NCBI GenBank assembly: GCA_945875435.1 | Contig: CAMCKH010000001.1 | Location: 186,001 to 250,000 of the forward strand | Reading direction: 5' to 3' | Length of the DNA: 64,000 nucleotides | Source of the DNA: an uncultured Erysipelotrichaceae bacterium | GTDB lineage: Bacteria; Bacillota_I; Bacilli_A; Erysipelotrichales; Erysipelotrichaceae | Shown here: one piece after another, positions 1-64,000 of the stretch | Position numbering within the stretch: the stretch's first letter is position 1 | Layout of the letters: every line of letters starts with the position of its first letter | The notes under the pieces: generated by a model | Told to the model about the DNA's origin: nothing | What the model saw: only the letters and a program-made list of their open reading frames with translations | Database searches by the model: none | Made by a program: the position numbers and the translations under genes

Positions 1-67
1 CTTTTAACAAAATAATATTTTCATTTTCTAAATATGGCATTACCCATTTTTTTCTTCTCATTCTCAT
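1..67 (-). CDS. trmB: tRNA (guanine-N7)-methyltransferase TrmB, N-terminal fragment
   Basis: The gene runs off the left edge; only the first 22 codons are visible. They read MRMRRKKWVMPYLENEN, which matches the usual TrmB start (MRLR-KPWA--YLEE). TrmB makes m7G46 in tRNA. There is no Shine-Dalgarno sequence. A TAAAAT -10 box at 79-74 would start transcription at the A of the ATG, so the mRNA is predicted to be leaderless. The call rests on a short stretch, but the motif is characteristic. Confidence 0.7.
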   Translation of the reverse strand, partial: MRMRRKKWVMPYLENENIILLK

Positions 68-121
68 AACATAATTTTAATATATTTTAGGAAAAAATAG
101 TATACAAAACAATAATTAAAT

Positions 122-628
122 ATGTTGTGTATTTTATCGTTATTTTTTAATAAATTATATTTTAAACACAAATTAACTACTAAAAATATAGTTTTTTCAA
201 TATTTTTAACTTTAACAATAACTATTTTAAAATTAGATTTTAAAAATCATTTAGTATTAACACTTCTAAATATAAATACCATTAGCGATTTAGAAGATAA
301 AAATGTTTATAGTATTTTTAATTATTTAATTATACTTATTTTGATAATATCTAATTTTAATAAATTAACGATTGATAATTTATTGATAATTTTATTTTAT
401 TTATTATTTTACCAATTAAATAAAAATAATATTGGTTTTGGTGATATTGAAACATTTATTGCCTTAAGTTTTAATTTTGATTTTAAAAATAATCTATTAT
501 TATTTTTTATATCTTTTATAGTTTCGCTTCCTATAATATTTTTTAAATATAAAAAAGACCATAACATAGCCTTTATTATATATATCACTATCAGTTATTT
601 GATAATGTTGATTTATTTAAAAGTATAA
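122..628 (+). CDS. Prepilin-peptidase-like membrane aspartic protease (A24 family)
   Basis: This 168-residue protein is almost entirely hydrophobic, with about six membrane segments. It carries the two aspartates expected of type IV prepilin peptidases: D56 in SDLEDKNVYS, corresponding to the D-rxxxIPN region, and D108 in the GxGD motif GFGD (105-108). It lacks the N-terminal methylase domain of full-length PilD, as in TadV and ComC-short forms. Such enzymes cleave leader peptides of pilin-like proteins at the membrane. No pilin or com genes lie nearby. Its 3' end overlaps cdsA tail-to-tail by 16 nt. There is no clear SD; a TATACA box sits at 101-106. Confidence 0.6.
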   Translation: MLCILSLFFNKLYFKHKLTTKNIVFSIFLTLTITILKLDFKNHLVLTLLNINTISDLEDKNVYSIFNYLIILILIISNFNKLTIDNLLIILFYLLFYQLNKNNIGFGDIETFIALSFNFDFKNNLLLFFISFIVSLPIIFFKYKKDHNIAFIIYITISYLIMLIYLKV

Positions 629-1386
629 ATAGAAATAAAATAAATCAAAGTAAAAATAATACTATCAATTCTATCTAAAATACCACCATGCCCAGGAATT
701 AATGAACCAAAATCTTTAACATTATAGTTTCTTTTAATAAGACTGAAACTAAGATCTCCTATTTGAGAAACTATAGGTAAAGTTGCAGCCATAAATATAT
801 AAAATCCAAAATAAATATCATTATAAACCAGTAGCTTTCCAGAACAAAATACTAATATTCCACCTAAAAAACCAAACAACCAACCACCAACAGCACCTTC
901 TATAGTTTTATTAGGAGAAACTCTTGGTATTAATTTATTTTTGCCAATACTTTTACCTACTATAAACGCACCAATATCACAAAGATAAGTGGTAGTAATT
1001 ATAAAGATAATATTAAATAAATAATAATTATCATTACTTAATCTAAGCACTGTTTGGATTGCTGAAGATAATAAAACACCTATAGTTAAAACACTGGAAA
1101 TATCTACAAAGGTTATTTCTTCAAAAAACATTGATAATAAAAACAAAACTATTATAAACAACAATGTTAATCCATATTGTCTTTCTGGTAAAAAAAACAC
1201 TAATAAATTATAAATTGTTAATATAATATATAAAGGTATATTTAATTTACTGTTTCTAACACTTATAAACTCATAAGCTCCAATTAAAGAGCACAAAAGA
1301 AGAAAAACACTTAAATAAATTCCTTTCGCAAAAAGTATCGGAGGAACAATTAAAAAAATTAAAATTCCGCTTATAAGTCTTTTCAT
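613..1386 (-). CDS. cdsA: Phosphatidate cytidylyltransferase CdsA
   Basis: CdsA makes CDP-diacylglycerol from phosphatidate and CTP, the branch point of phospholipid synthesis, in the membrane. The 257-residue protein has about eight hydrophobic segments. Its C-terminal signature is KDFGSLIPGHGGILDRIDS, the classic CdsA motif with the metal-binding aspartates. I chose the ATG at 1386, which overlaps the uppS TGA stop; an in-frame TTG lies one codon upstream. It is the last gene of the frr-uppS-cdsA run, a common order in Firmicutes. No dxr follows. Confidence 0.95.
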   Translation of the reverse strand: MKRLISGILIFLIVPPILFAKGIYLSVFLLLCSLIGAYEFISVRNSKLNIPLYIILTIYNLLVFFLPERQYGLTLLFIIVLFLLSMFFEEITFVDISSVLTIGVLLSSAIQTVLRLSNDNYYLFNIIFIITTTYLCDIGAFIVGKSIGKNKLIPRVSPNKTIEGAVGGWLFGFLGGILVFCSGKLLVYNDIYFGFYIFMAATLPIVSQIGDLSFSLIKRNYNVKDFGSLIPGHGGILDRIDSIIFTLIYFISIYTFK

Positions 1387-2078
1387 CAAATACCTCCATA
1401 TCTGCGATGTCTATTTTGATATTCGTGCAAACATTTATCAAACTCTTCTTCATTAAAATCAGGCCAATGAACATTAGTAAATATTAATTCGCTGTAAGAA
1501 ATTTGATAAAGTAAGAAATTAGAAATTCTTTGTTCACCACTAGTTCTAATCAAAATATCAACTTCAGGCAAGTCTTTGGTATCAAGATAATTATTAAATT
1601 CTTCTTCGCTTAAATTATTTTCTCTTCCATCAATAACATCTTGACAATAATTTTTAATAGCTTTTACTATTTCCTGTCTAGATCCATAATTTAATGCAAA
1701 ATTTAAAATCATACCAGTATTATTTTTAGTTTTTTCAATAGCCTCTAAAAAAATATTTTTTGCTTCTTCAGGAATTTTATTTATATCACCAATCATCATT
1801 ACTTTAATATTGTTTTCCATTAATTCTTTTAAATAAGAATCAAAGAAAAATTTAGGAAGCGACATGATGTAATTAACTTCTTCTAATGGCCTTTTCCAAT
1901 TCTCAGTACTAAATGCATAAAGTGTTAGAACTTTAATTCCTTTTTTATTAGAAAAAAGTGCTATTTTTCTGACATTTTCAACACCTTTTTTATGTCCAAA
2001 AGTTCTAAGCAAACCCTTCTCTTTAGCATACCTGCCGTTGCCATCCATAATTATGGCTATATGATTAATATTATTCAT
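1386..2078 (-). CDS. uppS: Undecaprenyl diphosphate synthase UppS
   Basis: This cis-prenyltransferase adds isopentenyl units to farnesyl-PP to make the C55 lipid carrier used for peptidoglycan and the polysaccharides encoded elsewhere in the window. The 230-residue protein opens with HIAIIMDGNGR, where the Asp binds Mg-diphosphate. FSTENWKRP and the C-terminal RTSGEQRISNFLLYQ block are also typical. It starts 2 nt after the frr stop and ends in TGA overlapping cdsA, so translation is coupled. Confidence 0.96.
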   Translation of the reverse strand: MNNINHIAIIMDGNGRYAKEKGLLRTFGHKKGVENVRKIALFSNKKGIKVLTLYAFSTENWKRPLEEVNYIMSLPKFFFDSYLKELMENNIKVMMIGDINKIPEEAKNIFLEAIEKTKNNTGMILNFALNYGSRQEIVKAIKNYCQDVIDGRENNLSEEEFNNYLDTKDLPEVDILIRTSGEQRISNFLLYQISYSELIFTNVHWPDFNEEEFDKCLHEYQNRHRRYGGI

Positions 2079-2079
2079 A

Positions 2080-2625
2080 TTATATAGTCATTATTTCTTT
2101 TTCTTTATTTTTTTCAATTTCAGATATTTTTAAAATGTATTTATCAGTTTCTTTTTGAATTTCATCTAATAATGATTTAGAAATATCTTCAGGTATTGTT
2201 TTATCTTTTTTAATCTTGTCATTAAAATCTCTTCTAATATTTCTTATTGAAACCTTAGCATCTTCAGCATATTTAGCTACTTCTTTGCAATAATTTCTTC
2301 TTGTTTCCTCAGTTAAAGCAGGAACTGTTATTCTAAGCACTGTACCGTCATTATTAACAGGAAGATTAATATTTGAGTTAGAAATTGCTTTTTCAATATC
2401 TTTCAAACTATTTCTATCAAAAGGTTTAATAACTAAAGTTCTACCCTCAGAAACACTAATTGAAGCAATTTGATTGATAGGGGTTGAGCTTCCATAATAA
2501 TCAACCTCTATTTTATCTAACATATTCGGATTTGCACGTCCTGTTCTGACATTATTTAAATTTGAATTTAATTGAATTAAAGATTTTTCCATTCTTTCTT
2601 CTACTTCTAATAAAATTTCTTCCAT
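2080..2625 (-). CDS. frr: Ribosome recycling factor
   Basis: RRF works with EF-G to split post-termination ribosomes. Its 181 residues are the usual length. LNNVRTGRANPNMLDKIEVDYYG near residues 25-47 and the C-terminal helix KTIPEDISKSLLDEIQ are family hallmarks. An SD (GGAG) lies just before the ATG, and the gene starts 3 nt after pyrH. Confidence 0.96.
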   Translation of the reverse strand: MEEILLEVEERMEKSLIQLNSNLNNVRTGRANPNMLDKIEVDYYGSSTPINQIASISVSEGRTLVIKPFDRNSLKDIEKAISNSNINLPVNNDGTVLRITVPALTEETRRNYCKEVAKYAEDAKVSIRNIRRDFNDKIKKDKTIPEDISKSLLDEIQKETDKYILKISEIEKNKEKEIMTI

Positions 2626-2628
2626 AAA

Positions 2629-3339
2629 TTACTCCTTTACTTTTATTTTAGTACCTATATTTTGATTTTCAATAATTTTTACAATACTTCTTTCTTGATT
2701 CATATCAAATACATAGGCTTCAATATTATTTTCACTTAACAGACTTGAAGCGGTTGCGTCAATTACTTTTAAATTTTTCACTAACAAATCTCGATATGTA
2801 AGTTCATTATATTTAAAAGCATTTTTGTTTTTTAAAGGATCATCACTATACACACCATCAACACCATTTTTAGCAATTAAAATCGCATCAACTTTTAATT
2901 GTGAGGCTCTAAGTGCACATCCTGTATCGGTTGAAAAGTAAGGATGCCCTACTCCTGCTGCGAAAATTAACACTACTTTATTGTTAAAATCATCTTCAAC
3001 CTCTTTTTGCCTAAATGGTTTAATTACTTGTGGCATTTCCAAAGATGAATATGCATTAGCTTCAACACCTAATTTTCTTAAAACACTTTCTAACGCCAAT
3101 GCATTCATAACAGTACCTAACATTCCAATGGTATCGGCAGTTTCTCTTTTGAAATCAGAATTTTCTAAAGTTTTTCCTCTCACAAAATTACCACCACCAA
3201 CAACAATCGCAACTTTAATACCTAAATTATTTAATTCTTTAATCTGATTACTTATTTTTGTTATTTTTTCTTTATCAAAGCATTCCAAATCATTGCCAAG
3301 AGCTTCGCCACTAAGTTTTAATAATATACTTTTATACAT
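2629..3339 (-). CDS. pyrH: UMP kinase PyrH
   Basis: PyrH phosphorylates UMP to UDP with ATP; it is a hexameric amino-acid-kinase-fold enzyme. The protein starts MYKSILLKLSGEALG, with Lys and Gly residues of the phosphate loop, and has GGGNFVRG and the TADTIGMLGTVMNALAL region. I set the start at 3339, one base after the pnp stop, because this gives the standard N-terminus. A longer in-frame ATG at 3381 would lie inside pnp. Confidence 0.95.
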   Translation of the reverse strand: MYKSILLKLSGEALGNDLECFDKEKITKISNQIKELNNLGIKVAIVVGGGNFVRGKTLENSDFKRETADTIGMLGTVMNALALESVLRKLGVEANAYSSLEMPQVIKPFRQKEVEDDFNNKVVLIFAAGVGHPYFSTDTGCALRASQLKVDAILIAKNGVDGVYSDDPLKNKNAFKYNELTYRDLLVKNLKVIDATASSLLSENNIEAYVFDMNQERSIVKIIENQNIGTKIKVKE

Positions 3340-3340
3340 A

Positions 3341-5503
3341 CTACTGATTACTCTTGAAGTATCTAACTTCACCTTTTTCATTATTTGTATCGTTGTTTAC
3401 AGGTTTTTCTATCAATGCCTTGGCACTGACATTAACTCTTCCTTTTTCATCAATATCAGTTACAAGAACTTTGATAACATCTCCTATTTTTAAAACATCT
3501 TCAGGCTTATTAACTCTTTCGTGAGAAATTTTTGATACATGCAATAGTCCATCTTGCCCTTTAAATAACTCTACAAAAGCACCGAATTTTTCAATTCTAA
3601 CAACTGTAGCATCGTATATTTCTCCAACTTTAGCTTCTTTAATTATACCTTCAATAATTGATTTAGCTTTATCAAGCATTAATTGATTTGTATGGTAGAT
3701 TACACACAAACCATCATCATTAATATCTATCTTAACATTATCGCAGCTTTCAATAATTCCATTAATAGTTTTACCACCAGTACCAATAACTTCTCTAATT
3801 TTATCAGGGTGAATTTTTAAAGTAACCATTTTTGGAGCGTATTGAGATACCTGAGTTCTTGCTTGTTCAATAGTTTCTTTCATATTTTTCATTATGAAAT
3901 GTCTACCTACTTTTGCTTGTGCAAGTGCTTCTTTCAATATTTCTTTAGAAATACCTTTAATTTTAATATCCATTTGAAGTGCAGTTATACCCTGTTCGGT
4001 TCCTGCTACTTTAAAATCCATATCACCAAAATGATCTTCCATACCTTGAATATCACTAAGAATAGAATAATGATCGCCATAAGTAACAAGACCCATCGCA
4101 ATACCAGATACTGCAGATTTAATCGGTACACCCGCAGCCATCAAACTCATAGATCCTGCACAAATAGATGCTTGAGAACTTGATCCGTTTGATTCTAAAA
4201 CTTCAGCTACCGTTCTAATCGCATAAGGAAACTCTTCAACACTTGGCATAACTTGAAGTAAAGCTCTTTCTCCAAGAGCACCATGCCCTATTTCTCTTCT
4301 ACCAGGATTTCCCATTCTACCTACTTCACCAACACTGTATGGTGGAAAATTGTAATGATGCATAAATCTTTTTTCTTCAACTTCAGTTAAATCATCAATA
4401 ATTTGATTATCTCCTAAAGCACCTAAGGTAGTAACGCTTAAAACTTGAGTTTCCCCTCTAGTAAATAAAGCACTTCCGTGAACTCTAGGTAAAATATCTA
4501 TTTGAGAATTTAAAGGTCTAATTTCATCTAAAGCTCTACCATCAGGTCTTATCTTTTCAACACTTATAAGTCTTCTAACTTCATTAGCCTCTATTTCGGT
4601 ACAATATTTTTTGCATTCTTTTAAGGCTTTTTCTAATTCTTTTTCGTTTTCGAATGTTAATGTTTCTTTAACTTTTAAAACACTTTCTTCTATCAATTCA
4701 TCAATTTTACCATATCTTTCGAGCTTACCTTTAATCGATACAGCTTTTTCTATATCTTCTTTACTAAAATTATCAACAACTTCTTTAACTAAAGGGTTTA
4801 ATTCATATAATTTAACTTCTCTTTTTTCTTTACCTATTTTGCTTATTATTTCTTCTTGAATAGCACAAAGTTCTTTTATTTTTTCATGAGCAAACATTAA
4901 AGCGTCAAGCATTAATTCTTCACTTACCTCTTTAGCTCCAGCTTCCACCATATTGATAGCTTCTTTAGTTCCAGCAACGCTTAAATTTATTAATGATTTT
5001 TCCATTTCTGAAACCGTAGGATTCGCAATAAATTGACCATCGACATAACCTACGATAACCCCAGCAACAGGTCCAGAGAAAGGTATATCACTAATAGATA
5101 AAGCTAAGCTAGCACCAAATAAAGCAGCCATTTCAGGACTACAATCTTTATCAACACTTAAAACTGTGTTTACTACTTGAACTTCATTTCTAAAACCTTC
5201 ATCAAATAAAGGTCTGATTGGTCTATCTATCAACCTTGCAGTAAGCGTTGCATGCTCACTAGGTCTACCTTCCCTTCTTAAAAAACCACCAGGTATCTTA
5301 CCAACACTGTACAATTTTTCTTCAAAAGTTACAGTTAACGGGAAAAAATCAGTGTCTTTCGCTTCATTGCTGGCACAAGCTGTACTTAATACAACTGTGT
5401 CTTCATATCTAATTAAACAAGATCCTTTTGCTTGTTTTGCAATTTCATTAGTTTCTATTGTTAGATTTCTACCACAGAAATCATATTTAAAAATTTCTTT
5501 CAT
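3341..5503 (-). CDS. pnp: Polyribonucleotide nucleotidyltransferase (PNPase)
   Basis: PNPase degrades RNA 3'-5' by phosphorolysis in the degradosome. The protein (about 720 residues) has two RNase PH-like cores, the second with [15 protein letters not shown] and [13 protein letters not shown] domain ([16 protein letters not shown]) and a C-terminal S1 domain ([20 protein letters not shown]) follow. I chose the ATG at 5503, which follows an AAAAGGA SD, over an in-frame upstream start at 5536. rpsO, its common upstream neighbour, is absent; recD2 lies upstream and pyrH downstream, which is unusual. Confidence 0.96.
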
Positions 5504-5545
5504 TCTATTTTCCTTTTCCACTTTATATAATAACATATTTTAAAG

Positions 5546-7672
5546 CTATATTTTATTTAATTTTGCATTTATTTTCTCAATTATTTTACTATTTCTTTTT
5601 TCTTTTAATTTGCAAATTGATTTTATAAAGATATTTTTATTACAAAAAATAATAATTTTATTCTTAGCTCTGGTTATGGCGGTGTAAATTAATTCCTTAT
5701 ATAGATAAAAATGATGTTCTGCTGAAATTACAAATACTACATTTTCATACTCTCCGCCTTGTGCTTTATGAACAGAAATACAGTAAGCTAGCGATATGTT
5801 TTTAAGTTCATCAGTGCCGTAATTTACAACCTTATCATCGAATTCAATTGAAAAATTATATTTTTTATCTATATACTCAATATTTTTAATTATTCCAACA
5901 TCACCATTATAAACCTCATAATCATAATCATTTTTATTTTGAATAACCCTATCGTTAACTCTAAAAATATATTTCCCACTCACATACTCGGCTTTATTTA
6001 GTTGCCTAGGATTTACTTTATTTTGAATATAATTATTTAAATTGTCTATTCCAAAATCCCCCTTATAAATTGGAGAAATGAATTGAACATTATTTAAACT
6101 ATATTTATTAATATATAATTTATCAATTATTTCATCAATATTTTCAATAATATCCTGTTCAATAAAAACAACATCTTTATTATAATTTTTAAAATCTATA
6201 CTGTTATTTAAAACATCTAAAGCTAAATTAATGATTGTTCCTTCTTCAAATTGACGATAATTAGTATCTAAAATAACTTTTTTTAATAAATCGCTATCAA
6301 TAAATTGTTTCAATAAATCCCCTGGTGCTACAGAAGGTAATTGGTTATGATCCCCTATAAAACATATCCTTTCTTTTACTTTAATTCCTTTTAATAAGTT
6401 TGAAAGTAAATAGGTATCAACCATACTAAACTCATCAATTATCAAAGTATCTACTTCAATTGGATTTTCTTCATTATGAAAAAATACATTTTCTTCTTTA
6501 TTCCACTTTAAAAATGAATGTATTGTTTTTGCACCAATATTACCAACTTCACTAATTCTTTTCGCTGCTCTTCCTGTAGGGGTTAAAATAACTATATTAC
6601 TAAAAGGAAAATTATTTGAAATAATATCTTTTAATAATTTAATTAAAGTTGTTTTACCGCTCCCTGCACCACCAGTAATTATTGAAAGGGAATTTTTTAA
6701 ACAAATCTCTATTGCTTTTATTTGATTATTAGAATAAGTTAATCCATTTATTTTTTCAAAAAGTTTTATTTCTTTTAAATAATCAAAATTAATATCTATT
6801 TCATCATTAAAATTTGCTATAAATTCAGATATATATTCTTCAGCATTATATTGACTATGATGATATAATTCAATATCACTTATTTTTATTATTTTGTTTT
6901 TCAAAACAGCATTTTCTAATGCCTCATCAAAAATACTGTGATTAATTTTTGTTTTTTTAAATTCGTTGAAAAGTTCATCTTTACCAATATAAGAACTTCC
7001 TTTTTCAAAACTAATTTTCATTACAAGATGTGTCAATAAATAAGTAACTCTTGTTTTATCGTTAATATCTATATTTAACTTTTCTCTTATTTTATCCACT
7101 TGATTAAAAGAAATAAATTTAAAATCTTCAAGTAATTTAAAAGGATTTTCTTTGATTATTTCTAGTGCATTATTCTGGTAATATTTGTCTATGATTTTAA
7201 TTTTACCAATACTTTCAATACTATCTTTAAGCAAATAATAAAGTTCTTCGTTTTTAGGGTTTATTGTTTTTAATTTTTCTATTATCTCGTTTTTTATCGT
7301 TTCATCCAGCTTATCAATTTCATCTAAAATTTCAGGATATTTTATTAGTTCAAAAATAGATTTATCGCCTATTTTTTTAACTATTTTTTTAGCTAAATTC
7401 TTATTTATACCTTTAAAATATCTTGAAGAAAGGAAATCAATAGTATCCTTTCTATTTTCTGGTAAAATTAAATTTGTATTTTCAATTTTAAATTGAAAGC
7501 CATATTTATAATGATTGATATATTCACCTTCTATATAATATTCAAAATTATAATCAACATCTCCAATATTCCCATTAACAACAATTTCATCTTCTTCGCT
7601 TTGAAAAAGAAAGACTTTATACATATCTTTCTCATATAAACATCTAATAAACTTACCTTTAAGTTTTTCCAT
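5546..7672 (-). CDS. recD2: RecD2-type DNA helicase (SF1B)
   Basis: This is a 5'-3' DNA helicase of the RecD2 class that acts without RecBC in Firmicutes. The 708-residue protein has an N-terminal OB-like region and a helix-hairpin-helix stretch (RYFKGINKNLAKKIVKK). Walker A is ITGGAGSGKTTLIKLL and Walker B is LIIDEFSMVD. The late helicase motifs include AYCISVHKAQGGEYENVV and YTAITRAK. It sits 3 nt downstream of mnmA. Confidence 0.92.
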   Translation of the reverse strand: MEKLKGKFIRCLYEKDMYKVFLFQSEEDEIVVNGNIGDVDYNFEYYIEGEYINHYKYGFQFKIENTNLILPENRKDTIDFLSSRYFKGINKNLAKKIVKKIGDKSIFELIKYPEILDEIDKLDETIKNEIIEKLKTINPKNEELYYLLKDSIESIGKIKIIDKYYQNNALEIIKENPFKLLEDFKFISFNQVDKIREKLNIDINDKTRVTYLLTHLVMKISFEKGSSYIGKDELFNEFKKTKINHSIFDEALENAVLKNKIIKISDIELYHHSQYNAEEYISEFIANFNDEIDINFDYLKEIKLFEKINGLTYSNNQIKAIEICLKNSLSIITGGAGSGKTTLIKLLKDIISNNFPFSNIVILTPTGRAAKRISEVGNIGAKTIHSFLKWNKEENVFFHNEENPIEVDTLIIDEFSMVDTYLLSNLLKGIKVKERICFIGDHNQLPSVAPGDLLKQFIDSDLLKKVILDTNYRQFEEGTIINLALDVLNNSIDFKNYNKDVVFIEQDIIENIDEIIDKLYINKYSLNNVQFISPIYKGDFGIDNLNNYIQNKVNPRQLNKAEYVSGKYIFRVNDRVIQNKNDYDYEVYNGDVGIIKNIEYIDKKYNFSIEFDDKVVNYGTDELKNISLAYCISVHKAQGGEYENVVFVISAEHHFYLYKELIYTAITRAKNKIIIFCNKNIFIKSICKLKEKRNSKIIEKINAKLNKI

Positions 7673-7675
7673 ATA

Positions 7676-8824
7676 TTATTTTATTTTTTCAGAAATTATA
7701 TCATTAATATCAATATCATCAATATAGGTATTTTCAATAATACCTCCACCAATCATTACGCCATTTTCTAAGTATAGTACAGCTTGTTGTCCAACACTTA
7801 CACTGGCTACTTTTTGTGGATAAATAAGTTTTAAAGTTTTATCATTTAAAACCTCAACCAATACTTGATTATCTTGTTGGCGATATCTGAATTTCGCAAA
7901 ACATTTTAATCCATTTAAATCAATATCAATTTGTTTATTAAAATCTGTTACTAAACAACTATTAGATTCTAATAAATAATTAGATGATGTAAGATATAAT
8001 TCGTTTTTATATACATTCTTACCAACACAATAGTAAGGGCCTTTGCTTCCCCCTACATTAAAACCTTTTCTTTGTCCTATTGTGTAAAAATAAACTCCAT
8101 CATGTATTCCTACTATTTCATTGGTATCAACATCAATAATGTTACCTTTTTTCATCGGAATATAATTATTTAAAAATTGCCTAAAATTTCTTTCCCCTAT
8201 AAAACAAACCCCTGTACTATCTTTCTTTTTTGCAATTTTTAAATTTATTTTTAACGCAATTTCTCTAACCACATCTTTAGTAACTTTTGCGAGTGGGAAA
8301 ATAGTTTTTTCTATCGCAAAACTGCTGATTTGTGATAAAAAATAAGACTGGTCTTTATTATTATCTATAGCTTTTTTAATAACAACTTTTCCATTGTATT
8401 CATAAGTATCACAATAATGTCCAGTTGCGATTTTATCATAGCCATTTTCCATAGCATAGTTTAAAAAAGCATCAAATTTTATATATTTATTACATAAAAT
8501 ATCAGGATTAGGAGTTCTTCCTTTAGAATATTCATCAATAAAATTTTGAAATACATTGTCCCAATATTCTTTAATATAGTCCACTCTAATCAATGGAATA
8601 TTTAATGCTTCCGCAACACTTAAGGCATCTAAATAATCTTTTTCCTGACTGCATATCTCATCATTTACTGTCGGATTACCTAATTGATCGTTGTTTAAAG
8701 CACTATCCCAATTACGCATAAAAAGACAGGTTACATCATAACCTTCCTCTTTCAATAAATATGCTGCCACAGCACTATCAACACCACCTGATAGTCCTAA
8801 TAAAACTTTTTCTTTATAAATCAT
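7676..8824 (-). CDS. mnmA: tRNA 2-thiouridylase MnmA
   Basis: MnmA makes s2U34 in tRNA-Lys, -Glu and -Gln, taking sulfur from a cysteine-desulfurase relay. The PP-loop LGLSGGVDSAVAAYLL opens the protein. The catalytic cysteines are in PDILCNKYIKF and DSTGVCFIGERNF, and TGHYCD and GQRKGFNVGG are also typical. The ATG at 8824 lies inside the 3' end of spx (11-nt overlap) and gives the standard N-terminus of about 382 residues. The SD is weak, so translation is probably coupled to spx. Confidence 0.95.
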   Translation of the reverse strand: MIYKEKVLLGLSGGVDSAVAAYLLKEEGYDVTCLFMRNWDSALNNDQLGNPTVNDEICSQEKDYLDALSVAEALNIPLIRVDYIKEYWDNVFQNFIDEYSKGRTPNPDILCNKYIKFDAFLNYAMENGYDKIATGHYCDTYEYNGKVVIKKAIDNNKDQSYFLSQISSFAIEKTIFPLAKVTKDVVREIALKINLKIAKKKDSTGVCFIGERNFRQFLNNYIPMKKGNIIDVDTNEIVGIHDGVYFYTIGQRKGFNVGGSKGPYYCVGKNVYKNELYLTSSNYLLESNSCLVTDFNKQIDIDLNGLKCFAKFRYRQQDNQVLVEVLNDKTLKLIYPQKVASVSVGQQAVLYLENGVMIGGGIIENTYIDDIDINDIISEKIK

Positions 8825-9194
8825 TATTTTTAATCTGCCTATCTTGATACGGAATAAACGCACCTATTTCTTCAACATCATAGCCAACTTGAAAATTATG
8901 TCTATTAATAATTATAGGTCTTTTTAAAATGCTTGGATTTTCAATAATAAAATCAACTAACTCATTCAAATTCATTGAATCTATGTCTATCAAATTTTCT
9001 TGTATAATTTTTGATCTTTTTGAAATAATATCATCAGTACCATTTTCTGATCTTTTAAGTAATAATTTTATCTCATCTCTATCTAAAAGAGTTTGAAAAA
9101 TATTTTTCTCAATATATTTGATATTATGCTCAGTTAGCCACGCTTTAACTTTTCTGCAAGAAGCACAACCAGGACTAGTATATATTAACACCAT
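8814..9194 (-). CDS. spx: Spx-family redox regulator (ArsC fold)
   Basis: Spx binds the RNA polymerase alpha subunit and redirects transcription under thiol stress. The 126-residue protein has the CxxC redox switch at C10 and C13 (GCASCRKVKAWL). Its C-terminus, NFQVGYDVEEIGAFIP, is the Spx/MgsR form rather than that of an arsenate reductase. It is the first gene of the run down to cdsA. Its promoter is an extended -10 (TGGTAATAT, 9209-9201) placed so that transcription starts at the ATG. No SD is present. Confidence 0.85.
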   Translation of the reverse strand: MVLIYTSPGCASCRKVKAWLTEHNIKYIEKNIFQTLLDRDEIKLLLKRSENGTDDIISKRSKIIQENLIDIDSMNLNELVDFIIENPSILKRPIIINRHNFQVGYDVEEIGAFIPYQDRQIKNNDL

Positions 9195-9200
9195 ATTTAA

Positions 9201-9209
9201 ATATTACCA
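9201..9209 (-). promoter_or_regulatory. Extended -10 promoter of spx operon, leaderless
   Basis: TGG-TAATAT reads towards spx. Counting 7 nt from the end of the hexamer puts the start site at 9194, the A of the ATG. No -35 match or SD is visible. Confidence 0.55.
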
Positions 9210-9248
9210 TAAAATATTTTTTTCAACTATAATTTTGTTATATTTTTA

Positions 9249-9478
9249 TTGACTTTTTTTTCTAAAGGTTTATATTTAAAGGTATAAAGGTTGAAATTTT
9301 TGTAGTTTTATGATTATAGAGAATTTATATTAGGTGGAAATAAATATCATAAATTACATCTGTGGGTTCAACAATAGTTTAAATGCATTAGTATTTAGAG
9401 GGTAAATCCCTTATCTTTATAAAGGTATAAACATAGGTGGTACCGCGAATTTCGCCCTTTGTATCACTTTTTATTTTG
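9249..9478 (+). promoter_or_regulatory. T-box leader (tRNA-Trp sensing) of trpS
   Basis: The leader carries the invariant T-box AGGTGGTACCGCG at 9435-9447, which pairs with the uncharged tRNA acceptor end. The competing terminator pairs GTGGTAC with GTATCAC and is followed by TTTTTATTTT. A TGG at 9363-9365 is the likely specifier codon. A possible promoter is TTGACT (9249-9254) with TATATT (9270-9275), although the 15-nt spacer is short. Uncharged tRNA-Trp would stabilise the antiterminator and turn trpS on. Confidence 0.88.
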
Positions 9479-9486
9479 GAGGAACA

Positions 9487-10470
9487 ATGAAAAGAATGTT
9501 GTCAGGAATTAAACCTAGTGGACAATTAACATTAGGTAATTATTTAGGTGCTTTAAAATATTTTGTAGATTATCAAAATGAATATGAAATGTTTGTGTTC
9601 ATCGCGAATTTACATTGTTTAACTGAAGCTCAAGATCCTATTCAATTAAATAAAAACCTTAAAGATGCGATTGCTCTTTATTTGGCTTGTGGTCTTGATG
9701 AAAATAAATCAACCATTTTTTTACAAAGCGATGTAACAGCACAAGCACAACTAGGTTTTATAATGTGTTGCAATACCTATTTAGGTGAATTAAATAGAAT
9801 GACACAATTTAAAGATAAAATGAATAAAGGAGAAAGTAATTTAAGCGGCGGAATATATACCTATCCAACTTTAATGGCTGCCGATATTTTAGCTTATCAA
9901 CCCGATTTTGTCCCTGTGGGAGATGATCAAAAACAACATGTCGAATTAACTCGTGATTTAGCATTGCGTTTGAATAACAGAATTGGAGAGGTTTTTAAAA
10001 TACCGACACCATTAATTCCAAAAGTAGGTGCAAGAATAATGTCGTTACAAAACCCTACTAAAAAAATGTCAAAATCTGAACAAAATAATAAAGGTTGTAT
10101 TTATTTATTAGATGATGTAAAAATTGCTAGAAAAAAAATAATGTCTGCTGTTACAGATAGTGAAAATAAAGTTTATTTTGACCCTATCAATAAAGCCGGC
10201 ATTTCAAATTTAATGCAAATATATAGTTCTATCACTTCTAAAACATTTGATGATATAGAACAAGAATTTAAAGATTCTGGTTATGGTAATTTTAAAAAAT
10301 CTGTTGCTGACGAAGTTGAAAAATTACTTACAAACATTCAATCAAAATATCAAGAAATTATAGCTTCAAACAGAATAGAAACTGTTCTTAAAAACGGTTC
10401 TTTGAAAGCTAAAAATATTGCTGATAAAACTCTAAAAGATGTACAACAAAAATTAGGAATTGAACTATAA
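9487..10470 (+). CDS. trpS: Tryptophanyl-tRNA synthetase
   Basis: A class I synthetase of 327 residues. The HIGH-equivalent is in PSGQLTLGNYLGAL, and the KMSKS loop is KKMSKSEQNN. SDVTAQAQLGFIMCC and AADILAYQPDFVPVG are typical of bacterial TrpRS. A strong GGAGG lies 5 nt before the ATG, and expression is under the T-box just upstream. Confidence 0.97.
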   Translation: MKRMLSGIKPSGQLTLGNYLGALKYFVDYQNEYEMFVFIANLHCLTEAQDPIQLNKNLKDAIALYLACGLDENKSTIFLQSDVTAQAQLGFIMCCNTYLGELNRMTQFKDKMNKGESNLSGGIYTYPTLMAADILAYQPDFVPVGDDQKQHVELTRDLALRLNNRIGEVFKIPTPLIPKVGARIMSLQNPTKKMSKSEQNNKGCIYLLDDVKIARKKIMSAVTDSENKVYFDPINKAGISNLMQIYSSITSKTFDDIEQEFKDSGYGNFKKSVADEVEKLLTNIQSKYQEIIASNRIETVLKNGSLKAKNIADKTLKDVQQKLGIEL

Positions 10471-10541
10471 AAACCTATCTTTGAAGTGAACCCTTAAGTT
10501 ATCTGAATAATTGGGTTCACTTCATTTAAATAGGTTTTTTT
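10471..10541. terminator. Long two-tier terminator, probably bidirectional
   Basis: Outer arms AAACCTAT/ATAGGTTT enclose inner arms GAAGTGAACCC/GGGTTCACTTC. A T-run follows on the plus strand and an A-run precedes the hairpin. It lies between the convergent trpS and yitT-like genes. Confidence 0.85.
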
Positions 10542-10546
10542 ATTTA

Positions 10547-11407
10547 TTATTCAAGTGGTATTTGATAAAAATTACCCACTACTTTTTCGGTAACTGTAAC
10601 ATTTATAAAAGCTTTATCATCAACTTCTCTTACAAATTTTATTGTTTGATCAACTTGAAAGGCATTAACCGTCATAATCAATAATGTTTTAGATTTTTTA
10701 CCATAAACACCACTTCCATCTAATCTAGTTATTCCATGTCTGATGTTTTTTAAAATATTATCCCCAACTTCTTCAGCTTTTTCAGTAACAATATACAATG
10801 TTTTATACTTAAATCTATTATGAAGAGCCGATACTACTTGGGTAGAACAAAACTGATATATTATTGAATATAGTGATTTTTCCCAGCCAAAAAATATCCC
10901 AGCAGTTAAAACTATGGTAACATTAATCCCCATCACATAATCCCAAGCCGATATTTTATATTTATTAAACATATACATGGCAATAAAATCCATACCCCCA
11001 CTAGAAGCATTATTTCTAAGAGCTATAGAAATTGAAAATCCACCAACTATACCACCAAAAATAGCCATCAACAATAAATCATCAGTCATTTCAAATTTAG
11101 GAATAATCAAAGTAAATAAAGAAACTAAGGTGAAATGAAGTATTGAATATAAAGCGAATTTTTTTCCAATAAATTTATAAACCCAAAAAGTACATAATGC
11201 ATTTGCTGTAAAATAAATATATGAAAAGTTTAATTTTATATTAAAATACTTAATTAAAACTTGGCTTATTATTCTTGAAAATCCACTAAAACCACCAGGA
11301 AAGATATCAGCTTGATATACAAAAAAATTCATAGCTATTGAATAAATAAAGGCTGATAATATTATCATCAAAATTTGAATATAATTTTGTTTTTTTAAAT
11401 AATTCAT
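10547..11407 (-). CDS. YitT family membrane protein (DUF161/DUF2179)
   Basis: The 286-residue protein has about five N-terminal membrane segments, including FPGGFSGFSRI and NNASSGGMDFIAMY. A soluble C-terminal domain of the DUF2179 type follows (TLYIVTEKAEEVGDNILKN, then RHGITRLDGSGVYGKK). The family has no firmly established transport substrate. The start overlaps the end of rmuC by 4 nt (ATGA), so the two are co-transcribed. Confidence 0.88.
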   Translation of the reverse strand: MNYLKKQNYIQILMIILSAFIYSIAMNFFVYQADIFPGGFSGFSRIISQVLIKYFNIKLNFSYIYFTANALCTFWVYKFIGKKFALYSILHFTLVSLFTLIIPKFEMTDDLLLMAIFGGIVGGFSISIALRNNASSGGMDFIAMYMFNKYKISAWDYVMGINVTIVLTAGIFFGWEKSLYSIIYQFCSTQVVSALHNRFKYKTLYIVTEKAEEVGDNILKNIRHGITRLDGSGVYGKKSKTLLIMTVNAFQVDQTIKFVREVDDKAFINVTVTEKVVGNFYQIPLE

Positions 11408-12381
11408 ATATCTAAATTCTCTATATCATCAAAATGTTTGATGATCTTCCTTACACTTACATTTAATTCATTAAAATCTTTATATATTTTTTCAAAATCT
11501 TTATAGATAGTTTCATATCTTTGATTAAATCTTTTATAATCTAAAGATAGCTTTGAAATTTCACTAAGTACATCTTTAATTTTTTCTTGTCTGTTAACAT
11601 TCAAATAAAGAGTTTTCACCATATTAAGATAAGCAACAAGACTGCTTGGTGATACAAAATAAACTTTTTCTTGATAAGACTTTTCAACTAAGTCTAAATG
11701 ATTAATATAAATTTCATTATATATAGCTTCGCTAGGCAGAAACATTAAAGCAAAATTAGCAGTTTCTCCTTTGATGATATATTTTCTAGCTATGTCTTTT
11801 AAATGTTTATTGATATCTTGTTTAAATAAATTATGAGCATTTATATCTTTTAAATCATCTTGATATATTTTCAAATAATTTTCTAAAGGAAATTTAGAAT
11901 CTATTGCGATATTACCAATACCACTACTATCTTTAATCAATAAATCAACTATATATCCGTTACTTAATTTACTTTGTTTTTCATAAAAAAAATCATTATC
12001 ACCATACATATTTTGAATAATTTGATACAATTCAAATTCACCAAATTGACCTCTATGTTTCTTGTTTGTGTATATTTTTTGAAAATTAGAAAATTCATTT
12101 TTAAATTCTCTAAAATTTGCTTGGCTTTCTTCTATTTTAGAAATATTTGTTAAAATTTTTAAATCATTTTCAAAATTCTTTTTCTGCTCCTGCATAATAG
12201 AATTTAAAATATTATTTTCTAATTCAACCATATTTTTAGAATTATTTAAGGTTAAAAATTCAATTTTTTCATTCAAAATTGTTTCAATTCTTTTTAAACT
12301 ATCGTTTTCTTTTTTTAAAATAAAAATAAAACATAAGAATAAAAATAAAATAAAAAATAAAATATAAATAATAATTTCCAT
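11404..12381 (-). CDS. rmuC: RmuC-family DNA recombination protein
   Basis: RmuC proteins limit inversions and recombination at short repeats. This copy has an N-terminal membrane helix, a coiled coil to about residue 100, and the RmuC nuclease-like domain. The domain is marked by RGQFGEFELYQI, IAIDSKFPLENY, ALMFLPSEAIY and the SPSSLVAYLNMVKTL block. At 325 residues it is on the short side. It is divergent from gltX. A TATAAT at 12394-12389 would begin transcription one nucleotide before the ATG, and there is no SD. Confidence 0.9.
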   Translation of the reverse strand: MEIIIYILFFILFLFLCFIFILKKENDSLKRIETILNEKIEFLTLNNSKNMVELENNILNSIMQEQKKNFENDLKILTNISKIEESQANFREFKNEFSNFQKIYTNKKHRGQFGEFELYQIIQNMYGDNDFFYEKQSKLSNGYIVDLLIKDSSGIGNIAIDSKFPLENYLKIYQDDLKDINAHNLFKQDINKHLKDIARKYIIKGETANFALMFLPSEAIYNEIYINHLDLVEKSYQEKVYFVSPSSLVAYLNMVKTLYLNVNRQEKIKDVLSEISKLSLDYKRFNQRYETIYKDFEKIYKDFNELNVSVRKIIKHFDDIENLDI

Positions 12382-12388
12382 TTCTTAA

Positions 12389-12446
12389 ATTATACATTTT
12401 TAAACCTCTATCTTCAATATTAAAAATATAAAATTTATGTTATAAT
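12389..12446. promoter_or_regulatory. Divergent leaderless promoters of rmuC and gltX
   Basis: On the minus strand TATAAT (12394-12389) serves rmuC, whose ATG is at 12381. On the plus strand an extended -10, TGTTATAAT (12438-12446), serves gltX, whose ATG is at 12455. Predicted leaders are about 1 and 2 nt. Neither gene has an SD. Confidence 0.6.
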
Positions 12447-12454
12447 ATTGAAAT

Positions 12455-13918
12455 ATGAAGAATGTTAGAACTCGTTTTGCACCTAGTCCAACTGGGTATA
12501 TGCATATTGGTAATTTAAGAACTGCTTTATACGCCTATTTAGTAGCTAAGAAAGAAAAAGACGGTGTCTTTATGCTTAGAATTGAAGATACCGATCAAAA
12601 TAGACAGGTGGAAGGAGCTGTCGATATTATTTACGAAACCTTAAAAACTTGTAAGTTGACACACGATGAAGGACCTGATGTTGGTGGAAAATATGGCCCT
12701 TACGTCCAAAGTGATAGAGTTAAAGCAGGAATATATAAAAAATATGCATTAGAAATGGTAGAAAAATCAAAAGCACATTTTTGTTTCTGTAAAGAAGAAG
12801 ATATTGCTGCTCAAAGAGAAATCGCAAGTGCTAAAGGAATTTCCTTTATTTATGATGATCCTTGTAAATTATTAAAAAAAGAAGAGATCGATCTTAAATT
12901 ACAAAACAATGAACCTTATGTCATAAGACAAAATATAGATAAAATTGGTACTACCGATTTTGTAGATGAAGTGTATGGAACTATTAGCGTTGATAATTCT
13001 ACGCTTGATGAAATGGTTTTATTGAAATCTGATGGTTTTCCAACATACAATTTCGCAAACGTAATTGATGATCATCTAATGGAGATAACCCATGTAGTTA
13101 GAGGTAATGAATACTTATCTAGCACCCCTAAATATAATTTGATTTACGAAGCTTTCGGTTGGGAAAAACCAAAATATATTCACTGCCCTCCTGTTATGAA
13201 AGATGAAACCCATAAATTATCAAAAAGAAATGGAGATGCATCTTTCCAAGATTTAGTATCTAAGGGTTATTTGCCTGAGGCAATTTTAAACTATATAGCT
13301 CTTCTTGGTTGGTCTCCACAAGGAGAAGAAGAAATATTTAGTTTAACTGAACTTTGTGAAAAATTTGATATCAAAAGAATAGGAACTAGCGGTTCAATCT
13401 TTGATATCAATAAACTAACTTGGCTTAATGGTGTTTATATCAGAAATATGGATTTTGATAAATATTATGAATTAGTACTACCTTATATCAAAAATGTAGT
13501 TACTAAAAATTATGATTTTGTACAAATCGCAAAAATTCTAAAAGATAGAATTAATATATTTTCAGAAATTAACGAAGCTATTGATTTTATTGAAGAATTA
13601 AAAGATTACGACAATTCATTATTTATTAATTCAAAAATGAAAACCGATAAAGATAGTTCAATTTTAGCTTTAGAAAAATCTTTAGAATTATTTGAAAGTT
13701 TAAACGATAATGAATTTAATTATGAATTTTTACATGATAAATTATTAAGTTTACCTACAATAATCGGAATTAAAAACGGACAATTACTATATCCGTTAAG
13801 AGTTGCTTTAAGTGGTAAGGCGTTTACCCCTGGTGGTTCTATTGAGATTTCAAGTATCTTAAAAAAAGAAGAATCTATAAAGAGAATAAAATACGCAATC
13901 AATAAATTAAAATCATAA
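12455..13918 (+). CDS. gltX: Glutamyl-tRNA synthetase
   Basis: A class I synthetase of 487 residues. RFAPSPTGYMHIGNLRTALY carries the HIGH equivalent, and HKLSKRNGD is the KMSKS loop. The C-terminal anticodon-binding helical domain ends with LLSLPTIIGIKNGQLLYPLRVALSGKAFTPG, the usual GluRS tail. In most Firmicutes this enzyme also charges tRNA-Gln for amidation by GatCAB. It is monocistronic, with the terminator at 13923. Confidence 0.97.
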   Translation: MKNVRTRFAPSPTGYMHIGNLRTALYAYLVAKKEKDGVFMLRIEDTDQNRQVEGAVDIIYETLKTCKLTHDEGPDVGGKYGPYVQSDRVKAGIYKKYALEMVEKSKAHFCFCKEEDIAAQREIASAKGISFIYDDPCKLLKKEEIDLKLQNNEPYVIRQNIDKIGTTDFVDEVYGTISVDNSTLDEMVLLKSDGFPTYNFANVIDDHLMEITHVVRGNEYLSSTPKYNLIYEAFGWEKPKYIHCPPVMKDETHKLSKRNGDASFQDLVSKGYLPEAILNYIALLGWSPQGEEEIFSLTELCEKFDIKRIGTSGSIFDINKLTWLNGVYIRNMDFDKYYELVLPYIKNVVTKNYDFVQIAKILKDRINIFSEINEAIDFIEELKDYDNSLFINSKMKTDKDSSILALEKSLELFESLNDNEFNYEFLHDKLLSLPTIIGIKNGQLLYPLRVALSGKAFTPGGSIEISSILKKEESIKRIKYAINKLKS

Positions 13919-13922
13919 ATAA

Positions 13923-13953
13923 AAAAACCATATCATTAAATGATATGGTTTTA
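13923..13953. terminator. Bidirectional terminator gltX / BMP lipoprotein
   Basis: AAACCATATCATT and its complement AATGATATGGTTT form a perfect stem with A and T tracts on either side. It serves the convergent genes. Confidence 0.88.
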
Positions 13954-13965
13954 TTTTTAATTAGT

Positions 13966-15069
13966 TTAGTTAATTAAATCGCTATCTGCATCAGCAACGT
14001 GAACTTTTGGAACAACAATTTCACCAGATACAATCTTAGCTTTATATTCTTCAATAACTTTAATATCTTCTTCAGTTAAATTAGGGTTAGAAGCAGGAAT
14101 TCCCACACCACCATCTTTAAGTGTATATTCAATTACACCAGCAGTGAATTTACCTTCAGCTAAATCTTTTGAAGCGTTATAAGAAGCAATATCAACTCCT
14201 TTTAACATTGAAGTTAAAACAGCAGATTTTCCTTCAGTACCGTATTTACCTAATTCGTATTGGTTAGTATCAACACCAATTACCCATACATCTTCACCAG
14301 CATCTCTACGAGTAGCAGCTTCTTGGATAACACCAATACCTGTACCACCAGCAGCATGATAAATTACATAAGCACCAGCATTGTATTGTTTAGCAGCTAA
14401 TGTTTTACCTTTTTCTGCATTCGCAAAACCATCGGCATTATCTCTTAAAATTTTTAAAGTAGGTGATACAGCCCAAACACCAGCTTGGTAACCAGCTTCA
14501 AACTTATTCATAGTAGCACCTTCTCCACCAGTAATATATCCAACAGTATCTTTACCAGCTGCGATTGTTTTTAAAGCAGCTGCAACTCCTACTAAGAATG
14601 AACCTTCATGTTCAGAAAATACTGCTTGTCTAACATTTGGAGTTTTTGCAGGATCTAACCAGTCAACGTCAATAATTAAAATCTTTTGATCTGGATATAA
14701 TTCAGCAGTTTTTAAAATTGCATCAGCAAATTTATAACCAGCTGCAACAACTAATGATGAACCTTCTTCAGCAAAGTTAGAAAGATTTGGGATATAATCA
14801 GTTTCAGCTTTAGATTGTAAATATCTTACATCTTCATTAACTTTTAAACCAGCTTCTTCAGCAAATTTTACAATACCTTCCCAGCTAGTTTGGTTGAAAG
14901 ATTTGTCATCAATACCACCTTCGTCAGTAACAAATCCAATAGATAGTTTTTGGCTGCTTTCAGTAGTTTCACTTGCTGTTTTTGTTTCTTCAGTTTTTGG
15001 AGCTGAATTACAAGCGAATAAACTTAAAGCAACTAATGAGATAATTAATATCTTAAAAAGTTTTTTCAT
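13966..15069 (-). CDS. BMP-family substrate-binding lipoprotein (PnrA/Med-like)
   Basis: The 367-residue protein begins with a signal peptide and lipobox LSLFAC (Cys20). It continues with the BMP domain: IGFVTDEGGIDDKSFNQTSWEGI, a PnrA-type start, then VVAAGYKFADAI and WVIGVDTNQYELG. The family typically binds purine nucleosides for an ABC transporter (PnrABCDE/NupA). No ATPase or permease gene is adjacent, so its partners are elsewhere or it acts in trans. AGGAGG precedes the ATG. It ends at the terminator shared with gltX. Confidence 0.9.
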   Translation of the reverse strand: MKKLFKILIISLVALSLFACNSAPKTEETKTASETTESSQKLSIGFVTDEGGIDDKSFNQTSWEGIVKFAEEAGLKVNEDVRYLQSKAETDYIPNLSNFAEEGSSLVVAAGYKFADAILKTAELYPDQKILIIDVDWLDPAKTPNVRQAVFSEHEGSFLVGVAAALKTIAAGKDTVGYITGGEGATMNKFEAGYQAGVWAVSPTLKILRDNADGFANAEKGKTLAAKQYNAGAYVIYHAAGGTGIGVIQEAATRRDAGEDVWVIGVDTNQYELGKYGTEGKSAVLTSMLKGVDIASYNASKDLAEGKFTAGVIEYTLKDGGVGIPASNPNLTEEDIKVIEEYKAKIVSGEIVVPKVHVADADSDLIN

Positions 15070-15138
15070 CGTTTCCTCCTTTTAATTATCTGTAAGTAAT
15101 TATATCATATTTTTATAAAAAATATATACAATATTAAA

Positions 15139-15177
15139 TAAAAAACCTTTAAGATTAATAATCTAAAAGGTTTTTTA
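15139..15177 (-). terminator. Terminator of metG
   Basis: AAAAACCTTT and AAAGGTTTTT arms with an inner AGATTA/TAATCT stem are followed on the minus strand by a T-rich tract. Confidence 0.85.
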
Positions 15178-15191
15178 TAATCATCAATACA

Positions 15192-17099
15192 TTAAGAAAT
15201 TATAGAACCTACTGGCATTTCACTTTCTATTAATTTAATAACACCATCTTTTTCTGCAGTTAAAATCATTCCGCTTGATAAAACCTTTCTTAATTTTACT
15301 GGTTTTAAATTCAAACATACAATAACTTTTTTATTTAATAATTCCTCAATTTTATAATACTGAGCAATTCCGCTGACTATTTGTCTATTTTCAAATTCAT
15401 TTACCTTAACATTTAAAATTAACAACTTATCAGAATCAGGATGTTTTTTAGCTTCAACGATTTCCCCAACCACCATTTCAACTTTTTTGAATTCATCAAT
15501 ACTGATTTCTTCAAGGTGTTTAATTTTATTTTGTGGATTTAATTCAGCTAAAATTTCAGATTCAATCAATCTTTTGAAAAGAATTGCAGGATTTGAAGTT
15601 ACTTTAAACTCATCTTTAAAACCGAAAACATTAATACTTTCAAAATTAGTATCAACTATCCCTAAATCAGCATATATTTTTGAAGCAGTTTCTGGTAAAA
15701 AACTTTCTAAAAGAATTGTGCCTATTCTGATAGCTTCTAAAATATTATAAATTACTGTTTCTAATCTATCTTTATTTTCTAATTTCGCAAGATTCCAAGG
15801 TTCTGTTTCATCAATATATTTATTACATCTTTTAAAAATCGCAAATATAGCCTCTATACTATCGCTAACTCTCAAATCATTCATTAAATCATTGGTTTTT
15901 GCAAAAGTAGTTAAAACGATATTTTTTAAATCATCATCTAAAACTTCATTGACTTGTTTATTTTTAACATTGCCGTCAAAATATTTATTTGCCATAGATA
16001 TGGTTCTATTTACTAAATTACCTAAAATATTCGCAAGATCACTATTTATTCTTTCAATCATTAATTCATAGGTTATATTACCATCTTGAGCAAAAGGCAT
16101 TTCATGAAGCATGATGTATCTAACGGCATCGACACCGAATATTTTAACTAAATCATCAGCATAAATAACATTTCCTTTTGATTTACTCATCTTACCATCT
16201 CCAACCAACAACCAAGGGTGTCCAAACACCTGTTTTGGCAAAGGTAGATTTAAAGCCATTAAAATAATAGGCCAATAAATAGTATGAAATCTTAAAATAT
16301 CCTTACCTATTAAATGAACATCTGCTGGCCAGTACTTTTTAAAAAGCTCGTTGTGATTTCCATCTAAATCAAAACCAAGACCTGTAATATAGTTACTAAG
16401 TGCATCAATCCAAACATAAACTACGTGTTTATTATCGAAATCTAAAGGTATTCCCCATTTAAAAGAGCTTCTTGAAACACATAAATCTTGTAGTCCAGGC
16501 TTTATAAAATTGTTAATCATTTCATTTTTCCTAGATTCAGGTTGAATAAATTTCGGATTTTCTTCAATATGCTTTAAAAGTCTATCGGCATATTTTTTCA
16601 TATTAAAGAAATAGGCTTCTTCTTTAGCTTCTAAAACTTCTCCATTACAATCAGGACACTTACCATCTATTAATTGACTTGGAGTAAAAAACGATTCACA
16701 AGCCTTGCAATACAAACCTTCATACTCACCTTTGTAAATATCCCCTTGATCATATAATTTTTTAAATATTTTTTGAACCTGTTTTTTATGATAAGGATCA
16801 GTAGTTCTAACAAAATTATCATATGAAGTATTCATTAAATCAAAAATACTTTTAATTTCTTCAGCAACTTCATCTACAAAAACTTGTGTTTCTTTATTAG
16901 CTTTCTTTGCTTTTTCTTCTATTTTTTGACCGTGTTCATCTGTTCCGGTTTGAAAAAATACATCATAACCTTCTTTTCTTTTATATCTTACAATCGCATC
17001 AGCTAAAACTATTTCATAAGTGTTTCCAATATGAGGTTTTCCTGATGTGTATGCGATTGCAGTGGTTAAATAAAATGGTTTTTTATCTTTTTTAATCAT
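15192..17099 (-). CDS. metG: Methionyl-tRNA synthetase
   Basis: A class I synthetase of 635 residues with a C-terminal EMAP-II-like tRNA-binding domain (from about residue 535, VEMVVGEIVEAKKHPDSDKL). HIGH appears as GKPHIGNTYE and KMSKS as GKMSKSKGNV. The zinc knuckle is CKACESFF...CPDC. A GAGG SD precedes the ATG. It lies just downstream of metNIQ but has its own terminator, and metNIQ ends in a separate one. Confidence 0.97.
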   Translation of the reverse strand: MIKKDKKPFYLTTAIAYTSGKPHIGNTYEIVLADAIVRYKRKEGYDVFFQTGTDEHGQKIEEKAKKANKETQVFVDEVAEEIKSIFDLMNTSYDNFVRTTDPYHKKQVQKIFKKLYDQGDIYKGEYEGLYCKACESFFTPSQLIDGKCPDCNGEVLEAKEEAYFFNMKKYADRLLKHIEENPKFIQPESRKNEMINNFIKPGLQDLCVSRSSFKWGIPLDFDNKHVVYVWIDALSNYITGLGFDLDGNHNELFKKYWPADVHLIGKDILRFHTIYWPIILMALNLPLPKQVFGHPWLLVGDGKMSKSKGNVIYADDLVKIFGVDAVRYIMLHEMPFAQDGNITYELMIERINSDLANILGNLVNRTISMANKYFDGNVKNKQVNEVLDDDLKNIVLTTFAKTNDLMNDLRVSDSIEAIFAIFKRCNKYIDETEPWNLAKLENKDRLETVIYNILEAIRIGTILLESFLPETASKIYADLGIVDTNFESINVFGFKDEFKVTSNPAILFKRLIESEILAELNPQNKIKHLEEISIDEFKKVEMVVGEIVEAKKHPDSDKLLILNVKVNEFENRQIVSGIAQYYKIEELLNKKVIVCLNLKPVKLRKVLSSGMILTAEKDGVIKLIESEMPVGSIIS

Positions 17100-17137
17100 T
17101 ATAACCTCTTTCTATATAATAATACTATTATAAACTA

Positions 17138-17168
17138 AAAACTTCCATAACTAAAGTTAGGAAGTTAT
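17138..17168 (-). terminator. Terminator of metNIQ
   Basis: On the minus strand AACTTCC/GGAAGTT encloses TAACT/AGTTA and is followed by TTTTTAG. Confidence 0.75.
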
Positions 17169-17174
17169 TTTAAA

Positions 17175-18020
17175 TTACTTAGCAGCAGGAATTACTGCAC
17201 CATTTGTCCAAGTTTTGTTGATAAAATCTTTGATTTCATCACTTTGTAAAACTTCAACTAATGCTTTAATTTTTTCACTATTTTCTAATTCTTTATGAGT
17301 AGCAATGATATTTACATAAGGATTAGTTTGATCAGCTTGTTCTAACAAGATAGAATCAGTTCCTGGATTTAAGTTAGCAGCTAAAGCAAAGTTACCGTTA
17401 ATACCAACTAAAGCACCTTCTGAATTTTCATAAGCACTGATTAAAAGTTGTGGATCAATTTCTTTAAATACAAATTTATTTTCAACAACATCATTAATAG
17501 TACCAGTAATTGGGTGGAAATTTTCAGATAATTTAATTAAACCAGCTTTTTGAAGGATACTTAAAATTCTAGCTTGATCAGCGACGTTGTTAGAAATAAT
17601 GATAGTATCTCCTTCTTTTAAATCACTCAAATTAGTAACAGTTTTGCTGTAAAAACCAAATGGTTCGATATGGATACCACCAGCATTCACAATATTATAA
17701 TTATGAGCAGCTACCTCATCATTGAAAAATGGTACGTGTTGGAAGTAGTTAGCATCTACCTCTTTGTTATTTAAAGCTCTATTGAAAACATAGTAATCAG
17801 TAAGTTCGATAATTTCTAACTCATAACCCTTAGATTTTAAACTTTCTTTTGCAGCTTCCAAAATTCTAGCGTGTGGGTCTGAAGTTGCAGAAACAACTAA
17901 TTTTTCTAAAGCAACTTCTTTATTTTCACTAGTAGTACTTTGAGTTGTTTCTTCTGATTTTTTAGCACAACCTGTAATTACAAATAACACAGCCAATAAG
18001 ATAAACAATAATTTTTTCAT
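17175..18020 (-). CDS. metQ: Methionine-binding lipoprotein MetQ
   Basis: MetQ delivers L- or D-methionine to MetNI at the membrane. The signal peptide ends in lipobox VITGC (Cys18). The NlpA domain follows, with VSATSDPHARILEAAKESL and NNKEVDANYFQHVPFF, family hallmarks around the methionine pocket. An aggagg SD is present. It is the third gene of the T-box-controlled metN-metI-metQ operon. Confidence 0.95.
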   Translation of the reverse strand: MKKLLFILLAVLFVITGCAKKSEETTQSTTSENKEVALEKLVVSATSDPHARILEAAKESLKSKGYELEIIELTDYYVFNRALNNKEVDANYFQHVPFFNDEVAAHNYNIVNAGGIHIEPFGFYSKTVTNLSDLKEGDTIIISNNVADQARILSILQKAGLIKLSENFHPITGTINDVVENKFVFKEIDPQLLISAYENSEGALVGINGNFALAANLNPGTDSILLEQADQTNPYVNIIATHKELENSEKIKALVEVLQSDEIKDFINKTWTNGAVIPAAK

Positions 18021-18032
18021 TTTCTATTCCTC

Positions 18033-18707
18033 CTAACGTTTATCAATTTTTTTAACAACATAATCTCCAATTCCTTGAATTGAAAATACTATCACCAATA
18101 TCAATATTGTAGCTATATATAGTGTTGCAAGATCTCTTCTTACAAAACCGTAGTAATAGGCTTGATAACCAAGTCCGCCAGCACCAATAGCTCCAGCCAT
18201 GGCACTATAACTTACTAAGTTTATCCCTAAAACCGCAACCCCTGAAACCAATGCTGGCAAACTTTCTTTAAAAATAACTTTTGTTATTATTTGAAAATTA
18301 GTAGCACCCATAGCTCTAACAGCTTCAATTGTTCCTTTATCAACTTCTTTAAATGCAATTAAACACATTCTGGCATAAAATGGAGTTGCAGCAACAATCA
18401 AACTTGGAAGTGCAGCTTCTTTACCCAATATTTTTCCTACTATTAATATAGTTATCGGAATCATAAATATCAACAATATAATATATGGTATTGATCTAAA
18501 AACATTTATTAACCAACTAAAGAAATAATTTAAAATAGTTAGAATTTTAGATTCTTTTTTAAGCAACCCATCTTTACTTGTGGCAAATATGCATGTTGCT
18601 AAAATAAATCCAAAAATTACTGAGAAAATTAAAGGTATAAATGTTAAATATAAAGTTTCATATAATGGTAAACTTAATTTTTGTAATGTATTTATAATAT
18701 TACTCAT
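18033..18707 (-). CDS. metI: Methionine ABC transporter permease MetI
   Basis: The permease has five membrane segments in about 224 residues. The EAA coupling loop is EAVRAMGATNFQIITKVIFKE, and AGAIGAGGLGYQAYYYGF is the conserved MetI C-terminal stretch. I prefer the ATG at 18707, which overlaps the metN stop by 8 nt, to the TTG three codons upstream. Confidence 0.95.
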   Translation of the reverse strand: MSNIINTLQKLSLPLYETLYLTFIPLIFSVIFGFILATCIFATSKDGLLKKESKILTILNYFFSWLINVFRSIPYIILLIFMIPITILIVGKILGKEAALPSLIVAATPFYARMCLIAFKEVDKGTIEAVRAMGATNFQIITKVIFKESLPALVSGVAVLGINLVSYSAMAGAIGAGGLGYQAYYYGFVRRDLATLYIATILILVIVFSIQGIGDYVVKKIDKR

Positions 18708-19719
18708 ATACTTCAACCTCTATTCCTTTATTCTTTAATTCTGATACCAACTCTTTTATCTCTTCAAATTCTTTTTCAATATGTACCGATAAAACTCCTA
18801 AAGGTGCTTTTTGACTATGTATAATACTAGCACTAACTACACTAAAAGGGGTATTGTACTTTTTACATAAATTGAAAAGTATTGGTTGATTGGTTTGTTC
18901 ATCGGTAAATTTAATATTCAATAAACAACCGCTTTGATAAATGTTTTTTAAATCTAAATGAGTTTTATATAACTCATTGGAATGAGTTGCTTTGTCGATA
19001 AAATTTTTAGTTATAAGTTGCTTAGGTTTTTTAAATATTTCAGCAACTGTACCAACCTCAACTATTTCACCACCAGACATAAAAGCTACTCTATGGCATA
19101 TTTTTTGAACTACTTCTAATTGATGTGTAATCAACACGATAGTAATTCCATATTTATGATTGATATCTTTCAATAACATTAAGATATATTCGGTAGTTTC
19201 AGGATCCAACGCACTTGTAGCTTCATCACATAAAATAATTTTCGGATTAGTAGCTAATGCTCGTGCAATCGCAACTCTTTGTTTTTGTCCTCCAGAAAGT
19301 GTTGCCGGATATGAATTTATTTTATCTTCTAAACCTACCAATTTCGCAAGCTCTTTTGCTTTATTAAGTCTGCTTGCCTTATCTTGATGGATAATTTCTA
19401 ATGGTAAAGCGATATTTTCAAGAACTGTAGATGACCACAATAAATTGAAATGTTGAAATATCATACCGATGTTTTGTCTTAAAGTTAATAAATTTTTATT
19501 ACTCAATTTAGTAACATCAACATCATTTACATAAATACTTCCTTCATCAACATTTTCTAATTGATTAATAACTCTAATCAAAGTAGATTTTCCAGCACCA
19601 CTATACCCTACAATTCCAAATATCTCATTTTCTTTAATTGATAAAGATACATTTTTTAATGCTTTAAAATCTCCATTTTTATTTTTAAATGTTTTTGAGG
19701 CATTTTCTATTCTTATCAT
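18700..19719 (-). CDS. metN: Methionine ABC transporter ATPase MetN
   Basis: The ATPase has Walker A GYSGAGKSTLIR, the signature LSGGQKQRVAIARAL, Walker B IILCDEATSALD, and the H-loop THQLEVV. After residue 250 comes the NIL domain (QPILFNLCKKYNTPFSVVSASI), which senses methionine and inhibits transport when it is plentiful. Two ATGs are adjacent; the second (19719) has better SD spacing from AGGAG. Transcription is controlled by the T-box upstream. Confidence 0.95.
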   Translation of the reverse strand: MIRIENASKTFKNKNGDFKALKNVSLSIKENEIFGIVGYSGAGKSTLIRVINQLENVDEGSIYVNDVDVTKLSNKNLLTLRQNIGMIFQHFNLLWSSTVLENIALPLEIIHQDKASRLNKAKELAKLVGLEDKINSYPATLSGGQKQRVAIARALATNPKIILCDEATSALDPETTEYILMLLKDINHKYGITIVLITHQLEVVQKICHRVAFMSGGEIVEVGTVAEIFKKPKQLITKNFIDKATHSNELYKTHLDLKNIYQSGCLLNIKFTDEQTNQPILFNLCKKYNTPFSVVSASIIHSQKAPLGVLSVHIEKEFEEIKELVSELKNKGIEVEVYE

Positions 19720-19740
19720 CATATGCTCCTTTCTAATAAA

Positions 19741-19983
19741 AAAACTCGCCCTATAAGGACGAGGTTAAATTCCCGTGTTACCACCTTAATTGTAAAATAA
19801 ATAAATATTTTACCGCTCTTTAAGATCTATCAATCTCTAACCTTATAACGTAGGTGTACGGCGTTGGCTTATCACCAACACGACTCCAAGACCATCTTCA
19901 TTTATTTCTAGCTTGCAACACTTTCACCCGACTATTGCTCTCTACAAAAGCTTCTATAAACTACTCTTCTTTTCTCTGTCTTT
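19741..19983 (-). promoter_or_regulatory. T-box leader (tRNA-Met) of metNIQ
   Basis: On the minus strand the T-box AAGGTGGTAACACGGG is followed by the terminator CTCGTCC/GGGCGAG plus T7 (19744-19764 and beyond). An AUG at 19895-19893 in GAAGATGGTC fits the specifier position for methionine. Uncharged initiator or elongator tRNA-Met would promote readthrough into metN. This ties methionine uptake directly to tRNA charging. Confidence 0.88.
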
Positions 19984-19989
19984 ATTAAG

Positions 19990-20018
19990 ATATTAAAATA
20001 ATTTTTTTTAAATGTCAA
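19990..20018 (-). promoter_or_regulatory. SigA-type promoter of the metNIQ T-box
   Basis: TTGACA (20018-20013), a 17-nt spacer, then TAATAT (19995-19990). The predicted start is about 19983. Confidence 0.7.
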
Positions 20019-20054
20019 ATATTTTTTTGAAAAGTTAAGGGTTAAATGATAAAT

Positions 20055-20300
20055 CTATTTAGAAAGTCCTTTGTTTAATGGATTTTTCTGTGAAAAATTT
20101 ATGAATATTGTACAGTTCATTTGATGTTTTATAATCAAAAATACCCTAGGATAATTATTGATAAAATCTTTAATTCCTAAAATATATTTTTCATCATAAT
20201 TTTCTATTGGTTCAAATTTTGGGATGTATCTTCTAATCATTTTAGCAAAACACAACTTGTATTCTACACCTGATTTAGTATTACCATATTCATCTTTTTT
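20055..20300 (-). pseudogene. Unassigned reading frame, possible frameshifted tail of the upstream gene
   Basis: This open frame continues from the stop of the 120-residue gene but in another frame: KKDEYGNTKSGVEYKLCF, then IRRYIPKFEPIENYDEKY and a tail ending LNKGLSK. The apparent upstream part of the frame (to 20366) overlaps coding sequence of the neighbour and is probably a shadow. No SD precedes an internal ATG. I do not recognise the sequence. It may be a separate decayed gene. Confidence 0.3.
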
Positions 20301-20661
20301 AGTTATCTTTAACCACTTTAATTGTTTTAGATATTTGTGTTTCAACACCATTATCTTTTTTAACATAATTGAAATAATAAATACCCTCTTTAGCTAAATT
20401 AAGATTTGTATTTAAGTTAATGTAAGTTTCAGGTAATGAAACATCATTAATATCAATATTTTCATTAACACTTAAAACTAATTTCTTTTCTTCGTTATTA
20501 ATAATATCTAAAACATATTTAGTATTTTCTTCAGTTTTTAGTTGTTTTTGCGATACAATTTCTTTTTGAATGTTTTGTTTATTAATATAGTATGGAATAA
20601 TAATTACAAGTACTGCAAATATTATTATTGGTAATAATTTCTTTAATTTTTCTTTTTGCAT
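20299..20661 (-). CDS. Small membrane-anchored extracellular protein, Ig-like fold likely
   Basis: The 120-residue protein has a charged start (MQKEKLKK), one membrane helix (residues 8-25) and an outer domain. The end of that domain, LPETYINLNTNLNLAKEGIYYFNYV...SKTIKVV, resembles the closing strands of DUF5011/Ig-like surface domains. A good SD (AAAGGAAACA) precedes the ATG, and a TATAAT lies upstream. Function is unknown. It stands alone between the T-box and the RNA pocket. Confidence 0.55.
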   Translation of the reverse strand: MQKEKLKKLLPIIIFAVLVIIIPYYINKQNIQKEIVSQKQLKTEENTKYVLDIINNEEKKLVLSVNENIDINDVSLPETYINLNTNLNLAKEGIYYFNYVKKDNGVETQISKTIKVVKDN

Positions 20662-20744
20662 TGTTTCCTTTCCCCTTTATTTTTATACTATAATTATACT
20701 ATTTTTATAACTATATGTCAGGTGCTTTTGTGGGAAAATGTTAA

Positions 20745-20873
20745 AGTGAAAAGTTAAAAAATGTATATCCAACAAAAGAAAATAAGACATCATCTATTTT
20801 ATACAAACAAGTAGGTAATAGTATTGTTGTAGATGTCTTAGAGGCGATATTAAAACAAATATTGTTACTATAA
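20745..20873 (+). pseudogene. C-terminal stump of a cytosine-C5 DNA methyltransferase
   Basis: One frame reads VYPTKENKTSSILYKQVGNS followed by IVVDVLEAILKQ and a TAA at 20871. This is the motif X region of Dcm-type m5C methyltransferases (xQxGNSVxVxVxxxI), in which the helix completes the AdoMet pocket. In-frame stops lie just upstream (20742), and no motif I-VIII is present, so only the last 40 or so codons survive. It marks a lost restriction-modification or prophage gene. Confidence 0.75.
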
Positions 20874-20916
20874 ATTTCTAAAACTATGATTATACAAAAA
20901 ATAAATAAAACATCTA

Positions 20917-20945
20917 TTTACAATAATAATTATAAATGCTAAAAT
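20917..20945 (+). promoter_or_regulatory. Strong promoter of the structured RNA
   Basis: TTTACA (20917-20922), an exact 17-nt spacer, and an extended -10 TGC-TAAAAT (20937-20945). The predicted start is near 20952. Confidence 0.7.
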
Positions 20946-20951
20946 TTATAT

Positions 20952-21156
20952 GTAAGATAAGTACAGAGGATATGGGAAATCCTTGTCCTTAACAAGTTTA
21001 TACTTGTGTGTTGTCAGGGGTTAGAAATATAGGCAACGCAGCGAAACCCATTACCGTTTATGTTTATCGGTAGACCCAGAGCATAGGTGAGAGTAGTATT
21101 ACCAAGAATATGCGAAAAACAATCAAAAGATTAGATTAAGTCTAATCTTTTTTATT
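20952..21156 (+). ncRNA. Structured non-coding RNA, about 200 nt (raiA-motif-like candidate)
   Basis: The RNA is bounded by a good promoter and a perfect terminator and contains no credible ORF. Visible helices in order are GGAT/ATCC, CTTGT/ACAAG, GGGTT/AACCC (which encloses GGCAACGCAGCGAAA), TACCG/CGGTA, and GCATA/TATGC around GGTGAGAGTAGTATTACC. A GTTG upstream can pair with the CAAC inside the third hairpin, giving a pseudoknot-like arrangement. It is not tmRNA, SRP RNA or RNase P: none of their core motifs occurs. Size and compact multi-helix form suggest the widespread Firmicute raiA motif, but I cannot confirm this from memory of its consensus. Confidence 0.7.
21126..21156 (+). terminator. 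Terminator of the structured RNA
   Basis: AAAGATTAGA, a TTAAG loop and TCTAATCTTT, followed by TTTATTTT. Confidence 0.9.
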
Positions 21157-21207
21157 TTAAGAAGAAATATGGAAAAACAAAATAAAATAATTAATATTTT
21201 AAAAGAA

Positions 21208-21229
21208 AAGCCCCTATTTATAGGAACTT
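21208..21229 (-). terminator. Terminator of the polysaccharide operon
   Basis: On the minus strand AAGTTCCTAT pairs with ATAGGGGCTT (two G-U pairs), followed by TTCTTTT, just after the rmlB stop. Confidence 0.75.
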
Positions 21230-21243
21230 TCTAATAAATGTTA

Positions 21244-22263
21244 TTAACGATTGTTATACATTTTATTATAGTAATTAATATACTCACCACTAGTAGTATT
21301 TTCTAACCATTCTTTGTTTTCAAGATACCAATTTATTGTTTCTTTAATTCCATTTTCAAAATTATACTTAGCCGACCAACCTAATTCATTTTTAATTTTA
21401 TCAGCATTAATTCCATATCTTAAATCATGACCTTTTCTGTCAGTTACATAGGTTATTAAATCTTCTGATTTATTTAATTGTTTCAAAATCGTTAAAACAA
21501 CTTCTATATTTTTTCTTTCGTTATTTCCACCCACATTATAAACTGATCCACTAACGCTATTTCTCATAATTAAATCAATAGCACTGCAATGATCATAAAC
21601 ATGAAGCCAATCTCTAACATTTATTCCTTTACCATAAACTGGAAGTTTTTTATTTGATAATGCATTGTTTATCATTAAAGGGATTAATTTTTCTGGGAAT
21701 TGGTAAGGACCATAATTATTTGAACATCTTGAAATTGTTGCATTCAACTTAAAAGTTCGATGATACGCTAAAACCATAAGATCAGCAGCTGCTTTAGAAG
21801 CACTGTAAGGACTAGAAGCGTGAAGTGGAGTATCTTCGCTAAATAATAAATCAGGTCTATCTAAAGGTAAATCACCATATACCTCATCGGTAGAAACTTG
21901 ATGAAATCTTATTTTTGGATATTTTAAACATTCATCCATTAAAATCTGAGTTCCTATAATATTTGTTTTCAAAAAAATTCCTGGATCTTTTGTGCTTCTA
22001 TCAACATGAGATTCAGCAGCAAAATTAACTACATAATCAAAGTCGTATTTTTTAAAAATATCTTCAATAAATTCTTTATCACAAATATCACCTTTAACAA
22101 AAGTGAAATTTTTATGATTTAAGGCATTTTTTAAATTTTCTAAATTCCCTGCATAAGTTAAAACATCTAAACCAATAATTTCATCGTTTTGATGATTTTC
22201 AAGCAAATAATAAACAAAATTACTACCTATAAAACCAGCAGCTCCAGTTACTAAAATTTTCAT
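21244..22263 (-). CDS. rmlB: dTDP-glucose 4,6-dehydratase RmlB
   Basis: RmlB converts dTDP-glucose to dTDP-4-keto-6-deoxyglucose. It is an extended SDR enzyme of about 339 residues with NAD-binding [16 protein letters not shown], the DE pair in [12 protein letters not shown], and catalytic YSASKAAAD. The ATG at 22263 overlaps the rmlA TGA (ATGA); an upstream in-frame start would lie inside rmlA. It is the last gene of the operon. rmlC and rmlD are absent, so the keto sugar probably goes to the WecE-like aminotransferase instead of rhamnose. Confidence 0.95.
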
Positions 22264-23144
22264 ATTTTCGAATGATATTCTCCTTTCCAAACTTTTTCTA
22301 AATATTTTCCATAGCTTGAATTTTTATATTTCAAACTAGCCTCTTGAATCTTTTCTAAACTAATCCAACCGTTTCTAAAAGCAATTTCTTCAATCACTGC
22401 AATTTTAATCCCTTGAATTTCTTCAAGAGTTTTTACAAAGTTAGTAGCACTTGCTAAGGCTTCAACCTCACCTGTATCTAACCAAGCAAAACCACGACCA
22501 AATATTCGACAATCAAGCTCGTTATTTTCTAAATAAATTTTATTTAGATCAGTAATTTCCAATTCATTTCTAGCAGAAGGTTTTAAATTTTTAGCATAAG
22601 AAACTACTCTATTATCATAAAAATATAAACCTACAATCGCATAATTAGATTTTGGATTTTCAGGTTTTTCTTCAATAGATATAACCTTTTCTTCTTTATC
22701 AAATTCTAAAACACCAAATCTTTCAGGATCTTTAACGAATTGACCAAATATAGTAGCTCTATTTTTATTTTCTTTGGCACTTAATAATATTTTTGAAAAT
22801 TCATTTCCGTAAAAAATATTATCTCCTAAAATTAGACAAACATCATCATCTTTAATAAAATCTTCACCTATTATAAAAGCCTGTGCAATTCCTTCTGGTT
22901 TTTCTTGAACTCTATATTCAATTTTCATCCCTAAATCACTACCATCTTTTAACAATTTTTTAAAATTATCAATATCATTTGGTGTGCTTATAATCAAAAC
23001 TTCTCTAATTTTCGCAAGCATTAAAGTGCTTAATGGGTAATAAATCATCGGTTTATCATAAACAGGAAGCAACTGCTTTGAAATAACGCTAGTTAACGGA
23101 TAAAGTCTAGTCCCGCTACCACCCGCAAGTATTATACCTTTCAT
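22260..23144 (-). CDS. rmlA: Glucose-1-phosphate thymidylyltransferase RmlA
   Basis: RmlA forms dTDP-glucose from dTTP and glucose-1-phosphate. The protein of about 294 residues begins [18 protein letters not shown], the nucleotidyltransferase signature. It also has [25 protein letters not shown] (metal-binding Asp) and [16 protein letters not shown] lies 6 nt before the ATG at 23144, which overlaps the preceding stop (TGATG). Confidence 0.96.
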
Positions 23145-24616
23145 CAATATTCCTCCTTAAAATAAAATTTAATTTTATTCATATCTTGTGGTAAGTTATA
23201 ATAATATTTAAAAGTTTCAAAATGATAGTTATCACCTTCCTCAATATCAGCACCGTGAATTGTATATATAGGATATCTTACAATCCAAGCTTCTTCATCT
23301 TGTGGATTGTTTTGGTAATATTTTATTTGAGATTCTCTCTCTATCGTTATTTCTCTGACTAACTGATATTTATAATAGTATTCTTTAACTCTATCTAAAA
23401 TAACAAAAAAACTTAATAAATACAATATAATTATATAATATTTATTATTGATTTTTGATATTAAATAAATAATTACTATAAAAATGTAATAGTGCATAAA
23501 AATGGAAGATCTTGCACCATAAATTGGTGATAAAAGCATAATTAGCGAACTGCCTCCACCAATCAAAGTAAAAAATATTATTTTTAAATCTTTATTAATA
23601 AATAAATATAAAAATAAAATAATTATATATAATGGCCAAAAAATCATATTTAAAAGACTGTTTCCACTTAATAAAAATGAATTTTTATCAAAAATAAAAC
23701 TAAAAACAATAAAAATTGCTATTAAATTAAAAGAAATTAAAGTAACTTTAAAAATATTTTTTATTTTTTCACTACTTAAAGCTGAAAATATCAACACAAT
23801 ACTTAAAAATAAAATTAAATAATTATTGTTGATAAAAGTTGTTTCTAAAAAATTAGGATAGGCACCAATAATTTTTTCAATTAAACTAAGTTTCATCCAT
23901 TCAAAACTATCTCTAAATAAACGATATGAACTTCCTGGTGATAATCTTAAAATCATAAATGAAAGTAATGAAAAAATAAAATTAAAAATCAAATATTTAT
24001 TTATAACTTTATGTTTAAAATAATAATAAATAGTCAATATTATTGTTGATACAACAAGCATTGCAGAAATATTTTCAGAGATGTTGCATGCTAAAAAAAT
24101 AATTAAATTACTAATAATAAATATTATTTTATCTTTAAGCTCATAAATATCTTTATTTATCAAATTATTGATGATATAAAAGTACAAAAGACTTAAACAA
24201 AGAGAAAAAACAAATGTTTCCCCTGCTATCCAAGAGTATGTTTCCATTCTTAAATTATCATCAACCGAAATCATAAGTGCTAAAAATAATAAACAACTTA
24301 AAATTTTATACTTATGGTGATCAATCAATTTATAACTAAAGAAAAATATTAAAGCAAATAATAAAGGATTAAAAAAATTAAAAAACCATTTATTTCCAGC
24401 TAGAAAAAAAGTCAAAACTTCCCCTATATATCTTCCCGACCAAGAAAAGTAAAATTTATAGGCTTCTATAAAAGGATTACTATTCATCACATTTAAAGCA
24501 TAACCCCAATCATCGCCAGATAAAGGAGTTGAATAACTAACGTAAAAGAACAATAAATAAATAAATATAGCTATTAAAATATAGAATTTTTCAAATAGTT
24601 TCTTTTTAAATTCCAT
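23144..24616 (-). CDS. Multi-spanning membrane protein of the polysaccharide operon (DUF6056-like)
   Basis: The protein of about 490 residues has some eleven membrane segments. An early extracellular loop, [12 protein letters not shown] followed by [12 protein letters not shown], resembles GT-C-type and DUF6056 membrane proteins, where the DD pair is conserved. A soluble tail (about 60 residues) follows. It may transfer or modify lipid-linked sugars at the outer face, but no activity can be assigned. The ATG at 24616 overlaps the wecE-like gene by 11 nt and follows an AGGA. Confidence 0.6.
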
Positions 24617-25736
24617 AAAATTCCTGTATTTTTTCACAAATAAACAATACATCTTCTTTATTCAATTTATAATACATTGGTAATCTTAATAATCTTTCAG
24701 ATTCTTTTGTTGTATAAAGATCTTCTCCTCTAAACTCACCAAACATTTCTCCAGCCTTACAACTGTGAAGTGGTATGTAGTGGAATGCACTTTGAATTTG
24801 GTTGTTTCTTAAATGAGACTGTAATTTTTCTCTTTCTAATATATCCTTACATTTTATATAAAACATATGAGCGTTGTGTTTTGCATAATAAGGTATGGTA
24901 GGTAATTCAATATAGCCTTTTTCTGCTAATATTTTTAAATTTTCATAATACAAATTAAAACTTGCGATTCTATCATTGTTGATTTCATCAAATTCTAAAA
25001 GTTGTGGATATAAATAAGCAGCTAAAATATCACTAGGTAAATAAGATCCACCTTTATAGACCCAAGTATATTTATCAACTTGACCATTAATAAATTTTGT
25101 TCTATCGGTACCTTTTTCTCTAATAATGGTTGCAAGTTCTACCAAATCATCACGATTGATAATGATGGCACCACCTTCTCCCATTGAGTAATTTTTAGTT
25201 TCATGAAAACTAAAACAACCAATATCACCTATAGTTCCTAAATACTTATCCTTGTATTTAGCATTCACGACTTGGGCAGCATCTTCAATCAGCAATAAAT
25301 TATGTTTTTTAGCTATCGCTACAATTTTATCCATATCACAACCCACTCCAGCATAATGGGTTAAACAAATAGCCTTGGTTTTTGAAGTAATTGCTGCTTC
25401 AATTAAATCAGGATTAATATTCATGGTATCTTTTTCAACGTCTACAAATATAGCTTTTGCACCAAATAAAATAAATGCATTTGCAGTACTACTAAAAGTA
25501 AAACTGCTCATTATAACTTCATCACCATGACCAATATTACCTAAAACACAAGCCATTTCTAAGGCAGATGTTCCTGAAGTTGTTAAAAACACTTTTTTAG
25601 CATTTAATTTTTCTTCTAATAGTTTTTGGCACTTAAAAGTAAAAGGGCCATCTCCACAAATCTTATCACCTTCAATCGCCTCTTTAATATATTCTAACTC
25701 TTTTCCTGTTTTGGGAGGAATATTAAACTTTATCAT
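24606..25736 (-). CDS. wecE: Sugar-nucleotide aminotransferase, WecE/RffA type (DegT family)
   Basis: A PLP-dependent aminotransferase of 376 residues. IKFNIPPKTGKELEYI and the TTSGTSALEMA phosphate loop match RffA. The PLP-linked lysine is in FHETKNYSMGEGGA, and LLIEDAAQ carries the ring-stacking Asp. RffA converts dTDP-4-keto-6-deoxyglucose, the RmlB product made in this operon, to dTDP-4-amino-4,6-dideoxygalactose. It overlaps gtrA by 14 nt. No N-acetyltransferase gene is seen. Confidence 0.85.
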   Translation of the reverse strand: MIKFNIPPKTGKELEYIKEAIEGDKICGDGPFTFKCQKLLEEKLNAKKVFLTTSGTSALEMACVLGNIGHGDEVIMSSFTFSSTANAFILFGAKAIFVDVEKDTMNINPDLIEAAITSKTKAICLTHYAGVGCDMDKIVAIAKKHNLLLIEDAAQVVNAKYKDKYLGTIGDIGCFSFHETKNYSMGEGGAIIINRDDLVELATIIREKGTDRTKFINGQVDKYTWVYKGGSYLPSDILAAYLYPQLLEFDEINNDRIASFNLYYENLKILAEKGYIELPTIPYYAKHNAHMFYIKCKDILEREKLQSHLRNNQIQSAFHYIPLHSCKAGEMFGEFRGEDLYTTKESERLLRLPMYYKLNKEDVLFICEKIQEFYGI

Positions 25737-26148
25737 TAAAACCTCTTCTTTCTAGTAAAATTTTTCTACTTACAAAATTATAAACCATAACTAAAGATGT
25801 AGCTATTACTTTAGAAATGTTAAAATTTAAAACTTGATTAGGGATAAAAATAAGAATATTTTTAGAAATTTCATAAATATAATAATTCAAAAATGCTCCT
25901 ATAATACTTAATAAAATAAATATTAAAAATTTAGTATGTTTTGGTTTATTATTGTCGAATTCAAAAACCCACAAACTACTTAAAATATAATTAAATATAA
26001 CAGCTACCCCAAAAGCTATCATCATCGCATAATAATCACTAAAATTAAAATAAAATTTTAAAATATTTGCAATTAAATAATCAATAATTGTAGCTAAAAC
26101 TCCTACAACTAAAAATTTTATAATCTGTTTAAAAAGATTATTCTTCAT
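25723..26148 (-). CDS. GtrA-family membrane protein
   Basis: The protein of about 141 residues has four membrane helices and the GtrA pattern FLVVGVLATIIDYLIANIL and FNYILSSLWVFE. GtrA-like proteins are thought to move or present polyprenyl-linked sugars next to a DPM1-like glycosyltransferase, and one is encoded directly upstream. I prefer the ATG at 26148 (SD AAGG) to an upstream TTG. Confidence 0.88.
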   Translation of the reverse strand: MKNNLFKQIIKFLVVGVLATIIDYLIANILKFYFNFSDYYAMMIAFGVAVIFNYILSSLWVFEFDNNKPKHTKFLIFILLSIIGAFLNYYIYEISKNILIFIPNQVLNFNISKVIATSLVMVYNFVSRKILLERRGFNDKV

Positions 26149-27082
26149 CTCTTTTACCTTCAATATAAATCCAATTGTTTATATATTTTTCATGATTTTT
26201 TAAATCAATATTTTTTTGGTAATCCAAAATTAATCCCAAAGTCATCGATATTGTAGAAATCACAAAAATAGATGCCGCAAGTACTGCACTTGGAATTTTA
26301 CTAATATAATGGTAAAGTACAAATTCTTTAATAACACCATAACCTATCAAAATAGAAACCAAAGAAAACACAACCGATATAGCTGAGAAGAAATATAAAG
26401 GTCTGTATTCTTTGTACATATCAAATAAAGTTATTAAAACTTTAATGCCATCATTAACGGTATTCAATTTAGAAAATGATCCTTCTGGTCTATCTTTATA
26501 TACAATTGGAAGTTCAAAAATACTATATCTATATACTAGTGATTTTATTGAAAGTTCGGTTTCTATTTGAAATCCCTCAGACATTATCGGAATTGTCTTA
26601 ACAAATCTTTTTGAAAATCCGCGATACCCTGTCATAATATCGTTATATTTTGTTTTAAAAAAACTATTTATTAAATATTTTACTAAATTATTGCCTAAAT
26701 TATGAAAACCTCTTTTATTTTCAGCAGCATAGGTACCGTTTGATAAACGATCGCCAATAACCATATCATAACCATTATTAACTTCAGAAATTAATTTATG
26801 AACTTCATTAGCGGGATAAGTATCATCTCCATCAACCAAAATATAGATATCAGCATCGATATCTCTAAACATCGATCTTACTACATTTCCTTTACCTTGC
26901 CTTTTTTCTTTTTTAACAATAGCTCCTGCTTCTTTAGCATAAATATATGTATTATCACTAGAATTATTGTCATAAACATATATTGAAGCATTAGGAACTT
27001 CTTTTTTAAAATCACTAACAACTTTTTTTACAGTAAGTTCTTCGTTGTAACAAGGAATTAAAATCGCAATCTTCTTATTCAT
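26138..27082 (-). CDS. Polyprenyl-phosphate glycosyltransferase, GT2 (DPM1-like)
   Basis: The 314-residue protein has a GT-A domain (IAILIPCYNEELTVKKVVSDF and DIYILVDGDDTYPA as the metal site) and two C-terminal membrane helices. This is the layout of GtrB-type enzymes that load a sugar onto undecaprenyl phosphate. It pairs with the gtrA gene downstream (11-nt overlap). Just before the ATG lies an extended -10, TGTTACTAT (27097-27089), predicting an internal leaderless promoter. Confidence 0.88.
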   Translation of the reverse strand: MNKKIAILIPCYNEELTVKKVVSDFKKEVPNASIYVYDNNSSDNTYIYAKEAGAIVKKEKRQGKGNVVRSMFRDIDADIYILVDGDDTYPANEVHKLISEVNNGYDMVIGDRLSNGTYAAENKRGFHNLGNNLVKYLINSFFKTKYNDIMTGYRGFSKRFVKTIPIMSEGFQIETELSIKSLVYRYSIFELPIVYKDRPEGSFSKLNTVNDGIKVLITLFDMYKEYRPLYFFSAISVVFSLVSILIGYGVIKEFVLYHYISKIPSAVLAASIFVISTISMTLGLILDYQKNIDLKNHEKYINNWIYIEGKRDEE

Positions 27083-27121
27083 AACTATATAGTAACAAAT
27101 ATCAAACTAAAATTAAAGTTA

Positions 27122-28093
27122 TTACTTTTTTATTTTAAAATACAATGAAAATATGAATGAAAATAATTTATAGGTATTTTTATTAATTAAACGGAAATAA
27201 ATGTTTTTTAAACTTTTATTTTTTAAATACTTGTTTTGTTTAAAATCTTTAAATTCTGTTATCAAAAAATTATAACCTTTGACTAATGTTTCATTTCTTA
27301 AATTATTATCATATATTTTACAAGCTCTAATAAAATTACTACCCAAAAAAAATCTAATAAAAACATACTCAAGTTCCGATTTATATTTTTCATACATGCC
27401 TTGATCTAAATAATAATTCTTAATACCTTTAAAAACTTCAATCATATCTAAAATATTATTTTTAAAAGTATGAGTTATAGACCCTTCTCTCTGTATATAG
27501 TAAACACAAGGATCTTTTACATAAGATACTTTTTTCATATAAGGAGCTAAACGATAAAGTAATGAAGCATCTTCATATTTTAATCCTTTAGGGAATTTTA
27601 AATTTATTTTTTTAAACCATTCTGTTTTATAAATCTTATTCCAAAGAACCGCATACATACCTACAATGATTTCTTTTTCATCTTTATAGAAAGTATCTTT
27701 AATTACTTTATTGTTTTGTTTATCGCTCCAATAAAAATCACAAAAACAAATATCAGAATTTTCTAAAATCATTTGTTTTAACATTTTTTCATAAATATCA
27801 AAAACTACATAATCATCACTATCTAAAAAAGTAAAATATTCACTTTCTACCTTAGATAATCCGTAATTTCTAGCATCACTAATCCCACCATTTTCCTTAT
27901 AATAATAACGAATATTTAACTCGGGATATTTTAAGATTATATCGTTGATTTTTTGACTGGTTTTATCACTTGAACCATCATCAACCACGATAATATCAAT
28001 TTTTAAAGTTTGTTTACAAAGAGATTCTAATGAATTTGAAATATTTGTTTCATCATTATAAACAGGAACAATTACACTTAATTTATTTTTCAT
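27122..28093 (-). CDS. Glycosyltransferase family 2
   Basis: The 323-residue protein has N-terminal LSVIVPVYNDETNISNSLES and IIVVDDGSSDKTSQ, and the DXD-like FLDSDDYV at about residues 92-99, as in EpsJ/CpsI-type transferases. The C-terminal half is helical and lysine-rich and likely sits on the membrane. It overlaps the polymerase gene by 11 nt. The acceptor is unknown. Confidence 0.88.
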   Translation of the reverse strand: MKNKLSVIVPVYNDETNISNSLESLCKQTLKIDIIVVDDGSSDKTSQKINDIILKYPELNIRYYYKENGGISDARNYGLSKVESEYFTFLDSDDYVVFDIYEKMLKQMILENSDICFCDFYWSDKQNNKVIKDTFYKDEKEIIVGMYAVLWNKIYKTEWFKKINLKFPKGLKYEDASLLYRLAPYMKKVSYVKDPCVYYIQREGSITHTFKNNILDMIEVFKGIKNYYLDQGMYEKYKSELEYVFIRFFLGSNFIRACKIYDNNLRNETLVKGYNFLITEFKDFKQNKYLKNKSLKNIYFRLINKNTYKLFSFIFSLYFKIKK

Positions 28094-29639
28094 ATTTTAC
28101 CTTTAAATTTTTTGAAAGCATTGCTAGAACTAAAACGATAGGGACGCTTGTTATCAATTGATCTAAAGTATGACCACTTATATAAGCAGAAGAAACTCCC
28201 ATCAAACACGCAAACAATAACATTATATTATAGTAATTCCAATCATTATAACGTAAAAATAATTTTATCGATACAAACGCTGGTTTAATTAAATAAAATA
28301 ATACCATTAAAATAAAACCCGCATATCCTAAAGTATAGATTTGTTGCGAAAAATCCTTTTCTAAAAGCATAGATCCGTTCATAAAAGTTGAATAGCCCAT
28401 ACCTAAAAACTTTGTTTTAAAATCTATATTTTGATACTTATAATCCATAAATATTTTTTGAAGTTGTCTACCATTAATTCTTTCAAAAAGCTCGTAATTA
28501 AACATAAAATCTACCCAAAATTTAGGATCATGTTCGTAACTATAAAATTTCAAATAATACACAGGAGGAGTTACATTTATTAAAAATATGTTATCTATGA
28601 AATAGTGAGTATAAAAATCTAAATACTCTTTAGTCCCAGGGATTAATTTATCCCCTTTAGCTAAATTATTTTTTAAATAATTTTTATGTTTAGCATCACT
28701 TAAAGAAAGCACTACAAAATCACTACTTTCAACTTTTTGATTATTTACAGCTGGACTAAAAGGCAAAACAACTCCACTTAACAACATCATAAAAATTAAA
28801 ATAGAAAAATAAAATTTATTCAAAACTTCTTTTTTCAACACCACTAAAATAATATAGATAAAAAACATAGCAATTGAAACAAAAATAGTTCCATATGTAG
28901 CGATTCTAGTTGATAAAATAATCATTGAAAGATTTTGAATAAATATTAGTATTGTTAATAATATTTTTGATTTTTTATTATTGCTTTTATATAAAAAATA
29001 ATAAAGCATAATAAGGGACATAACTAATAAAATCCCGATAGTGTTACCTTCTTTAAAAAAGAATTTTGAAGCGAAAAATCGTGGATGTCTAGTGAATTGA
29101 TTATAATTATTTTTAATAAACCAAGCAAAAATACTACCTTTAGTATACCCAGAATATGTAGACTTGCCAAAAAGAAAAATATCACCTATAAAAATGGGTA
29201 TTGAAATTGTAACAGATGTAATGATTGAAAATAATTTTAAATGATTTTGAGTAATATTTATTTTTTTAAATACATAAAAATAAATAATTGGCAAAATTAA
29301 AGTAGTAAGATAAATAACTTCATTTTTAAATACATATTTAAAATTTTTAGTCAAAAACAAACTGTCATAAATCGTAATTGAGTTGTTGTTGTGAAAATAA
29401 AAATATATTCCAATTAACAAAAAGTATATACTATAAATAAAAATAATTTTTCGCTTTTTCTCGACATATAAAAGAAATAAAATAAAAACTATTAAAGGTA
29501 TTAATAAATATTTAATAATTGTAGATATTCTAACATCTATTAAATTTTCAAAAAGATAATCAAGCTCTATAAAAGGCACTATACTTAAAATCACAATCAA
29601 AATATTAACTAGATATTCTTTATTTATTTTTTTTATCAT
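28083..29639 (-). CDS. Wzy-like O-antigen/polysaccharide polymerase (candidate)
   Basis: The 518-residue protein has about eleven membrane helices and a large extracellular loop of about 120 residues (from SSDFVVLSLSDA to FLGMGYSTF), the topology of Wzy polymerases and O-antigen ligases. FKTKFLGMGYSTFMNGS resembles the G-x-G region near the active loop of such proteins. Sequence is very divergent in this class, so the call rests on topology and operon position between two glycosyltransferases. Confidence 0.6.
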   Translation of the reverse strand: MIKKINKEYLVNILIVILSIVPFIELDYLFENLIDVRISTIIKYLLIPLIVFILFLLYVEKKRKIIFIYSIYFLLIGIYFYFHNNNSITIYDSLFLTKNFKYVFKNEVIYLTTLILPIIYFYVFKKINITQNHLKLFSIITSVTISIPIFIGDIFLFGKSTYSGYTKGSIFAWFIKNNYNQFTRHPRFFASKFFFKEGNTIGILLVMSLIMLYYFLYKSNNKKSKILLTILIFIQNLSMIILSTRIATYGTIFVSIAMFFIYIILVVLKKEVLNKFYFSILIFMMLLSGVVLPFSPAVNNQKVESSDFVVLSLSDAKHKNYLKNNLAKGDKLIPGTKEYLDFYTHYFIDNIFLINVTPPVYYLKFYSYEHDPKFWVDFMFNYELFERINGRQLQKIFMDYKYQNIDFKTKFLGMGYSTFMNGSMLLEKDFSQQIYTLGYAGFILMVLFYLIKPAFVSIKLFLRYNDWNYYNIMLLFACLMGVSSAYISGHTLDQLITSVPIVLVLAMLSKNLKVKYEK

Positions 29640-30784
29640 ATACTCTCCTTGTAAAGTTTTATATATTCATCTACCATTTTTTGTTTACTATATAACTCTT
29701 TTGCGATTTGGTTAGCTTTTAAACTTTCTTTAAATTCATACTTAAAATTATTAATTATATCAATTGCAGCTTCGTAATTATTTTTATCTATCAAACATCC
29801 GTAATGTTTTATAGATTCAACACTGCCACCTGTTTTATAACCGATAATATAACATCCAGCCATCAACGCTTCTAAATTAACGGTTGGAAAATTATCTTCA
29901 TATGTAAAGTTTAAGAAAATTTTAGAACTTTGGTATATTTTCTTTAACTCATCATAATTAACTCTTTTAATACCGTGGATATTACTTGGTAATTTTTTTA
30001 TTTCTCGATCAGTTAATCCTACCATTATAAATTTTTTATCGGGCATTTTAAGTGCCAAAGAAATAACATCATCAAAACCTTTACGCTTATTCCAAACATT
30101 TGAAACAGCTAAAATAAATTCACTTTCATTTTCTTCAATATCGTAAACATCAATACCATTATTAATAACAACTGTTTTTTTAACATTTAAAAATGTATTT
30201 CTAATCTCATTTGCTAACCATTCACTAGGAACAACTATATCAACATTTAAATTTTTATATAGATTATTTTTTAAATTATAATTTTTTACTGAATTTAGAT
30301 TAAATAAGCGATATGGATATATGTTTTTACAATTACACACTCCTCCATTTAAATGAGATTTACAATTATTAAAATCATAATATGAACAAAATCCTGTAAA
30401 CATAAAACAATCATGTAAAGTATGGATAACTTTATAATTATTTTCTTTCAAATGATTTAATAACATTTCTATATTCAAATAAAAACCATGTAAATTATGT
30501 AGATGTATTATATCTGGTTTTATATTTTCTATTTTTTTAATCATTTTTCTAGTCATATTAACACTATTAAAACCATGAGTATCAAAAATTAAACTTTTAA
30601 TTACGTCAATAAAAAAATTAATTTTACTACCTATAAAAAAAATTTTATCATCAACAATATTTTTATTTCTTCCATAAATTACATACGAATCAAAGTTTTT
30701 ATTTAATAGCTCATTGTGAATTAATTTAACCAACTTACCTGTACTACCAAAATCGTAAACAGAGTTTATTTGTAATATTTTCAT
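29636..30784 (-). CDS. Glycosyltransferase family 4, first gene of the polysaccharide operon
   Basis: The protein of about 382 residues has a Rossmann-type start (MKILQINSVYDFGSTGKLV). HLHNLHGFYLNIE and HTLHDCFMFTGFCSYY are GT4 acceptor-side motifs. EDNFPTVNLEALMAGC is the EX7E nucleotide-sugar motif. A CxxC-containing insert (near residues 150-155) is common in GTs acting on colanic-type chains. I chose the ATG at 30784; the longer frame to 30829 would cover the promoter. Confidence 0.88.
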   Translation of the reverse strand: MKILQINSVYDFGSTGKLVKLIHNELLNKNFDSYVIYGRNKNIVDDKIFFIGSKINFFIDVIKSLIFDTHGFNSVNMTRKMIKKIENIKPDIIHLHNLHGFYLNIEMLLNHLKENNYKVIHTLHDCFMFTGFCSYYDFNNCKSHLNGGVCNCKNIYPYRLFNLNSVKNYNLKNNLYKNLNVDIVVPSEWLANEIRNTFLNVKKTVVINNGIDVYDIEENESEFILAVSNVWNKRKGFDDVISLALKMPDKKFIMVGLTDREIKKLPSNIHGIKRVNYDELKKIYQSSKIFLNFTYEDNFPTVNLEALMAGCYIIGYKTGGSVESIKHYGCLIDKNNYEAAIDIINNFKYEFKESLKANQIAKELYSKQKMVDEYIKLYKESI

Positions 30785-30790
30785 ATAATA

Positions 30791-30799
30791 ATTATACCA
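30791..30799 (-). promoter_or_regulatory. Extended -10 promoter of the polysaccharide operon, leaderless
   Basis: TGG-TATAAT reads towards the GT4 gene. The start site predicted 7 nt on is exactly the ATG at 30784. No -35 or SD is seen. Confidence 0.65.
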
Positions 30800-30811
30800 A
30801 ATTATCAAAAT

Positions 30812-30846
30812 AAAAACCCCCTTATTCAATTTAAGGGGGAAATTTT
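30812..30846 (-). terminator. Terminator of nox
   Basis: CCCCCTTA and TAAGGGGG arms are followed by TTTTTATTTT on the minus strand. Confidence 0.9.
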
Positions 30847-30860
30847 TAATAAATTTAATT

Positions 30861-32201
30861 TTATCCTTTTAATAAAGCACTGTACGCACACATAGTAACG
30901 TAGTTATAAGGTTTATTGAAATGAGGCATAAAGAATATATCACACAATGCAAGCTCACCGATAGTAACTTGTTTTTGAATAGCAAGTGAGAATGTATTTA
31001 TAAGTGCAGACATATCATAGGTAGATGCTAATTGACATCCAACAATTACCTTATCAGATTTACGATAAACAATTCTTATTTTTACTTTAGGATTTTCAAC
31101 TTCCATAAATTCAGGTTTTTGATAATCTTCAAAATCTTGATAATCAACATCAATTCCAGCTTTCAAAGCAGAAGAAACGCTTAAACCTGTACATACTAAT
31201 TTGTAATCGTAAATCATAAGAGCACTTGATCCTTGAACACCAACGCTTTCAATGGAAGTTCCTCCAATGTTATGAGCAGCAACAAGACCGCTTCTTACAG
31301 CATTAGTAGCAAGAGCGATATAACTTGTTTCTCCTTTGGCGTTATCTCTAACAGTAGCACAATCACCTATCGCGTATACATCTGGATCAGATGTTTCTTG
31401 TTTAAGGTTAACAAGGTAAGCACCGTTTTTAAATTTAGCTAAATGATCTTTACCTAATGCACTATTAGGTGAGAAACCAACTGCACAAATAACCATATCT
31501 GCTTCATAAGTGTTTTTATCAGTTTTAACAGCAGTAACTTTATCATCACCAAGGAAAGCCTCTACTTTTTCTCCTAATGCAAATTTGATATTATGTTCTT
31601 CCATGATTTTCTTCATATCATCAGAAAATTCTTCATCAAAATAACCACTCAAAATAGTAGTAGACATATCAATTAATGTAACATCTTTATTCAATCTTTC
31701 AAATGCTTCAGCAAGCTCAATACCGATATAACCGCCACCTAATACAACTATTTTCTTAAATTCATCTTTTTCTAATTTTTCAATAACATCAGCTGCATTT
31801 TGGTATAATTTAACCATTTGAATATTTTTTAAATCAATACCAGGAAGGTTTGGTCTATTCGGTTTACTTCCTGTAGCAAATACCAATTTATCATAATTAT
31901 CTTTTACAATGCTTCCGTCAGCCAATCTTACGGTAACTTCTTTTTTTGCATAGTCAACATCTATAACTTCGCTTTCCATATGTAATTTAGCACCATTTTT
32001 TACTAAATTTTCAGGAGTTTGGTAAAAAAGACCATCACCTGTTTGAATTTGCTTACCAATCCAAAGTGCCATACCACAACCTAAAAACGAAATATTAGTA
32101 TTCTTATCATATATTGTTAAATCAACATTTGGATATGACAATAGCGTATTTGCAAAAGCAGTACCAGCGTGATTTGAACCAACTAAAATTACTTTTTTCA
32201 T
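30861..32201 (-). CDS. nox: FAD-dependent NADH oxidase (water-forming type)
   Basis: A two-dinucleotide-fold flavoprotein of about 446 residues. It has KVILVGSNHAGTAFAN for FAD, the single redox cysteine at C42 in SFLGCGMALWIG, VVLGGGYIGIELAEAF for NADH, and VYAIGDCATV for FAD. The C42 class reduces O2 to water and regenerates NAD+ in fermentative bacteria; a CoA-disulfide reductase is the alternative. The ATG at 32201 follows AAGGAGA. It is monocistronic. Confidence 0.9.
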   Translation of the reverse strand: MKKVILVGSNHAGTAFANTLLSYPNVDLTIYDKNTNISFLGCGMALWIGKQIQTGDGLFYQTPENLVKNGAKLHMESEVIDVDYAKKEVTVRLADGSIVKDNYDKLVFATGSKPNRPNLPGIDLKNIQMVKLYQNAADVIEKLEKDEFKKIVVLGGGYIGIELAEAFERLNKDVTLIDMSTTILSGYFDEEFSDDMKKIMEEHNIKFALGEKVEAFLGDDKVTAVKTDKNTYEADMVICAVGFSPNSALGKDHLAKFKNGAYLVNLKQETSDPDVYAIGDCATVRDNAKGETSYIALATNAVRSGLVAAHNIGGTSIESVGVQGSSALMIYDYKLVCTGLSVSSALKAGIDVDYQDFEDYQKPEFMEVENPKVKIRIVYRKSDKVIVGCQLASTYDMSALINTFSLAIQKQVTIGELALCDIFFMPHFNKPYNYVTMCAYSALLKG

Positions 32202-32257
32202 ATTTTCTCCTTTTATTATAATTCTATTGTAAAACATTTTTAAAATTTATCAATAGT

Positions 32258-34774
32258 TTAAATCGTTTTCATCAGATAATTGTTATTTGAATCTAAAGTA
32301 AGAGTAATTTTAGTTATATTTTCGTTTTCTATTATCGTTTTTGCAATTAAAATTTCAATATTTTTTTGAATATATCTTTTTAAAACTCTGGCTCCATATT
32401 CAGCCTCAAAGCCATCACTAACTATTTTTTCAATTACAGGATATTCAACTTCTAAAATAATATTTTGATTCAACAATCTATTTTTTAAAATGTTGATGAA
32501 TTTTGAAGTTACTTTTTTAGCAATCTCAACATTTAAAGTGTTGAATATTACTATTTCATCTATTCTGTTAATAAATTCTGGTTTAAAATAATTTTTAATA
32601 GTTTCATTATATTTTTGATTTCTTAAATCGATTTCAAAAATATGATTAGAACCTAAATTACTAGTCATTATAATAATTGTATTTTTAAAATCAACCATAA
32701 CACCTTTATTATCAGTAATTCTACCTTCATCTAATATTTGTAATAAAATATTAAATATCTCAGGATGTGCTTTTTCTATTTCATCCAAAAGAATAATAGA
32801 ATATGGATTTTTACGTACCTCTTCGCTTAATTGACCTCCTTCTTCATACCCAACATAACCAGGAGGGGCACCGATTAATCTAGATACACTATGTTTTTCG
32901 CTATATTCTGACATATCTATTCTAATTATTTTATTTTCATCATCAAAAAGTTGTTCTGCCAAAGTTTTAGCAACTTCTGTTTTACCTACCCCGGTAGGTC
33001 CTAAAAACATAAAACTAGCTAGTGGTTTTCCTTCATCTTGAATTTGTGCTTTAGATCTAATTATGCTACTTGCAACAACTTCAATCGCTTCATCTTGACC
33101 AATAACTCTATTTCTTAATCTATCAGCTATATTTAAAACTTTATCTTTTTCATTTTTCAACAATTTACTTACTTCTATTTTTGTTGTTTTGGCTATAATT
33201 TTACAAATAAGTTCTTTATCTACTATTTCTTTTAAAATTTCGCTTTTTTCATTTTCCAACTTTAAAATTTCACTTTCAATATTTGGAATAGTTTGATATT
33301 GTATTTTAGCAGCCTCTTCATAATTGTTGTTATTAAATGCATTATTTAATACTGATTTATAATTATCTAATTTGTTTTTAAGCTCTTTTATTTGATTGTT
33401 TCTATGTTTTTCACGGTTCCATTTTTCAATATGATAGTCTCTTTCTTTTTTTAAAACTTCCAACTCCGATTTTAATTCACTTATTCTTTCTTTTGATTTA
33501 TTTTCATTATTAAGTGAAATTTCCTCAATTTCAAGCATCGCAATCTTTCTGATTATTTCGTCAATAAATGTAGGAGTTGAATTTAACTGAACCTTGATAC
33601 TAGCACATGCTTCGTCAATTAAATCAATAGCTTTATCTGGTAAAAATCTATTAGTAATATATCTTTTTGAAAGTTTTACTGCTGAAATAAGAGCTTCATC
33701 CTTTATTTGAACACCATGATAAGTTTCAAATCTATTTTTTAAACCTCTCAATATCGCAATAGCTTCTTCTACTGTAGGTTCTGTTAGGATAATTTTTTGA
33801 AACCTTCTTTCAAGTGCTTTATCTTTTTCAATATTTAAACGATATTCATTAAAAGTAGTAGCTCCAATACATCTTAATTCACCTCTAGCTAACATTGGCT
33901 TAAGAATATTTGAAGCATCTAAAGCTCCTTCCGTTTTACCTGCACCTACTAAAGTATGAATTTCATCTATAAATAAAATAATATTACCTTGACTATTTTG
34001 AACTTCTTCTAGAATTTTTTTAAGTCTTTCTTCAAATTCTCCTCTATATTTTGCTCCAGCAATAATAGCAGCTAAATCTAATTCAATTATTTCTTTATCT
34101 AATAAATTAAAAGGAACATCTTTATTAACAATTCTAAATGCAAGACCTTCAACAATAGCAGTTTTACCAACACCTGCTTCTCCGACTAAAATAGGATTGT
34201 TTTTTGTTTTTCTGGAAATTATTTCGCTAAGTCTTCTAATTTCTTCATCTCTACCAATTATTGGATCAATTTTGTTTTCTTTTACTAATTGTGTTAAATT
34301 TCTACTATATTTTAGTAAAACATTTTGATTATTTTCATCATTACTCATTATAATTCTCCTTCCATTTCTTTTATTTTTGACCAATGATAAGAGGCCTTTG
34401 TGATCAATCTTTAAAATGTTTAAAATCTCATTACTTAAAAAACTATTATTACTTAAAATAGTTAAAAGCATGGTATCGCTTGCTAGTAAGTTGTCGTTGA
34501 ATATTTTTTTATTTTCAATAGCTTTTTGATATATTTTATAAAAATCACTAGAAAAACTTATTTCATTGCTTACTTTAGGCATTTTTTTAAGATATTCATC
34601 AACAAAAACTATTGCTTGATTTAAATTTTTATCAAAAATAATTTTAATATCTTCATCCTCTAATAAAAATTTTAAAATATGTGCTGAATCAACATTATTC
34701 TTTAATTCTCTTGCACATTCTATTGCTTTATTAAAAATATTAATTAATTTTTCACTAAATTGTTTATAATCCAT
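32258..34774 (-). CDS. clpB: ClpB disaggregase
   Basis: An AAA+ chaperone of 838 residues that works with DnaK to dissolve aggregates. The N domain spans 1-130. NBD1 has Walker [10 protein letters not shown] and [15 protein letters not shown]. The middle coiled coil runs about 390-510. NBD2 has GPTGVGKTE and [13 protein letters not shown], ending before a C-terminal small domain. AGGAGG precedes the ATG. A CIRCE-like element overlaps the leader. An internal start with its own SD lies at residue 143. Confidence 0.96.
34346..34361 (-). promoter_or_regulatory. Strong internal ribosome-binding site in clpB
   Basis: AAGGAGA (34361-34355), a 6-nt gap and ATG (34348) fall at codon 143, exactly between the N domain and NBD1 (MSNDENNQ). 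In E. coli ClpB an internal start at a similar place (codon 149) makes the short isoform lacking the N domain. Confidence 0.65.
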
Positions 34775-34782
34775 ATTCCTCC

Positions 34783-34809
34783 TTAGCAGTTAAATATAAT
34801 GATTGCTAA
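34783..34809 (-). promoter_or_regulatory. CIRCE-like HrcA operator upstream of clpB
   Basis: The repeat TTAGCAGTT-N9-GATTGCTAA matches CIRCE (TTAGCACTC-N9-GAGTGCTAA) in its outer halves with exact 9-nt spacing. It sits immediately before the clpB SD. Confidence 0.7.
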
Positions 34810-34824
34810 AATATGTTATTTTTT

Positions 34825-34843
34825 AAAGTAGGTTTCCCTACTT
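34825..34843 (-). terminator. Hairpin at the end of dnaJ, weak terminator or attenuator
   Basis: AAGTAGG, a GAAA loop and CCTACTT overlap the dnaJ stop codon. Only an A-rich tract follows, so it is a poor terminator. It may allow partial readthrough to clpB. Confidence 0.45.
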
Positions 34844-35941
34844 AAATGCTTTTTTAAATTTTTCAAATACAGATTCTTTATTTGAATTTTTATCTTTTAT
34901 TTTTTTGTATAACTCTTTTTCTTCTTTTGAAAGTTTGGTAGGAATTAAAACATCAACTTCTACATACTGGTCGCCAATATTTGAACTTCTTAAATCTTTA
35001 ATCCCTTGACCCTTTAATCTTAATCTAGTGTTAGGAGCTGTTCCTGCCGGTATACTCAAGTTGACATCTCCTCTAATTGTAGGAACATCTATATCAACAC
35101 CCAAAACAGCATCTACTACATCTATCGGAACTTTAACATAAATATCATTTCCATTCCTTTTAAATATTTTATGATTTGCAACAATAATTTCTACATACAA
35201 ATCACCATTGCTACCACCGTTATATCCTCTGTTTCCTAACCCAGACATTCTGATTTGTTGTCCAGAATTTATACCTTCAGGAATTTTAACTTCAATATCG
35301 CTTCTTTTTCTTTGATATCCACTTCCAGAACATTCATTACAATGTCTTTTAATTTTTTTACCACTTCCATTACATTGATTACAATTTCTTTCAGTTTGAA
35401 AAACACCAAAAGGGGTTTGTTGAGCTGCTATTACTCTACCTCTACCTTTACAAGTTCCACAAGTTTCAATATCGCTCTTGCTATAAGCACCACTTCCGCC
35501 ACAACTAGTACATTCTTTTTCAATATCTAATCTAATATTTTTTGTGGTTCCAAAAGCAGCATCTAAAAAATCAATTGTTAAAGAAATATAAGCATCTTCA
35601 CCTCTAATAGGTCCATTTCTATTAGAACTTCTTCCACCAAATCCTTGATTGAAAAAATCTGAAAAAATATCACTAAATCCACCCATGTTTGAAAAATCTG
35701 AAAAGCCAGAAAAATTCGCATTACTTGCTTGGTGACCGAATTGATCATAACTTGCTCTTTTATTTGAATCACTTAAAATTTCATAGGCTTCATTTATTTC
35801 TTTAAATTTTTCTGCAGCATCGTTAGCTTTATTAATATCTGGATGGTATTCTTTTGCAAGTTTGCGATATGCTTTTTTAATTTCTGAATCGCTTGCGTTT
35901 TTGCTCACACCAAGAACTTCATAATAATCTCTTTTTGACAT
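34838..35941 (-). CDS. dnaJ: DnaJ (Hsp40) co-chaperone
   Basis: DnaJ stimulates the DnaK ATPase and hands over clients. The J domain has the HPD motif in [10 protein letters not shown] Gly/Phe-rich region (about 72-112) and four zinc CxxCxGxG repeats follow ([32 protein letters not shown]), then the C-terminal peptide-binding domains. It is 367 residues long, downstream of dnaK across a hairpin. Confidence 0.97.
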
Positions 35942-35957
35942 ATTTACCTTTCTAAGT

Positions 35958-35981
35958 AGCCCAGTAGTTTGCTACTGGGCT
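35958..35981 (-). other. dnaK-dnaJ intercistronic hairpin
   Basis: AGCCCAGTAG pairs perfectly with CTACTGGGCT around a 4-nt loop, with no T-tract after it. It is likely an mRNA stabiliser or processing site that sets DnaK above DnaJ, rather than a terminator. Confidence 0.6.
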
Positions 35982-35988
35982 TATTTAA

Positions 35989-37812
<1,824 letters not shown>

Positions 37813-38304
37813 CTACTCTGCAACCTTAACCATTGCAGCTCTTAAAATGCGATCTTTTAATTTATATCCTTTTTGATATACTTCAACAACAATACCTTTT
37901 TCTACACCTTCAATTTTCTCAGCCATTATAGATTGCATAAATGCTGGGTCAAATTCTTTATTTAACGCTTCAACTTCAGCAACGCCTTCTTTATTTAAAC
38001 TGGTTATTAATTGATCGTAGATCATTTTAATTCCAGAGCGATAACTTTCGCTAACTCCTTCTGCTTCATTTGCGATAGCACGTTCTAAATTATCAATGAT
38101 TGGTAAAATATCCAATGCGAAACTTTGAATTCTATATTTTCTTAAAGTTTCTGCTTCTGCATTCAATCTTTTTCTGATATTTTCAGTATCTGCATAAGCC
38201 ATTGCATAACTATTTTTTAATTTTTCATTTTCGGCTTTTAATTTTGAAATCTCATCATCTTCTTTTAAATCAATTTCTTTTTCTTCGTTGACTACTTCTT
38301 CCAT
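37813..38304 (-). CDS. grpE: GrpE nucleotide exchange factor
   Basis: GrpE releases ADP from DnaK. The 163-residue protein has an N-terminal acidic coiled coil (EKEIDLKEDDEISKLKAENEKLK), then DTENIRKRLNAEAE and FALDILPIIDNLERAI, and a beta domain ending in GYKLKDRILRAAMVKV. Its start touches the hrcA stop. Confidence 0.96.
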   Translation of the reverse strand: MEEVVNEEKEIDLKEDDEISKLKAENEKLKNSYAMAYADTENIRKRLNAEAETLRKYRIQSFALDILPIIDNLERAIANEAEGVSESYRSGIKMIYDQLITSLNKEGVAEVEALNKEFDPAFMQSIMAEKIEGVEKGIVVEVYQKGYKLKDRILRAAMVKVAE

Positions 38305-39317
38305 TAATCCTCACTTTTATATATTTCATTAATAACATTACTGATGTATCCTAATAAACCGACTATTTTATTATATTCCATTCTACTAGGTCCAAGTACC
38401 ATTATTTCTCCAGCATCATTGCCATTAACTTGTATTTTATTACTAATAACAGCTACATCATCTATCCAAGCCATTTGACTATTAACACCGTTTTTAAGTA
38501 CCAAATCTAATTTGCTGGATCTAAAATTCTTCCAAACAAGTTCATTTTCCATAATTCTCATCAACTGTTTTAATTTTTCAACATCATTAAATTCAGGTTG
38601 ATAAACAATGCTGTTATTTTTAGAAAAATAAACATTGTCAGATGTAAATTTCGCAAAAGCACTGATGAAAGCGTTAAATAATACTTCATATTTTTTAACT
38701 TTAGTGGATAGTATAGGTTTAATTAAAGTTAATTTTTCAGATAATTCACTTACTAAACTACCCTTCAATCTTTCATTTAAAATTTCAACACATTTATCAA
38801 TATCACTCAAACTAACAATTGTGTTAAAACTAAACTTTTTACTTTCGGTATGTCCATTATCAGTAATAAAAACACATACCGCACTTTTATCATCTATTTG
38901 AAATAATTTGATATGTTCCAATCTTGAGTTACTACAATCAGGTCCAAGAACACCAGTAGTGAGCTTGGTCATTTCAGATACTATTTCACAACTTTCATAA
39001 ATCGCTTCTTCAATTGAAAGACTGCGGTTTTTAAATATACTTTCTATTGCATATTTAATATCATCATCAACTTTATGTTCTAATAAATATTCACAATAAT
39101 ATTTATAACCATAAGTCGAAGGAACTCTACCACTAGAAGAATAAGGTTTTTCAATATACCCTAAATCTTCCAAAACTCCCATATCATTTCTAATAGTAGC
39201 ACTACTATAAGGTAAATGATATTTATCAACTAGAACTTTTGAACTTACAGGTTCAGCAGTCTGGATAAATTCATCAACTATACACTTTAGCACCATCTTT
39301 ATTCTAGGGGTAAGCAT
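38304..39317 (-). CDS. hrcA: Heat-inducible repressor HrcA
   Basis: HrcA binds CIRCE and, helped by GroEL in known species, represses chaperone genes. The protein of about 337 residues has the winged-helix N-terminus LTPRIKMVLKCIVDEF, SSATIRNDMGVLEDLGYIEKP and SSGRVPSTYGYKYYC. The ATG at 39317 is 5 nt after GGAGG. A GTG two codons upstream would be too close to the SD. It heads the chaperone operon and probably represses itself. Confidence 0.96.
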   Translation of the reverse strand: MLTPRIKMVLKCIVDEFIQTAEPVSSKVLVDKYHLPYSSATIRNDMGVLEDLGYIEKPYSSSGRVPSTYGYKYYCEYLLEHKVDDDIKYAIESIFKNRSLSIEEAIYESCEIVSEMTKLTTGVLGPDCSNSRLEHIKLFQIDDKSAVCVFITDNGHTESKKFSFNTIVSLSDIDKCVEILNERLKGSLVSELSEKLTLIKPILSTKVKKYEVLFNAFISAFAKFTSDNVYFSKNNSIVYQPEFNDVEKLKQLMRIMENELVWKNFRSSKLDLVLKNGVNSQMAWIDDVAVISNKIQVNGNDAGEIMVLGPSRMEYNKIVGLLGYISNVINEIYKSED

Positions 39318-39329
39318 CTCCACCTCCTT

Positions 39330-39399
39330 TTAGCACTCTTATTTAGTACCTGCTAAAATTATATCACTTATATTAGCAGTGTCAACATATTTTTGCTAA
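39330..39399 (-). promoter_or_regulatory. hrcA operon promoter with two CIRCE-like operators
   Basis: TTGACA (39385-39380), a 16-nt spacer and TATAAT (39363-39358) form a SigA promoter. On the plus strand, TTAGCACTC-N9-ACCTGCTAA (39330-39356) covers the start site and leader. TTAGCAGTG-N9-TTTTGCTAA (39373-39399) covers the -35. Both keep the 9-nt CIRCE spacing, but only one half-site is perfect. Confidence 0.8.
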
Positions 39400-39436
39400 A
39401 AAGTGAAAAAATTTATTTTTTTATCAAATTGATAAA

Positions 39437-39469
39437 TAAAAATTCCCTGAATAATTCAGGGAATTTTTT
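39437..39469 (-). terminator. Terminator of rpsT
   Basis: AAATTCCCTGAA and TTCAGGGAATTTTTA arms with flanking A/T tracts, just after the rpsT stop on the minus strand. Confidence 0.9.
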
Positions 39470-39734
39470 ATGCTTTGATTGAATTTAATGCAACTTGTAA
39501 TCTTGATTTTTGACGAGAAGCGTAATTTGCATGTTTAATTTTTCCGCTAACTGCCGCATCCAATAATGAATTACAATGATTTAATTTAGAAACAGCACTT
39601 TCATAATCTTTGTTTTCAATTGCTTTTAAAACATTTTTAATTGCTGTTTTCAATTCACTAATTTGACCAACTCTTCTATTGTGTTTTTTTAAATTAGTAA
39701 TCGCTCTTTTCTTTTGTGATTTTATATTTGCCAT
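39468..39734 (-). CDS. rpsT: 30S ribosomal protein S20
   Basis: A small basic protein of 88 residues, MANIKSQKKRAITNLKK, with the S20 core LKTAIKNVLKA and C-terminal HANYASRQKSRL. I chose the ATG at 39734 with AAGGAG before it, rather than the longer frame to 39755 (extra MDLKGAI). It is divergent from fmt. Confidence 0.96.
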   Translation of the reverse strand: MANIKSQKKRAITNLKKHNRRVGQISELKTAIKNVLKAIENKDYESAVSKLNHCNSLLDAAVSGKIKHANYASRQKSRLQVALNSIKA

Positions 39735-39794
39735 AATTGCTCCTTTCAAGTCCATAAAATTATAACTTAAAAAAGATAGTTATTTCAAGTTTTA

Positions 39795-39803
39795 TGGTAT
39801 AAT
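39795..39803 (+). promoter_or_regulatory. Extended -10 promoter of fmt, leaderless
   Basis: TGG-TATAAT ends at 39803. The predicted start, 39810, is one base before the ATG at 39811. No SD. Confidence 0.65.
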
Positions 39804-39810
39804 TTTTTAT

Positions 39811-40755
39811 ATGAAAAATAAAAAAATTGTATTTATGGGTACCCCTTTTTTTGCTAAAACTGTTTTGCAATCATTAGTTGAAAACAATTTTAATGTAACT
39901 TTAGTAGTTACTCAACCAGATAAAGAAGTGGGTAGAAAAAAAATAAAAACTTTTTCTGAAGTTAAAAAATACGCTTTAGAAAAAGGAATTGAAATTTTTC
40001 AACCATTAAAAATTAGAAATGATTTTCAAAGAGTTATAGCAGAAAATCCTGATATTATTATTACTGCAGCTTATGGACAAATCATTCCAACAGAAATTTT
40101 AAATCTACCAAAATTTAAATGTATTAATTTACACGCTTCTATTTTACCTAAATATCGTGGTGGAGCACCCATCCAAAGATCTATTCAAAATGGAGAACAA
40201 GAGACCGGAATAAGTTTAATGTATATGAATGAAAAAATGGATGAAGGAGATATTCTTAAAATTGAAAAAATTAAAATTGATGAAAAAGATACTTCTTTAA
40301 CTTTATTTGAAAAATTAAGTATTTTAGCATCTAAAATGATAATAGAAAATCTTCCTTTAATCTTTAATAATGAATTATTAGCTATACCTCAAGAACATGA
40401 TAAAGCTACATACGCATACAACTTGAAAAAAAGTGATGAATTTATTAATTTTAATAGAGATGTCAAAATAGTTTATAACCACATTCGTTCTTTAATTAAT
40501 AATCCTATAGGTTATGGAATTATTAATAATCTAAAATTAAAATTTCACAGTTGTAGTTATAGTGAAAAAATTAATGGAAAAGTTAATGAATTTATAGGTT
40601 TAATTGATGATAGTATTGCGATCGGTTGTGATAACGGTACTATTTTAATTGATAAAATTCAATTAGAAGGCAAAAACATTTTAAACGCTAAAGATTTTTA
40701 TAACGGAATAGGAAAAAAATTAAAAGGAGAAATTTTCAATGAACAACAAAATTAA
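39811..40755 (+). CDS. fmt: Methionyl-tRNA formyltransferase
   Basis: Fmt formylates initiator Met-tRNA. The 314-residue protein has IVFMGTPFFAKTVL at the start, CINLHASILPKYRGGAPIQ (formyl-THF site with catalytic Asn/His) and ETGISLMYMNEKMDEGDIL. The usual neighbours def and rsmB are not here. The gene overlaps the next by 17 nt. Confidence 0.96.
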   Translation: MKNKKIVFMGTPFFAKTVLQSLVENNFNVTLVVTQPDKEVGRKKIKTFSEVKKYALEKGIEIFQPLKIRNDFQRVIAENPDIIITAAYGQIIPTEILNLPKFKCINLHASILPKYRGGAPIQRSIQNGEQETGISLMYMNEKMDEGDILKIEKIKIDEKDTSLTLFEKLSILASKMIIENLPLIFNNELLAIPQEHDKATYAYNLKKSDEFINFNRDVKIVYNHIRSLINNPIGYGIINNLKLKFHSCSYSEKINGKVNEFIGLIDDSIAIGCDNGTILIDKIQLEGKNILNAKDFYNGIGKKLKGEIFNEQQN

Positions 40756-41233
40756 ATTACTAACCAAAACAGCAATTTTAACATCTTTATTGTTTGTTTT
40801 GACAAGTTATGTTTCAATTCCAATTAAATTTGGTTATTTGAATTTAAGTGATGCTTTTATTATGATTATAAGTAACTTTTTACCGTTAAATCACTTAATA
40901 TTCGTATCAAGTTTCGCTACTATGCTTAGTGATATTTATTTAGGTTATAGTGAGTATGCTGTTTTTACTTTTGTAATAAAAGGTTTAGAGGCTTTTGTTA
41001 TTTATAAATTAAATCAAAAATTAACATTTAAATATTCTTATCTTATATCTTTTATAACAGGAGGGCTTTTAATGCTTGTGGGTTATGGAATTGCAGATGT
41101 TATTATTAAAAATAATATTATTTATTTTATAACTTCATTTATGGCAAATCTTCCTCAAGCAATAGCTTCTGTTTTATTAGCTGCAATAATTCATAATGTA
41201 TTTAAAAAAGTAGGTTTAAATGGAACAAAATAA
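40739..41233 (+). CDS. ECF transporter S component (substrate unknown)
   Basis: A 164-residue protein with five or six membrane segments. [18 protein letters not shown] and the small-residue N-terminal helix ([16 protein letters not shown]) match vitamin-binding S components. These use a shared EcfAAT module encoded elsewhere. The pattern GYLNLSDA recurs in thiamine-precursor and pyridoxine S components, but the ligand cannot be fixed. It overlaps fmt and lepA. Confidence 0.75.
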
Positions 41234-43007
41234 AATTAGAAATTTTTCAATTATAGCACATATAGATCATGGTAAATCAACTTTAGCCGATAGAATTTTA
41301 GAATTAACTAATACAGTTTCTAAAAGAGAAATGCAGGAACAAATCCTTGATTCACTCGATCTAGAAAGAGAAAGAGGTATAACTATTAAATTAAATAGTG
41401 TCCAATTAAAATACAAGGACTATATTTTTCATCTAATAGATACACCAGGTCATGTTGATTTCACTTATGAGGTCAGTCGATCTCTAGCAGCTTGCGATGG
41501 AGCGATTTTAGTTGTGGATGCAGCACAAGGCATCGAAGCACAAACGCTTGCGAATGTATACCTAGCCTTAGATAATAATTTAGAAATATTACCTGTTATT
41601 AATAAGATAGATTTACCTAATGCAGATGTTGATAAAGTTAAAAAAGAAATCGAAGATGTTATAGGTTTAGATTGTAGCGATATTCCTTTAATTAGTGCTA
41701 AAAATGGTTTAAATATAGATAAAGTTTTAGATTCTATCATTGAAAAATTACCTGCTCCAAAAGGAAAAAATGAAAATAAATTACAAGCATTAGTTTTCGA
41801 TTCTTATTACGATGCTTATAAAGGTGTTGTGGTTTATATCTGTATTAAAGAAGGAAAACTTAAAATTGGCGATAAAATTCAATTTATGTCAAATAAAGCC
41901 ACTTACGAAGTGGTAGAAGTTGGGGTAAAAAACCCTAAAGAAATTAAAAAAGAATATTTAGAAGCTGGTGAGGTCGGATATTTAAGTGCCTCTATTAAAT
42001 CTATTCAAGATGTTAATGTCGGTGATACAATAACACTACAAAACGATCCTGCAGCAGCCGCACTTCCTGGATATAGAAAAATGCAATCAATGGTTTATTG
42101 CGGATTATATCCTACTGATAATTCAAAATATAACGATTTAAGAGAAGCTCTTGAAAAACTTAAACTAAACGACTCTGCTCTAAGTTTTGAAGCGGAATCT
42201 TCAAAAGCACTAGGGTTTGGTTTTAGATTAGGATTTTTAGGACTATTACATATGGATGTTGTACAAGAGAGATTAGAAAGAGAATATAATTTAAACTTAA
42301 TCGCAACAGCACCTAGTGTTATTTACAAAGTATTTTTAAATAGTGGCGAAGTTATTGATGTGGACAATCCAAGTATGCTTCCCGATCCTACAAAAATAAA
42401 TTATATTGAAGAACCTTATGTCAAAGCTAGTATAATTGTAAAAAAAGAATACATAGGTGCTATTATGGAACTTTCTCAAAGTAAAAGAGGAAACTATGTT
42501 GATATGCTTTATATAGATGATAATAGAAATCAATTGGTTTATGAAATACCCCTTGCTGAAATAATATATGAATACTTTGATAAATTAAAATCTGTATCTA
42601 AAGGATATGCTTCGTTAGATTATGAGCTTATAGGGTATAAGAAATCTAATTTAGTAAAAATGGATATTTTATTAAACGGAGAAATAGTTGATGCATTAAG
42701 TATTATTGTTCATCGTGATTTTGCTTATAATAGAGGTCAAATAATAACATCAAAATTAAAAGAATTAATCCCTAAACAACAATTTGAAATACCTGTTCAA
42801 GCAGCTATTGGTTCTAAAGTAATCGCAAGAACAAATATTAAATCATTAAGAAAAAATGTGCTTGCGAAATGTTATGGTGGAGATATTACTCGTAAGAAAA
42901 AATTATTAGAAAAACAAAAAGAAGGTAAAAAACGAATGAAAGCTGTAGGAAGTGTTGAAATACCTCAAGAAGCATTCATGTCGGTTTTATCTATGGAGGA
43001 TGATTAG
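41220..43007 (+). CDS. lepA: Elongation factor 4 (LepA)
   Basis: A ribosomal GTPase of 595 residues. It has [36 protein letters not shown] and NKIDLPNAD, and the LepA-specific C-terminal domain ending in [20 protein letters not shown]. It overlaps the ECF gene by 14 nt and the next gene by one. Confidence 0.97.
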
Positions 43008-43288
43008 TGAAACTTATCGAATTGATTAAGGAATTTAGAGAAACAAGAAAATGGAATAATAATAGCGAAGCAAGTTTGGTTAAAAGTATTGTCATTGAAT
43101 CTGCAGAATTACTAGAACATTTTCAGTTTCAAGAAAAAGAATATGATAAGGAATTGGTATGTAATGAATTAGCTGATATTTTAATATATTGTCATGCATT
43201 ATGTATTAAATTAGATGTTACACCTGAAGAAATAGTATCAAACAAATTAATTGATGTAGCTAGAAGGTATCCTGTTGTCAAAGATTAA
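43007..43288 (+). CDS. MazG-like nucleotide pyrophosphohydrolase
   Basis: A 93-residue all-alpha protein with the EExxE-type metal motif SIVIESAELLEHFQF and CNELADILIYCHALC, as in RS21-C6/dCTPase-like enzymes that clear non-canonical dNTPs. The start is GTG, overlapping the lepA TAG, with GGAGG 8 nt upstream. It shares 14 nt with hemW. Confidence 0.8.
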   Translation: MKLIELIKEFRETRKWNNNSEASLVKSIVIESAELLEHFQFQEKEYDKELVCNELADILIYCHALCIKLDVTPEEIVSNKLIDVARRYPVVKD

Positions 43289-44360
43289 ACACCTATACAT
43301 CCACATTCCTTTTTGTAATCATATTTGCCATTATTGTAGTTTTGCTAAAGATTTATATAGCGAGAATCGTGCCAAAACATATCTTGATATTTTAAAACAA
43401 GAGTATATATTTAGAAATGTTGATTTTAAAAATCTAGAAACTGTTTATATTGGCGGAGGAACCCCAACCGCATTAAGCGATGAACTTTTAACTGAATTTT
43501 TAGATTTTTTATATAAACAAAATCCAAACATATATGAAAAAACTATTGAAATAAACCCTGAAACCTTAACCTTATCAAAAGCATTAATTTTGAAAAAATA
43601 CGGTGTTAATCGTGCTTCTGTTGGAGTTCAAACCACAGATAGTCAAATGTTAAAAAAATTAAATCGTTATCATAACTTTGAAAAAGTAAAAGAAGCTATT
43701 AAATTATTAAAAGATGTAGGTATAAATAATATTTCTTGCGATTTAATGTATTCACTGCCCTCACAAACATTACAACAATTAAAAGAAGATTTGATAAACA
43801 TAACTTCACTTGATATAAATCATATTTCTATATATTCACTACAAATAGAAGAAAAAACTCCCTTTTACCATTTAGGTTACCAAAATGTTGATAGCGAACT
43901 TGAAGCGGATATGTATGAATTAATAGTTTCTTTTTTAAAAAAAGAAGGATTTGTACAATATGAAGTTGCGAATTTTGCAAAAAACAACAATTATTCTAAC
44001 CATAATCTCGGTTATTGGAAATACAATGACTTTTACGGAGTCGGATTAGGAGCCAGCGGTAAAATAAATAGTGTTAGATATGATAACAATAGAATATATA
44101 AAAAATATATCAATGGCGAATTTACCCAAAACACCTATAATTTAGAATTAAAAGATTTAATGTTTGAACATATAATGATGAGTTTTAGAACTATTTTTGG
44201 TTTAGATTTAAAAGATTTTAAAAATAGATATAATTGTGATTTTTTTGAAATATTTAATCTTGGATATCAAAAAAATATCGATAATTTTATTTTAAAAGAC
44301 AACTTCTTAATTTGTAACAAAAGAGAAATATTAAACGAAATTTTAATTGATTTTATGTAA
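43275..44360 (+). CDS. hemW: HemW-like radical SAM protein
   Basis: A 361-residue protein. The radical SAM cluster motif CNHICHYC (C-x3-C-x2-C) is at residues 14-21, followed by the HemN-type C/F and ETVYIGGGTPTAL. NRASVGVQTTDSQMLKKLNR is typical of HemW rather than HemN. HemW is thought to bind or insert heme. The start is a TTG preceded by AAGG, inside the MazG-like gene. No heme genes are near. Confidence 0.9.
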   Translation: MSKIKHLYIHIPFCNHICHYCSFAKDLYSENRAKTYLDILKQEYIFRNVDFKNLETVYIGGGTPTALSDELLTEFLDFLYKQNPNIYEKTIEINPETLTLSKALILKKYGVNRASVGVQTTDSQMLKKLNRYHNFEKVKEAIKLLKDVGINNISCDLMYSLPSQTLQQLKEDLINITSLDINHISIYSLQIEEKTPFYHLGYQNVDSELEADMYELIVSFLKKEGFVQYEVANFAKNNNYSNHNLGYWKYNDFYGVGLGASGKINSVRYDNNRIYKKYINGEFTQNTYNLELKDLMFEHIMMSFRTIFGLDLKDFKNRYNCDFFEIFNLGYQKNIDNFILKDNFLICNKREILNEILIDFM

Positions 44361-44382
44361 AAAAGAGGCATAGCCTCTTTTT
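44361..44382. terminator. Bidirectional terminator hemW / sugar locus
   Basis: AAAAGAGGC, ATA and GCCTCTTTT between convergent genes. Confidence 0.9.
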
Positions 44383-45598
44383 AATTGTTTGTTATTTCAA
44401 AAAATGTTTCTTCAATAATTTTATTAGCTTTAAAAGTATAATGTAAACCATCAAAACTTAAATTATGATTTATATAATCTCCTAAAGCCATTATCTTATT
44501 TAAATCAATATAAGTGAAATTATTTTCTCTACTGTAGCTTTCAATCCAATCATTAACTTTTTTAATTAACTCCACATCTTCAACGCCGTATCTAAATAAT
44601 GTATAAACAATAGGAGTGGTATATATTTTAGCACCTTGTTTTTGTAAACCGCTGTATAATATTTTAAATTTTTCAATCATTTCTTCTGGGGTAAACTTAA
44701 AATACAAATCATTAATACCTATCGAAATTATCGCTTTTGATACTTTGTTTTTTAAAAATTTAGGCATACATTTAACACAGGTATCTAAAGTAGATCCAGA
44801 AATTCCGTAATTAAAAAATCCTTCAACTTTTAAATCAGACATTCTAGAATCACCCAAAATAATATTTTCACTATCACACTTATTAGAATTTTCTTCATAT
44901 ATTTTAAAATGTGGTGCGTGATAAACCGGCAAATTAAAAATATTCATTTGATCTAAAATCCCTCTGGCTTTTAAAAAATCTGTTTTGCTGTTAATGCTTA
45001 AAGAATTAGTTTCTTCCATAATATAGCCTTTGGTATTTTTGCTATAAAAACCACCATGCTTAATATAACTACTCTTGGTGGTAATATGAATTGCCCCATT
45101 TGGATAATATAATTTTTTATTTAAATCAAAACCATTACCCTCATCTCGATGATTGATATAATTATCTTTATCTAAATTGATTAAAAAATTACCATTATAG
45201 TTAAAACAGCTATAACTGACCACACTATCACAATCACCATCTAAATAAAGATTATATGCATTTATAATATCTTTTTCGGTTCTAAAAGGTAAATTTGGTT
45301 CTAAAAGCATAAAAACTTGTTCATCATCAAAATTCTTTAAAAAATCGGTAATGATTAAATCATTTTCTAAAGCGAGCTCTTCGTTTATTTTGATAATATT
45401 AATATTTTTTGTTTTAACAAGTTCTAAATATTTAGTATTTTCACTAATAAAAAATATATTTTCTCTATCAAAAATTTTACTTTCTAAAACAGCATCAATA
45501 GTATAAAAAGATATTGGTTTGTTGCCTAAATAAAGCATATTTTTATCTTTTAAATCATTATTCTTACTTATAGCTGGTATTATACATACAGGATTCAT
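44381..45598 (-). CDS. NeuA-like cytidylyltransferase fused to an SGNH hydrolase
   Basis: The 405-residue protein has two parts. Residues 1-220 follow the CMP-sialate synthetase fold (CIIPAISKNNDLKDKNMLYL, FMLLEPNLPFRTEKDI, YYPNGAIHITTK). The P-loop is altered: the RGGSKGIP of the family is replaced by ISKNNDLKD, although the K-N end is kept. Residues 245-405 are SGNH: GDS (249-251), SIGINDLY, and DGLH near 386. A NeuA-O-acetylesterase fusion is known in Streptococcus agalactiae. The sugar is unknown. It is last in the thyA-led operon and follows AAGGAG. Confidence 0.78.
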   Translation of the reverse strand: MNPVCIIPAISKNNDLKDKNMLYLGNKPISFYTIDAVLESKIFDRENIFFISENTKYLELVKTKNINIIKINEELALENDLIITDFLKNFDDEQVFMLLEPNLPFRTEKDIINAYNLYLDGDCDSVVSYSCFNYNGNFLINLDKDNYINHRDEGNGFDLNKKLYYPNGAIHITTKSSYIKHGGFYSKNTKGYIMEETNSLSINSKTDFLKARGILDQMNIFNLPVYHAPHFKIYEENSNKCDSENIILGDSRMSDLKVEGFFNYGISGSTLDTCVKCMPKFLKNKVSKAIISIGINDLYFKFTPEEMIEKFKILYSGLQKQGAKIYTTPIVYTLFRYGVEDVELIKKVNDWIESYSRENNFTYIDLNKIMALGDYINHNLSFDGLHYTFKANKIIEETFFEITNN

Positions 45599-45599
45599 T

Positions 45600-46625
45600 T
45601 TATTCTCCTTTTTTACTAAAGATATCTAATTTTTGTAATAATTTTTTCATTCCTTCAACATCTAATCTTTGAGTATTATGCGAATTATATTCATCTAAAC
45701 TTTCAAAATTCAAACTTCCGCAAGATACATATTTATCATAATTAAGATCACGATTATCCGCAGGTATCTTATAATAAGATCCCATATCTATAGCTTTTGC
45801 CATATCTTCTTTAGTTACTAAAACTTCAAACAACTTTTCCCCATGTCTAGTTCCAATATATGAGATGTTGGTTTTTTTATTTTCTAATTCAAAAATAGCT
45901 TTTGACAGCGTATCAATAGTTGCAGCTGGAGATTTTTGAACAAATAAATCACCTTGTTTACCATTTTCAAAAGCAAACAAAACAAGTTCAACAGCCTCTT
46001 CCAACGTCATCATAAATCTAGTCATTTCAGGATTAGTGATAGTTATCGGCTTATTATTTCTTATTTGTTCTAAAAACAAAGGAATTACACTTCCTCTACT
46101 AGCCATAACATTACCATATCTTGTTAAGCATAAAATTGTATCATTTTCTTCTAACTGTCTACTTCTTGCAACTACATTTTTTTCCATCAACGCCTTGCTC
46201 ATACCCATGGCATTAATTGGATATGCAGCTTTATCGGTACTTAAAAAAATAGCTTTTTTAACCTTGTTATTAACGCAAGCATTGATAACATTATCACTTC
46301 CTAAAACATTTGTTTTAACTGCTTCAATTGGGTAAAATTCACAAGAAGGAACTTGTTTCAAAGCTGCAGCATGAAACACATAATCCACACCCTTGAAAGC
46401 ATACGATATTGAATTATAATCTCTAATATCACCAATATAAAATTTTAATTTATCAGCAAGCTTACCATACAATCTATAATATAAATGACGCATATCATCT
46501 TGTTTCTTTTCATCTCTAGAAAGTATTCTTATCTCTTTGATGTCGCTTTTAATAAATTTAGTAGTTACTGCATTCCCGAAACTACCAGTGCCTCCTGTAA
46601 TTAATAAAATCTTGTCTTTAAACAC
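45600..46625 (-). CDS. capE: UDP-GlcNAc 4,6-dehydratase/epimerase, CapE/FnlA type
   Basis: An extended SDR enzyme of 341 residues: LLITGGTGSFGNAV for NAD(P), HAAALKQVPSCEFYPIEA, and STDKAAYPINAMGMSK. The usual Tyr of YxxxK is a Met (M140, K144), as in CapE/WbjB/FnlA. The C-terminal YNSHNTQRLDVEGM is also typical. CapE starts the route from UDP-GlcNAc to L-FucNAc-type sugars. CapF and CapG homologues are not in the window. Confidence 0.88.
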   Translation of the reverse strand: MFKDKILLITGGTGSFGNAVTTKFIKSDIKEIRILSRDEKKQDDMRHLYYRLYGKLADKLKFYIGDIRDYNSISYAFKGVDYVFHAAALKQVPSCEFYPIEAVKTNVLGSDNVINACVNNKVKKAIFLSTDKAAYPINAMGMSKALMEKNVVARSRQLEENDTILCLTRYGNVMASRGSVIPLFLEQIRNNKPITITNPEMTRFMMTLEEAVELVLFAFENGKQGDLFVQKSPAATIDTLSKAIFELENKKTNISYIGTRHGEKLFEVLVTKEDMAKAIDMGSYYKIPADNRDLNYDKYVSCGSLNFESLDEYNSHNTQRLDVEGMKKLLQKLDIFSKKGE

Positions 46626-46969
46626 TATTTATCTCCTCTTATTTTACTTTTTAATATTGCGATTTCATAATTTAAGTTTAACAATTCTTGATTATGTTTT
46701 GAAATTTTTAAATACAGATAAAAAACCAAACAGTATATAATAAAAAACATTAATAAAAATACTGCATTTGACGGTATTTCAATTCCTATTAATCTAGAGA
46801 ATAAATAAATAATTTCAGGAAATAAACCTATTAAAAAAATAAATATTCCTAAAAATATCCATAAAATTGAAAATTTTATATCTAATTTATTTTTAATGAT
46901 GGTTCTAATTAGAAACAAAAGCCATAAAAAAGATGTGATGATTAAAATGTATCGCAGAGCTAAATTCAT
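46625..46969 (-). CDS. DUF2304 family membrane protein
   Basis: A 114-residue protein with three hydrophobic helices and a cytoplasmic coiled tail (ISKHNQELLNLNYEIAILKSKI). SILWIFLGIFIFLIGLFPEII is the DUF2304 pattern. These proteins usually sit beside DPM1-like GT2 genes, as here (the GT2 ends 5 nt upstream). A role in lipid-linked sugar handling is inferred from context only. Confidence 0.8.
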   Translation of the reverse strand: MNLALRYILIITSFLWLLFLIRTIIKNKLDIKFSILWIFLGIFIFLIGLFPEIIYLFSRLIGIEIPSNAVFLLMFFIIYCLVFYLYLKISKHNQELLNLNYEIAILKSKIRGDK

Positions 46970-46973
46970 ATAT

Positions 46974-47636
46974 TTATTGTATCAAAATAATTGAAATAAG
47001 TACACTAACCATATATTTGATAGCTTTTATAGGATTTTGAAAATAACTAACACCATCAATTCTATCAACCATATTTACCTCAACCTCTTTGTATTTGTAT
47101 CCTTTTTTGATAATGTAACATAAAGCATCTGGTTCAGCGATAAAATTCATAGAATTTGAAAATTCTTTCATTATTCTTCTACCAATTGCTCTCATTCCAC
47201 TTGTAGGATCTTTTACAATCTTGTTTGTTTTTATTTTTATAGCTAAAGAAATAATTTCACTACCCAACATTCTAAGTGTTAATGGTTTCTTTTTATTAAT
47301 AAATCTTGATCCTAAAACATAATCATTATCTTTTAAACATTCCAGTAGTTTTATAATTTCATCTGCTGGATGTTGTCCATCGCCATCCACACAGATACAA
47401 CCATCATAACCGTTATCATAAGCGTATTTAAAGCCAATTCTTGTAACTGAGGCTAAACCTACATTATTTACTAAAGAAAGAAAATTATAATTATTTTCTT
47501 TTAATATTTTTTCACTATTATCTGTGCTGGCATCGTTTATTATTAAATAATCATAATTAAATTTTTTTACACCATTCACAACTTTCACAATATTAGCTTC
47601 TTCATTGAAGCAAGGAATTATAACTAAAATCTTCAT
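46974..47636 (-). CDS. Glycosyltransferase family 2 (DPM1-like, no membrane tail domain)
   Basis: A 220-residue protein: KILVIIPCFNEEANIVKVVNG, LIINDASTDNSE, and CICVDGDGQHPADEI with the metal-binding DGDGQ. One hydrophobic stretch ends the chain. It probably transfers a sugar to undecaprenyl phosphate with the DUF2304 partner. The ATG overlaps the folA TGA (ATGA). Confidence 0.88.
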   Translation of the reverse strand: MKILVIIPCFNEEANIVKVVNGVKKFNYDYLIINDASTDNSEKILKENNYNFLSLVNNVGLASVTRIGFKYAYDNGYDGCICVDGDGQHPADEIIKLLECLKDNDYVLGSRFINKKKPLTLRMLGSEIISLAIKIKTNKIVKDPTSGMRAIGRRIMKEFSNSMNFIAEPDALCYIIKKGYKYKEVEVNMVDRIDGVSYFQNPIKAIKYMVSVLISIILIQ

Positions 47637-48112
47637 TCAATCACCTTGGTATATAAAATGTGTTTAAAACTAACTCCATTTTCATGACCCTCACCTAAAA
47701 CTTCAATTGAAAAATTATTTTTATTAAAAATTGGAAAAAATACATCTGCTTCAGCAGTATCATTTATTTCAGTTAAATAAATTTTATCAGCAATATCAAT
47801 AAATTGTTTATATATTGTTGCACCGCCTATCACAAATATTTCTTTTTCATTTTTACAATATTCTAACGCATCGTTGATGTTGGAAAAAGTAACAATACCT
47901 TCAACATCTATTTCAGTGTCAGTTATTACAATGTTTTTACGATTTTTTAATGGTTTTTTTAAAGAAAAAAAAGTATTTTTGCCCATTAAAATATTATGAT
48001 TTAATGTAGTATTTTTAAAAAATTTTAAATCACTTGGAATATTCCAGATTAAATCATTATTTTTACCTAATTCGTTATTTAAACCTACCGCTGCAATTAT
48101 TGAAATTATCAT
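47633..48112 (-). CDS. folA: Dihydrofolate reductase
   Basis: A 159-residue enzyme: IISIIAAVGLNNELGKNNDLIWNIP, KFFKNTTLNHNILMGKNTFFSL, and FVIGGATIYKQFID for NADPH. It regenerates tetrahydrofolate after ThyA, encoded just upstream (10-nt gap). The ATG follows AGGAGG. Confidence 0.95.
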   Translation of the reverse strand: MIISIIAAVGLNNELGKNNDLIWNIPSDLKFFKNTTLNHNILMGKNTFFSLKKPLKNRKNIVITDTEIDVEGIVTFSNINDALEYCKNEKEIFVIGGATIYKQFIDIADKIYLTEINDTAEADVFFPIFNKNNFSIEVLGEGHENGVSFKHILYTKVIE

Positions 48113-48122
48113 AATTCCTCCT

Positions 48123-49022
48123 TTATTTAGCCACTTTAAAATCTATTTTTCCATGATGTTGATAATCAATTAACTTCACATCCAAACAATCTTTACTATT
48201 ATCAAAATGATAAAAATTTGATATTTTAGGATTTATCCATAATTTAGGAGCTGGATAGTCTTGTTTAGTTTCAAAAATTTCAATCTGTTTTTTAATGCCA
48301 TCTATTTGATTCACATAAATATGTGCGTCTTTAATACTATAATTAATAGTTCCAACTTTTAATCCACTTACTTGAGCAAGCATCGTTAGTAAAGTTGCGT
48401 ATTGTGATACATTAAAAGGTAATCCTAACGCTACATCGCAACTTCTTTGGTGTATCCAACAATTAAGTTTACCGTCAGTCACATCCCATTCACTGCTCCA
48501 AACACAAGAAGGTAAAACTGCACTTTCTAAATAATCATTTTGCCACAAACTCATAATCATTCTGCGATCATTATGGTTGTTTTTTAAAGATTCTAATAAT
48601 TTATCAATCAATTTAAATTTTTTAACAATAAAACCATATGCAGTTCCAATAGTGTGTGCATATTCTTTTCCAAAAAATTTTCTTATTTTCTTTTTAATAA
48701 TTTTGTTATCTTCAATAATGTTTTGATCAGCTTCCCAAAAACCATCTTCATTAATTTCCCATTCATTCCAAATGTTTACATTTCTATCTTTTAGCCATCT
48801 GACATCATTAGATTGAACTTGGTAAATCCAAAGCATTTCTAAAACTGCTTGTCTTAAAAAAAGTTGTTTAGTAGTTAAAATTGGAAATTCTTCTGCCAAA
48901 TTAAATTCAAAATGATAAGAAGGAATTTTAATGCTATTTATTCCGGTTCTATTTTCAACTTCAATACCTTCGTTTAAAATTTTTTTACACAAAGTAATAT
49001 AATCTTTATCCCACTTAGCCAT
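48123..49022 (-). CDS. thyA: Thymidylate synthase ThyA
   Basis: A 299-residue enzyme making dTMP from dUMP and methylene-THF. FPILTTKQLFLRQAVLEMLWI, RRMIMSLWQNDYL and QRSCDVALGLPFNVSQYA are diagnostic. The catalytic cysteine is C173 in VLPSCVW, a variant of the common LPPCH. It heads an operon with folA and sugar genes. The -10 TATAAT (49034-49029) predicts transcription from the ATG itself, and no SD is present. Confidence 0.95.
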   Translation of the reverse strand: MAKWDKDYITLCKKILNEGIEVENRTGINSIKIPSYHFEFNLAEEFPILTTKQLFLRQAVLEMLWIYQVQSNDVRWLKDRNVNIWNEWEINEDGFWEADQNIIEDNKIIKKKIRKFFGKEYAHTIGTAYGFIVKKFKLIDKLLESLKNNHNDRRMIMSLWQNDYLESAVLPSCVWSSEWDVTDGKLNCWIHQRSCDVALGLPFNVSQYATLLTMLAQVSGLKVGTINYSIKDAHIYVNQIDGIKKQIEIFETKQDYPAPKLWINPKISNFYHFDNSKDCLDVKLIDYQHHGKIDFKVAK

Positions 49023-49075
49023 ATAACAATTATATAATTTTTAAATTAATAATTAAATAGTTTATTTGGATAAAT

Positions 49076-49154
49076 TAAAAACTCACTTTTGATAGGAAAG
49101 AAGAGATAGTGAGTTATTTAATACCAGTTACTATTATATTCTTAATTCACTAGT
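49076..49154 (-). ncRNA. Candidate small RNA with pyrimidine-rich loop
   Basis: A strong promoter (49161-49189) should start a transcript at 49154. It runs about 40 nt and ends in a stem, AACTCACT/AGTGAGTT (49115-49108 with 49087-49080), followed by TTTTTAATTT. The 20-nt loop includes TCTCTTCTTTCCTATC, complementary to Shine-Dalgarno-like purine tracts. There is no ORF or SD. It ends about 50 nt before thyA. The stretch from 49023 to 49367 otherwise holds only promoters. Confidence 0.5.
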
Positions 49155-49160
49155 GTCTTT

Positions 49161-49189
49161 ATTATAACATTATATTTAATATTATTCAA
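49161..49189 (-). promoter_or_regulatory. Promoter of the candidate small RNA
   Basis: TTGAAT (49189-49184), a 17-nt spacer and an extended -10 TGT-TATAAT (49169-49161), reading leftwards. Confidence 0.65.
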
Positions 49190-49315
49190 TACTAAAAAAC
49201 AAAATAATTATATTTGTTCTTTCGTTTTTATCCAATAAATATAGGATTAGTTTTATTAAAAAATATCAAAATAAGTTTATAAAATTACTTTTTTTAATTT
49301 TTTTTATTTTTATTG

Positions 49316-49344
49316 TTGACATTTAAAAATTTTGTTGTTATTAT
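49316..49344 (+). promoter_or_regulatory. tRNA operon promoter
   Basis: A consensus TTGACA (49316-49321), a 17-nt spacer and an extended -10 TGT-TATTAT (49336-49344). The start is predicted about 17 nt before tRNA-Ile. Confidence 0.8.
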
Positions 49345-49367
49345 TAATAAGCATTAGATAAATGCAC

Positions 49368-49444
<77 letters not shown>

Positions 49445-49455
49445 ATATATCTAAT

Positions 49456-49531
49456 GGGGCATTAGCTCAGCTGGGAGAGCGCCTGCTTTGCACGCAGGAG
49501 GTCAGCGGTTCGATCCCGCTATGCTCCACCA
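49456..49531 (+). tRNA. tRNA-Ala(TGC)
   Basis: A 76-nt cloverleaf with acceptor GGGGCAT/ATGCTCC, anticodon TGC in TTTGCAC, GGTTCGATCCC in the T arm, and an encoded CCA. The Ile-Ala pair usually lies in an rRNA spacer; here no rRNA is near. It borders the island. Confidence 0.97.
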
Positions 49532-49537
49532 TTTATT

Positions 49538-49568
49538 AAAAAAGTCCTTATAAATAGGGACTTTTTTT
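49538..49568 (+). terminator. Terminator of the tRNA pair
   Basis: AAAAAAGTCC, loop TTATAAATA, and GGGACTTTTTTT. Confidence 0.9.
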
Positions 49569-49573
49569 ATAGC

Positions 49574-49595
49574 TAGCCACGAATTAGCCACGAAT
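49574..49595. repeat. Tandem 11-bp repeat, arm-site-like (pair 1)
   Basis: TAGCCACGAAT occurs twice head to tail (49574-49584, 49585-49595), just past the tRNA terminator. Its complement ATTCGTGGCTA resembles the 11-bp direct repeats bound by the N-terminal domain of Tn916-type integrases. Similar pairs are at 51069 and 55425. Confidence 0.6.
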
Positions 49596-49607
49596 TTTTG
49601 ATTTTTA

Positions 49608-49811
49608 TCACTCAATTTCTAAACTATCAATAACATTTATTAACCATTCTTTTTTGCTTTGTTTAGTTTTAGTTAAATATGTTTGTAGTTTGTCAAAACT
49701 TTCATTTGGAATTATGATGTTAAGGGTTCTAGCTCCTTCCCTCTTTTTTCTTTGACTTTCTCTCCAGTATTCTCTCATCAGTTCTTTAACTGACATTTCT
49801 TTATTATTCAT
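49608..49811 (-). CDS. Small ribbon-helix-helix-like protein
   Basis: A 67-residue basic/acidic protein: an N-terminal helix (VKELMREYWRESQRKKREGA), then a strand RTLNIIIPNESFDKLQTYLTKT and a last helix SKKEWLINVIDSL. The strand-helix-helix end is RHH-like, as in regulators or auxiliary proteins of plasmids and conjugative elements. The SD is weak. It probably belongs to the island left by the lost integrase. Confidence 0.55.
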   Translation of the reverse strand: MNNKEMSVKELMREYWRESQRKKREGARTLNIIIPNESFDKLQTYLTKTKQSKKEWLINVIDSLEIE

Positions 49812-49825
49812 TTATGTTTTTCTTT

Positions 49826-49948
49826 CTAAATATTGTTTTTAAAATAAATAATTAATGCAATAACTGAAATAAATAAAATTAATTCCAATAAATTTTTGAT
49901 TATTTCTTCTTTAGTGCATTTGATGACTTCAAACTTTACTTTTCGCAT
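49826..49948 (-). CDS. 40-residue single-helix membrane protein
   Basis: A short frame, MRKVKFEVIKCTKEEIIKN, then a membrane helix (LLELILFISVIALIIYF) and KNNI. The amphipathic charged head and one perfect helix suggest a real small protein, and it lies 14 nt upstream of the RHH-like gene. No good SD and no recognised family. Confidence 0.4.
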   Translation of the reverse strand: MRKVKFEVIKCTKEEIIKNLLELILFISVIALIIYFKNNI

Positions 49949-49969
49949 AATCTATTGTAAAATGGAGTT

Positions 49970-50000
49970 GTAACAGAAAAGGCTAAGCCTTCTCCGTTAC
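49970..50000. repeat. Imperfect hairpin in the island intergenic region
   Basis: AAGGC-TAA-GCCTT is the core, extended with mismatches by ACaGA on one side and TCTCcGT on the other. There is no T-run. The rest of 49949-50380 has only the palindrome and terminator listed separately. Confidence 0.35.
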
Positions 50001-50100
50001 TTTGTAACTAACCTTTATAAATACTAATTTTATCTCAATTTCAAATGTAGTAGTTATTAAGGTTTTTTTATTTTCTTTCTCCATTTCTTCCTCCTTTCTA

Positions 50101-50139
50101 TACTATAATTATATAATAATTTATTATATAATTATAGTA
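50101..50139. repeat. Perfect 39-bp AT palindrome containing back-to-back TATAAT boxes
   Basis: TACTATAATTATATAATAA, a single T, then its exact complement. Each arm has a TATAAT pointing outwards or inwards on both strands. It could be a regulator operator over divergent promoters or a cruciform. Confidence 0.75.
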
Positions 50140-50332
50140 TTGTTATTCTTGCAGGTGTTTTATTAATAAAATACTAATAATTTTTATTTTTTTATTTAAT
50201 TATTTGAATAATGCAACTGTGTTGTTTTGCTCTGTATATTTTAATTTCTTTAGCATAAACACCAATTTTTCAAGTTAAGATCAAAATATGCACTTCTATA
50301 TTTTTTTGCAATATTTAACTTTTGATACAAAA

Positions 50333-50364
50333 AAAAGTATTTAGAATTATTTCTAAATACTTTT
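50333..50364 (-). terminator. Terminator of the toxin/immunity-like pair
   Basis: On the minus strand AAAAGTATTTAGAA pairs with TTCTAAATACTTTT, and a T-run follows. Confidence 0.85.
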
Positions 50365-50380
50365 GGTCTAATTTTTAAAA

Positions 50381-50695
50381 CTATAAATCAAAAAAATCAT
50401 CCAGATAATTTCCAAATTCATCAAAAAATAAATAATAATTTCTTATCCATTCATTTTCTAGGATGACTGCATAAGATAATTTATATCTTAGAAACAAAGG
50501 TTCAGCTTGAAAGACATCTACTCCTATTGTTTGTAATTGGAAGCAATCTTCTTTATTGCCAATGAATAATTTGCTTTCAAATAATTCATGAACAATTTCT
50601 TCATCAGTTAGCAATTTTTCCTTAATGTGATTTTTTGATTTTTCAATCAACTTTAATCGTTTAAATTCATTGTTTATTAATTCTACATTTATCAT
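50381..50695 (-). CDS. Small acidic protein, possible immunity protein
   Basis: A 104-residue acidic protein, MINVELINNEFKRLKLIEKS to GNYLDDFFDL, with no family that I recognise. It starts 5 nt after the stop of a toxin-like C-terminal stump and ends in its own terminator, which is the layout of polymorphic toxin/immunity pairs. Function is inferred from position only. Confidence 0.45.
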   Translation of the reverse strand: MINVELINNEFKRLKLIEKSKNHIKEKLLTDEEIVHELFESKLFIGNKEDCFQLQTIGVDVFQAEPLFLRYKLSYAVILENEWIRNYYLFFDEFGNYLDDFFDL

Positions 50696-50700
50696 TTTTC

Positions 50701-50889
50701 TTATTTATGTGCTTTTTCAAATAAATCGAATATCCATCTTCCACTTGAATCTTTATATCCAAATATTCTGTATGCACCATATTTTCCTTTCACTTTAATT
50801 TCATGTGTATAAACTTTTTTAAATACTCCTTTTAGTTTCTTTATGCCTGTTTCATTTGTTGCACCAACCAAACTTTTGTTTGCTGCTTT
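50701..50889 (-). pseudogene. C-terminal stump of a polymorphic-toxin-like protein
   Basis: An open frame runs from just after an in-frame TAA at 50890 to a stop at 50701: KAANKSLVGATNETGIKKLK, then VYTHEIKVKGKYGAYRIFGY and SSGRWIFDLFEKAHK. It has no start, SD or N-terminal delivery domain. Length (about 60 residues) and the downstream small acidic gene suggest a detached toxin tip. The toxin family is not recognised. Confidence 0.4.
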
Positions 50890-51068
50890 TTAAACAATTT
50901 TAGCACTTCTTTAGCTTCATTTTATTCTTAAAAGTTTTATTAATTGCATTAAGTGTTATTCTCACTCGCTCCCTATAAATCAATCTTAAATACTTTTGTT
51001 TATGAAATTTATTAGAGAGTATTTATATTATTTGAATTATCGGTAAAGCATACGCTATTCGATTTTTT

Positions 51069-51090
51069 GTTGCCATTTCGTTGCCACAAA
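51069..51090. repeat. Tandem 11-bp repeat, arm-site-like (pair 2)
   Basis: GTTGCCATTTC (51069-51079) and GTTGCCACAAA (51080-51090) share GTTGCCA at 11-bp pitch, as in pairs 1 and 3. They abut the end of the defence pseudogene. Confidence 0.5.
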
Positions 51091-51092
51091 AA

Positions 51093-52190
51093 TTATTTAG
51101 ATTCTATTTCATCAAAATCTATATTTCCAATAATAAACTTACTTTTATCAATAATTCTGTCTATTGATTTGATCATTTGCTCTGTCATTTCTATATAAGA
51201 AGTCAAATCAACATCCAAAAAGAGAATTGCTTGATTCATACTACTTTCTATTCCAAAATTTCCCAAAGATGTTTCCTTGAGTACCTGAACAGATTCATTC
51301 GATGTGGAAACTGATGTCTCCATACTATATAAATCCTTTATATAATTAATTAAAGAGTCTTTATTTTCTGGTTTTGTGCAATATTGTTTTCTAACAATCC
51401 CAAAATATTCTTCTCAATTTTCGACCAGTACGAAGATATAGTTGAATTATGTTCCTTTAATTGTTTACTAAATGTAGCAATATATTCAACAACTTTTTCA
51501 GACTGTTTTCTCACAAATGATGTGGTTCCATTGCCTCCGATCTTATTTACTCGCTCAATTTCTTCTGTGCATCCATTTATACCATTATTCATTACATTCA
51601 TTTCTGAAGACATCGTTTCAATGTCCGCAGTCATCTTCTCAGTATCTTCTTCTACATCCGCTAAAAAGTCAAGAAAACCTTTTTCACCTTCAGAAATGTC
51701 AATTTTAATAATTTATTTTTTAAAAAATTCTTCTGAAGCAATCTTACTATGATCCAAAAAATCCCCAACAGAATTATTAAAAATAACACTATCATCTCTT
51801 GCTCCCTTTAAATTATTCTCCAAATATGTAATTAAATCATAAAACTTTTTGAAGTTAGTAGAATAGTCTTTTGCTCGATATTGTTTCAAATCAAAAAGAA
51901 GACTACCAAGATCATCACGAGTTATCATTATAGTTTTCTTATTGAAGCTGTGAGCAATACCCAATTCGTACATTACATTTGGATTTAATCAGGTTAAGTC
52001 AGCTAAAACAAAGTAGTAAGAATAAATTGGAAGAATAATGTCAGCTAAAATATTTTGTTGGTTATCTTCATCTCCAGCGTGCGAAAATTCAAAATCTTCG
52101 TTAAAATGTTCCTTTATCATCTCATACGATTCAAAAAAGTCATCAGTAAACGGAATAATTACAAATACTTTTGTCTTATCAATATTACAT
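51093..52190 (-). pseudogene. Decayed TIR/nucleoside-deoxyribosyltransferase-like defence protein
   Basis: Reading through the breaks gives about 365 residues. The N-terminal domain (KVFVIIPFTDDFFESYEMIK, YYFVLADLT, NPNVMYELGIAHSFNKKTIM) is the nucleotide-hydrolase fold in which the E of YELG is catalytic. A coiled C-terminal part follows (EEDTEKMTADIETMSSEMNV). There are four lesions. An extra T after the ATG (52190) shifts the frame. A TGA replaces the expected Gly in ADLT-G-LNPNV (about 51987). Frameshifts near 51715 and 51350 split the tail. An intact SD (AGGAGA) remains. It follows the restriction genes by 13 nt. Confidence 0.8.
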
Positions 52191-52203
52191 TTCTCCTATA
52201 ATT

Positions 52204-52950
52204 TTATTTTTTCAGTACAAACAAATACTCGTGTGCAATCAGTAAAAAATTATATTTTACACTATTTGTTTTCCAATACCCTGTGGCTTTACAGTTGTGT
52301 TGCTCTTTGATAATCAATTCTTTAAGAGTAAATCCGGCATCTTGGAAAATTTTCATAACATCAAATGACATTGGTATCATACAACCCTTCTGTCTTGTAT
52401 CACCCATAAGCACAACGCAAAATTTATCTTTCTTCAAAACACGGTGGCTCTCTGCAGCTACCTTTTTCATTTCTTCAAGAAAATCTTTCACTTTGAGTTG
52501 CGACAAATCTTCGTCTATACCTTCGCTATATTTAATAATATCGGCATATGGCGGATGTGTGCAAATCAGGTCAATGCTTTCATCCGAAAGAAAATCTAAA
52601 TTTCTCGCATCGCCCTTATGGATGTAAACTTTTCCGTTTGCACCTTCGTGTTCAAAATTCACTTTTTCTTTACATCTGTCGAGTGCAACATCATTGACAT
52701 CAACACCGATAATATCACGGCTCAAAAGCTTTGCTTCAACAAGGGTAGTTCCACCACCTGCAAATTGGTCAAGAACCACATCGCCCTCTTTTGAATATCT
52801 TAATATGATATTTCGTGGAATATAGGGCGACCAATTTCCACGCCATTTCGCATCGTGAGTTGCCCAATCTCCACGTTTTGGAAATGACCAGTGTGTTGTC
52901 ATTTCTAATTCAAAATCATCAGGTTCCCATTTTACAATTTTCTTTGCCAT
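52204..52950 (-). CDS. Second DNA methyltransferase of the DpnII-type system (N4/N6 class)
   Basis: A 248-residue protein. AdoMet motif I is DQFAGGGTTL (61-70), and catalytic motif IV is THPPY (131-135), in PF01555-like order. NIILRYSKEGDVVLDQ and HRVLKKDKFCVVLMGDT are also conserved. In the DpnII system a second methylase, DpnA, methylates single-stranded GATC to protect incoming DNA; a similar part here is inferred. The GC content is higher than that of the host genes. The start overlaps the endonuclease stop by one base. Confidence 0.85.
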   Translation of the reverse strand: MAKKIVKWEPDDFELEMTTHWSFPKRGDWATHDAKWRGNWSPYIPRNIILRYSKEGDVVLDQFAGGGTTLVEAKLLSRDIIGVDVNDVALDRCKEKVNFEHEGANGKVYIHKGDARNLDFLSDESIDLICTHPPYADIIKYSEGIDEDLSQLKVKDFLEEMKKVAAESHRVLKKDKFCVVLMGDTRQKGCMIPMSFDVMKIFQDAGFTLKELIIKEQHNCKATGYWKTNSVKYNFLLIAHEYLFVLKK

Positions 52951-53813
52951 TATTTAAAAACCTCTGTAATTATGCCATTTTCCAAATCTTTAATGTTATA
53001 AATGTGTTCCATAACATCAAAGGTTTCTTCAAGATTATGACGAGCACTTATCCAGCCTTTTCCGTCGGTAAACCATACAAAAGTAAAACCGTCGATTGTA
53101 TCGGCTTCAAGAGCGAGTGTTTTGTAACTGCGTGATGTTTCGTTTAATTTACTTCCGCCACTTCCGTAAAAATTAGTTTCGATACCGTAAATCATATTAG
53201 GTGTTTTAACCACAAAATCAAAACGCTTTTCTGTTTTTCCTTGATTAGATATGGCTGAAAGGTCAACGCTCCATTTATCGGTAATCTGATGAATATATAT
53301 TTCTTTAAAATAGGACTCATCTTTAACAAAACCTGCTTTTTGGATAAAACTTTCAACTAAGTTTTCCATTAAATGACCGCCACGATTTTTACGTCCGTTG
53401 GAGTCAAGACCTGTTTCAACACCTGTTGCATAATCTACAAGATTGTTGACTATATGATTTTCTATTAGATCAAAAAGTCCGGTTTTACGCATAAATATCT
53501 TATATTGCTCGACCGAAAGATTATGATTCTTAAAATTATATGTATAGTCTCCGTCGCCATCAATCGCATATATTTCATTCGATCTAACTGCCAAAAGCAG
53601 GGGTATGCATTTCAAAGTTTCCGGATATTTTTTTATTAGGTTTTCAAAATCTGTTTCTATGTTATTAGAGCCGATAAGTGAGTTCAAAATATTAAGTTCA
53701 ACCTTGATATTATCGACATTTCTGTGAACTTTATCAAAATCTATATAATAACCATAGTCTGCTATACTATCACGAAAGTCGGACAACCAAGCACTAAAAT
53801 TTCTGTTATTCAT
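52950..53813 (-). CDS. Type II restriction endonuclease, DpnII/MboI family (GATC)
   Basis: A 287-residue protein matching DpnII: NFSAWLSDFRDSIADYGYYI, SNEIYAIDGDGDYTYNF, RKNRGGHLMENLVESFI, and near the end GIETNFYGSGGSKLNETSRS. The family cuts unmethylated GATC. GATC sites occur freely in this window, consistent with methylation protection. It lies between two methylase genes, which differs from the dpnM-dpnA-dpnB order. Confidence 0.88.
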   Translation of the reverse strand: MNNRNFSAWLSDFRDSIADYGYYIDFDKVHRNVDNIKVELNILNSLIGSNNIETDFENLIKKYPETLKCIPLLLAVRSNEIYAIDGDGDYTYNFKNHNLSVEQYKIFMRKTGLFDLIENHIVNNLVDYATGVETGLDSNGRKNRGGHLMENLVESFIQKAGFVKDESYFKEIYIHQITDKWSVDLSAISNQGKTEKRFDFVVKTPNMIYGIETNFYGSGGSKLNETSRSYKTLALEADTIDGFTFVWFTDGKGWISARHNLEETFDVMEHIYNIKDLENGIITEVFK

Positions 53814-53824
53814 TTCTAACCTCC

Positions 53825-54895
53825 TTAAAAGTTACTAATAAGCAATTCCTTAATTTTTCCTCTTGATTCACTATTACAATTAATCATTCGAGTGGCTTCA
53901 ACTCGCTTAATTTTATGTGCGGAATAGATATTATCAAAGAAATCATCGTCTGTATTTGAGTTTTTTGGATCAGAATTGCTAATTACAATTTTTGCACCTT
54001 TTTTGTCCATATCATTAACAAATTGTGCAAGCTCGATCTGTGCATCATCATTAAACAAATTCTCGGTATAAGCCGTAAAACTTGCTGTATCTGTAATAGG
54101 TCTGTAGGGCGGATCAAAATAAACAAAGGTATTTTCATCAATAAAGTCTGCTGACTTTCTGTAATCTCCGCATAAAATGGTAACTCTCTGCAACTTATTC
54201 GATACTGCTCTGAGATTTTTTTCATCACAAATCATCGGATTTTTGTATGCTCCCATAGGAACATTAAATAACCCCTTTTTATTTACACGGAACAGACCGT
54301 TGAAACAAGTCTTGTTAAGGAAAATCATTAATGCAGCTTTTTCGATATTGATATTTTCATCGCTATTTACTTTCATGTCGTTAAAACGCTCTCGCTTTTG
54401 CATATAGTACACTTTACGATTGTCTGTATCTAACGGAATAAAGTCGTTCTGCATAGCGAAAAGCATTTTAATCAAATCATCCACACAATCACGGATAATG
54501 CGATACGTATTGATAAGTTCAGCATTAATATCGCTGATATAAACTTCTTCTAAATCATATTTGCTAAGAATATCAAACAAAACTGCACCACCGCCAACAA
54601 ATGGCTCAGCATATTTCGTTATTTGGCCGTTTTCAAAAGGATAGTAGCGCTCAATTTCTTTAATAAGCTGACCTTTACCGCCTGCCCATTTCAAAAATGG
54701 CTTAACCGTTTTTTCTTCGGTTCGATTATATCGTGTACTCCTTGCATCTATGGGCTTTTCTGCGGAAGAAGGAATAATCCACATATTACCGACCATAGTT
54801 ACTTCTTTAATTCTTTGCTCAGAGCACAAAACCGCCACTCTTCTTTGGGAAATGCCCCATTTATCAGCAGCTTCTTTTGCAGACATAAATTTCAT
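53825..54895 (-). CDS. Dam-type N6-adenine methyltransferase with N-terminal HTH domain
   Basis: A 356-residue protein in two parts. Residues 1-48, KFMSAKEAADKWGISQRRVA to GNMWIIPSSAEKP, form a MerR/excisionase-like helix-turn-helix domain. Residues 64-356 are a D12-class GATC methylase: PFLKWAGGKGQLI (66-78), EPFVGGGAV, CFNGLFRVN (197-205) and catalytic DPPY (261-264). Plain DpnM and Dam lack the front domain, which could regulate the operon. The first gene; AGGAGG stands 5 nt before the ATG. Confidence 0.9.
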   Translation of the reverse strand: MKFMSAKEAADKWGISQRRVAVLCSEQRIKEVTMVGNMWIIPSSAEKPIDARSTRYNRTEEKTVKPFLKWAGGKGQLIKEIERYYPFENGQITKYAEPFVGGGAVLFDILSKYDLEEVYISDINAELINTYRIIRDCVDDLIKMLFAMQNDFIPLDTDNRKVYYMQKRERFNDMKVNSDENINIEKAALMIFLNKTCFNGLFRVNKKGLFNVPMGAYKNPMICDEKNLRAVSNKLQRVTILCGDYRKSADFIDENTFVYFDPPYRPITDTASFTAYTENLFNDDAQIELAQFVNDMDKKGAKIVISNSDPKNSNTDDDFFDNIYSAHKIKRVEATRMINCNSESRGKIKELLISNF

Positions 54896-54912
54896 AAAAA
54901 CCTCCTGCGAAT

Positions 54913-54963
54913 TTCGAGTTCTTACTTGTATAATATTATATTCTAAAGCTCGAATAATAGCAA
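54913..54963 (-). promoter_or_regulatory. Restriction-operon promoter with inverted repeat
   Basis: TTGCTA (54963-54958), 17 nt, then TATAAT (54940-54935). TTCGAG and CTCGAA half-sites (54913-54918 and 54949-54954) flank the -10 box. This would suit autorepression by the HTH-fused methylase. Confidence 0.6.
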
Positions 54964-55015
54964 TACCATTTTAAAAAATGATTGTAAACTTTTTTATTGT
55001 TCTGAATATGTAATA

Positions 55016-55039
55016 TCGGCAGGGATTGCTCCCTGCCGT
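55016..55039. terminator. GC-rich hairpin after tnpV remnant
   Basis: CGGCAGGGA, loop TTGC, and TCCCTGCCG. On the minus strand it follows the tnpV stop. A T-rich run is weak. It could be an element end. Confidence 0.55.
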
Positions 55040-55047
55040 CTTTGTGT

Positions 55048-55432
55048 TTATACCGTATAAATTATTTCTACATTTACAATTTCCGTTGCACGATTACGGA
55101 TATTATTCATCTTTTGCACCATACCATCATATTGGTTGGTTTGAGTTCTTAGGTTACATTTTCTTTTTCGGCGAGGTCTTTTACCAGCCGAGAAAAAAGA
55201 TTTTAAGCCTGTTCTTCAATGTCGGTAAGATATAAATTGATCCTACCGCTTGTCAACAAATTGTAGTAACGCATCTTATGATTTTGCTTCAAATATCGTT
55301 TATGCCTCATTGCCCAAACGCCGATATTCGCTTCTTTTTCTTCTTCAGCCGGTAATAAATCGGGCAACATATAGTCGCCCACCTGCGCTGCGTATAAGTA
55401 CCGCCTGTTTGTTCAAAAATTGTATTTGCCAT
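55048..55432 (-). pseudogene. tnpV: Degenerate tnpV (transposon-encoded protein)
   Basis: Reading through frame breaks gives ANTIFEQTGGTYTQ, then GDYMLPDLLPAEEEKEANIG, MRHKRYLKQNHKMRYYNLLT, SGRINLYLTDIEEQA, and a tail MNNIRNRATEIVNVEIIYTV. This is the TnpV protein of clostridial mobile elements. A shift of 1 or 2 nt lies at about codon 15, a TAA replaces the codon after EEQA, and another stop follows. GC is clearly above that of the host. It is the only transposition-linked gene left in the island. Confidence 0.85.
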
Positions 55433-55446
55433 TTTGTTGCCAAAAA
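55425..55446. repeat. Tandem 11-bp repeat, arm-site-like (pair 3)
   Basis: TTTGCCATTTT and GTTGCCAAAAA at 11-bp pitch, sharing TTGCCA with pair 2. They overlap the tnpV start codon. 55447-55498, up to guaA, shows nothing else. Confidence 0.4.
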
Positions 55447-55498
55447 GCATATACAATCAGCAAAATCCCAGTAAAATAAGGTTTTTCACGGGTGTGAT

Positions 55499-58547
<3,049 letters not shown>

Positions 58548-58592
58548 TATATAATTATTGAATTATACATCTTTTTTATTTAAAATATTAAT

Positions 58593-59747
58593 ATGAAAAA
58601 TATAAAAAAAATAGAATTAGAAGATAAAGAAATATATTTATTGCCTAGTGCTCATATTTCTAAAGTTTCAGTAGAAGAGACAGAAAGTGCTATAAGAAAT
58701 ATAAATCCAGATACGATTTGCGTCGAATTAGATCAAGATAGATTTAATAAATTAAAAAAACCTGATGATTTTTTAAATACCGATATAAACACAATAATTA
58801 AAGATAAAAAGGTTGGATTTTTATTATTAAATATTATAATAAGCAATTTTCAAAAAAACATGGCTGATCATTTAAAAAATGAAAATGGTGGAGAAATGAT
58901 TAAAGCCATTGAACTAAGTGAAGAATTAAACAAAAATTTAGAATTAGTAGATAGAAAAATTGATATAACTTTTAATAGAATTTATGCAAAATTAAATTTA
59001 ATTGAAAAAATAAAACTACTCTACATAGTAGTATCATCTATTTTTGATGATAAAAAAATTAGTGAAGATGATATTTTAAAACTTCAAAATCAAGATATTT
59101 TAGATAATTTAATTTCAGATTTTTCAAAACATTTCCCTATAGTGAAAGAAGTTTTAATAGACGAAAGAGATCGCTATATCGCTCATAAAATAAAAAATTC
59201 ATCAGGAAAAAAAGTATTTGCGGTATTAGGTGCCGGACATCTTAATGGAGTTATTGAAAATTTAAAAATAAACTATTCTATTGAAAATATTAATCAAAAA
59301 ATTGAAAAAAAGACTAATATTTTAGCATACATAATTCCGATAATAATCATCTTTGGCATCTTAGCAATCACGTTTAAAAATTTTGATATTGGAATTAAAC
59401 AACTTTTAACTTGGTTCTTACTAAATTCTACTTTAAGTGCTATTGGGGTTATGCTTGCGAAAGGTCATTTATATACGATTTTAACCGCTTTAATCACCGC
59501 CCCTTTTTCAGCAATTCACCCACTTTTTGCGGTAGGATTTTTTACCGGAATTTGCGAAGCTAAAATTTTAAATCCTAAAATTATAGATTTTAAAAATATT
59601 TCAAACGATACTAAAAATATAAGTGGTTACTTTAAAAATAAAATAACTAGGATTTTAATGGTAGTAGTATTTTCCAATATAATGGCAGGTATCGGAACCT
59701 TCGTAAGCACTATTGATATTATCAAAAATTTCTTATCATTATTTTAA
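58593..59747 (+). CDS. TraB/PrgY family membrane protein
   Basis: A 384-residue protein. The soluble N-terminal half is TIKI/TraB-like: IYLLPSAHISKVSVEET with the metal His, TICVELDQDRFNKL, and ERDRYIAHKI...VLGAGHLNGV. Four or more membrane helices follow. PrgY limits pheromone activity in enterococcal plasmids; family members are thought to be metal proteases, and the target is unknown here. TAAAAT at 58581-58586 predicts a leaderless start. It is monocistronic. Confidence 0.88.
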   Translation: MKNIKKIELEDKEIYLLPSAHISKVSVEETESAIRNINPDTICVELDQDRFNKLKKPDDFLNTDINTIIKDKKVGFLLLNIIISNFQKNMADHLKNENGGEMIKAIELSEELNKNLELVDRKIDITFNRIYAKLNLIEKIKLLYIVVSSIFDDKKISEDDILKLQNQDILDNLISDFSKHFPIVKEVLIDERDRYIAHKIKNSSGKKVFAVLGAGHLNGVIENLKINYSIENINQKIEKKTNILAYIIPIIIIFGILAITFKNFDIGIKQLLTWFLLNSTLSAIGVMLAKGHLYTILTALITAPFSAIHPLFAVGFFTGICEAKILNPKIIDFKNISNDTKNISGYFKNKITRILMVVVFSNIMAGIGTFVSTIDIIKNFLSLF

Positions 59748-59796
59748 GCATTTTAGTTAAATAATAATAATATTGGTGTTAATATAAGTACGGTAT

Positions 59797-60531
59797 ATGA
59801 TAATTGAATTAAAAAATGTAGGATTAGAGTATTCAGAAAGTAAATTTAAACTTGAAAACATTTCCTTTGAATTAAATAGGAATGAAAGTATTGCGATTGT
59901 TGGTAAAAATGGTAGTGGTAAAAGCAGCATTTTAAAAGCAATAGCTTTATTGAATCCGATAAAAAGTGGTAAAATAAAGTATAAAGATATTTCTTTGAAT
60001 AATTTATCAAGTGAAAAACTACAAAAAATAAGAAAAAAAATATCATATATATTTCAAGATTATAATCTTTTAGAAAATAAAACTGTATATTATAATTTGT
60101 CATTAGTTTACAAATTAAATAAAACAAAAGTGGATGAACAAGAAATTGATACTACTTTAAACTTTTTTAACTTACTTAAACATAAATATAGTTTATGCAG
60201 TGATTTAAGCGGTGGAGAAAAACAAAAAGTTGCGATCGCAATATCTCTACTTCAAAAAGGTGATGTTTTATTGTGTGATGAAATAAGTGCATCCTTAGAT
60301 AGCGTTAGTGAAATTGAAATATTTAATTTTTTAAAAAAATTAAAAGAAAATAAAAATATTTCAATTATCTTTATTTCTCATAATTTATTTCTAGTAAAAA
60401 ATTATGCTGATAAGATTATTTTTCTTGAAGACGGTAAAATAGTAGAGGTACAAAAAAATATACAAAATTCTATAACAAATTCTAATTATAGTTATATTGA
60501 ATACGCTAAGAGGTTTGTGTGCAATGATTGA
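59797..60531 (+). CDS. ABC transporter ATPase, MetN-like without the NIL domain
   Basis: A 244-residue protein: Walker A IVGKNGSGKSSILKAI, signature DLSGGEKQKVAIAI, Walker B VLLCDEISASLD and FISHNLFLV. It lacks the methionine-sensing NIL domain of the MetN at 18700. It is followed by a MetI-like permease and a MetQ-like lipoprotein, so the three form a second NlpA-type importer. Its ligand may be methionine or a related amino acid. Confidence 0.85.
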   Translation: MIIELKNVGLEYSESKFKLENISFELNRNESIAIVGKNGSGKSSILKAIALLNPIKSGKIKYKDISLNNLSSEKLQKIRKKISYIFQDYNLLENKTVYYNLSLVYKLNKTKVDEQEIDTTLNFFNLLKHKYSLCSDLSGGEKQKVAIAISLLQKGDVLLCDEISASLDSVSEIEIFNFLKKLKENKNISIIFISHNLFLVKNYADKIIFLEDGKIVEVQKNIQNSITNSNYSYIEYAKRFVCND

Positions 60532-61180
60532 AACTATCCTAAATCATTACCAAAATATTTTAATAGCTTTATTTGAAACAACTTATATTGTATTTGTATC
60601 AATGTTTTTTTGTTTCTTAATATCTTTACCTCTCGGGACTATTTTGTTTGGATTAAGAGAAGAATTATTGTTTAAAAATAAAATGTTCTATCACATTTTA
60701 AATATTTTTTTAAATTCAATTAGAGCCATTCCGTTTTTAATTTTAATTTTTATCCTTATACCCGTAACAAGATTTATCTTCAAAACATCTTTTGGAAATA
60801 TTGCAGCGATATTTCCAATAACTCTGGTATCAATCAGTATCTATTCTAGACTAATAGAACAATCGCTAATAAATGTACCTAAAAAAATAATATTAAGAGC
60901 TATCTCTATGGGAGCTAATAGATTTCAAATTATATATTATTTTTTATTACCTACAATTAAAAGCGATTTAGTGCTATCATTCACAACAACCTCAATTAGT
61001 GCTTTAGCTTACTCAACAGTAATTGGTGTTATTGGTGGTAAAGGTCTTGGTGAATATGCATATAGATATGGATATCAAGAATATCAATACGATTTACTAT
61101 ATTTAATTGTATTAATATTTATAATTTATGTATTTATAATTCAAAATATAGGATATTTTTTAGCAAAAAGAAAGGGATAA
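60524..61180 (+). CDS. ABC transporter permease, MetI-like
   Basis: A protein of about 218 residues with five membrane helices. The coupling loop is RAISMGANRFQIIYYFLLP, and VIGGKGLGEYAYRYGYQEY matches the MetI end. The ATG at 60524 overlaps the ATPase stop by 8 nt; an in-frame start at 60497 would lie inside it. Confidence 0.88.
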   Translation: MIETILNHYQNILIALFETTYIVFVSMFFCFLISLPLGTILFGLREELLFKNKMFYHILNIFLNSIRAIPFLILIFILIPVTRFIFKTSFGNIAAIFPITLVSISIYSRLIEQSLINVPKKIILRAISMGANRFQIIYYFLLPTIKSDLVLSFTTTSISALAYSTVIGVIGGKGLGEYAYRYGYQEYQYDLLYLIVLIFIIYVFIIQNIGYFLAKRKG

Positions 61181-61181
61181 T

Positions 61182-62021
61182 ATGAAAAATATATTCAAAA
61201 AATCATTAATATTATTGATGGCATTCATTTTTTTAACAGCTTGTGCAAAAAAAGATGAAGCTACAACCACTGAATCTACCAATAATCAAACTAAAGAATT
61301 GGAAGTTATCAAAGTTGCATCTCACGTTCCTCCAATGATTACAATTTTAGAACTTATCCAAGACGACTTAGAAAGTGCTGGATATAAATTAGAAATTGTA
61401 ACTGTATCAGATAATGTTCAAGCAAATGTAGCCTTACAAAACAAAGAGGTTGATGCAAATTTCTTCCAACACAAATTATTCATGGAAATGTATAACCAAG
61501 CTAACAAAACTGAATTCGAAGTTATAACACCTATTTATGATGCGTATGTTTCATTCTACGGAAAAGATCTAAAAAGCATTGATGATTTAAAAGATGGAGC
61601 AAGCGTTGCGATACCTTCTGACCCAACTAACATGACTAGAGCATTAAGACTTCTTGCAAGTAAAAATATCATTACATTGAATGATCCTGCTAGCTATAAT
61701 GTTACAGTTGCTGATATTAAAGAAAATCCTAAAAATTTAGTTTTTGCTGAAATTGGTTTATTAAATTTAAATGAAGCATATAACGAAAAAGATATCATTT
61801 TCAATTACCCTACTTATATCGCAAAAATAAATTTAAAACCATTAGAAAATGGTTTAATTCTTGAAGAAGGCAACGACAATACGTTTGCTATCTCATTAAT
61901 TTCAAACAAAGCTGATTTAGAAAGTGATAAAATTAAAGCTCTTAAAGAAGCTATCACAAGTGAAGAAGTTAAAAACTTCATCAATGAAAATTTAAAAGAA
62001 CACGCAAGATTAGCTTTCTAA
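61182..62021 (+). CDS. NlpA-family substrate-binding lipoprotein, MetQ-like
   Basis: A 279-residue protein. Lipobox FLTAC (Cys21). HVPPMITILELIQDDLESAG differs from the SDPHARIL start of the first MetQ, but LQNKEVDANFFQHKLFM keeps the NlpA core. The ligand pocket may thus differ. AAAGGGA stands before the ATG, 1 nt after the permease stop. It ends at a terminator. Confidence 0.9.
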   Translation: MKNIFKKSLILLMAFIFLTACAKKDEATTTESTNNQTKELEVIKVASHVPPMITILELIQDDLESAGYKLEIVTVSDNVQANVALQNKEVDANFFQHKLFMEMYNQANKTEFEVITPIYDAYVSFYGKDLKSIDDLKDGASVAIPSDPTNMTRALRLLASKNIITLNDPASYNVTVADIKENPKNLVFAEIGLLNLNEAYNEKDIIFNYPTYIAKINLKPLENGLILEEGNDNTFAISLISNKADLESDKIKALKEAITSEEVKNFINENLKEHARLAF

Positions 62022-62030
62022 AAAAAATAA

Positions 62031-62055
62031 AAATTCCTTTTAAGGAATTTTTTTA
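62031..62055. terminator. Bidirectional terminator, second importer / pgi
   Basis: AAATTCCTT-TT-AAGGAATTT, with an A-tract before and a T-tract after. Confidence 0.88.
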
Positions 62056-62061
62056 TTTTAA

Positions 62062-63342
62062 TTAATAACCAGGTTTACCTAACCTTTTATACATATTAGC
62101 TTTATAAATTTCAACACCTGGCTGATCAAAAGGATTCACATCTAGAATATAAGCACTCATAGCCAAAGCCTTAAAGAAGAAATAAACCATATATCCAAAA
62201 TTATAAGCATCGGCTTTATCAATATTTATGATAATATTAGGAACCTTACCAATTTCATAATGAGCAGCTAAAGTAGCTAAATATGCTTGTTTGTTAATCC
62301 AATTTAATGATTTACCACTTAAATAATTCATTTCATCAAAATTTTCACTATCGTTTGGAAATTCCATATCCTCAAGCGGTTCTTCAACATTGATAATAGT
62401 TTCAAATAATATTTTTGACCCTTCTTGAACAAATTGACCCATTGAATGCAAATCTGTTGAATTAGTAACAGATGTAGGTAAAATCCCTTTGCCATCCTTA
62501 CCTTCTGATTCTCCAAATAATTGTTTTAACCATTCAGAAATTGAAGATAATGTAAAATCGTAATTAACATACATTTCAGAAACATATCCTTTTTTGTGAA
62601 GTATATTTCTAATCAATGCATATTGATATGCTTCATTTTTTAAAATATCCTCGTTTGAATAATTGATAGCACTATCTTTAATCCCTTTAATAAATTCATC
62701 AATATCAATTCCAGCAATCGCCATAGGTAATAAACCTACCGCAGTAATTACACTAAATCTTCCACCAATATCATCAGGAATCACAAAACTATCATATCCT
62801 TTTTTAGCAATCAAAGGTCTTAACAATCCTTTTTTTTCATCTGTAGTAATTACAATTCTTTCAACACTACCATCTTTTCCATATTTATTTTCTATATACT
62901 GTCTAAATACTCTAAACGCTAAAGAAGTTTCGGTAGTTTGTCCAGATTTTGAAATGCAATTAATACTAACTTCTTTTCCTTCGATATACTTCAAAATTCT
63001 AACTATTTCATTACTGCTGAAAGTATTACCACAGAAAATAACTTCAACATCATCTTGATAATAATTACCTTTGATCATATCTATTGCAGCTTTAGCACCT
63101 AAATAAGATCCTCCAATACCGCAAATCAAAACAACATCACTAATTTTTCTAAGTCTAGATGCTACTTCTTTGATTTTTTTAATTTCTTCATCTTGGTAAT
63201 TGAATGGTAACTCTAACCAACCGGTAAATTCACTTCCCTTACCTTTTTTTTCAACTATATCTCTATTTATTTTTTTTATCTTTTCACTATAATCTTGAAA
63301 ATTATAATCTAAACCTGTATACGATAAATCTAATTTAATCAT
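62062..63342 (-). CDS. pgi: Glucose-6-phosphate isomerase
   Basis: A 426-residue glycolytic enzyme, the short Firmicute form. VVLICGIGGSYLGAKAA, SINCISKSGQTTETSLAF (sugar-phosphate loop), DDIGGRFSVITAVGLLP and the C-terminal NPFDQPGVEIYKANM are signatures. The ATG directly follows the rbfA stop. An unusual place for pgi, after infB-rbfA. Confidence 0.97.
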   Translation of the reverse strand: MIKLDLSYTGLDYNFQDYSEKIKKINRDIVEKKGKGSEFTGWLELPFNYQDEEIKKIKEVASRLRKISDVVLICGIGGSYLGAKAAIDMIKGNYYQDDVEVIFCGNTFSSNEIVRILKYIEGKEVSINCISKSGQTTETSLAFRVFRQYIENKYGKDGSVERIVITTDEKKGLLRPLIAKKGYDSFVIPDDIGGRFSVITAVGLLPMAIAGIDIDEFIKGIKDSAINYSNEDILKNEAYQYALIRNILHKKGYVSEMYVNYDFTLSSISEWLKQLFGESEGKDGKGILPTSVTNSTDLHSMGQFVQEGSKILFETIINVEEPLEDMEFPNDSENFDEMNYLSGKSLNWINKQAYLATLAAHYEIGKVPNIIINIDKADAYNFGYMVYFFFKALAMSAYILDVNPFDQPGVEIYKANMYKRLGKPGY

Positions 63343-63684
63343 TTATTCACCTTTATTAACTCTCTTTAATATTTCTTCAATTTTTTGTCCTTTATCAAGG
63401 CTATCATCATAAATAAATTCTAAATCTGGTATTTTTCTAACTTTAATTCTTTTTGAAAGTTCACTTTTAATAAAACCCTTAGCTTTATTTAATGCTTGAA
63501 TTGTAGTGTTTTTGTTTTTGCTTATAACCATTGATATATAGACTTTAGCATAGCTTAAATCACTTGAAATCTTCACATCAGTAACACTTACCATAGTTAT
63601 ATTGGAATCTTTAATATCAAAATTTATAATTTTACTTATTTCTTTACTGAAAATTGATGATAATCTATCTAATTTTATACTCAT
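63343..63684 (-). CDS. rbfA: Ribosome-binding factor A
   Basis: A 113-residue KH-like protein for late 16S processing. [35 protein letters not shown] and the end [24 protein letters not shown] are typical. Its ATG overlaps the infB stop (ATGA). Confidence 0.95.
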
Positions 63685-64000
63685 CTTTTAACCTCTTGTA
63701 AATTATATGACTCAATAATATCATTCTCTTTTAAATCATTATAATTTTCAATAGTTAAACCACATTCATAACCGCTAGAAACTTCTTTAGCATCATTTTC
63801 AAATCTCTTTAATGATCCTAATTTACCTTCGTAAACCACTATTCCATTTCTAATAAGTCTAATTTTGCTGTCCCTAACAATTTTACCTTCAGTAACCATG
63901 CACCCAGCTATAGTTCCCACTTTTGAAACTTTATATAATTTTCTAATTTCTACCTGACCTGTAACAACTTCTTCATATACTGGTTTAAGCATACCTTTCA
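63681..64000 (-). CDS. infB: Translation initiation factor IF-2, C-terminal fragment
   Basis: The gene enters from the right edge; about 106 codons are visible. [40 protein letters not shown] and [20 protein letters not shown] form the C2 domain that binds fMet-tRNA. The order infB-rbfA is standard. Confidence 0.95.

What the first reader, a model, noticed from the sequence alone, without database searches (positions are those of the whole stretch)
20952..21156. Structured non-coding RNA with its own promoter and terminator
About 200 nt with at least five helices and a possible pseudoknot, preceded by TTTACA-17-TGCTAAAAT and followed by a perfect terminator. It lacks the core motifs of tmRNA, SRP RNA, RNase P and the riboswitches I know, and no gene follows on the same strand that it could control (rmlB points the other way). 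It could be a member of the raiA motif family or an undescribed abundant RNA.
Basis: partly seen in the sequence, partly recalled or inferred. Interest (0 to 1): 0.62.

Follow-up and report, generated by a model that had tools for sequence, protein, structure and literature searches.

The report
Probable RNA antitoxin for PBECR4 nuclease
The piece of DNA encodes a knotted RNA that, in distant gut and mouth bacteria and on their transferable DNA elements, sits just in front of a predicted RNA-cutting toxin gene, so it most likely is that toxin's RNA antidote; the copy in this window has kept the RNA but lost all but the first few codons of the toxin.

Summary
In detail: window 20946-21153(+) is a structured RNA with a promoter (TTTACA-17-TAAAAT) and an intrinsic terminator. 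It matches no Rfam family, raiA included. Window 20764-21206 is a 97.5% copy of part of an integrative conjugative element elsewhere in the same genome. There the RNA, terminator and RBS precede a gene with a PBECR4 (PF18813) nuclease domain; the window keeps only that gene's first codons. Twenty-one homologous RNAs from Bacillota and Fusobacteriota precede 16 intact and 5 truncated PBECR4 genes. They share two covarying pseudoknots: the long-range P1-loop helix beats all 20,000 permutations and 20 of 24 pairs change on both sides. No antiterminator pairing is conserved. More distant PBECR4 genes, for example on Enterococcus plasmids and in a streptococcal prophage, carry tandem-repeat RNAs plus a terminator in the same place. 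Two have the orphan Rfam 'drum' RNA there. The layout is that of type III toxin-antitoxin loci, but the protein is unrelated to ToxN/CptN in every comparison made here. Best reading: a new RNA family acting as antitoxin to a PBECR4 toxin; here an orphan. Toxicity and neutralisation are untested.

The parts
20764..21206 (+). segment 97.5% identical to the conjugative element on contig C12 of the same genome (C12:28188-28631)
   Evidence: blastn
20787..20873 (+). 3' end of a C5-cytosine DNA methyltransferase gene (remnant; the intact gene precedes the RNA on C12)
   Evidence: reads ...TSSILYKQVGNSIVVDVLEAILKQILLL*; the C12 protein hits PF00145 at 2.1e-59
20917..20945 (+). promoter: -35 TTTACA, 17-nt spacer, extended -10 TGCTAAAAT
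   Evidence: a promoter match of at least 9.5 of 12.5 lies upstream of 15 of 19 homologues against 2% of control windows
20946..21153 (+). the RNA (core about 20951-21077, 3' domain, terminator)
   Evidence: covariance model R1: window 20951-21077, 66.6 bits, E 3.5e-14 (the window is part of the training set)
20967..20983 (+). P1 hairpin AGGAU/AUCCU; its loop AUGGG (20972-20976) pairs with CCCAU 21047-21051 (long-range pseudoknot)
   Evidence: 0 of 20,000 permutations; 80.3% paired, covariation 0.658 vs 0.329 +/- 0.042
20986..21020 (+). second, H-type pseudoknot: UCC 20986-20988 with GGG 21018-21020, crossing P2
   Evidence: 96.5% of cells paired; changed on both sides in two sequences
20991..21007 (+). 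extra hairpin AACAAG...CUUGU, present only in the copies of this genome
   Evidence: alignments A4 and A7
21008..21039 (+). P2: GUGUUGUC 21008-21015 with GGCAACGC 21032-21039; loop holds the most conserved motif GGGGUYAGAARUAY (21017-21030)
   Evidence: P2 permutation test 0 of 20,000; invariant columns
21052..21072 (+). P4 hairpin UACCG...CGGUA
   Evidence: all 5 pairs vary on both sides across homologues
21081..21113 (+). P5 hairpin GCAUA...UAUGC with inner GGU/ACC
   Evidence: single-sequence fold; the other element copy has GCAAA...UUUGU; no statistical test made
21125..21153 (+). intrinsic terminator, 12-bp AU-rich stem and six U
   Evidence: terminator within 90 nt of the start in 29 of 35 PBECR4 genes vs 15 of 74 other ORFs, p = 5e-10
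21160..21234 (+). RBS-like AGAAG and truncated PBECR4 gene start (MEKQNKIINILK, then foreign EKPLFIGTF and stop)
   Evidence: matches the 450-aa PBECR4 protein of C12 up to window 21206

Best explanation
The RNA is the non-coding partner of a two-part module: promoter, double-pseudoknot RNA, intrinsic terminator, RBS, gene for a PBECR4 (predicted BECR-fold) endoribonuclease. It most likely works like a type III toxin-antitoxin locus. Most transcripts stop at the terminator and yield the RNA, occasional read-through makes the nuclease, and the folded RNA binds and blocks the nuclease, perhaps after being cut by it. The module is carried by conjugative elements and plasmids, where it would serve for maintenance or phage defence. 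In this window a 443-bp fragment of such an element survives: the RNA gene is intact and the toxin gene is cut after about 12 codons, so the copy is a solitary antitoxin. Shown here: homology, structure, gene order, terminator, mobile context, truncation. Inferred: that the protein is toxic and cuts RNA, that the RNA neutralises it, that the window copy is transcribed.
For: All 16 intact group-A PBECR4 genes examined have the RNA directly upstream on the same strand: three on C12, two in a related Erysipelotrichaceae MAG, G110, Streptobacillus, Parvimonas (2), Catonella, Streptococcus suis, a Tissierellia MAG, and Fusobacterium plasmids (4). In 316 genomes of the order the covariance model finds strong matches only in three, all beside PBECR4 genes or truncated ones. 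Structure. Five RNAs with a truncated toxin keep their pairings. Other PBECR4 genes have perfect tandem repeats of 16-38 nt (9 of 20 tested) and a terminator in the same place. The locus layout equals the published definition of type III TA (PMC5086642) and of AbiF/RCd22, where the RNA was shown to neutralise the toxin in trans (PMC12373285). PBECR domains are predicted RNases (PMC5512222). No antiterminator pairing is conserved.
Against: No toxicity, RNA binding, transcription or processing data. The protein shows no sequence or fold relation to ToxN/CptN. The window-type RNA is not a tandem repeat; one F. hwasookii copy has a partial duplication. Some PBECR4 genes have no upstream RNA, e.g. 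L. salivarius and the ffh-linked group.
Confidence: 0.7

Rival explanations
1. A cis-acting leader: the RNA senses a ligand, tRNA or protein (possibly PBECR4 itself) and controls read-through of the terminator; it does nothing in trans.
For: The terminator lies 15-35 nt before the start codon in most loci, as in riboswitches and T-boxes. The RNA is strongly conserved in structure. AbiF/RCd22 was also seen to lower transcription of its gene (PMC12373285).
Against: Terminator arms show no conserved complementarity to the RNA core: native pairs are no better than permuted (8011 and 5258 of 10,000 permutations as good). Other PBECR4 genes have tandem-repeat RNAs, which fit a stoichiometric inhibitor better than a sensor. 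Five RNAs lack a working gene downstream.
Confidence: 0.2
2. An independent small RNA of conjugative elements (transfer, replication or incompatibility control, or a base-pairing regulator) that merely sits beside PBECR4.
For: Found on conjugative elements and plasmids; persists without an intact toxin in five cases.
Against: Association with PBECR4 is complete in the loci seen, across Bacillota and Fusobacteriota, always the same strand and order. The elements differ otherwise. Unrelated RNAs occupy the same slot before other PBECR4 genes.
Confidence: 0.05
3. The window copy itself is dead: a non-transcribed relic of an element insertion, with no present function (compatible with the best explanation for the family).
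For: It is one end-truncated 443-bp fragment amid IS30 debris (window 20019-20244), identical to the element copy over the RNA, so too recent to show selection in place.
Against: Promoter, RNA and terminator are all complete, so transcription is expected. A solitary antitoxin could protect against the element's toxin.
Confidence: 0.35

Closest known systems
Type III toxin-antitoxin systems ToxIN, CptIN, TenpIN (PMC5086642, PMC4627078)
   Same: Promoter, pseudoknotted RNA, intrinsic terminator, RBS, RNase-like gene; mobile context; tandem-repeat RNAs in the more distant PBECR4 loci.
   Different: Protein is PBECR4, with no sequence (Pfam, NCBIfam, PADLOC, PDB) or fold match to ToxN/CptN. The window-type RNA is one double-pseudoknot core of about 130 nt, not an array of short repeats.
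AbiF / RCd22 of Clostridioides difficile (Rfam abiF motif RF03085; PMC12373285)
   Same: A structured RNA plus terminator upstream of a toxic Abi gene on a mobile element; shown to act in trans by binding the protein.
   Different: Abi_2/AbiF protein with structural links to Cas13, short motif in two copies; no sequence relation to this RNA (no Rfam hit).
drum RNA (Rfam RF02958)
   Same: Both above-cut-off drum RNAs found here lie directly upstream of a PBECR4 gene with a terminator between.
   Different: The window RNA does not match the drum model; different fold and conserved motifs.
raiA motif RNA
   Same: A structured RNA of about 200 nt in Bacillota.
   Different: No Rfam match even at E<=10; genomic context different.

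Membership tests
Type III toxin-antitoxin (layout) | RNA gene upstream of and on the same strand as the toxin gene | tested here: met
   All 16 intact group-A PBECR4 loci
Type III toxin-antitoxin (layout) | Rho-independent terminator between RNA and toxin gene | tested here: met
   29 of 35 PBECR4 genes vs 15 of 74 control ORFs, Fisher p = 5e-10
Type III toxin-antitoxin (layout) | single promoter upstream of the RNA | tested here: met
   Consensus match in 15 of 19 homologues vs 2% of control windows; no transcript data
Type III toxin-antitoxin | pseudoknotted RNA antitoxin | tested here: met
   Two covarying pseudoknots; that the RNA is an antitoxin is inferred
Type III toxin-antitoxin | antitoxin is an array of tandem repeats | tested here: not met
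   Not in the window family (one partial duplication in F. hwasookii); met in 9 of 20 other PBECR4 loci
ToxIN / CptIN / TenpIN protein families | toxin homologous to ToxN/AbiQ, CptN or TenpN | tested here: not met
   No match in Pfam, NCBIfam, PADLOC or PDB sequences, no Foldseek PDB match at E<=0.001; TenpN is covered only as far as these libraries hold it
Type III toxin-antitoxin | toxin inhibits growth and is neutralised by direct RNA binding | not testable with these tools
   Needs expression and binding assays
raiA motif RNA (RF03072) | match to the Rfam model | tested here: not met
drum RNA (RF02958) | match to the Rfam model | tested here: not met
   Window RNA gives no drum match
Terminator-controlled riboswitch or attenuator | conserved alternative (antiterminator) pairing of the terminator | tested here: not met
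   Native no better than permuted

The most novel reading that the evidence does not exclude
PBECR4 proteins are the toxins of a large, unrecognised class of RNA-antitoxin systems in Bacillota and Fusobacteriota. The class spans conjugative elements, Enterococcus plasmids and prophages, and has several unrelated RNA folds: double pseudoknot, tandem repeats, and the orphan Rfam drum RNA. It would be related to type III TA in layout but would use a different protein.
Probability: 0.55. Interest if true: 0.78.

Novelty: new variant of a known kind. Interest (0 to 1): 0.65.

Why it matters
If right, it gives a function to PBECR4 proteins, so far known only as predicted RNases of phages and mobile elements. 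It adds a new RNA antitoxin fold, explains at least some copies of the orphan drum RNA, and implies that many conjugative plasmids, including enterococcal ones, carry an undescribed addiction or defence module that simple co-expression can test. It would also separate the type III layout from the ToxN protein family.

Tried and rejected
Rfam at gathering score and at E<=10: only chance-level matches for the window RNA. Homology of PBECR4 to ToxN/CptN by sequence and fold: none; the best BFVD match (E 7e-6) has no name. Antiterminator pairing: none. Viral-contig scans with proteins and motifs: one weak PBECR4 relative without this RNA (L084) and one chance motif match in a coding region (L089). 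Weak CM hits in G051, G185 and G268 (E about 0.005, no PBECR4 found in those genomes) and weak drum hits in G682 and G500 (at a conserved oxidoreductase gene) are taken as chance. RNA model search in the order of G540: 8 genomes, nothing. One search used a protein query that I had typed wrongly; its empty result is disregarded. My first column assignment for P2 and the a/a' helix was off by one and was corrected.

Full report
What is in the window. The interval 20946-21153(+) has a promoter (TTTACA at 20917, 17-nt spacer, TG-TAAAAT at 20940), a sequence that folds better than shuffles (z = -3.1) and a 12-bp hairpin terminator with six U. Rfam 15 gives nothing for it: no family reaches its cut-off, and at E<=10 only chance-level hits to sraA, LhrC, a microRNA and a ctRNA appear. 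raiA is therefore not supported.

Where it comes from. C12 is a conjugative element with VirB4- and VirD4-like proteins, a mobilisation-like protein and an IS30-like transposase (by inspection of the ORFs). Window 20764-21206 is 97.5% identical to C12:28188-28631, and window 20019-20244 matches the IS30 region of C12. The window copy is thus a fragment of the element: the end of a C5 DNA methyltransferase gene, the whole RNA gene, and the first codons of the next gene (MEKQNKIINILK), cut at 21206. On C12 that next gene is intact (450 aa) and hits PBECR4, PF18813, at 2.9e-19; its paralogue after the second RNA copy (228 aa) hits at 8.1e-21.

A conserved RNA-gene pair. A third PBECR4 paralogue on C12 and a fragment on C18 are preceded by a diverged relative of the RNA. 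Protein searches found relatives in Streptobacillus notomytis, Parvimonas parva (two), Catonella morbi, Streptococcus suis, an Erysipelotrichaceae MAG (two) and a Tissierellia MAG, on plasmids of Fusobacterium hwasookii and F. nucleatum, and in G110. Every one has a homologous RNA directly upstream, then a terminator, RBS and start codon. A covariance model (R1) finds 21 copies in these loci; three were not in the training set: a second Streptobacillus copy (E 1.4e-15) and two more on the F. hwasookii plasmid (6.6e-13, 3.2e-12). Sixteen copies precede an intact PBECR4 gene and five a truncated one: the window; C12:15268-15464, whose toxin start reads MSFNILKQILLL*; C18, 65 aa; Streptobacillus 4442, MNNEYKVLDNFHSIDSIE*; F. 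hwasookii 36957, MTNRTYKVQEFF*. Over 316 genomes of the order the model gives strong matches only in G000, G017 and G110, all beside PBECR4 genes or remnants.

Structure. Five helices were derived by eye and then tested. P1 is a hairpin whose loop pairs with a segment just before P4. With loop and target taken from the same sequence, complementarity is 13.97 against 10.16 +/- 0.56 when sequences are permuted, and none of 20,000 permutations reached it. This helix was not part of the covariance model, so the alignment was not fitted to it; on that alignment 80.3% of cells pair against 63.1% in shuffles, and the covariation score of 0.658 falls to 0.23 or less when the partner is slid by 1-3 columns. 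P2 gives 0 of 20,000 permutations. The whole structure has 82.0% of cells paired against 67.8 +/- 1.1, and 20 of 24 pairs with changes on both sides. A short helix (UCC with GGG of the GGGGUYAGAARUAY motif) crosses P2 and pairs in 96.5% of cells. The RNA is therefore a double pseudoknot. P5 (21081-21113) rests on folding and one comparison only.

The same slot in other PBECR4 loci. Of 35 PBECR4 genes, 29 have a terminator-like hairpin within 90 nt of the start codon, against 15 of 74 other ORFs in the same loci (p = 5e-10). Nine of 20 loci outside the group-A family have perfect repeats of 16-38 nt between promoter and terminator, longer than in any of 60 shuffles each. An Enterococcus faecium plasmid and Streptococcus phage Javan100 show two repeats each, with matching changes in the stem (CCGGA/UCCGG and UUGGA/GCCAA). 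Two PBECR4 genes (G483, G549) have the orphan Rfam drum RNA there, above its cut-off. These were the only above-cut-off drum hits in 395 genomes of the class.

How it most likely works. The order promoter, pseudoknotted RNA, terminator, RBS, RNase-like gene is the published definition of type III toxin-antitoxin loci (PMC5086642). In the comparable AbiF/RCd22 case the RNA was shown to neutralise the toxin in trans by direct binding (PMC12373285). PBECR domains were predicted to be RNases of phages and conjugative elements (PMC5512222); that paper's main text mentions no RNA partner, and no held paper names PBECR4. I infer that the RNA binds and blocks the nuclease and that the terminator keeps RNA in excess. 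A cis-acting leader is the main rival. In its usual form it predicts an alternative pairing that opens the terminator, but terminator arms are no more complementary to their own RNA core than to others (8011 and 5258 of 10,000 permutations as good).

Membership. The protein is not a member of the ToxN/CptN families by any test available: Pfam, NCBIfam, PADLOC, PDB sequences, and an AlphaFold model (mean pLDDT 84.8, pTM 0.79) with no significant PDB match. The five models ranged from 65 to 85 in pLDDT, so the negative fold result is moderate evidence. The window-type RNA also lacks tandem repeats. I therefore say that it works like a type III system, not that it belongs to ToxIN, CptIN or TenpIN.

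The window copy. It is an orphan: promoter, RNA and terminator complete, toxin truncated. It is identical to the element copy over the RNA, so it is recent and selection in place cannot be shown. It may protect against the element's own toxin (inference) or be a relic.

Limits. Small number of RNA homologues (21); many loci are from MAGs; literature was limited to open PMC papers, so an existing description elsewhere cannot be excluded. The permutation tests do not correct for relatedness, but the pairing partners change many times across two phyla.

Noticed in passing
L086 (G483:C36:2704-2809 -) and L106 (G549:C31:184-295 +): Both above-cut-off copies of the Rfam orphan drum RNA (RF02958) lie directly upstream of a PBECR4 gene with a terminator between, suggesting that drum RNA is the partner of a branch of PBECR4 proteins.
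   Followed up: partly
L110 740-1090 (Enterococcus faecium plasmid NZ_OR234015.1): A PBECR4 gene preceded by two tandem RNA repeats and a terminator; 76 Enterococcus plasmid records have a related PBECR4 gene.
   Followed up: partly
L104 about 37950-38180 (F. hwasookii plasmid): The 5' half of the RNA is duplicated in tandem upstream of the third PBECR4 gene.
   Followed up: no
L104 about 16950 and 17970, L105 about 32830, L077 about 4750: The -35 region of the Fusobacterium and Streptobacillus RNA genes holds TCTAGTC, which recurs in the terminator, so the RNA gene is flanked by short direct repeats that might drive duplication or excision.
   Followed up: no
L025 9107-10894 and 14032-14316 (C12): Several proteins made of repeats such as QMxQIRLGLExxxDVSIYAxPKF lie beside the PBECR4 genes; the Fusobacterium plasmids have DUF4116 proteins in a comparable place.
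   Followed up: no
window 19752-19985 (-): A T-box leader (121 bits) precedes a MetN/MetI/MetQ-like ABC transporter operon.
   Followed up: no
window 20019-20244: Degenerate IS30-family transposase fragments related to the copy on C12 lie next to the RNA locus.
   Followed up: partly
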